Shown here piece by piece: positions 1 through 40,708 of a stretch of 40,708 nucleotides of DNA (within the stretch, counting starts at the first letter, position 1; each line of letters opens with the position of its first letter). A model generated the notes under the pieces. That model was not told the DNA's origin. It ran no database searches and saw only the letters and a list, made by a program, of their open reading frames with translations. The DNA is from a virus, in the IMG/VR virus record IMGVR_UViG_3300043775_000775, positions 1-40,708 of that record; one strand, 5' to 3'. Both the position numbers and the translations under genes were made by a program.

Positions 1-127
1 CCCCCCCCGACCAGATCAGGATGAGTACAGATAGAGAACATTAGTCTATCTTGTTCTTTGTTTGTTCTTATTACTCGAATAAATGAGAAGTACTTCACAC
101 TTTTGAATAAAACAGTTGACAGATTTG
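1..127. repeat. Terminal direct repeat, left copy
   Basis: Bases 1-127 are identical to 40582-40708. An exact 127-base overlap at contig ends is what a k-mer assembler leaves on a circular or circularly permuted molecule, so the unique genome is 40,581 bp. A true packaged terminal repeat of this length is possible but less likely. The repeat opens with a run of eight C and contains a short inverted repeat, GATAGA/TCTATC, around 31-51. Confidence 0.95.
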
Positions 128-144
128 GATTCGCGAGAGATAAT
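116..144 (+). promoter_or_regulatory. Sigma70-like promoter for the first rightward gene
   Basis: TTGACA at 116-121, a 17-base spacer and GATAAT at 139-144 (5 of 6 matches to TATAAT). Transcription would start near 151, about 40 bases before the ATG at 193. Part of it lies inside the terminal repeat, so it is only intact on the closed circle or at the left end. Confidence 0.65.
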
Positions 145-192
145 AAACTCGCAGTCCAAACAAATCAATCTAATCAATATAAGGTGAATATT

Positions 193-639
193 ATGAATGC
201 AGCTAAAGTTAAACCATCACAAGCCCATGGAAACGAAGAAGTATTGAGAGCTAAAGCAGCTCAAGCCAATGCCAAGAGAGCTCAAAGGAAAAGAGAGGCT
301 GCATGGCAAGAGGCCGAAGAACGAGCTCGTCAAGAGGCTGAAGAGGCCAGAAAGGCTGAAGAAGCTAGAATCCGCGAAGAGGAGGCCAAAATGTGGCAAG
401 AGGCCAAACCAAAAGCTGAACCAAAGGCCGAAAAGAAAACTTATAAACAAGGCAAAATCAAAACCAGAGTTGATGGAATTGAGTTCGATTCACTCGCCAA
501 ATCAATGGCCTACATTGACCCAATACTTTGGGGCAAGGAAAATGACTACAGGACCTCATGCTGGATTAAAATCAATCGGGCCTTGAAAAAAGATGGCATC
601 TGTGTATATGGTGGCCACACATACGAACTAGCTATCTAA
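193..639 (+). CDS. Charged coiled-coil protein with C-terminal GHTY domain
   Basis: A 148-aa protein starting at ATG 193, which has AAGGTG six bases upstream; a longer TTG-started frame from 58 has no such site. Residues about 15-85 are an alternating Glu/Ala/Lys/Arg stretch, almost certainly one long helix or coiled coil. The last 55 residues form a compact domain with the pattern GI-x-F-x2-LA, a Trp-x2-Ile block and a final GHTY-x2-A. That pattern recurs at the end of the 288-aa protein at 5325-6191, so the two are paralogous there. Function unknown; the basic helix followed by a small domain would fit a nucleic-acid or protein-bridging role, which is inference. It is the first gene of the rightward arm and sits just downstream of a good promoter. 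Confidence 0.8.
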   Translation: MNAAKVKPSQAHGNEEVLRAKAAQANAKRAQRKREAAWQEAEERARQEAEEARKAEEARIREEEAKMWQEAKPKAEPKAEKKTYKQGKIKTRVDGIEFDSLAKSMAYIDPILWGKENDYRTSCWIKINRALKKDGICVYGGHTYELAI

Positions 640-683
640 TTAACTTAAAGGCCAGGGATGGCCACAATAACTGGAGAAATAAA

Positions 684-842
684 ATGATTTACTTAGTAAA
701 ATACGAAGTTGAGATACATGGCTATACTGACTCCTTAGAGGCTGCAGAAACTTACATAAAAGAACTAGCTATTGAGCTAAATATACCAGAACATGATATA
801 GAGCAGTTTGAAATAATAGCAGTAGACAAACTAGCCATCTAA
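684..842 (+). CDS. Small hypothetical protein, 52 aa
   Basis: Reads MIYLVKYEVEIHG at its start and ends KLAI. The ATG at 684 is preceded by GGAGAAA at 673-679, a good ribosome binding site. Beta-strand then helix content is suggested by the hydrophobic alternation; no family recognised. It follows the gene at 193-639 by 44 bases and its last 12 bases overlap the tail of the oppositely transcribed gene at 831-1157. Its C-terminal LAI matches the end of the preceding gene, perhaps by chance. Confidence 0.65.
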   Translation: MIYLVKYEVEIHGYTDSLEAAETYIKELAIELNIPEHDIEQFEIIAVDKLAI

Positions 843-1157
843 ATCAGGCTTACCAGTACTCGGCTCCATCTGGATGATGAGAGTCGAGTGCTTATTGTCC
901 TTCTCACTGACTTCAAGACTGCGCAAGTCAGGCATAACTTTCTTCAGTATCATGTTTAGTGTGTTCGCCTTGAATACCAGACGTGGTATGTCCTCGACTG
1001 GCGTTCTGTCAGCTTCATTGACCAGACTTAACATCTGTCTAATTATCGGTTCTGGGTCGATTCGCTCCCTCAATTCCTCTGCTCGTAGTCCAGATTTGAC
1101 CTTTTTCTGGCTCAAAACTTGACGTTCTACTGCTGTCCAGTCTATTACTTCATTCAT
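831..1157 (-). CDS. Conserved-looking phage protein; candidate small terminase subunit
   Basis: 108 aa from the ATG at 1157, chosen because GGAG lies six bases upstream; an upstream in-frame start at 1190 lacks such a site. The N-terminal half is charged and helical. The C-terminal half has a pattern, LKKVMPDLRSLEV, that I associate with the end of some phage small terminase-like and other DNA-packaging proteins. That is a weak resemblance, not a demonstrated domain. It is the only leftward gene in the rightward arm and, on the circle, lies upstream of the large terminase gene with one opposing gene cluster in between. Its start faces the GTTCTC-rich control region, so it could instead be a regulator that binds there. 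No clear helix-turn-helix was seen. Confidence 0.7.
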   Translation of the reverse strand: MNEVIDWTAVERQVLSQKKVKSGLRAEELRERIDPEPIIRQMLSLVNEADRTPVEDIPRLVFKANTLNMILKKVMPDLRSLEVSEKDNKHSTLIIQMEPSTGKPDLDG

Positions 1158-1198
1158 GTTGTACTCCATTGGGCGATAAAAGAAAACCAAAAAGTTAA

Positions 1199-1478
1199 GA
1201 GAGAACCGGTTCGATTTTTGATCTTAGTCTATAAGTCATTGATTTTATTGATAAAAATCGAGGAGAACCAGGAGAACCGGTGAAAGTTGGCTCCTAGGGA
1301 AATATAATAACATCTAAAAATATACTATTAAAATATGTTCTCTGGTTCTCTCTGTTCTCTTTAATAAAAAAGATAATAAAATCAATAACTTGCAGACAAA
1401 TTATATGCCAATAATAAGTTCTCTCATTGGTTCTCCAAAGCACATTCTGTTCTCTTTTCATGCTAACTATTGGTTCTC
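1199..1478. promoter_or_regulatory. Array of GAGAAC/GTTCTC sites
   Basis: The 435-base gene-free stretch 1158-1592 carries ten copies of one hexamer. GAGAAC occurs at 1201, 1263 and 1272; its complement GTTCTC occurs at 1337, 1345, 1354, 1418, 1430, 1449 and 1473. Most extend to GGTTCTC or GAGAACC, and the first forms the palindrome GAACCGGTTC at 1203-1212. A further copy at 1595-1600 overlaps the start codon of the next gene. An inverted repeat CGATTTTT (1212-1219)/AAAAATCG (1253-1260) lies between. Candidate operator array or origin iterons between divergent genes. Confidence 0.7.
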
Positions 1479-1528
1479 TCATGGCTTATGATTATATCAT
1501 GTCTAGCTATAAATGTAAAGAAATAAAG

Positions 1529-1557
1529 TTTACATCGCAATCATCATTTGATATGAT
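1529..1557 (+). promoter_or_regulatory. Sigma70-like promoter of the early operon
   Basis: TTTACA at 1529-1534, 17-base spacer, TATGAT at 1552-1557; start expected near 1564, about 29 bases before ATG 1593. Placed directly downstream of the GTTCTC array, which could control it. Confidence 0.6.
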
Positions 1558-1592
1558 ATTATCTGGCAAATCAATAAACCTGGAGAAACAAC

Positions 1593-1823
1593 ATGAGAAC
1601 CTTCTTGGTAGTAAAATTGGCACCTTACTCAAAAGCATTTGACGAAGTTCCTGTAAAAACACTTGGCGATATGAAAACAGCTTGGGATAAAGGCTATGAC
1701 TTCAAAATCTCTGGTGGACCATATTGCTCAATACGAGATATTCAGCAGATGAAAGCTGATGGAATAGAAGGTATTATAATCAGCCATCATACTGGCACAA
1801 TTCAACTTCCATTTGGAGAATAA
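1593..1823 (+). CDS. Hypothetical early protein, 76 aa
   Basis: Starts at ATG 1593 with GGAG at 1582-1585. First gene of a run of five tightly coupled small genes. Mixed alpha/beta composition with a repeated Gly-Ile/Ile-Ser core near the C-terminus; no family recognised. Its last codons, GGA GAA TAA, double as the ribosome binding site of the next gene. A GAGAACC motif like those in the upstream array spans its first codons, so protein binding there could affect expression. Confidence 0.7.
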   Translation: MRTFLVVKLAPYSKAFDEVPVKTLGDMKTAWDKGYDFKISGGPYCSIRDIQQMKADGIEGIIISHHTGTIQLPFGE

Positions 1824-1824
1824 C

Positions 1825-2043
1825 ATGAGCATGACTAACGAAACAATCTGGTACCACAGACTGCATGGCATCGTATGCTTCTTATTAAACGATATGACTG
1901 ATAGTCAAATAGAAGAAGCATTCAACTTGTTCTTACAACTGACAGGTGAAGATAAGGACAACATAGAAGAACTGTGCTTATACCATAATTGCACATCATT
2001 ATATACACGAATCCGTCAATATAGAGCAGAAACTGGAGAATAA
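1825..2043 (+). CDS. Hypothetical early protein, 72 aa
   Basis: The start at ATG 1825 is preferred over the in-frame ATG at 1813 because GGAG at 1815-1818 sits in front of it and the previous gene stops at 1823. Largely helical, with a hydrophobic heptad-like stretch (residues about 10-45) and three Cys/His residues near LCLYHNC. No recognised family. It ends in Gly-Glu encoded by the next gene's binding site. Confidence 0.7.
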   Translation: MSMTNETIWYHRLHGIVCFLLNDMTDSQIEEAFNLFLQLTGEDKDNIEELCLYHNCTSLYTRIRQYRAETGE

Positions 2044-2044
2044 C

Positions 2045-2317
2045 ATGGAAACATCAGCACCATCACTAGAAATCAAACCACGTAAAGGTCACGAGGAGAA
2101 AATTATAAAAGGAATATATCACCACACTCGTGCAATCTTTGGTCAAGACATTGACGAGCAGTACATTGCATGTGGTATATCACATGCCATCAAATACCCA
2201 GAACTCTCAACAGCCGAAGCAGTCCAACTTGGTATGGAGGCAATTAAACTAATGATGGGTTGCTCATTCGGCACACAACTAGCTACAACTACAGTTATCA
2301 CTACTAACGGAGAATAG
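2045..2317 (+). CDS. Hypothetical early protein, 90 aa
   Basis: ATG 2045 lies one base after the upstream stop with GGAG just before. The central region (residues about 20-75) looks helical and compact, with YIACGISHAI and a Met-rich helix. No family recognised. The C-terminus, TTNGE, is again encoded by the GGAGAATAG that serves the next start, so translation of the run is probably coupled. Confidence 0.7.
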   Translation: METSAPSLEIKPRKGHEEKIIKGIYHHTRAIFGQDIDEQYIACGISHAIKYPELSTAEAVQLGMEAIKLMMGCSFGTQLATTTVITTNGE

Positions 2318-2318
2318 C

Positions 2319-2606
2319 ATGGCACACTACATTCAACTAGTACCAAAAGTCAATCAAGCATCCGAGCCAGAATCGTTCTCAGCTATCGACACTAAGCTCT
2401 GCGAACACTTTGGTATACCAGTTCACCCAGAGAACTACTATACACCACCAGGTGAGTGCAATTGGTATGACTCTATAGGTTGGTCGTGCATAAACAAATC
2501 ATTGGCTACGTTTGCTAACGAGCTAGAAGAAGACGGCCTAGAGTTGGCCAAGGCCATAAGATGGATTGACGATAACTATATACTAATTTCTTGGATGGGC
2601 AGGTAA
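2319..2606 (+). CDS. Hypothetical early protein, 95 aa
   Basis: ATG 2319 follows the preceding stop by one base. Acidic, Trp-rich in the second half (GECNWYDSIGW and a C-terminal ISWMGR). The composition suggests a small soluble globular protein, possibly a host-takeover factor given its position in the early operon, but nothing specific can be assigned. GGAG directly after its stop serves the next gene. Confidence 0.7.
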   Translation: MAHYIQLVPKVNQASEPESFSAIDTKLCEHFGIPVHPENYYTPPGECNWYDSIGWSCINKSLATFANELEEDGLELAKAIRWIDDNYILISWMGR

Positions 2607-2615
2607 GGAGCTATT

Positions 2616-2816
2616 ATGAACAGAAATACAAATTTTAGACCAACATCAGAGGGCCAATTTAGACAAGCGTTGTCTGACGGTATACAGCTATGGACAGAAT
2701 GCGTTAGTTGCGGCTCAGCGTTTCAATCATCTAATGTGTATACGCCAGAAGGCTGGAAAGAAACTCAAATATCTGGCTATTGTGAATGTTGCTTTGACAA
2801 ACTGTTTGAGGAGTAG
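2616..2816 (+). CDS. Small Cys4 zinc-finger-like protein, 66 aa
   Basis: Contains CVSCGSAF at about residues 29-36 and YCECCFDKLF near the C-terminus. This is two Cys-x2-Cys-type knuckles roughly 25 residues apart, the spacing of a treble-clef or ribbon zinc site. Such proteins in phage early operons often bind nucleic acid or host proteins, but the target cannot be read from sequence. Good ribosome binding site GGAG at 2607-2610. Ends in GAGGAG, which is the binding site for the 35-aa gene after it. Confidence 0.7.
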   Translation: MNRNTNFRPTSEGQFRQALSDGIQLWTECVSCGSAFQSSNVYTPEGWKETQISGYCECCFDKLFEE

Positions 2817-2819
2817 GAC

Positions 2820-2927
2820 ATGAAAGTAAAGTGCACAAAGGATAACTTAACCACTTATACCTCAATCAGCAACACGTACGTCCTGGTAGAACTGTTAAAA
2901 TTAGGGTATAAATTAGAGCTCATTTAG
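2820..2927 (+). CDS. Very small protein, 35 aa
   Basis: Starts MKVKCTKDN and ends KLELI. ATG 2820 is preceded by GAGGAG at 2811-2816 with correct spacing, and the frame is open to a TAG at 2925. It is the last of the coupled early run; the next promoter begins one base later. Function unknown. Support rests on the binding site and the lack of any gap before and after. Confidence 0.5.
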   Translation: MKVKCTKDNLTTYTSISNTYVLVELLKLGYKLELI

Positions 2928-2956
2928 TTGATAAATCATACTTTATATGATATAAT
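2928..2956 (+). promoter_or_regulatory. Strong sigma70-like promoter before the primase-helicase
   Basis: TTGATA at 2928-2933 (5 of 6), exactly 17 bases, then a perfect TATAAT at 2951-2956. Predicted start near 2963. Drives the replication genes beginning at 3093. Confidence 0.75.
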
Positions 2957-2958
2957 GA

Positions 2959-3054
2959 ACCACCGGTTAATCAAATCGGTGGTCTAAGCTGATCACTTGG
3001 GCCCATACCTCCATGTTGTCATATCTAAGAGCACTGCTATTAAGTATAGCAGTG
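2959..3054 (+). promoter_or_regulatory. Structured 5' leader with two hairpins
   Basis: The 130-base leader of the primase-helicase can form two stems. ACCACCG (2959-2965) pairs with CGGTGGT (2977-2983). CACTGCTAT (3032-3040) pairs with ATAGCAGTG (3046-3054) over a 5-base loop. The second is followed by a weak T-rich stretch, so it could be an attenuator or simply mRNA protection. No known riboswitch recognised. Confidence 0.45.
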
Positions 3055-3092
3055 TTACTTAGTTTGTCACAACAATTACCTAAGGACATAAC

Positions 3093-5240
3093 ATGGCAGA
3101 ACATGAGTACGAGCATGTGTCAGCAGTCTATGCTACACAAACAAAATTCCAACCAGATGATATACCAAGTGCTCTTATAGAGTTAGACCGGTGGGTCATC
3201 TGGTCATTAGTTAAGACAACACGTCAGAAAACAGACGACAAGCCAACCAAACGTCCAGTCAGGCTGACGAGCAACAATCCTCTTGGTCCTGGTATTGACA
3301 TTGCTAAATGGTCAACGCCAGATAGACAGTACTCATTCGAGCATTGTCTCAAGCTATACAACTCAAACCCAGACCTAATAGGTGGCTTAGGTTTCATACC
3401 AAACCCAGAAGATGGCATAGTCGTTATAGACTATGATAACTACTTCCCAATCAAGCCAAACGACCCTCGTACTCCTCTGGTAGACCGGCTAACGCAGACC
3501 ACGTTTGTAGAACTATCTCAGTCTGGTAACGGCCTTCATGCGTTCTTATTTGGTGAGCTACAAAACCGTCACAATGACTCTGCTAATAGTGGTGTAGAGC
3601 TATATCCTGGTAAAAAGCAGTCATTTATAGCTATGACAGGTATAGCTTATAATGACGCACCATCTGTGGTTAATACTGACCAAAGCATAGTTGACGAGCA
3701 TGTTGCTATGTTCTTTAAAAAGTCTAACAGTAAGCAGTCACAGTCTGGCTCAGATGACTTCTCATCGTACGATATACCAGATCATATACCGAATGGTAAT
3801 CGCAATAACGAGTTGACACGTCTATGTGGTTGGTTGTTTAGCCAGATACATGACATAAAAGAAGTAGCTGCTAGAATGTTTGCGTACAACCAAGAGTTAT
3901 GTGAGACACCTCTGTCCACAGAAGAACTGCAAGCCATCATCAACTCTATTGGTTCTAGGCATAATGCTAAATTTAAGCACCTTATAGACAACATATGGCA
4001 CATACGCAGCACCAATACTTGGTATGACTTCTCTGACCATACTGAATTAGCTGCTAATTCACTTGACATCAGCCATATAAAAGAGTTTCCTGGCAAGAAA
4101 GGCGGTAGACCGCTACTCAGTAAATGGTTGGCTAGCCATCCTGATTTTAATCAAGCAGCCGACTTCACCTGGGCACCAGTACCACACGGTAACAATAAGC
4201 GCACAGTATCACTAGATGGTCGTAAACTGTTAAACACTTGGCGAGGGTTCTCAACAGAGCCTAAGAAAGGTGACGTAGAACCTTGGTTGACCCACTTGGC
4301 TCACGTAGTGCCAGAAGAAAACTATCGTAAAGCATTACTATGGTGGATAGCTTTCACCATACAGAAGCCGGACGTGAAGATAAACTGGCAGCCTATCATC
4401 CTTGGCGTGTCTGGTGCTGGTAAAGACGCATTGTTCCGGCCTATAGCTACCATACTTGGTAGTTCGTATAAAACCATTGGTAACCGAGATATTAAAGGTG
4501 ACTATGATGATGGTCTATACCAAACTAAGTTGTTGCACATATCAGAAGCTAAAGGTCTTAATGGTCACGCTATTGAGTTCTATAAGCGTATTACTGCTAA
4601 AGAAGCTTCAGCTAACCAACTGCTAAACATTAAAGGTAAGTCTCAAATATTACAGCAGAACATAGCCAACGTATTAGTTATTACTAATAATCTCGATGCT
4701 ATGAAGTTCTCCAAGGACGAACGTAGACCATTGGTACTTCGTTCACCGTCAACTATGACAGAAGAACAGCAGATAGCATATTTTGACAATTGGCTTGACC
4801 ATAATGGCGCAGAACATTTGTTTGACTATCTTTTAAACTACGACATATCAGAATTTACACCTGGTGTTAGACCGTACAAAACTACTCATTTTGACGCTCT
4901 ATTCGATATGACACAGAGCGACCAAGAAATCAACCTTAGCGACGCGATAGAGCAGTATGATGCTGCACTGCCGATGTTCCTAAAAGCAATGATTGGTAGT
5001 GACGACAGATACTCTATTGCGCATATAAAAGTATGGCTAGAAAACAATGGCTGGAAGCGTTGGGACGAGCATATAGAAGGTAGGCGCATTAAACGAAAAG
5101 TAGCTGGAGAGTTTTGCTCACCCAAGTCAAGACAATGGTACGTACGAATTGGCAGCCAGTTCGATGGTTGCTCGCCAGTAGACATGTGTATTGAAGTAGA
5201 GCGCATAGAAGCACTAATGGTCAAACAATATAAATTTTAA
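3093..5240 (+). CDS. Primase-polymerase / SF3-type helicase, 715 aa
   Basis: Probable bifunctional replication protein that primes and unwinds DNA at the phage fork. The N-terminal third resembles archaeo-eukaryotic-type primase-polymerases such as the phage NrS-1 enzyme. It has a WVIW strand near residue 34, the acidic pair in VIDYDNYF (D113, D115), and SQSGNGLHAF with H149 followed by an ELYPG strand. The C-terminal half has a Walker A motif, GVSGAGKDA (K444), then KLLHISEAKG as a Walker B-like acidic segment, and NVLVITNN as a sensor strand, the order expected of D5/DUF5906-type helicases. Start ATG 3093 has AAGGA upstream. It is the first gene after a strong promoter and hairpin leader, and no separate primase or replicative helicase is seen in the window. 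Confidence 0.85.
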   Translation: MAEHEYEHVSAVYATQTKFQPDDIPSALIELDRWVIWSLVKTTRQKTDDKPTKRPVRLTSNNPLGPGIDIAKWSTPDRQYSFEHCLKLYNSNPDLIGGLGFIPNPEDGIVVIDYDNYFPIKPNDPRTPLVDRLTQTTFVELSQSGNGLHAFLFGELQNRHNDSANSGVELYPGKKQSFIAMTGIAYNDAPSVVNTDQSIVDEHVAMFFKKSNSKQSQSGSDDFSSYDIPDHIPNGNRNNELTRLCGWLFSQIHDIKEVAARMFAYNQELCETPLSTEELQAIINSIGSRHNAKFKHLIDNIWHIRSTNTWYDFSDHTELAANSLDISHIKEFPGKKGGRPLLSKWLASHPDFNQAADFTWAPVPHGNNKRTVSLDGRKLLNTWRGFSTEPKKGDVEPWLTHLAHVVPEENYRKALLWWIAFTIQKPDVKINWQPIILGVSGAGKDALFRPIATILGSSYKTIGNRDIKGDYDDGLYQTKLLHISEAKGLNGHAIEFYKRITAKEASANQLLNIKGKSQILQQNIANVLVITNNLDAMKFSKDERRPLVLRSPSTMTEEQQIAYFDNWLDHNGAEHLFDYLLNYDISEFTPGVRPYKTTHFDALFDMTQSDQEINLSDAIEQYDAALPMFLKAMIGSDDRYSIAHIKVWLENNGWKRWDEHIEGRRIKRKVAGEFCSPKSRQWYVRIGSQFDGCSPVDMCIEVERIEALMVKQYKF

Positions 5241-5284
5241 ATAATCATTATTATGGTTCCAATTACGGTTCGTCTATGATAAGA

Positions 5285-5290
5285 TATAAT
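5285..5290 (+). promoter_or_regulatory. Possible -10 element
   Basis: TATAAT in the context GATATAAT, which also occurs at the 2951 and 7107 promoters. No convincing -35 lies 16-18 bases upstream (best is TTACGG), so this is a weak call. It would serve the gene at 5325. Confidence 0.3.
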
Positions 5291-5324
5291 CTCAATATAA
5301 ATCATCAACCAATAGGAGGCCGTC

Positions 5325-6191
5325 ATGGCTAAGAAAGCAAGAGAAGTAGAACAAGAAGAAGTACAAGCAGAATCAACCGAAGCTCAAGTTGAGCAAGAAA
5401 CAGCTGTTGAATTAACTGTTGAAGAACAGGCTGTGCAAACTGCACTGTCTGCTGATGACCATATCGAAGCATTGACCAATTTACGTGACAGTGACGTACC
5501 TGGTGATGTGTTAAAAACAGTAATCAGCACATTCTTGGCATTGACTAACGCATTAGGCGCTGACGCACCAGCTACTAAACATGCTTTGACAAACTTGCAA
5601 AACTTTAAGTCTGCAAAAGTTAAGGCAGCCAAAGGCCCCAAAGCTCCAAAAGAGCCTAAGTTCAATGAAGTTGCCGAATTGAAAAAAGTGCTGGCTGAAG
5701 AATCTCCAGACTTCCAACCATTGCTCGACAACGACAAAGTATCTGACGAATTAAAAATCGTCATCACTACTTACACAACTCTGGCCGGTCTTGAAAGTAT
5801 CGACCAAGCAGTTGTTGATACTGCAAAATCTGCATTGGCCAACTTTGGTAGCAAAAGCAAACGTAAAACCTCCGGTCCTACAGAAGAGTTTAACGTTGAG
5901 TCAGGTGGTATCATCTACAAAAACTTGGCTGCTGCATTGCGTGCTCATGGCCATGATAACGAAGTTATCGAAATTGGTGACGGTAAAAAAGCTCGCAAGA
6001 TAGACATTGCTTGGCGTGCAATCCGTGGCAAGTTGTTAGCTGGTGAACTTGGTACAGCTATCGACCATGCTGGTCACACTTACACCAAAGTCGCTCCATC
6101 GGCCGATGCTATCGGTGGTACACGTGGTCGCCAAAAACAGGCAGAAGTAGAGTCTACTGACGAAACTGAAACCGAAGCCGAGTACGAATAA
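5325..6191 (+). CDS. Acidic-tailed protein with duplicated helical module and GHTY domain
   Basis: A 288-aa protein with a strong binding site, AGGAGG. Four parts can be seen. First, an acidic Glu/Gln-rich N-terminus (1-45). Next come two diverged copies of a helical module of about 45 residues (roughly 48-93 and 126-170), each with D-x2-V, LK-x-VI-x-T and a final AL-x-NF. They are separated by a Lys/Pro/Ala-rich linker. A domain (about 190-250) ends in GHTY-x2-VA, shared with the 148-aa protein at 193-639. The tail is acidic, rich in Glu/Thr. An acidic tail is typical of phage single-strand-binding proteins, but no OB-fold pattern is apparent. Position between helicase and the gene at 6317 suggests a replication accessory role. 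This is inference. Confidence 0.8.
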   Translation: MAKKAREVEQEEVQAESTEAQVEQETAVELTVEEQAVQTALSADDHIEALTNLRDSDVPGDVLKTVISTFLALTNALGADAPATKHALTNLQNFKSAKVKAAKGPKAPKEPKFNEVAELKKVLAEESPDFQPLLDNDKVSDELKIVITTYTTLAGLESIDQAVVDTAKSALANFGSKSKRKTSGPTEEFNVESGGIIYKNLAAALRAHGHDNEVIEIGDGKKARKIDIAWRAIRGKLLAGELGTAIDHAGHTYTKVAPSADAIGGTRGRQKQAEVESTDETETEAEYE

Positions 6192-6196
6192 GGTTT

Positions 6197-6295
6197 AACA
6201 CAGGCTTAGTACTTTAGCAATGGGTTCGGAAAAACTTATTAGCGCTAAGTCTGTGTTACTTTTAGCCAAAGAGTCTCAGGCTTTGTATGAGACTC
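6197..6295 (+). promoter_or_regulatory. Structured intergenic RNA: long stem plus second hairpin
   Basis: The 125-base gap between two replication genes can fold into a 13-bp stem, AACACAGGCTTAG (6197-6209) with CTAAGTCTGTGTT (6245-6257), with one G-U pair. A second 8-bp stem is GAGTCTCA (6271-6278) with TGAGACTC (6288-6295), ending 21 bases before the next ATG. The first stem is followed by ACTTTTAG, a poor terminator tract. It may be a processing, attenuation or translational control element. Confidence 0.5.
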
Positions 6296-6316
6296 ACTAA
6301 TCAATTAGGAACAATC

Positions 6317-7087
6317 ATGTCAGAAACAATAGACCAACAAACAACTGAAATAGTTGACCCAAACCAACTCTCACCAGAAGTACAAGCTGCTCTGGCTGAA
6401 GCAGCAAAACAACAATCCGAAAACGAGCAATCATCAATACCTTTTATAAGCCTTAAAGGCAAAAAATTCACTATTGGTGAAGATAAGCTTGGTACATTGC
6501 TCAAAGTAGTAATCTTGGCTGATGTGTTTGACCACTCTTGGTATGACCGTCCGTACGACCCATCAAGTGACGAAGTGTTTCCACCTGCATGTTTTGCTAT
6601 TGGTGACGAAGTTGCTGCCATGGAACCACATACTGATTCGCCAGTACCTCAATCAGACGTGTGCGATGGTTGCCCTAAAAACGAATTTGGTTCAGCACTA
6701 CAAGGTAAAGGCAAAGCTTGTCGTAACGGTCGTCGTATCTTGATTGCCTCAGTAGCCGAAGATAACTCTGTTAACTTTGGTGATTTAGCTATTATCAATA
6801 TGTCACCAACGGCATTGCGTGGCTTCTCCAAGTACGTTAAATCAATTGCCACTATTAAACGTCTCCCACTCTGGTCAGTAGTTACAGTACTTGGCTTTGA
6901 TGAAGACAGTGCGTATCCAGTATTAACTGCTGGTTACCATGACATTGTACGTGGTGCTGACATTGAAGTAATTGCTAAACGATTGCCAGAGTTCAAAAAA
7001 GAAGTGTCAAGACCGTATGATACTTCTAACTACGAAGCTCCCGGTGATGTGGCTGCAAAAGAAACTAAAAAATCAAAAATGTCGTGA
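6317..7087 (+). CDS. Probable phage ssDNA-binding-type protein with Cys cluster
   Basis: 256 aa from ATG 6317, which has AGGA upstream; an in-frame ATG at 6287 lies inside the preceding hairpin and lacks a site. The central part has the signature VCDGCPKN followed some 14 residues later by GKGKACRNGRR. This is a Cys-x2-Cys plus Cys pattern I recognise from a widespread phage protein found beside DNA polymerases and often listed as hypothetical or as a DNA-binding protein. Tyr/Pro-rich DRPYDPSSDEVFPPACFAIG precedes it. The last 25 residues are Lys-rich. A single-strand-binding role is plausible from the neighbourhood (primase-helicase before, polymerase after) but not proven. Confidence 0.75.
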   Translation: MSETIDQQTTEIVDPNQLSPEVQAALAEAAKQQSENEQSSIPFISLKGKKFTIGEDKLGTLLKVVILADVFDHSWYDRPYDPSSDEVFPPACFAIGDEVAAMEPHTDSPVPQSDVCDGCPKNEFGSALQGKGKACRNGRRILIASVAEDNSVNFGDLAIINMSPTALRGFSKYVKSIATIKRLPLWSVVTVLGFDEDSAYPVLTAGYHDIVRGADIEVIAKRLPEFKKEVSRPYDTSNYEAPGDVAAKETKKSKMS

Positions 7088-7112
7088 TATTTTAGTCAAT
7101 CTTTGATATAAT
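7084..7112 (+). promoter_or_regulatory. Possible sigma70-like promoter overlapping a terminator
   Basis: GTGATA at 7084-7089, 17-base spacer, TATAAT at 7107-7112. The predicted start falls within the 5' arm of the hairpin at 7113-7142, so a transcript from here would lose part of that stem while read-through from upstream would form it. Confidence 0.45.
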
Positions 7113-7150
7113 ATGGGTACGTAGAGAGATTTACGTACCCATTTTAGTTT
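7113..7150 (+). terminator. Intrinsic terminator after the ssDNA-binding-type gene
   Basis: An 11-bp perfect stem, ATGGGTACGTA (7113-7123) with TACGTACCCAT (7132-7142), 8-base loop, followed by a T-rich tract TTTTAGTTTT. Confidence 0.75.
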
Positions 7151-7167
7151 TGGCAAGGAGTAAAGTC

Positions 7168-7350
7168 ATGAAAGTATATTTAGTTGAAGATAGACAGAAC
7201 AGCCCAGGCAAAATATACGCTATATTTGCAGAAATGGAAGACGCTGATGCGTTTGCTGATAGTCTAAGTGAAATAAAAAATATTGAGTGCTCAGTAATAG
7301 AACGAAGCGTAGTATATGGCCAACCTTCTATATTAGGAGTAAATCCATGA
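7168..7350 (+). CDS. Hypothetical protein, 60 aa
   Basis: ATG 7168 has AAGGAG at 7154-7159. Starts MKVYLVEDRQ and has strand-helix-strand character with an acidic middle (EMEDADAFADSL). This pattern is common in small phage proteins of unknown role. Its stop overlaps the next start as ATGA, so it is translated together with the zinc-motif gene that follows. Confidence 0.65.
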   Translation: MKVYLVEDRQNSPGKIYAIFAEMEDADAFADSLSEIKNIECSVIERSVVYGQPSILGVNP

Positions 7351-7496
7351 GCCAAGAAGAGCAAGAAGAGCAAGAAAAGCAAGAAGAGCAAGAAGAGCAA
7401 GAAGAGCAAGACTGCTGGCACTGTAGAGGTACAGGAGAAGGCAGCAATGATTATTCAGTTTGCAAAATATGCAACGGAACAGGAGTAAGAAAATGA
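7347..7496 (+). CDS. QEE-repeat microprotein with DnaJ-type zinc motifs
   Basis: 49 aa. Starts at ATG 7347 (overlapping the preceding stop) with AGGAG upstream. Residues 3-21 are six Gln-Glu-Glu triplets (one Glu-Lys variant), followed by CWHCRGTG at 23-30 and CKICNGTG at 39-46. These are two Cys-x2-Cys-x-Gly-x-Gly motifs of the kind found in the DnaJ central zinc domain, so the protein can probably hold one zinc. It has neither a J domain nor a client-binding domain. It could be a small zinc chaperone mimic or an RNA/protein adaptor. The acidic repeat tract is unusual. Confidence 0.65.
   Translation: MSQEEQEEQEKQEEQEEQEEQDCWHCRGTGEGSNDYSVCKICNGTGVRK
7353..7406 (+). repeat. Six 9-bp CAAGAAGAG units
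   Basis: Tandem in-frame repeats with one A-for-G change in the third unit. Each encodes Gln-Glu-Glu. Likely length-variable between relatives. Confidence 0.9.
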
Positions 7497-7912
7497 ATGA
7501 GTTAGACATTTTAAATGCTATGTACAATGGCGTAATTGTTAAATGTATTTTTGAAAATACAGAGCGATCAAAACTTGCTGATGTAAAAGTATATAGCTAT
7601 AAGTGCAATATACCTGACGTAAAAGTTGGTGATAAAGTGATAGTAGAATCGCCACAAGGATACTTTAGATCGGTAGTGGTTGTAGAAGTATCTGATTCCT
7701 TAGAAATGGAACAAGGCATAAGCTATAAATGGGTGGTATCAAAGCTATATCTTGACGACTATGAGCAGCTAATGTCAAAAGAAGCGTTAGCTATAAAGCA
7801 TATACGTCGTACAAAACAAAATGCTATTCGTAAACAAATGATAGAATCTGCAGGCATTAGTGCAGACGAGCTAAACAATATACTACTTATAGTAAACGGT
7901 GCCAAGCTATGA
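7493..7912 (+). CDS. Hypothetical protein with a beta-barrel-like core, 139 aa
   Basis: ATG 7493 overlaps the upstream stop (ATGA) with AGGAG in front; the end overlaps the next start in the same way. Residues about 25-75 have the pattern KVYSYKCN, VKVGDKVIVESPQGYF and VVVVEV, which recalls the small SH3-like/PriA N-terminal barrels (Y-x-Y, VGD-x-V-x-V). The rest is helical and basic. Similar proteins occur near phage polymerases without known function. A DNA-contacting role is a guess. Confidence 0.65.
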   Translation: MNELDILNAMYNGVIVKCIFENTERSKLADVKVYSYKCNIPDVKVGDKVIVESPQGYFRSVVVVEVSDSLEMEQGISYKWVVSKLYLDDYEQLMSKEALAIKHIRRTKQNAIRKQMIESAGISADELNNILLIVNGAKL

Positions 7913-8124
7913 TTTACAATAAAAGGTATGATTTTGGCGTTACATTTGATACGTTAGAAGAAGCTAATAATTTCATTAACTCTAATGAATGCTGTAGCCA
8001 TGATTACAATACAGCAATTAAGGTAGATAATAAGTGGGTAATAACAAATAAATATGACCCATATTGCAGCGATAAAATAACTCCAGTAACTCCAGGACAT
8101 GGTAATAGAGTATGTATACAATAG
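7909..8124 (+). CDS. Hypothetical protein, 71 aa
   Basis: Begins MIYNKRYDFGV at ATG 7909. It overlaps its upstream neighbour by 4 bases and the DNA polymerase start by 13 bases, so it sits inside the replication operon. Four Cys and two His (ECCSHD, DPYCSD, GHGNRVC) could bind a metal, but the spacing matches no family I know. Confidence 0.55.
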   Translation: MIYNKRYDFGVTFDTLEEANNFINSNECCSHDYNTAIKVDNKWVITNKYDPYCSDKITPVTPGHGNRVCIQ

Positions 8125-9938
8125 ACTTTGAAACCAAGAAAGCTGTAAACGGCTCTAACTTCTCACCAATGCCTGTTGGTGTGTCAATTAAACACAATAA
8201 TGAGCCAAGCAAATACTATGCTTGGGCTCATCCTACAAAAAACAACTCTACGTACGTAGAGGCCAGAATAATGCTGGCCAAAGCAATAGTGTACGATGAG
8301 CCAATACTGTGTCATAATGCTAAATTCGACCTCCGTGTCGGCCTAGAACACTTTGGTTTAGCCATACCAGAGCCTACTCGCATACATGATACAATGATTA
8401 TGGCGTACTTGTTAGACGCTAGAGAAGTATCGTTAGGCCTAAAAGATTTGGCTTATAAGTATTGCGGTATGCCACCTGATGCACAGACTGATTTAAAAAA
8501 CTGGCTAATAACTAATGTGCACGGAGCTACTGAATCTAACTTTGGTGAGTACATATCAGAAGCGCCAGGCGATCTGGTTGGCAAATATGCTGAATCTGAT
8601 ACTGATATGACGTATGCGCTATTTCACACATTGGCTAGCCAAGTATTAGATGTGCCAAGACCGCCTAATGGCCAATCTATAGCTGATGCGTATGCCAGAG
8701 AGCAAAGAGTTCTACCAATAGTGATCGACCTTGAACGTCGTGGTATATGCATATCAGAAAATGTGCACGCTACTAGAGAAAAGCTAGAAGATAAGTTTGA
8801 CTTGCTAGATTTGCAACTATCGGCATACTCTGGTGGTGAAAAACCTGGTTCAAAAGCTATGTTTAATGCTCTTCGCAAAAAAGGCTTAATTGACGAAAGC
8901 AAAATTCAATATACTGCCAAAGGTAACGCTAGGTACGGTAAAGAGTTTCTTGCTGGTATGATAAAAGATAAGGCTTTGCTAGAAATACTTAGCCTTAGAA
9001 GTAAGCTTCAAAAATTCATTGGTACTTATTTGCGGCCATTCTCGGAATCAGCTAAGTTATATGACGGTAAATTCTATCCGTACTATAATCAAACCAGGTC
9101 AGAAGACGACTACGGTACACGTACTGGCAGGTTCTCTAGCAATATTCAGCAATTGCCAAAAGATTCTGGTACTAACTTTACGCTATATGCTGAAGATGAT
9201 TTTACTATTGCTGAAATGCCATCTGTACGTAGCTTAATAACTACATCAGACCCTAGCTGGTCAATTATACGTCGCGACTTTTCTGGTCAAGAGTTACGTG
9301 TAACCGCGCACTATGCTGAAGGTAGTATTTTGGCAGCATACCAGAAAGACCCAATGATGGATGTGCATGACTTCGTAGATAAGTTAATTCAAGAAAAAAC
9401 CGGTCATCACTTATCTCGTACGCCAGTTAAGATGATTAACTTCTTAAAACTATACGGAGGTGGGCCTAATAAGCTAGCAGAGCGATTAGGCATACCTTTA
9501 AGCCAAGCACAGATGTTTTTTCAAGCATATGACACTGCATTACCAGAGTTTAAAGGCTTAATGAAAGACATTGAGCAACTAGCAAGGTCAGGTAAGAAGA
9601 TTCGTACTTGGGGAGGTAGATCGTACGACGTAGAAGAGTCAAAAGATGGTAGAGAATTTTACTATAAACTAGGCAACGTGCTTATACAAGGTTCGTCTGC
9701 TGATATGACAAAAGAAGCTATGTGCAGATATTTTTATCATCCAGACCGCAAAGGCAACCTCATTATGCAGGTTCACGATGAGTTAATTTGCGAAGTACCA
9801 GATGAGTACTTAGATCAAGAAATGCGTCTACTACGTTGGGCTATGGACGAAATACCTGGTTGGGATGTGCCACTAAGAAGCGATGGCAAATTTGGTAAAA
9901 ACCTTGGGCAAATGACGGAGTACAACGATGAACAATAA
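8112..9938 (+). CDS. Family A DNA polymerase with 3'-5' exonuclease
   Basis: Replicative polymerase of 608 aa with no 5'-3' exonuclease domain. The proofreading domain starts at the very N-terminus: Exo I is IDFET (D5, E7), Exo II lies in HNAKFDLRV and Exo III in YAESDTDM. The polymerase domain has motif A DFSGQELR (D389), motif B with R436, K440, F444 and Y448, and motif C QVHDELI (H555, D556), so all catalytic residues are present. The position equivalent to E. coli Phe762 is Phe (F444). Motif A reads Phe-Ser-Gly-Gln where Tyr-Ser-Gln-Ile is usual. No separate processivity factor is seen. The start at 8112 overlaps the upstream gene; no strong binding site is visible beyond GGACATGGTAATAG upstream. 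Confidence 0.95.
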   Translation: MYTIDFETKKAVNGSNFSPMPVGVSIKHNNEPSKYYAWAHPTKNNSTYVEARIMLAKAIVYDEPILCHNAKFDLRVGLEHFGLAIPEPTRIHDTMIMAYLLDAREVSLGLKDLAYKYCGMPPDAQTDLKNWLITNVHGATESNFGEYISEAPGDLVGKYAESDTDMTYALFHTLASQVLDVPRPPNGQSIADAYAREQRVLPIVIDLERRGICISENVHATREKLEDKFDLLDLQLSAYSGGEKPGSKAMFNALRKKGLIDESKIQYTAKGNARYGKEFLAGMIKDKALLEILSLRSKLQKFIGTYLRPFSESAKLYDGKFYPYYNQTRSEDDYGTRTGRFSSNIQQLPKDSGTNFTLYAEDDFTIAEMPSVRSLITTSDPSWSIIRRDFSGQELRVTAHYAEGSILAAYQKDPMMDVHDFVDKLIQEKTGHHLSRTPVKMINFLKLYGGGPNKLAERLGIPLSQAQMFFQAYDTALPEFKGLMKDIEQLARSGKKIRTWGGRSYDVEESKDGREFYYKLGNVLIQGSSADMTKEAMCRYFYHPDRKGNLIMQVHDELICEVPDEYLDQEMRLLRWAMDEIPGWDVPLRSDGKFGKNLGQMTEYNDEQ

Positions 9939-10446
9939 CATAATGATTGACTTAGAAACAATGGATACTGCACCTACAGCAGCCATAGTATCTATTGGTG
10001 CAGTAAAATTTAATAAAAAAGGCATACTTGACGAATTTTACAAGGTAGTAGACTTAGCAGATTGTGTAAACAAAGGTTTAACTATGTCGCCATCAACAGT
10101 TCAATGGTGGATAAGCCAACCAAACAAAACTGATACATTCGATGGCTATAAATCTGATTATTTAAACTCAGTACTGCTGAATTTTTCATACTGGATTGGC
10201 CAAGACGCTAGAGTATGGGGTAACGGCTCAGACTTTGATAATGTTATTTTACGTAATGCATATAACGCATATACTTTGACCTACCCGTGGAAGTACTACA
10301 ACAATATGTGCTATAGAACTATGAAAAACTTAGCACCTAATGTTAAAATGGTGCGTTCAGGTAACCACCACAATGCTTTAGACGATGCAAAGTCTCAAGC
10401 ACTTCATCTAATAGCTATTTGTGACCATTTAGGTATACAGCTATGA
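9928..10446 (+). CDS. DEDDh-family 3'-5' exonuclease, 172 aa
   Basis: Starts at ATG 9928 with GGAG upstream. Overlaps the polymerase by 11 bases. The first motif is MIDLETMD (D8, E10) and the last is NHHNALDDA with H147 and D152 in the H-x4-D arrangement. WGNGSDFDN supplies the middle Asp. This is the plan of RNase T/oligoribonuclease-like and Rv2179c-like exonucleases. The polymerase already has a proofreading domain, so this enzyme more likely trims RNA or DNA ends during replication, recombination or host DNA breakdown. Confidence 0.85.
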   Translation: MNNNIMIDLETMDTAPTAAIVSIGAVKFNKKGILDEFYKVVDLADCVNKGLTMSPSTVQWWISQPNKTDTFDGYKSDYLNSVLLNFSYWIGQDARVWGNGSDFDNVILRNAYNAYTLTYPWKYYNNMCYRTMKNLAPNVKMVRSGNHHNALDDAKSQALHLIAICDHLGIQL

Positions 10447-11087
10447 CAACTAAATCTTGGTCATATTCGCAACTATCTGCTTATGAGCAATGTCCACATA
10501 AATGGATGTATCAACGAGTGGTTAAATTGCCAGAGGCGCCGTCTTGGCATCTTACCAATGGTAACTACGTTCACTCATTGGCAGAAAACTTTTTAAAAGG
10601 CAAAATAGACGAAGTACCAAAAGAACTGTCAAAGTTTACTAAAGAGTTTAAAAACTTAAAAGCTGCTGAAGCAGTGGCCGAGCAGCCTATAGTCTTAAGA
10701 CAAGATTGGTCATATTTAGGCGGCGAAGAAGCTTGGGGCAGTAAAGAAGCCTGGCTAAGACTTAAAATAGATGCTTCAATAGGCGATGACTATTTAATAG
10801 ACTTTAAGACAGGTAAAAAGTACGACGAGCACATAAAACAAGCCAGACTGTATGCTAACACTATGCTTATGATGAACATGCATCAGCACGATGTTACTGT
10901 AGAGTTCTGGTACTTAAACTCTGGTGAGGTAGTTGATTATACTTTCACCAGAGACACTTTAGATAGCGACGTTATGGAATGGGAAACCAAAGTAGCTATA
11001 ATGCACAACGATAATGAGTATAAGCCAAGAGTACATGAGTGGTGTAAATACTGCTATGTTAAACATTTATGCACAGCCTACGAGTAA
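10443..11087 (+). CDS. Cas4/RecB-type PD-(D/E)XK nuclease with Fe-S cluster
   Basis: 214 aa, overlapping the exonuclease stop by 4 bases. The N-terminus SYSQLSAYEQCPHKW contains C17. The catalytic core is LIDFKTGKKY with D120 and K122 followed by a QARLYA helix. The C-terminus has C201, C204 and C210 in WCKYCYVKHLC. One N-terminal plus three C-terminal Cys is the four-ligand 4Fe-4S layout of Cas4 and AddB-type nucleases. No CRISPR array or cas1/cas2 is near. It therefore probably acts in phage DNA end processing and recombination together with the neighbouring nucleases and helicase. Confidence 0.85.
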   Translation: MTTKSWSYSQLSAYEQCPHKWMYQRVVKLPEAPSWHLTNGNYVHSLAENFLKGKIDEVPKELSKFTKEFKNLKAAEAVAEQPIVLRQDWSYLGGEEAWGSKEAWLRLKIDASIGDDYLIDFKTGKKYDEHIKQARLYANTMLMMNMHQHDVTVEFWYLNSGEVVDYTFTRDTLDSDVMEWETKVAIMHNDNEYKPRVHEWCKYCYVKHLCTAYE

Positions 11088-11092
11088 ACAAT

Positions 11093-11320
11093 ATGAAACT
11101 ATCAAACTTTAAACTTATAGCGGTTACTGACAAGTATAATCATGCTACAGTAGATGTAGAAACTGGCCATCTATGGTGGAAACGTAAAGAATGTAAGTTA
11201 ATAGCTAAACCTATCAAAGAAACTTACTGGCGGTTTACAGACTCTGGCAGATTTACACCTGATAACGAAGTAGAGTACTTAGAGGCGGCTTCATTGGCAC
11301 AAGATGATTTAAATTCTTAA
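11093..11320 (+). CDS. Hypothetical protein, 75 aa
   Basis: Begins MKLSNFKLIAV at ATG 11093, just after the nuclease stop; an in-frame ATG at 11069 lies inside that gene without a binding site. Two-strand pattern, with VDVETGHLWWKRKE followed by YWRFTDSGRF, suggests a small beta-rich protein. Its stop codon lies inside the first TTAACGAG of the repeat element downstream. Function unknown. Confidence 0.6.
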   Translation: MKLSNFKLIAVTDKYNHATVDVETGHLWWKRKECKLIAKPIKETYWRFTDSGRFTPDNEVEYLEAASLAQDDLNS

Positions 11321-11326
11321 CGAGAA

Positions 11327-11425
11327 TTAACGAGATTGATGATCTTATCAGGTCTATATGATGATATAGATCATCATTCTCGTAATTGACAGGGTTAATT
11401 CTCGTAATTATTTGGATGATATTTT
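11327..11425 (+). repeat. Duplicated intergenic element, copy 1
   Basis: Shares three colinear blocks with 20450-20549: TTAACGAGATTGAT at 11327-11340, ATAGATCAT at 11366-11374, and a 32-base block at 11394-11425 with a single mismatch. Further TTAACGAG at 11317 and CTCGTAATT at 11379 and 11401 give it partial inverted symmetry. It lies in the 240-base gap 11321-11560, which otherwise holds only a possible 34-aa frame and a TTGACA at 11386 without a good -10. Confidence 0.85.
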
Positions 11426-11462
11426 GAGATATTTATTATTCGATTTTTGAAAATTCAATTTT

Positions 11463-11567
11463 ATGAAAATAGTAGCAATAATAGTAGCAGCAATAGCACT
11501 AGACATGAACGTAGGCTATGATAGTGCTATAGCCATAGTAGTTTACGTACTAATAATCTTATGCTAG
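11463..11567 (+). CDS. Possible 34-aa hydrophobic membrane peptide
   Basis: ATG 11463 opens a frame beginning MKIVAIIVAAIAL and ending VVYVLIILC, nearly all Ile/Val/Ala/Leu. It could form one membrane helix hairpin. No ribosome binding site is visible, and it overlaps the start of the VRR-NUC gene by 7 bases, which could couple that gene's own unsupported start. Plausible but unproven. Confidence 0.35.
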   Translation: MKIVAIIVAAIALDMNVGYDSAIAIVVYVLIILC

Positions 11568-11854
11568 AGCGTGACGTAGAAAAATATCTACGAACACAGA
11601 TAGAAGCCATAGGCGGTAGGTGTCTAAAATGGACATGCCCGCAAGTGTCTGGCGTCCCAGATAGAATTGTACTAATAAAAGGCAAAGTCTATTTTGTAGA
11701 AACCAAACGACCAACAGACGGCGTATGGGCCAAACTTCAAATAATATTTGCCAAGTGGCTTGTTAAAAATACTTTTGATTTTTCATTGATTCAGTCTAAA
11801 GCTGAGGTAGATTTTTTTATAACTAGAATAAAACAGGAGACTGGCATTGAGTAA
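11561..11854 (+). CDS. VRR-NUC nuclease, 97 aa
   Basis: Small stand-alone VRR-NUC (PD-(D/E)XK superfamily) endonuclease. Motifs are GGRCLKW at 18-24, VPDRIVL with P33-D34, and YFVETKRP with E47 and K49, followed by the usual helix containing Gln and Trp. Members of this family cut branched DNA such as Holliday junctions. It is immediately followed by an SNF2-type helicase, with an 8-base overlap, a pairing common in phages. The start ATG 11561 has no clear binding site and may rely on coupling to the tiny upstream frame. Confidence 0.85.
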   Translation: MLERDVEKYLRTQIEAIGGRCLKWTCPQVSGVPDRIVLIKGKVYFVETKRPTDGVWAKLQIIFAKWLVKNTFDFSLIQSKAEVDFFITRIKQETGIE

Positions 11855-13190
11855 CTACAAACTACATGATTACCAAAAAGACGGCGTACATTGGGTATTG
11901 TCACACAACTCGTCTGGTTTATTTCTACCACCAGGCTTAGGTAAATCACTAATAACGCTTTCAGCCATAGAAATACTTAGGACTGCTAAGCATATAGACA
12001 GAGTTCTTATAGTAGCGCCATTGAGAGTAATCTACATGGTATGGCCGCAAGAAATTAAAAAGTGGGGTTTTGACTTATCTGTTGGTATATTGCACGGGCC
12101 AGATAAAGATAACATTGTACGTAAAAAGCACGACGTCTATCTTATAAACCCAGAAGGACTAAAATGGCTATTAACTAATCACGCTACTATCTTTACCAAG
12201 TTTGAGTTTATGTTGGTATGCGATGAATCAACGTTGTTTAAAAACTATTCATCGCAAAGATTTAAAACGCTTAAAAACTATTTACATATGTTTAAGCGTA
12301 GATTAATACTTACTGGTACACCAGCACCAAATGGATTGCTACAACTGTGGTCTCAAATATTTATACTAGACAAAGGTAAACGTCTTGGTAAAAACATATC
12401 TACGTACAGACGTAAATGGTTTAGACCAGACTATACAGGATTTGGCTATGAATTAAATGATGGCGCTGACAGGCAAATATATGCAGCCATAGATGATTTG
12501 GTAATGCATAAAAGCCATAATGAGCTGAATTTACCAGAGCGTATAAACAATGTAATAGAAGTTAAGCTAGATAAGAGTATTATGCTTAACTATAAAAGTA
12601 TGAAAGATACGTATGCTATAGAGCTAGAAGATAGCGATGAGTCAATATTTGCTCTAAATGCGGCTACCAAAGGTATGAAGCTAAAGCAAATAGCTAACGG
12701 CATGCTGTATGATAATGATAAGCAGCCAGTATTCATACATTCAGCCAAGTTGAATGCAGCAGAAGAACTAGTAGAGTCTTTATCTGGTAGCCCACTAATG
12801 ATAGTGTACGAATACTTGCACGACCTTAAAATCTTACAAGATACTTTTAACGCACCACATATTGGCGGAGGTATATCTGGCAAAGAGCTTGACATTATAG
12901 TAACTGATTGGAATAAAGGTAAAATACCAGTACTGCTATACCAATGTAGTGCGGCTAGCCACGGACTTAACTTACAAGACGGTGGATGCAGCGACGTACT
13001 ATGGTATAGTTTAACGTTTGACCTTGAAGCTTATGAGCAAGTAAATAAACGAGTACATAGGCAAGGAGTTAAAAACAGTGTAACCATACACCATCTGGTA
13101 GCCAAAGGTACTATAGATGAAAAAGTTATGACAGTACTTGACGGCAAATCAGAACTTCAAAATTCACTTTTAGAGTATTTCTTAAAGTAA
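11847..13190 (+). CDS. SF2 helicase, SNF2-like, 447 aa
   Basis: ATP-dependent DNA translocase or helicase. Starts with TTG 11847, chosen because AGGAG at 11833-11837 precedes it and the protein then begins with the Q-motif region LHDYQKDGV. Walker A is PPGLGKS (K33), motif II is DEST (D126-E127), and motif III is LTGTPAPN. The C-terminal lobe has ASHGLNLQDG and an arginine-finger motif with R402 and R405 in KRVHRQG. Coupled to the VRR-NUC gene, it probably remodels branched replication or recombination intermediates. Confidence 0.9.
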   Translation: MSNYKLHDYQKDGVHWVLSHNSSGLFLPPGLGKSLITLSAIEILRTAKHIDRVLIVAPLRVIYMVWPQEIKKWGFDLSVGILHGPDKDNIVRKKHDVYLINPEGLKWLLTNHATIFTKFEFMLVCDESTLFKNYSSQRFKTLKNYLHMFKRRLILTGTPAPNGLLQLWSQIFILDKGKRLGKNISTYRRKWFRPDYTGFGYELNDGADRQIYAAIDDLVMHKSHNELNLPERINNVIEVKLDKSIMLNYKSMKDTYAIELEDSDESIFALNAATKGMKLKQIANGMLYDNDKQPVFIHSAKLNAAEELVESLSGSPLMIVYEYLHDLKILQDTFNAPHIGGGISGKELDIIVTDWNKGKIPVLLYQCSAASHGLNLQDGGCSDVLWYSLTFDLEAYEQVNKRVHRQGVKNSVTIHHLVAKGTIDEKVMTVLDGKSELQNSLLEYFLK

Positions 13191-13198
13191 AAATATGA

Positions 13199-13204
13199 TA
13201 TAAT
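13199..13204 (+). promoter_or_regulatory. Possible -10 element before the nucleotide cassette
   Basis: TATAAT in GATATAAT, the same context as other promoters here, 31 bases before ATG 13236. No good -35 at the right distance (TATTTC or GTATTT). Confidence 0.35.
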
Positions 13205-13235
13205 AAATTGTAAATTCAAATAAGGAGCAATAAAA

Positions 13236-13673
13236 ATGAGTAAAGTATATATTGCAGCACCATTCTTCAACGATAAGCAATTGCAAATTGTTGAAGATAT
13301 TAAAGCAATTTTGGAAGAGCAAGGTTTTGACTACTTCTCGCCAAAAGATGAATCAATGTTTAAACAAGGCGATGAGCCAAAAGATATACTTAAGTTAAAT
13401 TGTAAAGCCATAGGCCATTCATCGTTTATGGTTTGCGTCACTGATGATAAAGACGTGGGCACCATTTGGGAAGCAGGCTATGCGTTTGCAAGAAGAGTGC
13501 CAATTTTGTACGTCTGGTTAGGCTATAAGCCGCATATGAAGTTCAACATTATGTTGGCAGCATCAGGTAAAACTGTAGTGCATACGTACGAAGATTTTGT
13601 ACATCAATTGCAAAATTATGTACAGTTTAACGAGTTTATTCCAACACAAGCAGTAGGTATGTTACATGAATGA
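13236..13673 (+). CDS. Nucleoside 2-deoxyribosyltransferase, 145 aa
   Basis: Exchanges the base on 2'-deoxyribonucleosides, or hydrolyses deoxynucleotide glycosidic bonds as some relatives do. Features are VYIAAPFF at 4-11, FSPKDE at 34-39, and GTIWEAGYAFA with the nucleophilic E79, followed by the YVWL strand. Length and order match the family (about 140-160 aa). Good binding site AAGGAG. It opens a deoxynucleotide operon ending with thymidylate synthase. Its role may be to adjust deoxynucleoside pools or supply an unusual base. The substrate cannot be read from sequence. Confidence 0.85.
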   Translation: MSKVYIAAPFFNDKQLQIVEDIKAILEEQGFDYFSPKDESMFKQGDEPKDILKLNCKAIGHSSFMVCVTDDKDVGTIWEAGYAFARRVPILYVWLGYKPHMKFNIMLAASGKTVVHTYEDFVHQLQNYVQFNEFIPTQAVGMLHE

Positions 13674-14178
13674 GCAAGAATTTGCAGATTTTTATGCACA
13701 GATATACAAACTAAGTTGCATTACCAGGTACTCCGGTGTACCAAGAATAAAAGACGAATCTGTTGCAGAACACTCGTTCTTTGTTGCTTCATTAGTTGTA
13801 GAGTTGCATAAAAAATACGATTTCGATCTTGGTAAAGCATTGTTAATAGCTATTACTCATGATTGGGCAGAGTCATATATTGGTGATATAACTTGGTCAG
13901 TTAAAAAGCAGTTTGAACAGATAAAATCTGCAGCTCACCAAGCAGAACATCATATAATGAAGTATACGTTTAGAGACGTATATCCTAGTTGGTTAGAGTA
14001 CCAAGAACTATCGACAGTTGAGGCAAAGATAGTAGCTCTGGCTGATGTAATTCAGGTTGCGCAGTACGCAGAAAACGAAGTAAAATTAGGTAACACTGGG
14101 CACATGATTGACGTAGCTAACAGTGCATATATTAGACTTGAAAAACTTAGTGAGGCAGTAGATGAGTTTAAGAGGTAA
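13666..14178 (+). CDS. HD-domain phosphohydrolase, YfbR-like, 170 aa
   Basis: Metal-dependent nucleotide hydrolase. Seen residues are H36 in VAEHSFF, the H65-D66 pair in THDWAE, and D127 in ALADVIQ, the complete H-HD-D set. The fold type matches YfbR 5'-deoxynucleotidases and the DatZ dATP hydrolases. The length is close to both and sequence alone does not separate them for me. It overlaps the deoxyribosyltransferase by 8 bases. Together they could turn dNMPs or dNTPs into deoxynucleosides and swap bases. No PurZ-like gene is present, which argues against a diaminopurine genome. Confidence 0.85.
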   Translation: MNEQEFADFYAQIYKLSCITRYSGVPRIKDESVAEHSFFVASLVVELHKKYDFDLGKALLIAITHDWAESYIGDITWSVKKQFEQIKSAAHQAEHHIMKYTFRDVYPSWLEYQELSTVEAKIVALADVIQVAQYAENEVKLGNTGHMIDVANSAYIRLEKLSEAVDEFKR

Positions 14179-14431
14179 TGATTGGTTAGACTTTTCCAAA
14201 AAAGTTAGTGACCATATTGAGAATTACACAGTACCTCAATATGGCGATAAAGGTAACGACGAAGCAGACGATTTTACTGCTGAAGAATGCGTGAAGCATA
14301 TAAAACGATACGTTGCTCGTCATGGCAAAAACAGCAGGCCAGGCCAGGACGAGTTAGATTTAATTAAAATTGCGCACTATGCGCAAATGGCCCACACTAA
14401 ACTACAGGAGCAACAAAATGCCAAAAGCTAA
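14162..14431 (+). CDS. Conserved-type phage protein in dNTP operon, 89 aa
   Basis: ATG 14162 has GAGG six bases upstream and overlaps the HD gene by 17 bases. Contains NYTVPQYGD, then a helix with EECVKHIKRYVARHG and a Pro-Gly turn leading to LDLIKIAHYAQMAH. I have a sense of seeing this type beside phage ThyX genes, always without assigned function. The all-helical second half with conserved Glu and Asp has a MazG-like look, but the metal-binding pattern is incomplete. Confidence 0.65.
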   Translation: MSLRGNDWLDFSKKVSDHIENYTVPQYGDKGNDEADDFTAEECVKHIKRYVARHGKNSRPGQDELDLIKIAHYAQMAHTKLQEQQNAKS

Positions 14432-15320
14432 CCATTTAACAGGCCAACATGAGCCATTGTATACTGAGAAAAAATTCGGCAAAAAACCGAACATATCGTA
14501 CATAGACCAGTTTGATGCCATTAAAGTTACTATTGTTGATGCACCAACAGTTGAACAGATGCGAAAATTGCTGCCAGTGTTTATGTACAACTCTTGGCAA
14601 GAAAGACCGAAGTTTAATGGATTTACTGACGAAGAAATTGATACTTGCATTGCAGAACTATTTGCTGGTTCTATCTTACCAACTGGTATGGAAACAATTG
14701 GTATAACGTTTTGCGTTGAAGGCCTTGATCTGGTAGACGTCACGCATCTTATTAGGCATAGAGCTTTTTCGTTTTCGGCACAGTGCAGTGATCGCGATCT
14801 TCGTGATTTGACAGCTCTGGTAAAGCCATCTATACATGAAAACGACGAATTTTTTAGACGTTATATTGATATAGTGCGAGATTCTGTTCAGCTATACGCA
14901 GATATGATGGACAGTGGTGAAGTTAATACGTTCGATGCCAGAACTATATTACCTATCTGTAAAAGTCATTTTTACAATGTTCGTGGTTGTATGAAAGATA
15001 TTATTGCGTTCTGCAACCAACGTTGTGACGAGCAGATACAACCACAGTCAGATAACATTATAGCTATCAAACTATGGCTAGAAATATCAAAACTGTATCC
15101 GTTCTTAAAAGACGTAGTTAATTTACGTCAGCAAGCCAAATACTATATCGGCCAATGTGCTGCAGGTAAAACTACTATATTTCCGCCAAATAAAGCCAAT
15201 GACGTGTTCAATTGGCCAGAATCACAGTTCTTTCATGACAAGCATCGCGATGAGTTTAATGGCGGTAAAGCATACTTAGAGCTTAGAGATAAGTTGCTAA
15301 GTGAGTTAGATAATCTTTAA
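14418..15320 (+). CDS. Divergent ThyX-family protein, 300 aa
   Basis: Starts at ATG 14418 with AGGAG upstream. It carries the flavin-dependent thymidylate synthase signature in altered form. HLIRHRAFSFSAQCSDRD has R113-H114-R115, but one extra residue separates RHR from the second Arg compared with canonical RHR-x7-S-x-R. C123 and S124 occupy the catalytic Ser zone. Later, FDARTILP (R175) and a helix ending CNQRCDEQ match the family, but the usual AQ-x-EIR segment is lost. It is about 90 residues longer than the canonical ThyX at 16165. A paralog acting on another substrate, or making another 5-substituted pyrimidine, is possible but unproven. Confidence 0.8.
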   Translation: MPKANHLTGQHEPLYTEKKFGKKPNISYIDQFDAIKVTIVDAPTVEQMRKLLPVFMYNSWQERPKFNGFTDEEIDTCIAELFAGSILPTGMETIGITFCVEGLDLVDVTHLIRHRAFSFSAQCSDRDLRDLTALVKPSIHENDEFFRRYIDIVRDSVQLYADMMDSGEVNTFDARTILPICKSHFYNVRGCMKDIIAFCNQRCDEQIQPQSDNIIAIKLWLEISKLYPFLKDVVNLRQQAKYYIGQCAAGKTTIFPPNKANDVFNWPESQFFHDKHRDEFNGGKAYLELRDKLLSELDNL

Positions 15321-15328
15321 TATTAACT

Positions 15329-15350
15329 GCACAAGGATGTGCTATTTTTT
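15329..15350 (+). terminator. Weak intrinsic terminator or attenuator
   Basis: A 5-bp stem, GCACA (15329-15333) with TGTGC (15338-15342), 4-base loop, followed by TATTTTTT. The stem is short, so partial termination is more likely than full. It lies between the divergent ThyX gene and the dUTPase-like gene. Confidence 0.4.
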
Positions 15351-15363
15351 AGGAGCAATAGGC

Positions 15364-15732
15364 ATGAACAAATTATTTAAACAGCAGCAAGACTTACAAT
15401 CGTTACTTACTACTGGTGAGCCAGACGGTGAGTATGTTGGCAATCTTTGCGAGCAAATTCGTAACATGGCATTCTATCTTAACCAAGAAGTAGTTGAGTT
15501 AATAGAAGAAATTGCTGGTTCTCGTGACATTAACAAGCCATGGAAAACTGCATATACTGACTTGTATATGAAAGAAACTGACATAACTGACAAAGTCAGA
15601 TCAGAGGCTATTGATGTTTTAAAGTTTGCAATGAACATATGTCTATTGGCCGGCATTACGCCAGAAAATGTTGACGAAGAATTTGATAAAGTAAATGATC
15701 GTTGCATAGAGAGATACGAAAATGGCTACTAG
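15364..15732 (+). CDS. MazG/dimeric dUTPase-like nucleotide pyrophosphatase, 122 aa
   Basis: ATG 15364 with AGGAG upstream is preferred to an in-frame ATG at 15337. All-alpha protein with the two metal-binding helices of the MazG/dUTPase superfamily: EVVELIEEIAG (about residues 42-52) and EAIDVLKF (about 81-88). The long insert with WKTAYTDLYMK between them is typical of dimeric dUTPases. It would hydrolyse dUTP to dUMP, feeding the thymidylate synthase downstream and keeping uracil out of DNA. Overlaps the dCMP deaminase by 11 bases. Confidence 0.75.
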   Translation: MNKLFKQQQDLQSLLTTGEPDGEYVGNLCEQIRNMAFYLNQEVVELIEEIAGSRDINKPWKTAYTDLYMKETDITDKVRSEAIDVLKFAMNICLLAGITPENVDEEFDKVNDRCIERYENGY

Positions 15733-16168
15733 ACCTACTAAAAAAGTAACGTTCCTTCGTATGGCCAGACTACTGTCAGAGCAGAGCACTTGTGCCAGAC
15801 GAAATGTTGGCGTAATTATGACTGACCACAATCATAGAATAGTTGCGTCTGGTTACAATGGTAACGCCAAAGGATTGCCACATTGCATAAACGTTAACTG
15901 TGCAGGAGCCATTCACAAGTCTGGTTCAGCATTGGACTTATGTGAAGCTATACATGCAGAGCAAAATGCACTTATGCAATGCAATGATATTAATCGTATT
16001 CACTCAGTATACTGCACAACAGCACCTTGTATGCACTGTTTAAAAATGTTACTAAATACAAATGCTCAAAACATATACTTTTTAGACAGCTATCCTAATA
16101 TGCATGAGTCAGAAAATATGTGGATACAATCAATACGTGGCCGACATTGGGAGCAAGTAAAAATATGA
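15722..16168 (+). CDS. dCMP deaminase, 148 aa
   Basis: Zinc-dependent deaminase giving dUMP from dCMP. The active site is HAEQNAL (H78, E80) and TAPCMHC (C103, C106), the standard zinc ligands and proton shuttle. YNGNAKGLPHC upstream is the usual substrate loop of the phage and eukaryotic dCMP deaminases, and there is an extra Cys/His pair that could bind a second zinc. Overlaps both neighbours. With the dUTPase-like enzyme it gives two routes to dUMP for ThyX. Confidence 0.92.
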   Translation: MATRPTKKVTFLRMARLLSEQSTCARRNVGVIMTDHNHRIVASGYNGNAKGLPHCINVNCAGAIHKSGSALDLCEAIHAEQNALMQCNDINRIHSVYCTTAPCMHCLKMLLNTNAQNIYFLDSYPNMHESENMWIQSIRGRHWEQVKI

Positions 16169-16797
16169 GAATAATTAGTCCTAGCTTTGAAATAATTAAT
16201 GCATCAATTTATCTTCAAAAAACAATTGAAATAGCTGGTAGAGTATGCTATAAGTCAGAAGATAAAATATGCGACGGCTCAGATGCTAAGTTCATTGAGC
16301 ATTTAAAAGGCTTGCACCATGATTCAGTTATCGAACATGGCTCAATAACAGTAAAAATAGTTTGTGATCGTGGCGTATCTCATGAATTGGTAAGGCATAG
16401 ACTGGCTTCGTATAGCCAAGAATCTACCAGGTATTGTAACTATTCAAAAGATAAGTTTGGTAATGATATTACTGTGATAGACATTGCTACTGGATTTAAC
16501 TATGATCTATCAAACCCAAAAGACTATGCCAAATATGGCATATGGCGTAGAGCTATGATTCATGCACAAGACATGTACATGGAATTACTGCATAGAGGTG
16601 CTACCGCGCAAGAAGCCAGATCAGTACTACCAAATAGTCTTGGTACTGTAGTAGTTATAACTGCCAATCCACGAGAATGGCGACACATATTTAAAATGCG
16701 AGTAGCACAATCAGCTCACCCACAAATGCGTGAAATAATGCTACCTATGCTAGAAGAGTTTAAATCAAAATGGCCAGCAATTTTTGGAGACCTATAG
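16165..16797 (+). CDS. thyX: Flavin-dependent thymidylate synthase
   Basis: Canonical ThyX of 210 aa making dTMP from dUMP with FAD, NADPH and methylene-tetrahydrofolate. Start ATG 16165 overlaps the deaminase stop (ATGA) with GGAG upstream. The signature is RHRLASYSQESTRY (R77 to Y90, S87 in the catalytic position), followed by EARSVLP (R152) and AHPQMREIM near the C-terminus. Length fits the family (about 210-250). It is the last enzyme of the pyrimidine series and overlaps no other gene at its end. Confidence 0.93.
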   Translation: MRIISPSFEIINASIYLQKTIEIAGRVCYKSEDKICDGSDAKFIEHLKGLHHDSVIEHGSITVKIVCDRGVSHELVRHRLASYSQESTRYCNYSKDKFGNDITVIDIATGFNYDLSNPKDYAKYGIWRRAMIHAQDMYMELLHRGATAQEARSVLPNSLGTVVVITANPREWRHIFKMRVAQSAHPQMREIMLPMLEEFKSKWPAIFGDL

Positions 16798-16798
16798 T

Positions 16799-17854
16799 AT
16801 GAACGGTATTGCTCTATATAAATACAACGTAAATAACGCACTAATGCTGTGGATAATTAGTTCTGACGGTAATACGATAGTAATACGCCACGGCCAAGCC
16901 AATGGCGCAATGCAGATAAAAACAGAAGTTGTAGAAGTTAACCAATCTGGTAGAGACTTAGAAGCACAAGTGGCACTAAGAATGCAGTCAAGAGTTAATA
17001 AGCAAATTGATAAAGGCTATTGTGCTTCAATAGAAGAAGCTGAAGCAAGCAAAGGTCTTAACGCGTCTAAACTACTAAGACCAATGCTAGCTAAAAAATT
17101 CAGAGACGTTAATAACATTGATTTTAACGATGCATGGTTGCAATATAAGTACAATGGCCATAGATGCTTAATTACCAACATTGACGGTGAGTTAGTGGCA
17201 TACTCTCGTAACGGTAAACCAATAACGTCAATAGACCACATTCTAAGTGGCTTGTCAATACCAGAAGGTATGACTATAGACGGTGAGCTATACCATCATG
17301 GTACTAGCTTACAGACCATTGGTTCTTGGATTAAGCGCAACCAGCCAGAGAGCAAGAAACTACAGTATATTGGCTATGACGTAATATTAAACACCAACTA
17401 TGCAAAAAGGCTTGATATACTGCATAAACACATTGGTAGTAGTGAAAACGTAATTATAGCACCATCGCAAGCATGCCATGATGACTTAATTATAAAAGAT
17501 AGATTAACAGATGCTATAAATAGCGGCTACGAAGGTCTTATGCTTAGACAGAATAAGTACGCATATGCTGCCGGTAGTAGAAGTCAAAGTTTGATAAAAG
17601 TTAAAAAGTGCTTAGACCAAGAATTTCTTGTGCTAAACGTATTAGCAGCAAAAGACGCTTGGGGTATATTAGAATGTCTGGCACCATCTGGTGATAGAAC
17701 GTTTAGAGTATCAGCACCAGGCACTATTGACAATAAACGCCATATATTATATAATAGACAAGACTATATTGGCAAGTATATTACAGTAGAGTTCTTTGAG
17801 TGGACTAACGATGGTATACCGTTTCATCCTGTGGCAACTAACTGGAGAAGTTAA
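16799..17854 (+). CDS. ATP-dependent DNA ligase with N-terminal WGR-like domain
   Basis: 351 aa from ATG 16799 (GGAG nine bases before); an ATG at 16784 is possible. Residues about 1-75 have YKYNVNNALMLWIISSDG, a Gly-rich HGQANGAM turn and a C-terminal KQIDKGY, resembling a WGR domain. The ligase core follows: motif I KYNGHR with adenylated K117 (Asn119 in place of the usual Asp), motif III DGELY (D161, E163), motif IV EGLMLR (E245) and motif V LIKVKK (K267, K269). It seals nicks in replicated DNA. WGR domains bind nicked DNA in PARP proteins, so this one may direct the ligase to nicks. Confidence 0.85.
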   Translation: MNGIALYKYNVNNALMLWIISSDGNTIVIRHGQANGAMQIKTEVVEVNQSGRDLEAQVALRMQSRVNKQIDKGYCASIEEAEASKGLNASKLLRPMLAKKFRDVNNIDFNDAWLQYKYNGHRCLITNIDGELVAYSRNGKPITSIDHILSGLSIPEGMTIDGELYHHGTSLQTIGSWIKRNQPESKKLQYIGYDVILNTNYAKRLDILHKHIGSSENVIIAPSQACHDDLIIKDRLTDAINSGYEGLMLRQNKYAYAAGSRSQSLIKVKKCLDQEFLVLNVLAAKDAWGILECLAPSGDRTFRVSAPGTIDNKRHILYNRQDYIGKYITVEFFEWTNDGIPFHPVATNWRS

Positions 17855-18028
17855 TTGTCTCACTATAGCGAAACAAGAACTATTACTAGAAAATGTAAGC
17901 TATGTGGTATCGAGTTTACTACTAACAAACGTCCACAGCTATATCATCCTGAATGTGCTAAGCAAGTTAGAACTGCAAGGTCTATAGCAACTAATAAAAA
18001 GTCTAAGGAGGTAGTTAATGTTATTTAA
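17855..18028 (+). CDS. Small zinc-finger-like protein, 57 aa, TTG start
   Basis: A frame starting TTG 17855, directly after the ligase stop, with GGAG seven bases upstream. Contains KCKLCGIEF at 13-21 and YHPECAKQ at 30-37, a Cys-x2-Cys plus His/Cys pattern typical of a single treble-clef or HNH-like zinc knuckle. The C-terminus is basic. It overlaps the 28-aa gene at 18018. Probably binds nucleic acid; function unknown. Confidence 0.65.
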   Translation: MSHYSETRTITRKCKLCGIEFTTNKRPQLYHPECAKQVRTARSIATNKKSKEVVNVI

Positions 18029-18104
18029 AATTGCAACAATAATTATAGTTCTTATAATTGTAATCGGCCCATACGACGTAGTAACTTACTTAGGTGGCCT
18101 ATGA
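18018..18104 (+). CDS. 28-aa single-pass membrane peptide
   Basis: Starts MLFKIATIII and ends YLGGL. Residues 4-17 are a run of Ile/Val/Leu/Ala. AAGGAGG at 18005-18011 gives one of the strongest ribosome binding sites in the window, seven bases ahead of ATG 18018. The end overlaps the next start as ATGA. A membrane peptide with such a signal is probably made in quantity. It could modulate the host membrane, superinfection or lysis. Confidence 0.6.
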   Translation: MLFKIATIIIVLIIVIGPYDVVTYLGGL

Positions 18105-18334
18105 ACTTAGTAGAAGCTGTAGGTAAACTACCAAAACATAAAGTGCAATATATTCATTCAGTAATAGCTGAAGCAGCTATAGCTTCAGAACTTAATGGCT
18201 ATGACAAGGCCAAGCAGATTGTTAGATATAACAAAAACATATCGCTTGGCACAACAAAAGCTATATTTACAGCATTAGAAGCATTAGATGCAAAAGATTT
18301 TGAAAACGTAAAGAAAGCACTAGTTAGCCGATGA
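18101..18334 (+). CDS. Hypothetical helical protein, 77 aa
   Basis: Starts MNLVEAVGKLP at ATG 18101, overlapping the membrane peptide gene. Predominantly amphipathic helix, basic, Ala-rich (IAEAAIASELNG, IFTALEALDA). Last gene of the rightward arm, followed 36 bases later by the arm's terminator. No family recognised. Confidence 0.7.
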   Translation: MNLVEAVGKLPKHKVQYIHSVIAEAAIASELNGYDKAKQIVRYNKNISLGTTKAIFTALEALDAKDFENVKKALVSR

Positions 18335-18369
18335 GCTAGGCATCGCTCCTACCAAACCTAGCATACTCA

Positions 18370-18400
18370 AAGGCGTCTTTATGGCGCCTTCTTTTTATTT
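18370..18400 (+). terminator. Intrinsic terminator at the convergence of the two arms
   Basis: AAGGCG (18370-18375) pairs with CGCCTT (18385-18390), followed by CTTTTTATTT. A second possible stem, GCTAGG/CCTAGC, lies just before it. It ends rightward transcription; its T-tract overlaps the stop codon of the leftward gene at 18395. Confidence 0.75.
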
Positions 18401-19462
18401 AACATCAGCTTTGTTCATGCTTTGTTGGCGTAGGTAGTCAACAAAGCCTTTCATTGGGCTATCAAACCCGCCACGTATTCTGCGCTTAATCTCAATGTCA
18501 GCTGGGTTATATATAACAAAGTTATTAAGACCTTTACCGCCTTCGCCATAAAAAGCATGCCCTGGTATACCAAAGTCTTTTAATAGCGCTGAAATGCTCT
18601 CGTCTGGCATTTTGCCATAAGTGCCTATCTTTTGATAAAAGGTTCGGCCAGTTACGTCATTACCTCTAGACTGTAAGTCTTTAAGCAAATCAGACATAGA
18701 CATACCAAAACCACGGTCGTATACGCTGCTTGCTACGGCGTCTAGTCTAGGCTTAAGGACTTGGCTTTGCTCTGATATTGGTTTATCAAAGTGCAGTAGG
18801 TCTTCCAGGTCTGGCTTAAGGTTTAACTCGTATAGATAACCGGGGTTCTTTTGCTGCTTCTTAGCCCAGTCCATCATAAAGTTGGCTGTATCTGAGAACT
18901 TAACATCTGGTCTACTATATAAGTAGCTACTGGAGTCTAGTGCAGCACCTAGCAAAGAGTCAAAGTCTTTGGCAGCTTCATAGCGCACCTTGCCCCAGTC
19001 TGGTTGATCGCCACCCCAATCATACTGATCTGCATACTTTTGAGCACGTTCTTTGTACCAGTTATCAAAGTAGTCTGGATGTTGCTTATGAAAATCGCTA
19101 GGTCCTACATTGCTATTTGATAATCGTTTTCTATAGTAGCTATCCAGTAACGGAGCATTTTCACCGCTATAGTGACCCATACCAAATGCTTGCGCGCCTT
19201 CACCAGTACCAATAGCATCGTCAGAAAACTTAGTAAACTTATGCGGGCTACCATGCCATGCTTTTATATTAAGCGGCACAGCAAAGTTTAGCCCTGTATT
19301 GACTATATCATCAATGGTAGGGTTTGCTTTTAAAGCTGGGAAGTTAGTCTGCAAATTGTTATTAAAATTATTTGCATAGGCACTAGCTCTTTGGCCAACT
19401 AAACCATTGCTTAGCGTATCTTTTACTTCATAAATGTGGTCTAATAGCTCTTGAATATTCAT
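18395..19462 (-). CDS. ADP-ribosyltransferase-like (ART-PolyVal type) protein, 355 aa
   Basis: Starts at ATG 19462 with GGAG upstream. After a 65-residue helical leader comes KAWHGSPHKF (H70) and IGTGEGAQAFGMGHY (Y98). This is the H and Y motif set of the ADP-ribosyltransferase-like domains found in phage polyvalent and MuF-type proteins. A later GEGGKGLNNFVIYNP segment fits the final strand with its Glu. Such proteins are thought to be packaged and injected to modify host targets. Its N-terminus, MNIQELL, matches that of the adjacent metallopeptidase-like gene. Last gene of the leftward operon, next to the ejection proteins. Activity and target are unknown. Confidence 0.75.
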   Translation of the reverse strand: MNIQELLDHIYEVKDTLSNGLVGQRASAYANNFNNNLQTNFPALKANPTIDDIVNTGLNFAVPLNIKAWHGSPHKFTKFSDDAIGTGEGAQAFGMGHYSGENAPLLDSYYRKRLSNSNVGPSDFHKQHPDYFDNWYKERAQKYADQYDWGGDQPDWGKVRYEAAKDFDSLLGAALDSSSYLYSRPDVKFSDTANFMMDWAKKQQKNPGYLYELNLKPDLEDLLHFDKPISEQSQVLKPRLDAVASSVYDRGFGMSMSDLLKDLQSRGNDVTGRTFYQKIGTYGKMPDESISALLKDFGIPGHAFYGEGGKGLNNFVIYNPADIEIKRRIRGGFDSPMKGFVDYLRQQSMNKADVK

Positions 19463-19481
19463 AACAGCTCCGTTAACCGAT

Positions 19482-20444
19482 TTAAAATAGTTCTTTTAAC
19501 CTATCAACTACGCTGTCTAAATACGAGGGAGGAGGTAAACGTTTAGGTTTAATGCTCTCTATTTTTGATAAGTCCCAGCCAATAGTGTTATAAGGATAGC
19601 CCATATTAGACATAGTTCTGAGTGGGCTATCTTTGTAATTGTTTTTTTCGAACCTATCTTGAATAATTCTGGATGCTACTTCTGTAGGTCTGGCCAGGTA
19701 TTCAGCGTCATCTGGCGTCATCTGCGACCTTGCATACCTTTCATATATAGCAGGATTTCTACTGTGCTTTGCATATAGTGAATCAGCAGTATCCATTTCT
19801 TTATTTACTCGTTTATCGTGTGGCAAATAGCCAAAAGCTGATTTATTTTCGTGATCGTATAAGTCAGCATCATAATATATTGAATGACCTAGCTCATGTA
19901 GTATAGCTGATGTGTCTTTCACAGGGTCAGCTTGTCTACCATTAGAGTTAATGAGTATAGAATCTTCTGCAGGTTTAACTCCCAGCGATTTTAGTAGTTT
20001 ACCAAGTGGGCCAAAGTCCATATGTCTATTGGCCATAATTTGCTTTGGGTCTCTATCAGATAAGAATACTTGTAAGTTTCGTTTGTCAGGATACTGCTCA
20101 AATAACTTGTCATGCTTTAATATCGACTCGAGAGGCACACCCATACCAAACATACTTCGTAGTTCGCCTATAAAACCAGTGCCGTTAGGTATTTTGCTAG
20201 TGTCTATATTAGTAGTAGCGCCAGTGTCTTGTATTTCGCCTAATAGCTGCTGAGTGCCTTTATTAGTGACCCATGGATACATTTTATGTTGTTCCCATAG
20301 CTGTGCATTGTCAATATTGCTGGCCAAGTTTTCAAGATTAAGCAATTTGGCATTTTTTGGGTAATCCTTGGCTAAAGGCGTCAATGGCATGGCTTCAGCT
20401 GTAGACATAGGGTTTAGCATGTTCAGTAAGTCTTGAATATTCAT
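19482..20444 (-). CDS. Zincin metallopeptidase-like protein, 320 aa
   Basis: Contains AILHELGHSIYYD with the zinc motif H183-E184-x2-H187. A likely third ligand is E255, in ARPTEVASR about 70 residues later, the layout of gluzincin-like domains found in phage polyvalent proteins. N-terminus MNIQDLL is shared with the ADP-ribosyltransferase-like neighbour, otherwise the two are unrelated. No ribosome binding site is visible before ATG 20444; the start abuts the duplicated element at 20450-20549. Probably a virion-delivered peptidase or an effector. Possible targets include host proteins, capsid-internal proteins or cell-wall peptides. None can be chosen from sequence. Confidence 0.75.
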   Translation of the reverse strand: MNIQDLLNMLNPMSTAEAMPLTPLAKDYPKNAKLLNLENLASNIDNAQLWEQHKMYPWVTNKGTQQLLGEIQDTGATTNIDTSKIPNGTGFIGELRSMFGMGVPLESILKHDKLFEQYPDKRNLQVFLSDRDPKQIMANRHMDFGPLGKLLKSLGVKPAEDSILINSNGRQADPVKDTSAILHELGHSIYYDADLYDHENKSAFGYLPHDKRVNKEMDTADSLYAKHSRNPAIYERYARSQMTPDDAEYLARPTEVASRIIQDRFEKNNYKDSPLRTMSNMGYPYNTIGWDLSKIESIKPKRLPPPSYLDSVVDRLKELF

Positions 20445-20449
20445 AAATT

Positions 20450-20549
20450 TTAACGAGATTGATCGAGAAAATTAAAGATGTAGGGTAACATAGATCATAT
20501 AAAAAGAATTCAATCTCGTTAATCCTCGTAATTATTTGGATGATATTTT
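20450..20549. repeat. Duplicated intergenic element, copy 2
   Basis: Counterpart of 11327-11425, with the same order and spacing of blocks. TTAACGAGATTGA (20450-20462) is repeated in perfect inverted form as TCAATCTCGTTAA (20510-20522), giving 13-bp arms around a 47-base centre. The 32-base block is at 20518-20549. It fills most of the 128-base gap between two leftward genes, the largest gap within the distal half of that operon. Confidence 0.85.
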
Positions 20550-20572
20550 AAGATGATTTTAGATGATATTTT

Positions 20573-22780
20573 CTATTTTCTATTTATCACATTTGCAATC
20601 ATATCTTGAATAGTTTGCATAGGATGTTGAGCAAAATCATAAGTGTCTTTACCAATATCAATAGCTCCACTCACCAAACTAGGTGTGAACTGCGATGATT
20701 GTGCGAATGATCTAGCAAGATTAACTGATGATCTAGGACCTTTGCCATTCAATGCGCCAAATGAGTAGCCATGAACTGCAGGACTCCAACCTGGCGATAA
20801 GTGCAATCTCAATAGCGCTTCATTTAGAGCACCAGGTTTTTGATAGTCTGGTGATTGCATTAATTTAACTGCTAAACTGGTTTTTTGCTTCTTACCTTTA
20901 TCAGTAACGTTAAGACCAGACAACGTAGAACCAGCCTGTTCAATATCTATAGGTCTACCTTCAGCTATGTCATATAGAGCATTTATTCTGCTGTTTTTGC
21001 CATAGTTACCAGTAATTAAGCGTTCGGGGTCTTCTGTTCTAAAATAGTTGTACAGCTTAGTAGGATTGACGTTTAAAGTTACGTCATCTAAACCGTGCTC
21101 TTTCAATATTTTAGACATAGCATATCGCTCGTCTAAGTCTTTCCAATTGGCCAATATTTGCTGACCTTCTTCTGCAGTGCGACCAAGCCGTGTTATGCCG
21201 CGATCTGCAGCGCCATTTAAAGTATCAAGAAAAGGTTTTAGAGCTCTGCCAACATTTGGCTCATTGCGATTGTATGCAGCTTTAATATCTTCTTTTAGTT
21301 CAGACCGCAAGTCTTGCCAAGTTTTGCCTTCAGCTTGACTATCAAATTGACCGTTAGCTCTACGAACTGTTGATTGCTGCTTTCTAAAAGTTTTAAACTT
21401 ATTTAGCCACTCATTAGCCATTTTAGCAGCTCTAACACCTTCATCCGTGCTTTGGCCAGCTAAACCCATAGCATGAGTTCTTAAGTTAGACAAGTCAGAT
21501 TGATCAAGTCTGGCTGTAGTTTTGCTGGCCAATGAATTATACTCATCACCAAGTGATTTTGAAAAAGCATTTAAAGAGTCTTTAGTGATGGTATTACCTT
21601 CATACCCCATAGCTTTAAATGCGTGGGCATTATCAGCTAAACGATTAGCATCATCAAAGTTCTTTAGTACCAAAGACGTTTCATCTGCGTTGCGCAAGCC
21701 TGCAATCATAGTTTGCAATGATGGATTGTCTAACTTTTCACCGGGAGTATTTCTGCGACCCCAAGCCTCTCTACGAGCCATAAGTTCATTATACGCAGGC
21801 TTATTAGGTAGTGGTGCTGGTTCTAACTTATACTTAAGCGAACGACCAAGTACCCCACCAGATAGGCCGCCTATAGTTCCAGAGCCTGCATCTAAATCCG
21901 AGTTTACTGCGCCTTCAGCTGCACCAAGCGCAGTGCTGCCTAGCACGTCTTGTACAGTACCTTTTCTATATGCTGACATCCATGGCTGTTGTTTTTTAGC
22001 AACTTCCTTAGCTGCAGCCAATGGTTCAGTCCACTCTATTTGGGCCTGTCTACCAAACTGTTTTATACCAGGTATAGCTGAATTAGCCGCAGCATTAACT
22101 GACCTATTTAATAGTCCTTTTGCTTCAGTTTTAGCAAGTTCAGTAGTTGACTCTAAAGCATCAAGTGTTGAGCCTGCTACTTTTCTAGACATAGGACCGG
22201 CTAAAGCACTTGTTAGCATGTACATTGGCATGCTACCAAAAGCGGCAGGTAACCCTTTTTCTTGGTTAAACTCAGTCATAAGCTCTTGTTCTCTAGCTCT
22301 AGCGTTATCTAAGTCTTGAGCTTTTTGATACAGCTTTACACCAGTTTCTGGGTCGACCAACCAAGGGTACTTTTGGCCCCAAGCATCAGCTATTACACCA
22401 GCAGTTTTCATACCGGCAGATTTTAAACCAGTACCAAAACCGGTAGCAGTTTGGCCAAGATCAACCATTGCTTCATTCTGTTTTATATCGTTTAACTTGG
22501 GGTGTATATATGGAAAGCTAGCGTCTAAACTAAGACCAACAGGAAACGCTGGCAAGTCATTTGCCATTTGGGCACGTTGCTTAGACTGTGCAGACCGCTG
22601 GTCTTCTAGCACATTTTCAGGGCTTTCAGACAAGTTCTTTGCCATTTGAGCATAAGCGTTACTAGCGCCACCAATTATGTCTGGCACTTTAAACCACTGA
22701 GTTTCACCAGTAGACTCGTTAACTGCAGAGCGAAATATTACACGCTCACCATTTGGGCCAATTGCAACTTTTTCGGCCAT
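20573..22780 (-). CDS. Probable internal virion / DNA ejection protein, 735 aa
   Basis: Long, mostly helical protein, Ala-, Lys- and Gln-rich, without a recognised catalytic motif. The N-terminus (MAEKVAIGPNGERVIF) looks like a small folded segment. Residues about 95-290 include several Gly/Ala-rich stretches that could insert in membrane, and the rest is coiled-coil-like. Position (between the transglycosylase and the effector-like genes) and size match podovirus ejection proteins that form the channel across the envelope. Starts at ATG 22780 with GGAG. No homolog can be named from sequence alone. Confidence 0.7.
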   Translation of the reverse strand: MAEKVAIGPNGERVIFRSAVNESTGETQWFKVPDIIGGASNAYAQMAKNLSESPENVLEDQRSAQSKQRAQMANDLPAFPVGLSLDASFPYIHPKLNDIKQNEAMVDLGQTATGFGTGLKSAGMKTAGVIADAWGQKYPWLVDPETGVKLYQKAQDLDNARAREQELMTEFNQEKGLPAAFGSMPMYMLTSALAGPMSRKVAGSTLDALESTTELAKTEAKGLLNRSVNAAANSAIPGIKQFGRQAQIEWTEPLAAAKEVAKKQQPWMSAYRKGTVQDVLGSTALGAAEGAVNSDLDAGSGTIGGLSGGVLGRSLKYKLEPAPLPNKPAYNELMARREAWGRRNTPGEKLDNPSLQTMIAGLRNADETSLVLKNFDDANRLADNAHAFKAMGYEGNTITKDSLNAFSKSLGDEYNSLASKTTARLDQSDLSNLRTHAMGLAGQSTDEGVRAAKMANEWLNKFKTFRKQQSTVRRANGQFDSQAEGKTWQDLRSELKEDIKAAYNRNEPNVGRALKPFLDTLNGAADRGITRLGRTAEEGQQILANWKDLDERYAMSKILKEHGLDDVTLNVNPTKLYNYFRTEDPERLITGNYGKNSRINALYDIAEGRPIDIEQAGSTLSGLNVTDKGKKQKTSLAVKLMQSPDYQKPGALNEALLRLHLSPGWSPAVHGYSFGALNGKGPRSSVNLARSFAQSSQFTPSLVSGAIDIGKDTYDFAQHPMQTIQDMIANVINRK

Positions 22781-22781
22781 A

Positions 22782-24401
22782 TTAATTCTCCCACGTATAG
22801 CCAGGTGGTAATTCTGGTAAGTTATTAGTTACAGTCGGCTTGTCTACTTTAGCTGGTGCACTAGATTCTACTTTTTTAGCTTCAGCTATAGACTTATCAA
22901 ATGCTTCTAACTGAGACTGGCCAAGTATACCGCCAGATTCCATCATTAAGCGCGTAGCAATTTCTCTGTTCTTATTTTTTTGAGCTATTACAGAAGGTTT
23001 ATCACCTTTACCAGGTATAAATCTGTTTCTAGCTTTAGCCCATTCTATAGGCGTTACTGTAGCGCCAGACTCGCTTCTGTTTACACCGGCAACAAACTGC
23101 TCTACAGCGTTATCAAACATTTGCTCTTCTTCTGACAGTTGAGGATTAGCATATTGGCTAGCCAAGAACTCGCCGGCCCATGGCACGTCGTTTATAATAT
23201 GCTTAACACCTAGCTTAGTAAAATCAACATTACTTTGAGTTCTATTAAGTATGTCGTGAGCACTTTGCATATTACCAGCATACAGAGCAGCTTTACTTTG
23301 CGCCTCAGTACCAGACTTTGCTTCTACTGGTTGTGGCATACCGTTTTTATCAACTATGTACTTAGTATGGCCGGGACCAGTTGGTAGACCAAATGCGGAC
23401 ATTTCTTCATCGCTCATAGGCGTGGCTGCAACTCTACCTTGCTGGCCATTATTAATAATAGTTTGCTGGCCAGGTTTTAATAGTGATTGCTTAACAAGTC
23501 TATCAAACGATGCAGTGCCAGGTACTTCATTAGTTAAAGATATATCTTTAGCTAGTGCAGTTCTTTGTATATCTTGCATATGAGCTTCTTGCATTTTTGT
23601 ATACAGTTCTGAAGCCATTTGCACAGCCATAGGATTACCGGACTTAACTAGTTGTTGTATAGTATGCAAATAAGACCTGCGAACTGGGTCCATATCTTGG
23701 CCAAGTACACCTTCTCCACCGGTAACACCAGACGGCATGAATTTAGAGCCACCTTGAAAACTTCTGGGCTGCACTGAAGGCATACCCTGTACTGGTGGCG
23801 AAGATGATAGCTGTGGGCTATTAAACTTGCTAACGTATTCTAGACCTTCGGGGCTTATGTTACCACTACGGACCGCACCTGGGCCATCATGGTATGCCAA
23901 TCTCCAACGGTCGCCAAACTCGTCTTTAAGCCGCTTAGCGTATGCGGCACCGGCCATAATATTCTTGGCTGGGTCCATACGATCGGCTGGGTCAAGGCCT
24001 ACGTCCTGAGCAGCGGCAGCAGACAACTGCATAAGCCCTTGCGGACCAGTAGGCGACTGGGCGTTAGGGTTAAAGCCAGATTCTACACGTATAGTGTCAG
24101 CAATTTCTTGTGGAGTAAAGCCATATTTCTGTGATGCAAGATTGATCAAGTCTGCATACTCTCCATTATAACTGGACTGCTGTTCTGGTGCAACTTGCTG
24201 CTCGGGCATAGGTTGCTGTTCTAGCATAGACTGTGCATTGCCAGTAGGGTCTGAGCCCAGAGCTTTTAATAAAGTATCGCCTAACGTTTGAGCTTGACTT
24301 TGCTCTCTTTCCAGCTCTTGTTGCTTCATGGCATACTGCATTAGCTGAGGATTCTGAGCTAGCATTCTACCATACAAATAACCACTTATATAGTCGGACA
24401 T
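22782..24401 (-). CDS. Virion lytic transglycosylase, ejection protein, 539 aa
   Basis: SLT-type peptidoglycan-cleaving domain at about residues 80-195. IRVESGFNP has the catalytic E107, SPTGPQGLMQL is the second motif, KNIMAGAAYAKRL the third, and LAYHDGPGAV the fourth (His-Asp where Asn is common). The C-terminal 340 residues are helical and Gln-rich, as in podovirus internal proteins that enter the periplasm with DNA. A GGAGG binding site precedes ATG 24401 and the start overlaps the upstream stop (TAATG). It locally opens the cell wall during genome entry, and is the only recognisable cell-wall enzyme in the window. Confidence 0.88.
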   Translation of the reverse strand: MSDYISGYLYGRMLAQNPQLMQYAMKQQELEREQSQAQTLGDTLLKALGSDPTGNAQSMLEQQPMPEQQVAPEQQSSYNGEYADLINLASQKYGFTPQEIADTIRVESGFNPNAQSPTGPQGLMQLSAAAAQDVGLDPADRMDPAKNIMAGAAYAKRLKDEFGDRWRLAYHDGPGAVRSGNISPEGLEYVSKFNSPQLSSSPPVQGMPSVQPRSFQGGSKFMPSGVTGGEGVLGQDMDPVRRSYLHTIQQLVKSGNPMAVQMASELYTKMQEAHMQDIQRTALAKDISLTNEVPGTASFDRLVKQSLLKPGQQTIINNGQQGRVAATPMSDEEMSAFGLPTGPGHTKYIVDKNGMPQPVEAKSGTEAQSKAALYAGNMQSAHDILNRTQSNVDFTKLGVKHIINDVPWAGEFLASQYANPQLSEEEQMFDNAVEQFVAGVNRSESGATVTPIEWAKARNRFIPGKGDKPSVIAQKNKNREIATRLMMESGGILGQSQLEAFDKSIAEAKKVESSAPAKVDKPTVTNNLPELPPGYTWEN

Positions 24402-24790
24402 TATCTACCTCCACGCATACCTGATAGTAGCGCTTGCACATACTGGTTAGGTTGCATAGCTTGTACTTGAGGTTTTTGCTGTTGGGCACTATTAGCAAAA
24501 TTCATAAACTGACTCATACCGCTGTAGTCAGGCCGTGACATGTCTTGGTATTGTTGCAAAGCTGATAGACCCAATTGATGGTCTACTTGCTTAGTATTCA
24601 TTGCATGGCTAACTCCACCACTACCGCCGATGCCTGACATGCCATGCATCATACCAGTGCTAAAACTACTGCTATCTGCTTGGCCACTTTGCGGCATAAT
24701 TCTACCATTAGCGCTTGCGCCAAATTGGTCAAGGCCGCTACCTGCACCTTTACTAAGCATGCTCTGTATCATTTGCATTAAGCCGCCCAT
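24401..24790 (-). CDS. Hypothetical virion-associated protein, 129 aa
   Basis: Met-, Gln-, Ser- and Gly-rich, low-complexity, ending ALLSGMRGGR. A GGAGG site precedes ATG 24790, and TAATG overlaps couple it on both sides to likely ejection-protein genes. The composition and context suggest a small internal virion protein. No domain recognised. Confidence 0.65.
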   Translation of the reverse strand: MGGLMQMIQSMLSKGAGSGLDQFGASANGRIMPQSGQADSSSFSTGMMHGMSGIGGSGGVSHAMNTKQVDHQLGLSALQQYQDMSRPDYSGMSQFMNFANSAQQQKPQVQAMQPNQYVQALLSGMRGGR

Positions 24791-25635
24791 TATTTAATAC
24801 CTCCAGATTTAGACATGCCAAGACCACTACTTTTACCGCTACCACTACCGCTAGATAGTACAGTTGGTGAACCTATGGCGGCGGCGTAATTATTAAGCGC
24901 GTCCCAAGGAGCCATAAACGGAGCAAACGTACCCATACCAAGATTTTGTGTGGCAGAACCTAAAGAACCAATGGCGTTATTGCTAGTGTCTTGCGCACTA
25001 CCAAGCATTTGTTGAAGCATTTGCTGGCGACCTAGAGTGTTACTGTCGGCCTGCTGTGCAATATTAAGTTTGTTGGTTAAATCTTTGTCAAAAGTGTTGT
25101 ACCCAACATCGGCTAAATTTTTCTGCAAATTGCTGTTTATATCATATAAACCACGAGCTTGAGCTAGGCCATGCCTTGAACTACCAGACATACCAGACGC
25201 AGTAGCCCTGGCGTCCAAATTAGCTAGCATGTTGTCCGTAGCTCTATTAGCGTCACCAACAAAGCTAGCCTTCATAGCATCTGCATAATTATTGCCACTA
25301 CCACCCATAACGCTGCCGTATATTTGCTGAGTAGCGGACGGGCTATTTAGTGACGTTCTTAGTGACGACATTAACTGGTCTTTAAAAGCTGGGTCGCTAA
25401 ACTGGCCTCCTTTTAAAGCAGCATTGTAAGCTGGTATTGCGTCTTTGTATATATCATTGTTGGTACTTGATACACCGCTAACCAATGGCTGCATTTGATT
25501 ATTAGTTGTACCAAATAAATTGGCAGCATTACCGTATAATTGGCTAAGTGCAGACTGCTGAAACCCAGGTATACTTTGGTTAAAGTTATATGAGTTATTA
25601 GATTTAGACTTAGACCCACCTTGAGAACCGCTCAT
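24790..25635 (-). CDS. Probable internal virion protein, 281 aa
   Basis: Ser/Asn/Gly/Gln-rich throughout, with helices such as DANRATDNMLANLDARATASGM and a C-terminal PWDALNNYAAAIGSP followed by a Gly/Ser tail. I know this C-terminal Trp-x-x-Leu-x-x-Tyr-Ala-x-x-x-Gly pattern from unassigned podovirus structural proteins next to ejection proteins. Begins at ATG 25635 with AGGAG. It likely sits inside the capsid or tail lumen and is released with DNA. Confidence 0.65.
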   Translation of the reverse strand: MSGSQGGSKSKSNNSYNFNQSIPGFQQSALSQLYGNAANLFGTTNNQMQPLVSGVSSTNNDIYKDAIPAYNAALKGGQFSDPAFKDQLMSSLRTSLNSPSATQQIYGSVMGGSGNNYADAMKASFVGDANRATDNMLANLDARATASGMSGSSRHGLAQARGLYDINSNLQKNLADVGYNTFDKDLTNKLNIAQQADSNTLGRQQMLQQMLGSAQDTSNNAIGSLGSATQNLGMGTFAPFMAPWDALNNYAAAIGSPTVLSSGSGSGKSSGLGMSKSGGIK

Positions 25636-25636
25636 T

Positions 25637-26062
25637 TTATACTCCTATATCTTTTTTAAGTACCACATACTGCTCTTCCCAACCTAGGTCTTTCAGTGCT
25701 TTAACCCAACCACGCCTGCCAACTATCCTTAGTTGGTTGCAATTAAAATCTTTTGCTATTGCATATAGCACAGAATCTAGCTGATCACGCCACTCGTCAA
25801 AATCTTCGCCACCAAGATGTGGTATATGCAGTGCATTAAGACCTGTATCATAAGTTCTAATATCTGCAGTTAACGCAGCAACTATAGCTTCACCTTTAGA
25901 TATAACTATAATAAGCACTTCACCAGATAGAGCTCGCTCTAATATGTGCTCTATAGTAGTTTCATCGCTAACAAGCGCTACCACGCGTTCCAAGTGCTCT
26001 ACAATTAATGGCCACACAGGTTGAACTAAGGTCTGCGGTAAAGCAGCTATTTTATAACTCAT
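25637..26062 (-). CDS. GNAT-fold-like protein, 141 aa
   Basis: Has the strand-helix order of the GNAT fold: LSGEVLIIVIS and AIVAALTADIRT strands, then a helix, NCNQLRIVGRRGW and a final LGWEEQYVVLKKD strand. The acetyl-CoA loop (Q/R-x2-G-x-G/A) is not convincing, so it may be a non-catalytic version. Similar genes are common among podovirus tail and ejection genes. The start overlaps the stop of the propeller protein (ATGA), with GGAG encoded by that protein's last codons. Confidence 0.6.
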   Translation of the reverse strand: MSYKIAALPQTLVQPVWPLIVEHLERVVALVSDETTIEHILERALSGEVLIIVISKGEAIVAALTADIRTYDTGLNALHIPHLGGEDFDEWRDQLDSVLYAIAKDFNCNQLRIVGRRGWVKALKDLGWEEQYVVLKKDIGV

Positions 26063-27630
26063 AAACTCTCCAGTCTTATTAGACGAACGTAGCCGTCCAA
26101 AGAAGTAATTAAAAACTCTAGCTTGCCGTCCAGGTCAATGTCTTGTATGAACATTGTACCTTCGATGCCACCTTTAACATAGAACTGTGTTTTTAATGTA
26201 CCAGTATTTGTATAGAACGACACGCCTCCGCCCATATCAGCAACGATAAAATAGTAAACTCCACCTATTATATGTGCGCTTGGTGTACTGTTATGTAAAC
26301 TGCCTACAAACGTGCGCCATAAAGTATTCATATCTTTATCATAGCAAGCAACAAACCCTGGGTCGTTTGCTATAAGCGCTCTATATGTTCCGTCGCCGTT
26401 AGGCATCAAGGCACAACCACTATCTATATCGTTTCCAGCTAAGCCATCTAATGGAGCAGACTTGGCATCTAAAGAATAAGTTGAGCCATTTATCAAATAA
26501 GTATGACCGTCACGGCAACCGCTTATAATATAGTTTGTTGCTCCGCCTCTAATGTTTGCGCTCGTTACAAATGCATCAAAGCCCTCGCCACCTTCAACAG
26601 AACCAAGTAGTGTGCCTGTAGCAGTAAACATATATATCTTACCATCAACCGATGACACTACTACTTCATTTAATGAGTCACCATTTATATCTGCTACGTA
26701 CGGGTACGGCTCAATGTTTTCTCTAGTTGAGAACTTCCATATCAAATTACCAGACATGTCAAGTTTAACTACTTGGCCATCAAAACAGCATACGTACAAA
26801 TAATAAGTACCACCTTCGTCAACCAAACTGCCAGCATGCTGATAGTACTTATCAGATGCATATCTAGGTTGAATTTGATAGCTGTATGTTGGACCTATAC
26901 TAACTCCAGCAGGCACAAAATCTACTTCAACAGTATCACCAGAACAATTTACTATAGACACTTCCTGTGGTATACCTGATACAGTTATAATAAACTTGCC
27001 GTTTATAGTTGGCTGAGCTGGGTTTCTTACAAAAGAGTCTGTGGCCCAAGTTTTAGTAGTATCTCTAAATTCATTAGAGCCTAGATAAGCTACAGTACCA
27101 GAACCCTCTCTATTATATAAGTTAGCGTGGGTCCATTGTACAACTCCGTCGCCATCCAAGCAATATACAAATCCGTCATGAGAAGCACCAAAAATATAGC
27201 ATACACCGGATATTTTAACGTATTGCGGTCTACCATAACATGCATCACCAGTGGCATATCTCCAAACAGTGCCACCATCTGAAACTTTAACGACATATAT
27301 ATACCAATCCCAAGATTGATAGATAAACACCGGGCCAGTATACAGTGAACTAGCAAAGTCTGGGGCATATATTGGAGTAGAATATATTGGTTCGCCAGTA
27401 TTAGACTTTTCCCAAAGAGTAGTAATAGTAGCATTGGCAACAACATTAGTACCACTAGTACCATTCAGACCTGCTGGACCTGCTGGACCTGCTACTCCTG
27501 GAGAACCTGCTGGACCTGCTGGACCTGTTGAGCCAGAACTAACTCTTCGCAAGTCAGCCTCTAAATTAGATAAGTGCCTAAATAAGTATTCTTCCAATTT
27601 AGGGTTACCTGTATACGGTACTGATTCCAT
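26059..27630 (-). CDS. Collagen-like / beta-propeller tail protein, 523 aa
   Basis: Residues 1-32 are a helical N-terminus. Residues about 33-65 are Gly-x-Y triplets (GPAGPAGSPG and similar), which would trimerise. The rest is a series of repeated four-strand blades with PQQ-like features (Asp-Gly-x-Val/Ile-Tyr turns) and FG-GAP-type calcium loops, DINGDSLNEVV and DIDLDGKLEFL. This fits a receptor-binding or tail-tip protein, with a trimer stem and a propeller head. I infer receptor binding; the fold calls follow from the repeats. Start ATG 27630 overlaps the upstream stop (TAATG). Confidence 0.75.
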   Translation of the reverse strand: MESVPYTGNPKLEEYLFRHLSNLEADLRRVSSGSTGPAGPAGSPGVAGPAGPAGLNGTSGTNVVANATITTLWEKSNTGEPIYSTPIYAPDFASSLYTGPVFIYQSWDWYIYVVKVSDGGTVWRYATGDACYGRPQYVKISGVCYIFGASHDGFVYCLDGDGVVQWTHANLYNREGSGTVAYLGSNEFRDTTKTWATDSFVRNPAQPTINGKFIITVSGIPQEVSIVNCSGDTVEVDFVPAGVSIGPTYSYQIQPRYASDKYYQHAGSLVDEGGTYYLYVCCFDGQVVKLDMSGNLIWKFSTRENIEPYPYVADINGDSLNEVVVSSVDGKIYMFTATGTLLGSVEGGEGFDAFVTSANIRGGATNYIISGCRDGHTYLINGSTYSLDAKSAPLDGLAGNDIDSGCALMPNGDGTYRALIANDPGFVACYDKDMNTLWRTFVGSLHNSTPSAHIIGGVYYFIVADMGGGVSFYTNTGTLKTQFYVKGGIEGTMFIQDIDLDGKLEFLITSLDGYVRLIRLESL

Positions 27631-29192
27631 TATCTTAACCCGTCAAGTTCATACTCTATGTCCATGCCAGAGTAATCGAATTTTTCAGTACCAACACTTT
27701 CTATCCTAAAGCAATGTAGTTTACCAGTAGTTCTGCGCTCTACCTTACGCTGAGTCAACGGGGTGTAAGTGTCATAAGGTTTCCAACGTACAGTACCACC
27801 AGCTTCATTCATAGAGCCAAGTTGTATTCTAACTTGACCTTGGCAAGCTATTTTTGGGTATATAGCCACAATAGTAGTTGAATCAATTTGCGAGCCTAGT
27901 ATTAAACCTAGACGCTCTATACTAGAATTACTGTCAACAGATTTATCATCTTCTAAAGTATAAACAGAGCTAGTAGTTGGAGTTATACCTACAAGTGTTT
28001 TTGCGAATGGCGATGCAGGGTCTAGATTCCATCGTTTATCAGTGTTCCAAGTATAATCAGCATTGGCCCAAGTATAGGCTTGCCTAAGTACGTTGCTATA
28101 CGCCATACTAGTCATAGATGGGGCTATATCTCTAAACGCTACAGACTGAGTTTCCCAATTATATATCAATGCAGTATTGGGATACATGCTATCTTGCGAT
28201 GGATAACATACCCAAATTTCCTTCTCGCCTGTGTCTGCAACCAAAAACGATCTGGTAAAGTATTGAGAACTTAAGTCAGCTGCAAACTTGCTTCTAACTC
28301 TGCCGCTTAATATTGACGATATGCTATTGCCATCGGTCATTAACACGTCACTATCGGATAAGAAATAGTGCTTGCCCATTACCTCTACTACGCAATTAGC
28401 GGCGGCCAAACCAAACGACTTAGATAGTTCGCTACGTCTCCAAACAAATTCATCGCCAGTGTAGTCAAGTATATTGATAGCAGACTCAGAATAAATAACG
28501 AATGAGTCACGCAAAGTAAGACCATCAACCAAGTTACCGCCAGAGCCGCCAATAGCAGATAAGCCAGCAAGAGCTGCCGGGTCAGACTCGTCCCAGGTAT
28601 AAGGCAAACCATTAGCGTCTGCTGGATGTGACCATCTATATGCTAATGGATATTCAGTTGCGCCGTCTTGTATGCCTATAGCAAATAGAAAATCCTTGTG
28701 GGCGCGTATTATTTTTGCCTTAATTCCTCTAGCTTTCCATGTCACTCCAGGTGAAAATTCCAAGGGTTGTAGAATTTGCGTAGTGCTTTGTGGTGACCAA
28801 TACTCCGGGTAATGTGCAAAATTATTATATATAGGTATGCGGCCAAGTCTACAGCTATTGTAAGTTAAAGCGTCTGCAGGGTCCAACGGGTTAGCGGCCA
28901 AGTCTGTTGACGTTATATCATTCCAATTGGCACCATCATATACTTGGGCCATATCAAAGCCAAGCGTAACATAGTACAGATTGTCACCTGTTTTTACAGC
29001 ATCTATATAACCTGCCCCACTATTGTCTGCAGGAGTAGTAAGTAATGTAGTACCAGAAAAAGATGATACGTGATCAAAGTTAATCTTAAAGTTATTACCG
29101 TCAGAAAAATTTTCTGGAGCTAGTTCGTGCGCAGACACATCTGCGTTCAAACCTTTAGAGCCTGTAGCAGATATAGAAAAGCGCTCAGTCAT
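27630..29192 (-). CDS. Tail hub / nozzle-type protein (P22 gp10-like), 520 aa
   Basis: ATG 29192 has AAGGT upstream and is preferred to TTG 29198. Beta-rich throughout. It begins TERFSISATGSKGLNADVSAHELAPENFSDG-type loops and continues with IRAHKDFLFAIG and YRWSHPADANGLP, features I associate with the P22 gp10-like and T7 nozzle-like propeller proteins of podoviruses. It would close the tail tube and anchor the needle or fibres. It overlaps the 98-aa gene by 8 bases. Confidence 0.75.
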   Translation of the reverse strand: MTERFSISATGSKGLNADVSAHELAPENFSDGNNFKINFDHVSSFSGTTLLTTPADNSGAGYIDAVKTGDNLYYVTLGFDMAQVYDGANWNDITSTDLAANPLDPADALTYNSCRLGRIPIYNNFAHYPEYWSPQSTTQILQPLEFSPGVTWKARGIKAKIIRAHKDFLFAIGIQDGATEYPLAYRWSHPADANGLPYTWDESDPAALAGLSAIGGSGGNLVDGLTLRDSFVIYSESAINILDYTGDEFVWRRSELSKSFGLAAANCVVEVMGKHYFLSDSDVLMTDGNSISSILSGRVRSKFAADLSSQYFTRSFLVADTGEKEIWVCYPSQDSMYPNTALIYNWETQSVAFRDIAPSMTSMAYSNVLRQAYTWANADYTWNTDKRWNLDPASPFAKTLVGITPTTSSVYTLEDDKSVDSNSSIERLGLILGSQIDSTTIVAIYPKIACQGQVRIQLGSMNEAGGTVRWKPYDTYTPLTQRKVERRTTGKLHCFRIESVGTEKFDYSGMDIEYELDGLR

Positions 29193-29481
29193 TTTCAATT
29201 ACCTTTGCGTTATTAAAAGCTAGAGCTAGAGCCGCATCTTGTCGCTTTACAGTTTCTTCTCTTAAAGATACTACAGCAGATGCAGTAGTAATGCTTGTAC
29301 GCGACATTTCAACTTGTAAGATAGGCATCCAAGCTATAGCGCAGCCTTTGTCACTAGTTTCATCACCAGTCTGCGGGTCTTTACCTTTTAGCTCAGTATA
29401 CCATGCACAACGCATTATTTTACCGTCTACTATTTTTTCGCAAGTGCTGCCTAGCGGACAAGTTATTACTGTTTCTATCAT
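29185..29481 (-). CDS. Conserved-type phage protein with paired Cys, 98 aa
   Basis: Starts MIETVITCPLGSTCEKI and continues RCAWYTELKGKDPQTG then GCAIAWMPIL, with four Cys in the first 50 residues and a helical C-terminal half. I recognise the pattern from unassigned genes in tail regions of proteobacterial podoviruses. It may bind a metal or Fe-S cluster, or form disulfides. The start overlaps the preceding stop as ATGA. Confidence 0.7.
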   Translation of the reverse strand: MIETVITCPLGSTCEKIVDGKIMRCAWYTELKGKDPQTGDETSDKGCAIAWMPILQVEMSRTSITTASAVVSLREETVKRQDAALALAFNNAKVIEND

Positions 29482-30140
29482 GTTTTTTGACCTATAACCA
29501 TATCTAAATACCTAGGAGTCCAGTTAGACGCTCCAGCATTGGCAGATACACTAGTAGCGACAGATATGCCAGTCAAGCTAGCACCTGAATTTTGCATAGA
29601 CGTAGACCACCAACACGGTGTAGCACTACCAGATTGCGGTTGCCATCCACCGTAGCTAACGTATGTATGTGAATGGCCAGGGTCAGTAACTATAGACGAA
29701 GCTGGGTGAGTATGACTAGCTACTTTATCATTTAATATAGGTGAATCAGTACCGCCACTACCACCACCTGTAGAGTTAACCACTCTAAGCATATAGTTGT
29801 TAAAATCTGTTACTAACGACCAACCTGTAGGTGGAGCTGCCTGAAAAAACGGTAGTCTAGTACCTACTGGCGCAGGCAATGTGCCAAGCAGCCCAGCTAT
29901 TGATGCCGTTAAAGCATTTAACTGTGCTTGTATGTTGCTAGTCGCGCCTGTTACAAAATTAAGTTGCGCCTCAGTAGCTGTAATAGGAATACTAAAGCCT
30001 TGCCCGCCAGAGCCAGGGAAAATATTTTTCAGTACAGCTTTAATTCTACGAATATGATCGTCGCCCTGATTTATTGGGTCACCCGGAGCGGGATTGTATG
30101 ATTGTAATTGAGCTATAGTTATAGCTTCTTCTAAACTCAT
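29478..30140 (-). CDS. Tail-tip / short fibre protein, 220 aa
   Basis: N-terminal 45 residues are a helical anchor with NPAPGDPINQGDDHIRRIK. The middle has a helical trimer-like stretch, then VGTRLPFFQAAPPTGW, the start of a tail-collar type domain. Next come Gly-rich and His-rich segments (SHTHPASSIV, DPGHSHTYVS) that could bind iron or another metal in a trimer core. The C-terminus is PRYLDMVIGQK. Together these are the features of short phage fibres or baseplate-collar proteins. Confidence 0.75.
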   Translation of the reverse strand: MSLEEAITIAQLQSYNPAPGDPINQGDDHIRRIKAVLKNIFPGSGGQGFSIPITATEAQLNFVTGATSNIQAQLNALTASIAGLLGTLPAPVGTRLPFFQAAPPTGWSLVTDFNNYMLRVVNSTGGGSGGTDSPILNDKVASHTHPASSIVTDPGHSHTYVSYGGWQPQSGSATPCWWSTSMQNSGASLTGISVATSVSANAGASNWTPRYLDMVIGQKT

Positions 30141-30141
30141 A

Positions 30142-30762
30142 TTAACCTACCATTGTAATTAGTGGCATATTGCTCCAAGTAACAGAGTCAGAATTTAGCT
30201 CTATGTTATTAAGAGATTCATTAAACCTAGCGTTCCAAGATTCGTAACCAGCAGCATTTTTGGTATACGCATATATCTCAGTAACTAAGCCAAACACATA
30301 GCAGTCTCCATGCAAGTCGGACAACCAGTTTGGCCCGTCTGTAAACAATGAAGGCACGCTTTGTAAAAAGTCTATGACTAATGAGCAGCCGGTTCCGTAA
30401 GGTTTTAACAGTTTAATCTTTCCATTTTCAATAGTGTACATGTCACTTTTAACACCGTTAGCGGTCAAAACGTCTAAGGCTGTTTGCGGTACTCTTGTAA
30501 GCACTGCAGTAACTGCGCTAGAAGCTGTGTCAGTAACTTTCAACGAGTTAATGCCTTGGCCAATTGTTGAAGGCAGTGTGTATTCCAAAGTAGTATCATC
30601 TAAAGTAAAAGACTGCCGTGTAGACATGCTATAAGATGATATAACTTTGTTGATTCTAGCTTCTACAAGCGATACAAGCTTAGGCAACACAGATATAAGT
30701 TCTGCATCGTTAGTCCTATCGGAGTACACTAAAGCTAGGTCAGTAACGTCTGCATAATTCAT
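30142..30762 (-). CDS. Head-tail adaptor / tail accessory protein, 206 aa
   Basis: Begins MNYADVTDLALVYSDRTND with a four-helix-like N-terminus (ISVLPKLVSLVEARINKV). It continues with strands in the middle (RQSFTLDDTTLEYTLPSTI) and a C-terminal helical region with HGDCYVFGLVTEIYAYTKN. This order is typical of podovirus connector adaptors (gp4 of P22, gp11-like of T7). Placement beside the tail hub supports it. It links portal and tail nozzle. Confidence 0.75.
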   Translation of the reverse strand: MNYADVTDLALVYSDRTNDAELISVLPKLVSLVEARINKVISSYSMSTRQSFTLDDTTLEYTLPSTIGQGINSLKVTDTASSAVTAVLTRVPQTALDVLTANGVKSDMYTIENGKIKLLKPYGTGCSLVIDFLQSVPSLFTDGPNWLSDLHGDCYVFGLVTEIYAYTKNAAGYESWNARFNESLNNIELNSDSVTWSNMPLITMVG

Positions 30763-30766
30763 AAAA

Positions 30767-31033
30767 TTAACCTATATAGCCTTTTTTAGTTAACCACACC
30801 ATGGCTGTCATTGCCATCAAACCTACCAATACAAAAAACTTACTTGTGACAGACTTGCCTACTTCTTGATAAAATTCTTCACGGGCCAAGGTTACTGCTT
30901 TTTTGGCTATTTCTATTATTTGATCTTCGGATAACTCATGTCTGTCAAACTTAGGGCATTGTGCGTAGTCAGTATGACGACGCAAATTTACAGCTGTACG
31001 TCTTTCGCTAGTAAAATCATGGGTTTCAGTCAT
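30767..31033 (-). CDS. Single-pass membrane protein, 88 aa
   Basis: ATG 31033 has AAGGA upstream. Hydrophilic residues 1-62 include RRTAVNLRRHTDY and an acidic helix. One membrane segment follows near the C-terminus (about 65-82, FFVLVGLMAMTAMVW) and a Lys-Lys-Gly tail. The topology matches some phage lysis regulators, holin partners or virion-associated membrane proteins. It closes a cluster of four small genes. A holin or spanin role is possible, not shown. Confidence 0.65.
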   Translation of the reverse strand: MTETHDFTSERRTAVNLRRHTDYAQCPKFDRHELSEDQIIEIAKKAVTLAREEFYQEVGKSVTSKFFVLVGLMAMTAMVWLTKKGYIG

Positions 31034-31202
31034 CAAATATGTCCTTGCACTTCTGTGCTCTATTGTATTCTTCTTGAGTTTGTGGGTAAACTATATAGCC
31101 TTCCGCCCACATGCGTTCGCATTGCTCTTTAGTTACTTCATGTTCTTGATATATGCCTAAAAAGAACATGAGTGCTTCAAATAGTGCGCCTATGGCTTCC
31201 AT
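31026..31202 (-). CDS. Small protein with MEAI-ALF N-terminus, 58 aa
   Basis: Starts MEAIGALFEALMFFLG, then a charged region with two Cys (EQCERMW, QKCKDI), ending FDD. The ATG at 31202 overlaps the preceding stop (TAATG), and its end overlaps the 88-aa gene by 8 bases. The first 25 bases nearly match the start of the upstream gene, so one N-terminus was probably copied. The hydrophobic first 17 residues could be a membrane-dipping helix. Function unknown. Confidence 0.65.
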   Translation of the reverse strand: MEAIGALFEALMFFLGIYQEHEVTKEQCERMWAEGYIVYPQTQEEYNRAQKCKDIFDD

Positions 31203-31390
31203 TATCTAAATAAACCTTCCAGTAGCTTTACATCTTTTTTTGCTTGTTTTACCCATTCTGCGGCCTCTTTCTTTAGTGCCTGATTGCTATTAAACTGCAC
31301 TGATTCGCCTCGCTCATATCTGCAATAGTTACATTGGCATGGCTTGAATAAGCTTTTTAAATAGCCAAATAGTGCGGCTATGGCTTCCAT
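31202..31390 (-). CDS. Small Cys-rich protein with MEAI-ALF N-terminus, 62 aa
   Basis: Starts MEAIAALFGYLKSLF, then CQCNYCRYERGE with three closely spaced Cys, then a Lys/Ala-rich helix ending LLEGLFR. The start overlaps the holin-like gene (TGATGG). The short hydrophobic N-terminus followed by Cys could anchor to membrane, perhaps as a spanin-like element, but no lipobox with correct spacing or Rz/Rz1 pairing is visible. Confidence 0.65.
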   Translation of the reverse strand: MEAIAALFGYLKSLFKPCQCNYCRYERGESVQFNSNQALKKEAAEWVKQAKKDVKLLEGLFR

Positions 31391-31566
31391 CAGTTACGAT
31401 CCGGTATGGTAAATTTCATGTAGCTACTAACACCAGCACCGAGCAGCAACAGCGTTTCAATAGCCCTTGAATCAGCACCGTTGATGATTAAGCCAAGGCC
31501 GATGATAAATATCACCAGCCCAACAGCGCCGCGCCTTGTTGATGCTTCGCTCCAATTTATGTTCAT
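31390..31566 (-). CDS. Holin-like protein with two membrane segments, 58 aa
   Basis: Begins MNINWSEASTRRGAVG. Two hydrophobic stretches follow: about 14-29 (GLVIFIIGLGLIING) and about 36-50 (IETLLLLGAGVSSY), with a short polar turn between them and a charged end, IPDRN. Size, topology and position after the tailspike fit small phage holins. The codon choice is visibly more GC-rich than in neighbouring genes, like the tailspike just upstream, suggesting both came in together. No endolysin lies alongside. Confidence 0.65.
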   Translation of the reverse strand: MNINWSEASTRRGAVGLVIFIIGLGLIINGADSRAIETLLLLGAGVSSYMKFTIPDRN

Positions 31567-31569
31567 AGC

Positions 31570-33450
31570 TTACAAATCCAGATTAGAAACAATACTCAGA
31601 ATCTCGGACAGAGGCAGTTTGATAATCCTGTCATTATTCACTGTCACCGTGCCAGTACCATTAGCGATGCTAGTCGCCGCCCGCCATTGGTCGATGCTAA
31701 AAATAGTTGTTCCATTTGGGGTAGCAGTTGCAGCACTATCATCTGAACCACCCTCACCAGTTCCCAAAAAGAACAATGGCGTTGAGTCTGGAATCGTATT
31801 AGGAAGAATGTAGACATTATTTGAGTATGTACATGTCTGGTTATTTGAGACATTAACCAGTTTATTGATTTTAGCCAAATCATCAATCGTTACTAACACA
31901 ACATTATTACTCATTGTTGTGGCGACAGTAGGCACTCCGCCTTGACTATCGACTGACATAACGCCTAGTCGTCTTCGAGTATATTTTCCAGTTACAACAC
32001 ATGTGTTTTTGTTAAATGTTACATCAGTACAGCCTTTTGCATATAAATCAGCACCGTAACAATCAATAGTCAGATTCTCATAAATATTCGTGCCTACTGC
32101 TGTTATGCTCGCTAAAATACCCACATAACTTTCTAATGATGTATTGTAACGAATAACATTTGAGCTATTTTTACCAGCAGCTATATTGTGAGGAGTTGCC
32201 GTACTGTAGTATTTGCCTATCACCCTATTTTTTTCGACAACCCCTGATATTGCCACTCCTGTGTCATTACCGAGCGCCACTGCATAACCAGCAGGACAGT
32301 TAAATTTAATTATATTCTCAAAAATATGCGCATCAGGAATCGGTTCAAATGCTGTTGCAAACTGTAATATCCCGTAGCTACCAACTAGGTTATTATCGGG
32401 TGTATTGATTGTAATATCATTCCGTGCTATATCCGTTCCGGATGTTTTGACAAACACAGCAGCAGCATAGCCAGTTGTACCAAGACTGGTTACATTAAGG
32501 GTATTATCAGTGATGTTGTAAGCCAGCGTGTTTATAATGGCTGCACTAACATCCTGAGTAATGCCTATCATGGTGCCGGTGCGTGATAGCTGGAAATTGC
32601 AACCAATCACATCGATTGTCACATTGCCATTGCTGGCTATTGTTCCAGGTGAACCGGCAAGGGCGGCTACCGAGAACCCACCGATAAATACTGCTCCTAA
32701 AAATCTAAACGTACCAACCCGAAGACTGGACATTAAACAACCGTAGTTTAAAAAATCTTTAACAGTGCAGTTTTCGTATGTCAACGTCCAAACACTGGCT
32801 GACATGTCACCGTTTCCGAGGCCGGTTTGGATTGTATTCTCTCCGTCAAATACAATGCCATTTGCATAGCTAAAGCCGCCATTCGGAACTGCGCTTACAA
32901 ATCCTTGCGCGTTGCTGACGTTTGTAGATTTGAAAGTAACATCGCCTGTTGCAATGTATGACAGTGATTTACTATTGCCGCCTAGCCTATGAAACGCATC
33001 AGGGTAATCGCCAACGCCGTTTGCAACATAAGTACCGCTAGCAATATAAGCACCATCGCCACTGGTTGCAGCGTCATAAACTTGTCGAGGGGTTTGCCAT
33101 GGAGTTGATTCGACCATAGCTTGCGCACGTGTCCTTGAGTCAAGTCCTGTCGATGGATTGACGTAAACAAACTTGCCGGTTGCTTTAACATCTACAGCGT
33201 CAATGCGCGGCAGGCCGTTGTCATATAGCAGTGTAATATCAGCCGTTGGGGTGTCAATGGCTGTGATTGGTTCGGCTGAACCGCCACCGCCGCTAGCCGA
33301 AACCGCCGACCCATTTGCGACAGTGTATATTTGGCCGTTATTTAGCATGTATAGGCCATCTACTGCAGTACCATTATTTACTTTAGTTTGTAAATCAGCT
33401 AAAGTAGCTATGTTTATTACAGAACTATTAAAATTACCGTGCTGTGGCAT
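31570..33450 (-). CDS. Beta-helix tailspike, 626 aa
   Basis: Residues 1-55 are an N-terminal virion-binding part ending in a Gly/Ser linker (SASGGGGSAE). After a strand region (FVYVNPSTGLDSRTRAQAM) the rest is repeated short strands with Asn/Asp ladders, such as NNVVLVTID and NVIRYNTS, typical of right-handed parallel beta-helix, pectate-lyase-like tailspikes. It likely binds and perhaps cleaves surface polysaccharide. Catalytic residues cannot be assigned. Base composition shifts within the gene: the first 130 or so coding bases look like the rest of the phage, the remainder is more GC-rich. This suggests domain exchange at the linker. Start ATG 33450 has GAGG upstream. Confidence 0.85.
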   Translation of the reverse strand: MPQHGNFNSSVINIATLADLQTKVNNGTAVDGLYMLNNGQIYTVANGSAVSASGGGGSAEPITAIDTPTADITLLYDNGLPRIDAVDVKATGKFVYVNPSTGLDSRTRAQAMVESTPWQTPRQVYDAATSGDGAYIASGTYVANGVGDYPDAFHRLGGNSKSLSYIATGDVTFKSTNVSNAQGFVSAVPNGGFSYANGIVFDGENTIQTGLGNGDMSASVWTLTYENCTVKDFLNYGCLMSSLRVGTFRFLGAVFIGGFSVAALAGSPGTIASNGNVTIDVIGCNFQLSRTGTMIGITQDVSAAIINTLAYNITDNTLNVTSLGTTGYAAAVFVKTSGTDIARNDITINTPDNNLVGSYGILQFATAFEPIPDAHIFENIIKFNCPAGYAVALGNDTGVAISGVVEKNRVIGKYYSTATPHNIAAGKNSSNVIRYNTSLESYVGILASITAVGTNIYENLTIDCYGADLYAKGCTDVTFNKNTCVVTGKYTRRRLGVMSVDSQGGVPTVATTMSNNVVLVTIDDLAKINKLVNVSNNQTCTYSNNVYILPNTIPDSTPLFFLGTGEGGSDDSAATATPNGTTIFSIDQWRAATSIANGTGTVTVNNDRIIKLPLSEILSIVSNLDL

Positions 33451-33451
33451 A

Positions 33452-33772
33452 TTAACCTCTAACTAGGCACATACGGCCTTTTTCAGTTTGTAAAAAACGA
33501 TGCATTTCTTTACCTGCTACGTCCGCATCTTTATGGTTTAACGCAAATCCATTTCTAATAGCTTCGTCGTAAATTATCATAGGTATAGAAGCAACCATAC
33601 GCCCCCATGTTCCGCCTGACGAGTCGGCGCCTAAATCCTTTAAAGAACCAGGATTTTTGCGCAAGTCTTCATTACGCTGTAAAATCAAGTCTTCAGTAGG
33701 CTGAGTGACTTCATGGTACATTTTATCTTCATGATCTTGGTAATGAAGCTTGCTAGCAAAAATCTGGTCCAT
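33452..33772 (-). CDS. Conserved-type structural-region protein, 106 aa
   Basis: Starts MDQIFASKLHYQDHEDK and is charged, with a segment RMVASIPMIIYDEAIRNG and an end reading LQTEKGRMCLVRG. I associate this shape with podovirus genes between capsid and tail. In those phages the product is unassigned or a minor virion component. Start ATG 33772 with GGAG. Confidence 0.65.
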   Translation of the reverse strand: MDQIFASKLHYQDHEDKMYHEVTQPTEDLILQRNEDLRKNPGSLKDLGADSSGGTWGRMVASIPMIIYDEAIRNGFALNHKDADVAGKEMHRFLQTEKGRMCLVRG

Positions 33773-33775
33773 TTC

Positions 33776-34081
33776 TTAAATCTCCACTAAACCAATTGAC
33801 GATTTAAAAATGCCGTACTTAACTTCGCCTGTGCTGCCCGGTGCAATGCCTGCAACGAACGCGGTATGGTCATTTCGCACATTAATAACATCGTCGTTAT
33901 CCGGTAAAGGTGTTTCAACCGGAGCTTCTTCAACCGGAGCTTCTTCAACCGGAGCTTCTTCAACCGGAGCTTCTTCAACCGGAGCTTCTTCAACCGGAGC
34001 TTCTTCAACCGGAGCTTCTGCGGCCTGTTGTTGCATTGCTATTACTTCTGCCACTTTGGCTTTTGCTGGTGCTACTGCCAT
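33776..34081 (-). CDS. EAPVE-repeat protein, possible head decoration, 101 aa
   Basis: ATG 34081 has GGAG upstream, so the TTG at 34093 is not needed. Residues 1-20 are Ala/Lys-rich. Residues 21-55 are seven EAPVE pentapeptides, a rigid acidic Pro-rich arm. The last 45 residues form a small domain with NVRNDHTAFVAGIAPGSTG and a strand ending SIGLVEI. It follows the major capsid gene across a hairpin. A capsid-surface or connector peptide is plausible by position only. Confidence 0.7.
   Translation of the reverse strand: MAVAPAKAKVAEVIAMQQQAAEAPVEEAPVEEAPVEEAPVEEAPVEEAPVEEAPVETPLPDNDDVINVRNDHTAFVAGIAPGSTGEVKYGIFKSSIGLVEI
33916..34020 (-). repeat. Seven 15-bp tandem repeats
   Basis: Units start at 33916, 33931, 33946, 33961, 33976, 33991 and 34006; the + strand unit is CAACCGGAGCTTCTT, with only the last base of the last unit changed. 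Near-perfect identity implies recent expansion and likely length variation. Confidence 0.95.
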
Positions 34082-34099
34082 GATACTCTCCAAAAGTTA

Positions 34100-34121
34100 G
34101 CCCGGTATATTTCAACCGGGC
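34100..34121 (-). terminator. Hairpin downstream of the capsid gene
   Basis: On the - strand GCCCGGT and ACCGGGC form a 7-bp stem with an 8-base loop, followed by TAACTTTT. It starts seven bases after the capsid stop. It may partly terminate transcription or stabilise the capsid mRNA, giving more capsid than tail product. Confidence 0.6.
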
Positions 34122-34127
34122 AGTATA

Positions 34128-35348
34128 TTACGCTGTTACGTTAGCAAGATGGTCAATATCACCAATAAGCGCATGCGCTCTTTCATTGTTGACAATCAAC
34201 GTAAAGTCAACAGACATTTGACGATTTTCAGCCAAGCCGGTTTTTGCCAACTCTTCAGTACGATAGCCTTTCAAATAGCTAATAGCCAAGTACTCAGGGT
34301 CAAGTACAAAACCGTTTGAAGTAGCTAGCTTAACACTACCACCACCAGCAACTGAAGTAGTAGTTGCTTTAAACCATTGGCCAGCTTTAGGCAAGTTAGT
34401 GCCAGACCAACCTGCTGCTTGCCATTGAGCAAGAGAAGATGTACTAACAGCATTTACAACGTAAATAACGCCGGCAGTCAGCCCTGTAGTCAGTGAAGAG
34501 CCAATGGGCTCAAATGGCTGCAAGCGATTTGGAACCATTTTCAAAGTACCAAAGTCAGTTACAAACACATTAACTGAACCCATAGCCACAGCTGCAGACT
34601 TAGCGCCTTCTGTATCGCTATACAGAGTAGCAACACGAGCAGATGATGTGAACATGTACTCAGACAACTTACGGATTACCATAGGTGTTGCCATGAATAT
34701 AGAGGGGTCGCCGCCTTGTAAGTACACGTCTTGTACAGCATCACGTACAAACGTTTCTGTCAACGCTCTAGCAGCTGTGGACGGGGTACGGGCAGCAACA
34801 AGACCGGTACCGGTATTAAAACCGCCGACAGCTCCACCTGCACCGAAACCATAACCTGAAGCTTGGTTAGAGCGAATCCAGGCAGGCAGACCGGCAGAGT
34901 TACCAGGAGTTGAGTCACCGTTATCAGCCACAGACGCTTGATTTTTTAGTAGAATGGCCTCAACGTCACGACGCAATTCTTGCTGGCGGCGAGACAATTG
35001 GTATGCCAATTCTTTTGCGCGACCAATAACATTAGACGCGTCAGAACGGAAAGATACTTTAACGACTTTCTGTGCAATTTGGTGGTGGTTACCAAGGCGG
35101 CCACCAGTTGCTGTGTCATTGCCCGATGCGTCAGCACCATCAACTACAGCGTTAGAAACGTCAGATTGCTGTAATGCGTCAACAGTCCACTCTTTATAAG
35201 AGTTAGACGATGACTCGCTGCCAATCATGTCAGTAAGTGGTAGTGGAATACGAGAAATGTCAAAAATTTTGTTCATGACATCTTCGCGAATTAATCCGCC
35301 TCTTGCGACGGCTTTTAAATCAGCTGAATCTAAATTTGCAGTACTCAT
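34128..35348 (-). CDS. Major capsid protein, DUF5309/SU10 type, 406 aa
   Basis: HK97-fold major head protein. The N-terminal region contains SRIPLPLTDMIG and YKEWTVDAL. The segment GNHHQIAQKVVKVS is followed by GRAKELAYQLSRRQQELRRDVEAILL, which corresponds to the spine helix pattern typical of this capsid family. Later, IRKLSEYMFT and the P-domain-like strands occur, and NVFVTDFGTLKMVPNR is a conserved family segment. GGAG precedes the ATG at 35348, which overlaps the scaffold stop by one base (TAATG). Confidence 0.88.
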   Translation of the reverse strand: MSTANLDSADLKAVARGGLIREDVMNKIFDISRIPLPLTDMIGSESSSNSYKEWTVDALQQSDVSNAVVDGADASGNDTATGGRLGNHHQIAQKVVKVSFRSDASNVIGRAKELAYQLSRRQQELRRDVEAILLKNQASVADNGDSTPGNSAGLPAWIRSNQASGYGFGAGGAVGGFNTGTGLVAARTPSTAARALTETFVRDAVQDVYLQGGDPSIFMATPMVIRKLSEYMFTSSARVATLYSDTEGAKSAAVAMGSVNVFVTDFGTLKMVPNRLQPFEPIGSSLTTGLTAGVIYVVNAVSTSSLAQWQAAGWSGTNLPKAGQWFKATTTSVAGGGSVKLATSNGFVLDPEYLAISYLKGYRTEELAKTGLAENRQMSVDFTLIVNNERAHALIGDIDHLANVTA

Positions 35349-36373
35349 TATTTAACTCCAAGAAGTAGCGCTGCCACAGCATCGACCTCAGCACCTTTTT
35401 TCTGATAACCTTTTGCTGTTTTAGCTTTTTTAACCAAGGCGTCGAGCTTAGTAGTTTTCTTAGCTTGAACGCCACTCTTTTGAAACGTGGGAACTTTATT
35501 GACTATTTTTTGTTGAGCAATTTTAGTACCGTTTCGGTATGCCATAGCATCTTTAATAAGGTCCAATAAACGAGCATCATAAACAGACTCAAATTCTTGT
35601 TGACTAAAGCCATAAGCTTCACCAACAAACTTAGTCATGTCAGACATTGCAGACTTAAACTTTTCAACATCTTGCCATTCAGGATTTCGCTCAATAGCCA
35701 TTTTAGCCTGAACTTCTAAATGTTGCATAAATTTAGCCTGCTGCTCTTGCATCTGTGAAGCAGTTATTGAGCTATTCTCAGTCTCTAATGCTGAAAATAC
35801 GCCTTGTAACTCTGCTTTACGCGCATCGTAATCCCTAAGTAGCGCTGCATATTCACCAGGTTTTTCGGCACGCAGTCTATTCCAGTCAATTGAGTTGTAC
35901 TCATCAAGGAACTTACCTGCAAGTAATTCAGTAAGCTTGTTTACGTTTTGGAGTTTTGTAGTGTACTCCTTAGTAACAACTTCTTTAACTTGCTCTAACT
36001 GTTTACGTTCTTCAGCTAGTTGTTGTGCACGCTGTGTATTTGCCTTATTAAATTGATAGCCATTTTTTAACTCTGACAGACCAATTTGCTCATCACCAAT
36101 TTTAACGCCTTTAAAGTTACCTTCCTCGTCTAGCACAATGTCTTCATCACTAAGACCTAATGCACTAGCCCAAGATACGTCAGTATCCTGTTCCTCTTGG
36201 CCTTGCTCTACTTCTTCGGAGTCATTGGAATCAACGAGCGGACTTTCGTCATCGTTAGCATCATCACTCACAAAGTCTTCGTCCAGACCACCGACTAAAA
36301 TATCGGCAATTTGATCGAGCTCACTAACTGGCGCAGCGTTTTCTTGCTGTTGGCCTTGGTTAACTTCACTCAT
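35348..36373 (-). CDS. Scaffolding protein, 341 aa
   Basis: ATG 36373 has GGAG in front and is preferred to 36421. Strongly acidic first 85 residues (VGGLDEDFVSDDANDDESP), a long central coiled coil (about 120-220) and a basic C-terminus with AKKTTKLDALVKKAKTAKG. This is the standard plan of phage assembly scaffolds, whose basic tail binds the capsid shell from inside. It sits directly between portal and capsid genes. Confidence 0.82.
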   Translation of the reverse strand: MSEVNQGQQQENAAPVSELDQIADILVGGLDEDFVSDDANDDESPLVDSNDSEEVEQGQEEQDTDVSWASALGLSDEDIVLDEEGNFKGVKIGDEQIGLSELKNGYQFNKANTQRAQQLAEERKQLEQVKEVVTKEYTTKLQNVNKLTELLAGKFLDEYNSIDWNRLRAEKPGEYAALLRDYDARKAELQGVFSALETENSSITASQMQEQQAKFMQHLEVQAKMAIERNPEWQDVEKFKSAMSDMTKFVGEAYGFSQQEFESVYDARLLDLIKDAMAYRNGTKIAQQKIVNKVPTFQKSGVQAKKTTKLDALVKKAKTAKGYQKKGAEVDAVAALLLGVK

Positions 36374-36641
36374 TGTTTTTCTCCAAAATAGCTTCTGCCA
36401 TTCTACCAGTGTCGATGTCATTTAACACCGATCTTTCAAGACTGCGAATGGCAGTCAGTAAACCCTTTAAGTTTACAAGGGTATCTGTATCTGATATGCT
36501 ACATGCTTCTATACTTTCGTATATATTGCTTATAACATTATCTACATGTTCTTTAATGTAACTATCATAAGCATGCTTAGCTCTGCGAGCTTGCTGAATT
36601 TCAGAGTTTAGGCGTGCAGCTTCATTTTCAGGAATTTGCAT
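36366..36641 (-). CDS. Small helical protein between portal and scaffold, 91 aa
   Basis: Starts MQIPENEAARLNSE and is entirely helical and charged, with two Cys (IEACSIS). It overlaps the portal end by 14 bases and the scaffold start by 8. Such genes are frequent here in podoviruses and may aid head assembly or be a packaging cofactor. It could also be considered for the small terminase role, though that gene usually precedes the large subunit. Confidence 0.7.
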   Translation of the reverse strand: MQIPENEAARLNSEIQQARRAKHAYDSYIKEHVDNVISNIYESIEACSISDTDTLVNLKGLLTAIRSLERSVLNDIDTGRMAEAILEKNNE

Positions 36642-38790
36642 CTACGTCACCTAAATTGCCATTAAAGTTGTCATTCTGTTCTGTTTTAGATTTTGCTTCT
36701 AGCTCAGTAAGTTTGATGGCAGCATCTAAAACTAGCTTATCATAGTTAAACTGCATTTTTTCGTCAGATTCTGCGGAAGCAATACCTGTCTTATATTGTT
36801 CAAGTTGTTGCTGTAACTCTGCAATTTTTGCATTATTTTCAGCTTTTTGTGTCTCTAACAAGTGCTTTAGTTGATCGGCTTGAGCTTTATAATCAGTTGC
36901 TTTCAACTGTGCGTTTGCCGCATCAACAGCAGACTGTGCAATTTTAGCTTCATTTTGTAGCTGTTGCATAGCAATTTCTTGCTGCTTTTGCTGCTCTTGT
37001 GCAGATTGCTGAGCAATTTGCTGCTGCTTTTGTTGACCAGCTTGAGAGCTTGGGTCAATAAAATATCTATTAGCGCCATTCAATCCAGATAGTTTTGCCA
37101 TATCATCTAACGTATTATAGATGTTAGACTGGTCTACTAGTGTCTGCTGTGGATTTTGAATAGCTTGTGTCTGTACAGTTAGAATGCCTTGCAAAGCCAT
37201 AAGCTTTTTAGCATTATCGCCAGTACCTGTACCAACTTTAACTGTCGAACGTCTATTGGTTACCCATTGCTGAGGGGCTACTTTTACCCACTCACCACGA
37301 AATTCGTAGTCTTGAGCTGCATCAAAATGTTTTAGAGCTAGCTCTCTAATTTTGCACATTAAAGGCTTTATGCCAGTCTCTGCAATAGTTCGTATTACCA
37401 AGCCAACCAAAGCTTCTTTAGCGTTAAGAAGTCTGTCAACACCTTCTGAGCCAACACGGTCACCAATAGACACTGGTGAAGCATTACCATCAGCTTGTAC
37501 ACCAGACCTGCCTGCACGTACTTCATCTAAATAACGCATCATATCAAATGCCACATTAGACACTTGAGGCGTTTGCAATGGCATAATGGCGTCTTGACGT
37601 TTAACTCGTATAACACCGCCTGGGCGAGAAACCAGTAAATCGTCTAAGTTAACTTGGCCTTCAATAATAACGTTACGTTGATTATTTTGCAAATACATAT
37701 TATCCAAGATGTTACGCCATATAGCAGTCTTGTGATCTTGTATTTGTCTAAGCCTATCAGTTATTGACAGGCCTTGGAATTTGTGAGGCATTATGATAGG
37801 CGTAGTAGATACCCATGGCATAGTCTCTAACGGTTCCATTGAAAGTATAACGCTAGGGCTGTCTGTAGAGCCAGCACATGTGATTTTCATTAACGTTGCT
37901 ATGCCATCGTCATCATGGTCTATCATCATGCAACATTCGTGCTTTTGTACCAATCTAAGCGCATCATCAGGGCTTTGTGCAAGTTCACCTGACGAGCTTT
38001 CATCCATCATAGACCAGCGATAGTCTCTACGGTAATTGTGGTAACCTGGTATTTTATCGAGCAACGCATCAGAGTGACCTTCTGCGACCAAGTCTGACAT
38101 AGGCACAGTCACAACATGTGCAGTAAATCTGGCCTTATTTAAGTTTACAGAGTTATGCTGAGCGTTAACTCTAAACTCTTCAAGTGGTACTGACTCAATT
38201 ACTATTTTACCACATTGCTTAGTATACGAAACGGTTACGTCAAATAACTGGCCAAATGTTGGGTCCATATAGCTGTCAAATTCAACTAGCTCTACGTCAC
38301 CTGGACTTAATAACACATTTAATGACTCTTCAGTTATACCGGAATAACTTTGCACAATAGTTTCTGGTACTTTTTCATAGTATACTTTAAGTACACCATT
38401 ACGCTGCATCAATGCATCTTTTACTAGTTCATATATAAGTATGAAGCCATCATTGTCCTTCATCAGAACATCATAACAAAACTGGCTTTCTAGCTCAGCT
38501 TGTCTAGCATCATTTGGGCCAACTGGGTCAAACTTAACTATCTCATTAACTTGAGTAAATGACTCCATAATTTGAGGCATAATCCACTCAATAGCGTCAG
38601 CTACGTCAGTTGACGTGACTGACGATCTACCTTCTATCTCTGTGCCGTTAGGCAAACCAAGATAGTAATGCATAGAGTCTTCTAACTGACCAGAAGACCT
38701 ATCGGCTTCAGAGTAAGCTGCACCAGACAGCTCTGAGGCTACTATTGAAAGTATCTCGTCATCTGTCAGTGGCTGACGCTTTTTAGCCAT
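36628..38790 (-). CDS. Portal protein, 720 aa
   Basis: Large podovirus-type portal that forms the dodecameric DNA gate. N-terminal DDEILSIVASELSGAAYSE and SVTSTDVADAIEWIMPQIM are typical of P22/SU10-like portals, followed by QFCYDVLMKDNDGF and a wing region. The YLDEVRAGRSG stretch lies around the channel region. The C-terminal 150 residues are a Gln/Ala/Lys-rich coiled coil that would extend the barrel into the capsid. The start overlaps a 37-aa frame by 8 bases. Confidence 0.88.
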   Translation of the reverse strand: MAKKRQPLTDDEILSIVASELSGAAYSEADRSSGQLEDSMHYYLGLPNGTEIEGRSSVTSTDVADAIEWIMPQIMESFTQVNEIVKFDPVGPNDARQAELESQFCYDVLMKDNDGFILIYELVKDALMQRNGVLKVYYEKVPETIVQSYSGITEESLNVLLSPGDVELVEFDSYMDPTFGQLFDVTVSYTKQCGKIVIESVPLEEFRVNAQHNSVNLNKARFTAHVVTVPMSDLVAEGHSDALLDKIPGYHNYRRDYRWSMMDESSSGELAQSPDDALRLVQKHECCMMIDHDDDGIATLMKITCAGSTDSPSVILSMEPLETMPWVSTTPIIMPHKFQGLSITDRLRQIQDHKTAIWRNILDNMYLQNNQRNVIIEGQVNLDDLLVSRPGGVIRVKRQDAIMPLQTPQVSNVAFDMMRYLDEVRAGRSGVQADGNASPVSIGDRVGSEGVDRLLNAKEALVGLVIRTIAETGIKPLMCKIRELALKHFDAAQDYEFRGEWVKVAPQQWVTNRRSTVKVGTGTGDNAKKLMALQGILTVQTQAIQNPQQTLVDQSNIYNTLDDMAKLSGLNGANRYFIDPSSQAGQQKQQQIAQQSAQEQQKQQEIAMQQLQNEAKIAQSAVDAANAQLKATDYKAQADQLKHLLETQKAENNAKIAELQQQLEQYKTGIASAESDEKMQFNYDKLVLDAAIKLTELEAKSKTEQNDNFNGNLGDVDANS

Positions 38791-38896
38791 TTGTTATTAC
38801 CTTTTTCTGTGGACCATTGGCCAGATTAGATGGCTTAACGTCGCCACTAATTTTTTTAGAAGTAGTGTTTGGACGCATCATTATAAGCTTTTTCAT
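38783..38896 (-). CDS. Possible 37-aa coupling peptide
   Basis: A short frame beginning MKKLIMMRPN and ending KKVITNG. It starts within the terminase stop (TAATG at 38898-38894) and ends inside the portal start. Basic (nine Lys/Arg). It may be a real peptide or only a means of coupling portal translation to terminase; an AGGA lies about ten bases before the ATG. Confidence 0.45.
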   Translation of the reverse strand: MKKLIMMRPNTTSKKISGDVKPSNLANGPQKKVITNG

Positions 38897-40308
38897 TATA
38901 CTATCATCCTATTTGTCTGTGAATAATCAATAGGCTTATTACCATAACCACCTATGACTGCGCTATCACCTACTGCACCTAGTACCAAGTACTGTAACGA
39001 CTCAGCTACGTGTGAAAACTTACCTTTATCTGGCATGTCTTTAAACCTATCCTCGCCAGACACTTGCATACGTTTATACTTATAACCACCACCCATTGCT
39101 TTACGTAATGTAGGAGCACCAGGTGTTACAGCAAAAGCAGGCTTACCAGTAAAGTCCAACCGTTGAAGGTAGTCAGCCACCACCTCACGACGTATAATAA
39201 AGTCGTTAGTATGAGTTGGCATAGCATTTATACCCTGTGCTGACAGAGCCAAGAACGGCGTCTCTTCATCAGTCTGAGCACGTATGTCACCTGCTGGGTC
39301 ACCATACGCTTCAAAAGTATAGCCTTTGTAGGCCAGATCAAGCTTCTGCTTTAAAATCTTACCGAAGTTAACTGCACCCATATCGAACGTAACTAGCTCG
39401 TCAAACACTATCAGTCTGCCAGATGGCGTAAACTGACCAAGTGTTGCTGCAGGTGTTAGACCAAAGTCGATACCTATATAAATAGGCTTGTCAATGTTAG
39501 GTACATACGATTCGTTAGTATGATGCAAGTCATCATTATACTCACCATACACTGGCTTACCATCAGTAATGAACCCGTACTTACCGTGTATGTACACATT
39601 AATCCACTCTTGTGTTTTACCAGCACGCATGTTCTGGTAATAGTTACGAGGTAGATTCTTAGTATTCTCAGCAGCCTCTGACTCGCCAGATGGTTGCTTA
39701 AAGAACTTATGATTCTGTGGTAAATCTTCTTCGAACAGTCTATACCACCAATGATCTGAGTCAGGTGGGTTAGTATCAAGTATAACGCCAAAGAATGTCG
39801 GCTCTACACCAAGTACAGGTGGCGGAAACCTGCCTACACGACCTTGTACCATATCGAATACTGCTTTAGAAATTTCTCTAGCTTCGTTAATCCAAGCAGC
39901 AGTAATCTCTAATGATAGCAGTTTTTTAATGTCATCTGGTTTGTCAAGAGCACGGAACAGAAACTCTGTTTCCATTATAGTACCATCTGGTAACTTTTGC
40001 TTAAGGTTGAATGCCATATTCAACGATGACCAATGACCAGATTCTTGCTGTACCCACGTGAAAAATGTTGCAACAGTAGTATCTAACAATTCACGGTACG
40101 TGTTTCTTATGATCGCAAATTTACTTCTTCTAATACCTTTACTGTCTGGCTCTTGGTCCATTGCTATCATTAGCAAGTCAAGTACGCAAGTGACTGACTT
40201 ACCAGAACCGATTGGACCCATGATTGCACGCACAAAACCAGTGTCAACGTCACGAGCTTCGTGAAATTGTTTACCAGTTTTGGACGGTGTGTAAATCATG
40301 TCGGGCAT
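38896..40308 (-). CDS. terL: Terminase large subunit
   Basis: DNA-packaging motor and nuclease of 470 aa. The ATPase domain has Walker A GPIGSGKSV (K37) and a Walker B-like strand, TAAWINEARE (E142). The RNase H-like nuclease domain begins at YIGIDFGLTPAAT (first catalytic Asp) and includes AYGDPAGD as the second acidic motif, with a third likely near the C-terminal KDMPDKGKFSH region. AGGTG lies before ATG 40308. First gene of the leftward operon, 33 bases after a consensus promoter. The small subunit is not adjacent. Confidence 0.93.
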   Translation of the reverse strand: MPDMIYTPSKTGKQFHEARDVDTGFVRAIMGPIGSGKSVTCVLDLLMIAMDQEPDSKGIRRSKFAIIRNTYRELLDTTVATFFTWVQQESGHWSSLNMAFNLKQKLPDGTIMETEFLFRALDKPDDIKKLLSLEITAAWINEAREISKAVFDMVQGRVGRFPPPVLGVEPTFFGVILDTNPPDSDHWWYRLFEEDLPQNHKFFKQPSGESEAAENTKNLPRNYYQNMRAGKTQEWINVYIHGKYGFITDGKPVYGEYNDDLHHTNESYVPNIDKPIYIGIDFGLTPAATLGQFTPSGRLIVFDELVTFDMGAVNFGKILKQKLDLAYKGYTFEAYGDPAGDIRAQTDEETPFLALSAQGINAMPTHTNDFIIRREVVADYLQRLDFTGKPAFAVTPGAPTLRKAMGGGYKYKRMQVSGEDRFKDMPDKGKFSHVAESLQYLVLGAVGDSAVIGGYGNKPIDYSQTNRMIV

Positions 40309-40340
40309 TTGTCACCTAAATATATTAAGGTATGCGTACG

Positions 40341-40369
40341 ATTATATCATGTTAAGTAGTAAATGTCAA
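40341..40369 (-). promoter_or_regulatory. Consensus sigma70 promoter for the leftward operon
   Basis: On the - strand TTGACA (40369-40364), exactly 17 bases, TATAAT (40346-40341): 12 of 12 matches. Start expected near 40334, about 26 bases before the terminase ATG. Confidence 0.85.
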
Positions 40370-40385
40370 TAGGCATAGTTAAAAA

Positions 40386-40542
40386 TTTTTTCAAAAACGC
40401 AATTTTACTAGTCAAAATTTGCCGCAAGTATTTGCCATTTACGCTAGTCAAAATTTGCCGCAAGTATTTGCCATTTACGCGATTTTATGGCAATTTTACT
40501 AGTCAAATATGGCAAAAAATTTTTTTCAAAAACGCGATTTTA
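40386..40542. repeat. AT-rich repeat region, candidate replication origin
   Basis: Gene-free stretch between the two divergent arms. It contains a perfect 36-bp tandem duplication (40408-40443 and 40444-40479). There are three copies of ACGC[A/G]ATTTTA (40397, 40477, 40532) and two copies of a T-run plus CAAAAACGC (40386-40400 and 40520-40535). CTAGTCAAA occurs three times (near 40408, 40444 and 40499), and there is an inverted pair TTGCCAT/ATGGCAA (40468-40474, 40487-40493). Iterated AT-rich sequence at the hinge of divergent transcription is what an origin or packaging site looks like; neither is proven. Confidence 0.7.
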
Positions 40543-40581
40543 TGTGTGAGGGTGGGCGTTGACATTTCCAGACACAGATCG

Positions 40582-40708
40582 CCCCCCCCGACCAGATCAG
40601 GATGAGTACAGATAGAGAACATTAGTCTATCTTGTTCTTTGTTTGTTCTTATTACTCGAATAAATGAGAAGTACTTCACACTTTTGAATAAAACAGTTGA
40701 CAGATTTG
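40582..40708. repeat. Terminal direct repeat, right copy
   Basis: Exact copy of bases 1-127; see the left copy. Between 40546 and 40581 lies a short G-rich then mixed sequence with a TTGACA at 40559 but no matching -10. Confidence 0.95.

Follow-up and report, generated by a model that had tools for sequence, protein, structure and literature searches.

A large viral branch of the flavin-dependent thymidylate synthase family that might supply hydroxymethylcytosine nucleotides to phages

The alpha-glucosyltransferase (AGT) of phage T4 glucosylates 5-hydroxymethylcytosine in DNA. Amongst the ThyA-type enzymes, the cytosine type is marked by an Asn-to-Asp change (PMC5175136). In the flavin-dependent thymidylate synthase ThyX, Tyr91, which adjoins Arg90, has been proposed to act as the acid when the methylene is transferred, and His53 is the hydrogen-bond partner of Tyr91 and stacks on the flavin or the folate (PMC8316439, PMC11940539). 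Mutation of Tyr91 slows flavin oxidation of the T. maritima enzyme about 1000-fold (PMC11940539), Arg174 activates dUMP by favouring deprotonation of N3 (PMC8316439), and 5-hydroxymethyl-dUMP is a trapped intermediate of the ordinary ThyX reaction (PMC3498832). In PolB, the UMP/dUMP methylase of polyoxin biosynthesis, O4 of the uracil is bound by Arg98, the Arg of the SxR motif, and O2 by Arg193, the equivalent of Arg174 (PMC5003785). Finally, in phages with Z-DNA the DmtZ protein, which resembles nucleoside 2-deoxyribosyltransferases (NDT), hydrolyses dAMP and remakes dZMP, while dATP and dGTP are the substrates of the YfbR-like DatZ and of MazZ (PMC12884076).

The stretch of DNA considered here, in the following called the window, comprises the 40,708 nucleotides of the viral record IMGVR_UViG_3300043775_000775 and contains a run of genes with small gaps or overlaps that extends on a single strand (+) from position 13236 to 17854. 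It starts with an NDT-like protein of the nucleoside 2-deoxyribosyltransferase superfamily (13236..13673; PF05014, E = 1.6e-13), followed by an HD/YfbR-like deoxynucleotide phosphohydrolase (13666..14178; PF12917, E = 8.5e-19) and a small protein of 89 residues without assigned function (14162..14431; phrog_480, E = 0.0016), whose place in the gene order is taken in many relatives by a DUF6378-like protein (in L016 with E = 2e-5, slightly under the DUF6378 cut-off). Next comes the gene for an altered ThyX homologue of 300 residues, here called ThyX2 (14418..15320), which starts with the ATG at 14418, has a GGAG about 9 nt upstream and carries the motif RHRAFSFSAQCSDR; it is predicted to encode an enzyme modifying C5 of a pyrimidine deoxynucleotide, with dCMP as the favoured substrate. 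Downstream lie a nucleotide pyrophosphohydrolase resembling MazG and the all-alpha dUTPases (15337..15732; phrog_173, E = 1.2e-8; phrog_18650, a dUTPase, E = 4e-5; Pfam MazG and dUTPase_2 matches below cut-off only), a dCMP deaminase (15722..16168; PF00383, E = 7e-17; phrog_174, E = 1e-29) and, as the third gene after ThyX2, a conventional ThyX with an intact RHR-X7-STRY (motif RHRLASYSQESTRY), which occupies 16165..16797 if the likely start at ATG 16165 is used, the longest open reading frame starting at GTG 16120. An ATP-dependent DNA ligase (16784..17854; PF01068, E = 2e-22; phrog_114, E = 7e-60) is the last gene of the run. Searches of the window yielded neither Rfam matches nor a tRNA, and a promoter scan of the gene run returned 42 sites, about as many as in shuffled sequence (37.1).

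Both ThyX2 and the conventional ThyX exceed the cut-off of 24.8 bits of the Pfam family Thy1 (PF02511), with 42.1 and 159.7 bits, respectively, and thus the coordinates and the family matches agree with the first-pass annotation, which had placed two ThyX-family genes in one nucleotide gene run with the altered one three genes upstream. The profile search that it had suggested for the 300-residue protein gives a divided answer beyond Thy1, as ThyX2 scores only 30.7 bits with the NCBI ThyX equivalog model TIGR02170 (cut-off 87.9), whereas the conventional ThyX reaches 126.7; ThyX2 of Geobacillus phage GR1 (49.9 bits) and of the locus L030 (52.6 bits) also stay below the cut-off. A family profile of 20 ThyX2 sequences matches Mtb ThyX with E = 8e-8. 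According to an AlphaFold2 model (pLDDT 84, pTM 0.83), the predicted fold of ThyX2 is that of ThyX plus a C-terminal addition, since its top 50 matches in the PDB are ThyX or PolB entries only (best E = 1.3e-9), PolB being among the best, with TM values for the best matches of 0.46-0.55 by query length. A fold lacking a flavin site had been named beforehand as evidence against a modifying enzyme; what is predicted is a ThyX fold in which RHR and the Arg174 equivalent are kept.

The altered active site occupies positions 14676..14798 (+), from Leu87-Pro-x3-Glu92 to His110-x2-RHR-x7-C-S-D125-R126-D127. It was mapped on ThyX by hhalign and is invariant or nearly so in 48 of 48 representatives, a non-redundant set from the fetched loci with less than 90% identity. 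The RHR motif, with a His at position -3, and the Arg of ARxxLP are retained in every one of them, while Leu87-Pro-x3-Glu92 falls on the His53 position of ThyX, so that all have L-P-x3-E where ThyX has His53-x4-Glu. The SxRY motif, in turn, is kept in none of the 48 and is replaced by a loop of the form (C/G)(S/T)(G/A)-Asp/Glu-Arg/Lys-(D/W/F), occurring as CTGDRD (16), CTGDRW (12), CTADRD (7), GTGDRD (6), CSDRD (4), CTGDRF (2) and CSAEKW (1). Arg202 (15021..15023, +), which aligns with T. maritima ThyX Arg174 and PolB Arg193, is again invariant and is preceded by Gln in 43 representatives and by Thr in five. The altered signature is thus real and not a product of chance, as it recurs in all 48 non-redundant relatives, although two of its details need to be reworded: the motif, described as one residue longer, is so in most relatives (C-T-G-D-R) but not in the window protein, since RHR-X7-C-S-D-R aligns ungapped to RHR-X7-S-x-R-Y, and of the AQ-x-EIR segment, described as lost, EIR is indeed gone but the Gln persists in the window protein as IQP.

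In the alignment, the Arg expected to contact O2 of the pyrimidine is kept and an acidic residue stands at or beside the position that contacts O4. By analogy with the Asn-to-Asp change of the ThyA-type enzymes, this may be read as a switch from uracil, with an acceptor at C4, to cytosine, with a donor, a reading of Asp against the pyrimidine 4-position that depends on an ambiguous loop alignment in which hhalign places a gap. Loss of the Tyr91/His53 pair could, in addition, favour stopping at the hydroxymethyl stage, because flavin reduction of the methylene would then be unnecessary.

ThyX2 is encoded at no fewer than 145 IMG/VR loci (34 in a first scan, 145 in a later one, of which the best 80 were retained) and has homologues in phage GR1 (37.5%) and in 36 plasmid records, including the plasmid-prophage pBS32 (38.5%), all annotated as FAD-dependent thymidylate synthases. 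All 36 plasmid records are from Bacillus; the ones listed are B. subtilis plasmids with sizes of about 83-84 kb, pBS32 among them. A scan of genome contigs for relatives on bacterial chromosomes yielded none. In a tree with 18 conventional ThyX proteins, the 48 representatives form a single clade (support 99/98; 99% of the bootstrap trees), the outer order being uncertain owing to long branches among some of the conventional ThyX. The dN/dS ratios of 0.01-0.13 in those close pairs for which they were computable show the family to be under strong purifying selection. Within the ThyX family, ThyX2 is a large branch from viruses that had not been recognised as such to date. A link to the Xp12-type 5mC was considered and dropped, as the carpasinaviruses (XcP1) matched by the GR1 protein carry another divergent ThyX (RTRTGAYQQETSR) that lies outside the ThyX2 clade; AXL1, one of the Pamexviruses with which Xp12 groups, has genes for dihydrofolate reductase and for a thymidylate synthase (PMC9206674).

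Within 6 kb around ThyX2 at 50 loci (the 48 representatives, GR1 and pBS32), NDT-like genes were found at 43, MazG/dUTPase-like genes at 34, HD/YfbR genes at 24 and dNMP-kinase-like genes at 12, and particular groups carry extra genes coding for a glucosyltransferase, a TylF-like O-methyltransferase or a nitroreductase. Y5, D73, E79 and N104 of the NDT-like protein are invariant in 44 of 44 relatives, and the first three correspond, by position, to the catalytic triad of Tyr, Asp/Asn and Glu of these enzymes (PMC12884076); likewise, H36, H65, D66 and D127 of the HD/YfbR-like protein are invariant in 24 of 24. As the NDT-, HD/YfbR- and MazG-like genes parallel the enzymes of the Z-DNA phages, the cassettes have the appearance of sets that remodel the nucleotide pool for an enzyme making a base.

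A clue to the base that may be made comes from the records of GR1, L020, L021 and L024, the four out of 30 ThyX2 records with an AGT-like gene, which all belong to the GR1 group. Here, the gene run containing ThyX2 also encodes, four or five genes upstream, a protein of about 450-465 residues. It matches the alpha-glucosyltransferases of PHROG 2888 (phrog_2888, E = 6e-53) and, when compared directly, shares about 23% identity with AGTs of T4-like phages (E ~1e-5). A profile that includes two homologues from Bacillus phage G recovers T4 DNA alpha-glucosyltransferase (1y6f and 1xv5, E = 3e-24) as the only significant PDB match, while a phmmer search of the PDB with a single sequence did not reach it; a single-sequence structure prediction for the AGT was of low quality (pLDDT 37) and was left out of the evidence. 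Phage G, which encodes these two AGT-family proteins, has nearby a ThyA homologue that is of the cytosine type as judged by eye from the Asp at the Asn177 position (FGTPYDI). GR1 lacks an enzyme of the ThyA type, which leaves ThyX2 as the obvious candidate for the maker of the AGT acceptor base in this phage. In the 40.7-kb record of the window, possibly a fragment, no AGT was found, and the modified pyrimidine that the first-pass annotation had proposed for this virus is thus backed indirectly, by the AGT of the GR1-group cassette and the pool-remodelling neighbours, and stays a prediction from its relatives.

Taken together, ThyX2 probably makes some modified pyrimidine nucleotide other than dTMP. 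That it is a flavin-dependent enzyme acting on C5 of dCMP and yielding hydroxymethyl- (or methyl-) dCMP, with substrate, product and flavin use all inferred, has about an even chance of being correct; it is supported by the AGT in the cassette of GR1, which lacks ThyA and any other ThyX, and by the pairing of the AGT family with a cytosine-type ThyA homologue in phage G. On this reading, ThyX2 would have the fold of flavin-dependent thymidylate synthases but a newly evolved function, in which methylene-tetrahydrofolate donates its one-carbon unit and reduced FAD passes it on to C5 of dCMP, most likely giving 5-hydroxymethyl-dCMP by capture of the exocyclic methylene by water, or alternatively 5-methyl-dCMP. 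The MazG/dUTPase-, HD/YfbR- and NDT-like neighbours might supply dCMP or remove normal nucleotides, the dNMP-kinase-like protein of many relatives might bring the product towards the triphosphate for incorporation by the polymerase, and in the GR1 group the T4-type alpha-glucosyltransferase would then glucosylate the base in DNA. In parallel, dTMP would be made by the conventional ThyX and the dCMP deaminase, similar to td and cd beside gp42 in T4. The full scenario, in which a viral ThyX branch has evolved into a dCMP hydroxymethylase supplying many phages with hydroxymethylcytosine (glucosylated in the GR1 group), falls somewhat short of an even chance.

The ThyX fold and Thy1 membership would equally be expected of a divergent second dTMP synthase, and GR1 and pBS32, in which ThyX2 is the sole such enzyme and neither ThyA nor a further ThyX was detected, could in principle rely on it for dTMP, although GR1 has the AGT gene as well. 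However, a second ThyX lies within 10 kb of ThyX2 at 32 loci, including 15 of the 48 representatives, with a complete RHR-X7-SxRY in 20 of the 32 and variants such as KHR...SARY in the remainder, and the records of L020, L021 and L039 encode a ThyA with the uracil-type Asn (read by eye). Unclustered genes located downstream of ThyX2 in L012 and L014, coding for proteins of 238 and 234 residues, were also considered as thymidylate synthases and rejected, as by eye they resemble a SAM-dependent methyltransferase and an HAD-like protein. With a second ThyX in 15 of 48 representatives and a ThyA of the uracil type in others, the role of a spare dTMP synthase is unlikely for ThyX2. Moreover, all five co-encoded ThyX proteins tested, that of the window included, pass TIGR02170 (97.5-181.3 bits) while ThyX2 fails it, and the Tyr91 and His53 positions are replaced in 48 of 48, the former being the residue whose mutation so strongly slows flavin oxidation in T. 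maritima. Co-encoding, the separate clade and the failed equivalog thus speak for the initial view that ThyX2 is not redundant, and a divergent dTMP synthase is quite improbable.

The main rival, still rather unlikely, is a flavin-dependent dUMP hydroxymethylase whose product, 5-hydroxymethyl-dUMP, would stand in for some of the thymine and, in the GR1 group, would be glucosylated. Little chemical change would be needed, this compound being the trapped intermediate of ordinary ThyX (PMC3498832), and with the Arg174 equivalent kept a uracil substrate would fit equally well, which counts against dCMP; in addition, phages with hydroxymethyluracil exist in Bacillus (SP8, PMC7653180), and GR1 and pBS32 come from Bacillaceae. 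On the other hand, the second ThyX of the window and many relatives, in some accompanied by a dCMP deaminase, points to an investment in dTMP, T4 AGT acts on hydroxymethylcytosine, phage G combines the AGT family with a cytosine-type ThyA homologue, and the base-recognition loop of ThyX2 has an acidic residue. Slightly less likely, ThyX2 might catalyse another flavin or folate reaction or use another substrate (UMP/CMP, a free nucleoside, a hydroxymethyl-derived adduct, formaldehyde handling), or be a dead regulator of the second ThyX. Loss of the catalytic Tyr in all members, PolB as a precedent for substrate change (PMC5003785) and the extra genes varying by group speak for this view, but the neighbours are of the deoxynucleotide type, and retention of RHR, the ARxxLP Arg and the Arg174 equivalent in (nearly) all members under strong purifying selection argues against a dead protein.

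If the dCMP reading is true, the enzymes that make 5-hydroxymethyl- (or methyl-) cytosine nucleotides for phage DNA modification come in a second fold, flavin chemistry is able to end at the hydroxymethyl stage, a known ThyA-type reaction would have been solved again by an unrelated fold, and at least 145 viral loci now annotated as thymidylate synthase would carry misleading names. Phages with ThyX2 may thus build DNA with a modified base, and this is directly testable, as GR1 is cultured and the pBS32 homologue is present in B. subtilis NCIB 3610, a strain in common laboratory use. A full-text literature search, with subscription papers and preprints outside its range, found no paper in which ThyX, 5-hydroxymethylcytosine and phage come together; in the text accessible, ThyX and deoxycytidylate hydroxymethylase occurred together once, in a cited title.

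With respect to the known systems, ThyX2 shares with ThyX (TIGR02170, PF02511) the predicted fold, RHR, the ARxxLP Arg and the Arg174 equivalent, but differs in having (C/G)(S/T)(G/A)DR(D/W/F) or near variants instead of SxRY, Leu at the His53 position, an altered AQxEIR, about 60 additional C-terminal residues and a score under the equivalog cut-off. PolB (4p5a, 4p5b) resembles the proposed ThyX2 as a member of the ThyX family with a changed substrate (PMC5003785), yet it acts on uracil nucleotides and keeps Ser96-Ala97-Arg98-Tyr99, a motif absent from ThyX2. The Z-DNA cassettes, where PurZ is accompanied by DmtZ, DatZ and MazZ, likewise contain NDT-like, YfbR-like HD and MazG-like genes (PMC12884076), but their central PurZ acts on a purine, whereas a pyrimidine is expected for the ThyX-like enzyme. 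With T4 gp42 and the cytosine-type ThyA homologues, ThyX2 has in common the predicted reaction and the company of a dTMP synthase of its own fold, a dCMP deaminase, a pyrophosphohydrolase and, in one group, AGT. However, gp42 has the ThyA fold, which works without flavin and is unrelated to that of ThyX; with a ThyX fold, ThyX2 would be convergent and at most a functional analogue of T4 gp42.

Between the gene for the YfbR-like HD phosphohydrolase and that for ThyX2, the altered ThyX homologue, the loci L008 (9046-9747) and L009 (5147-5857) carry a gene coding for a TylF-like protein of the macrocin O-methyltransferase family, which occupies the position held by the glucosyltransferase gene in Geobacillus phage GR1 and its relatives L020, L021 and L024. 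Possibly, the TylF-like protein represents a second type of hydroxymethyl-base decoration.

Within the GR1 group, the dNMP-kinase-like gene is found in a short form in L024 and GR1, in contrast to a long form in L020 (7810-8838) and L021 (7789-8838) coding for 342-349 aa, and in the latter two loci it appears to be fused in frame to a stretch similar to a GIY-YIG homing endonuclease. Two further proteins recur near ThyX2 in L063, L075, L088, L094, L104 and related loci: k13, similar on visual inspection to Fpg/Nei DNA glycosylases, and k8, which is NAD-dependent epimerase-like.

With respect to the conventional-type second ThyX, the motif RHR-X7-SxRY is replaced by KHRIGVS.N.ESARY in L064, L071, L078 and L083; despite this, the L071 protein scores above the ThyX equivalog cut-off (TIGR02170, 87.9 bits).

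In the window itself, neither of two virion-region proteins (18395-19462 and 19482-20444 (-)) matched Pfam. The former contains a stretch, HGSPxxF...GTGEGAQAFGxG, reminiscent of ADP-ribosyltransferase-like phage proteins, and the latter an HELGH motif similar to that of zinc proteases.

In Bacillus phage G, finally, gp315 (L044 18928-19923), annotated as thymidylate kinase, seems upon visual inspection to combine a kinase N-terminus with a uracil-DNA-glycosylase-like C-terminus, and its gene lies alongside those for the phage G AGT, a dCMP deaminase and a cytosine-type ThyA homologue.
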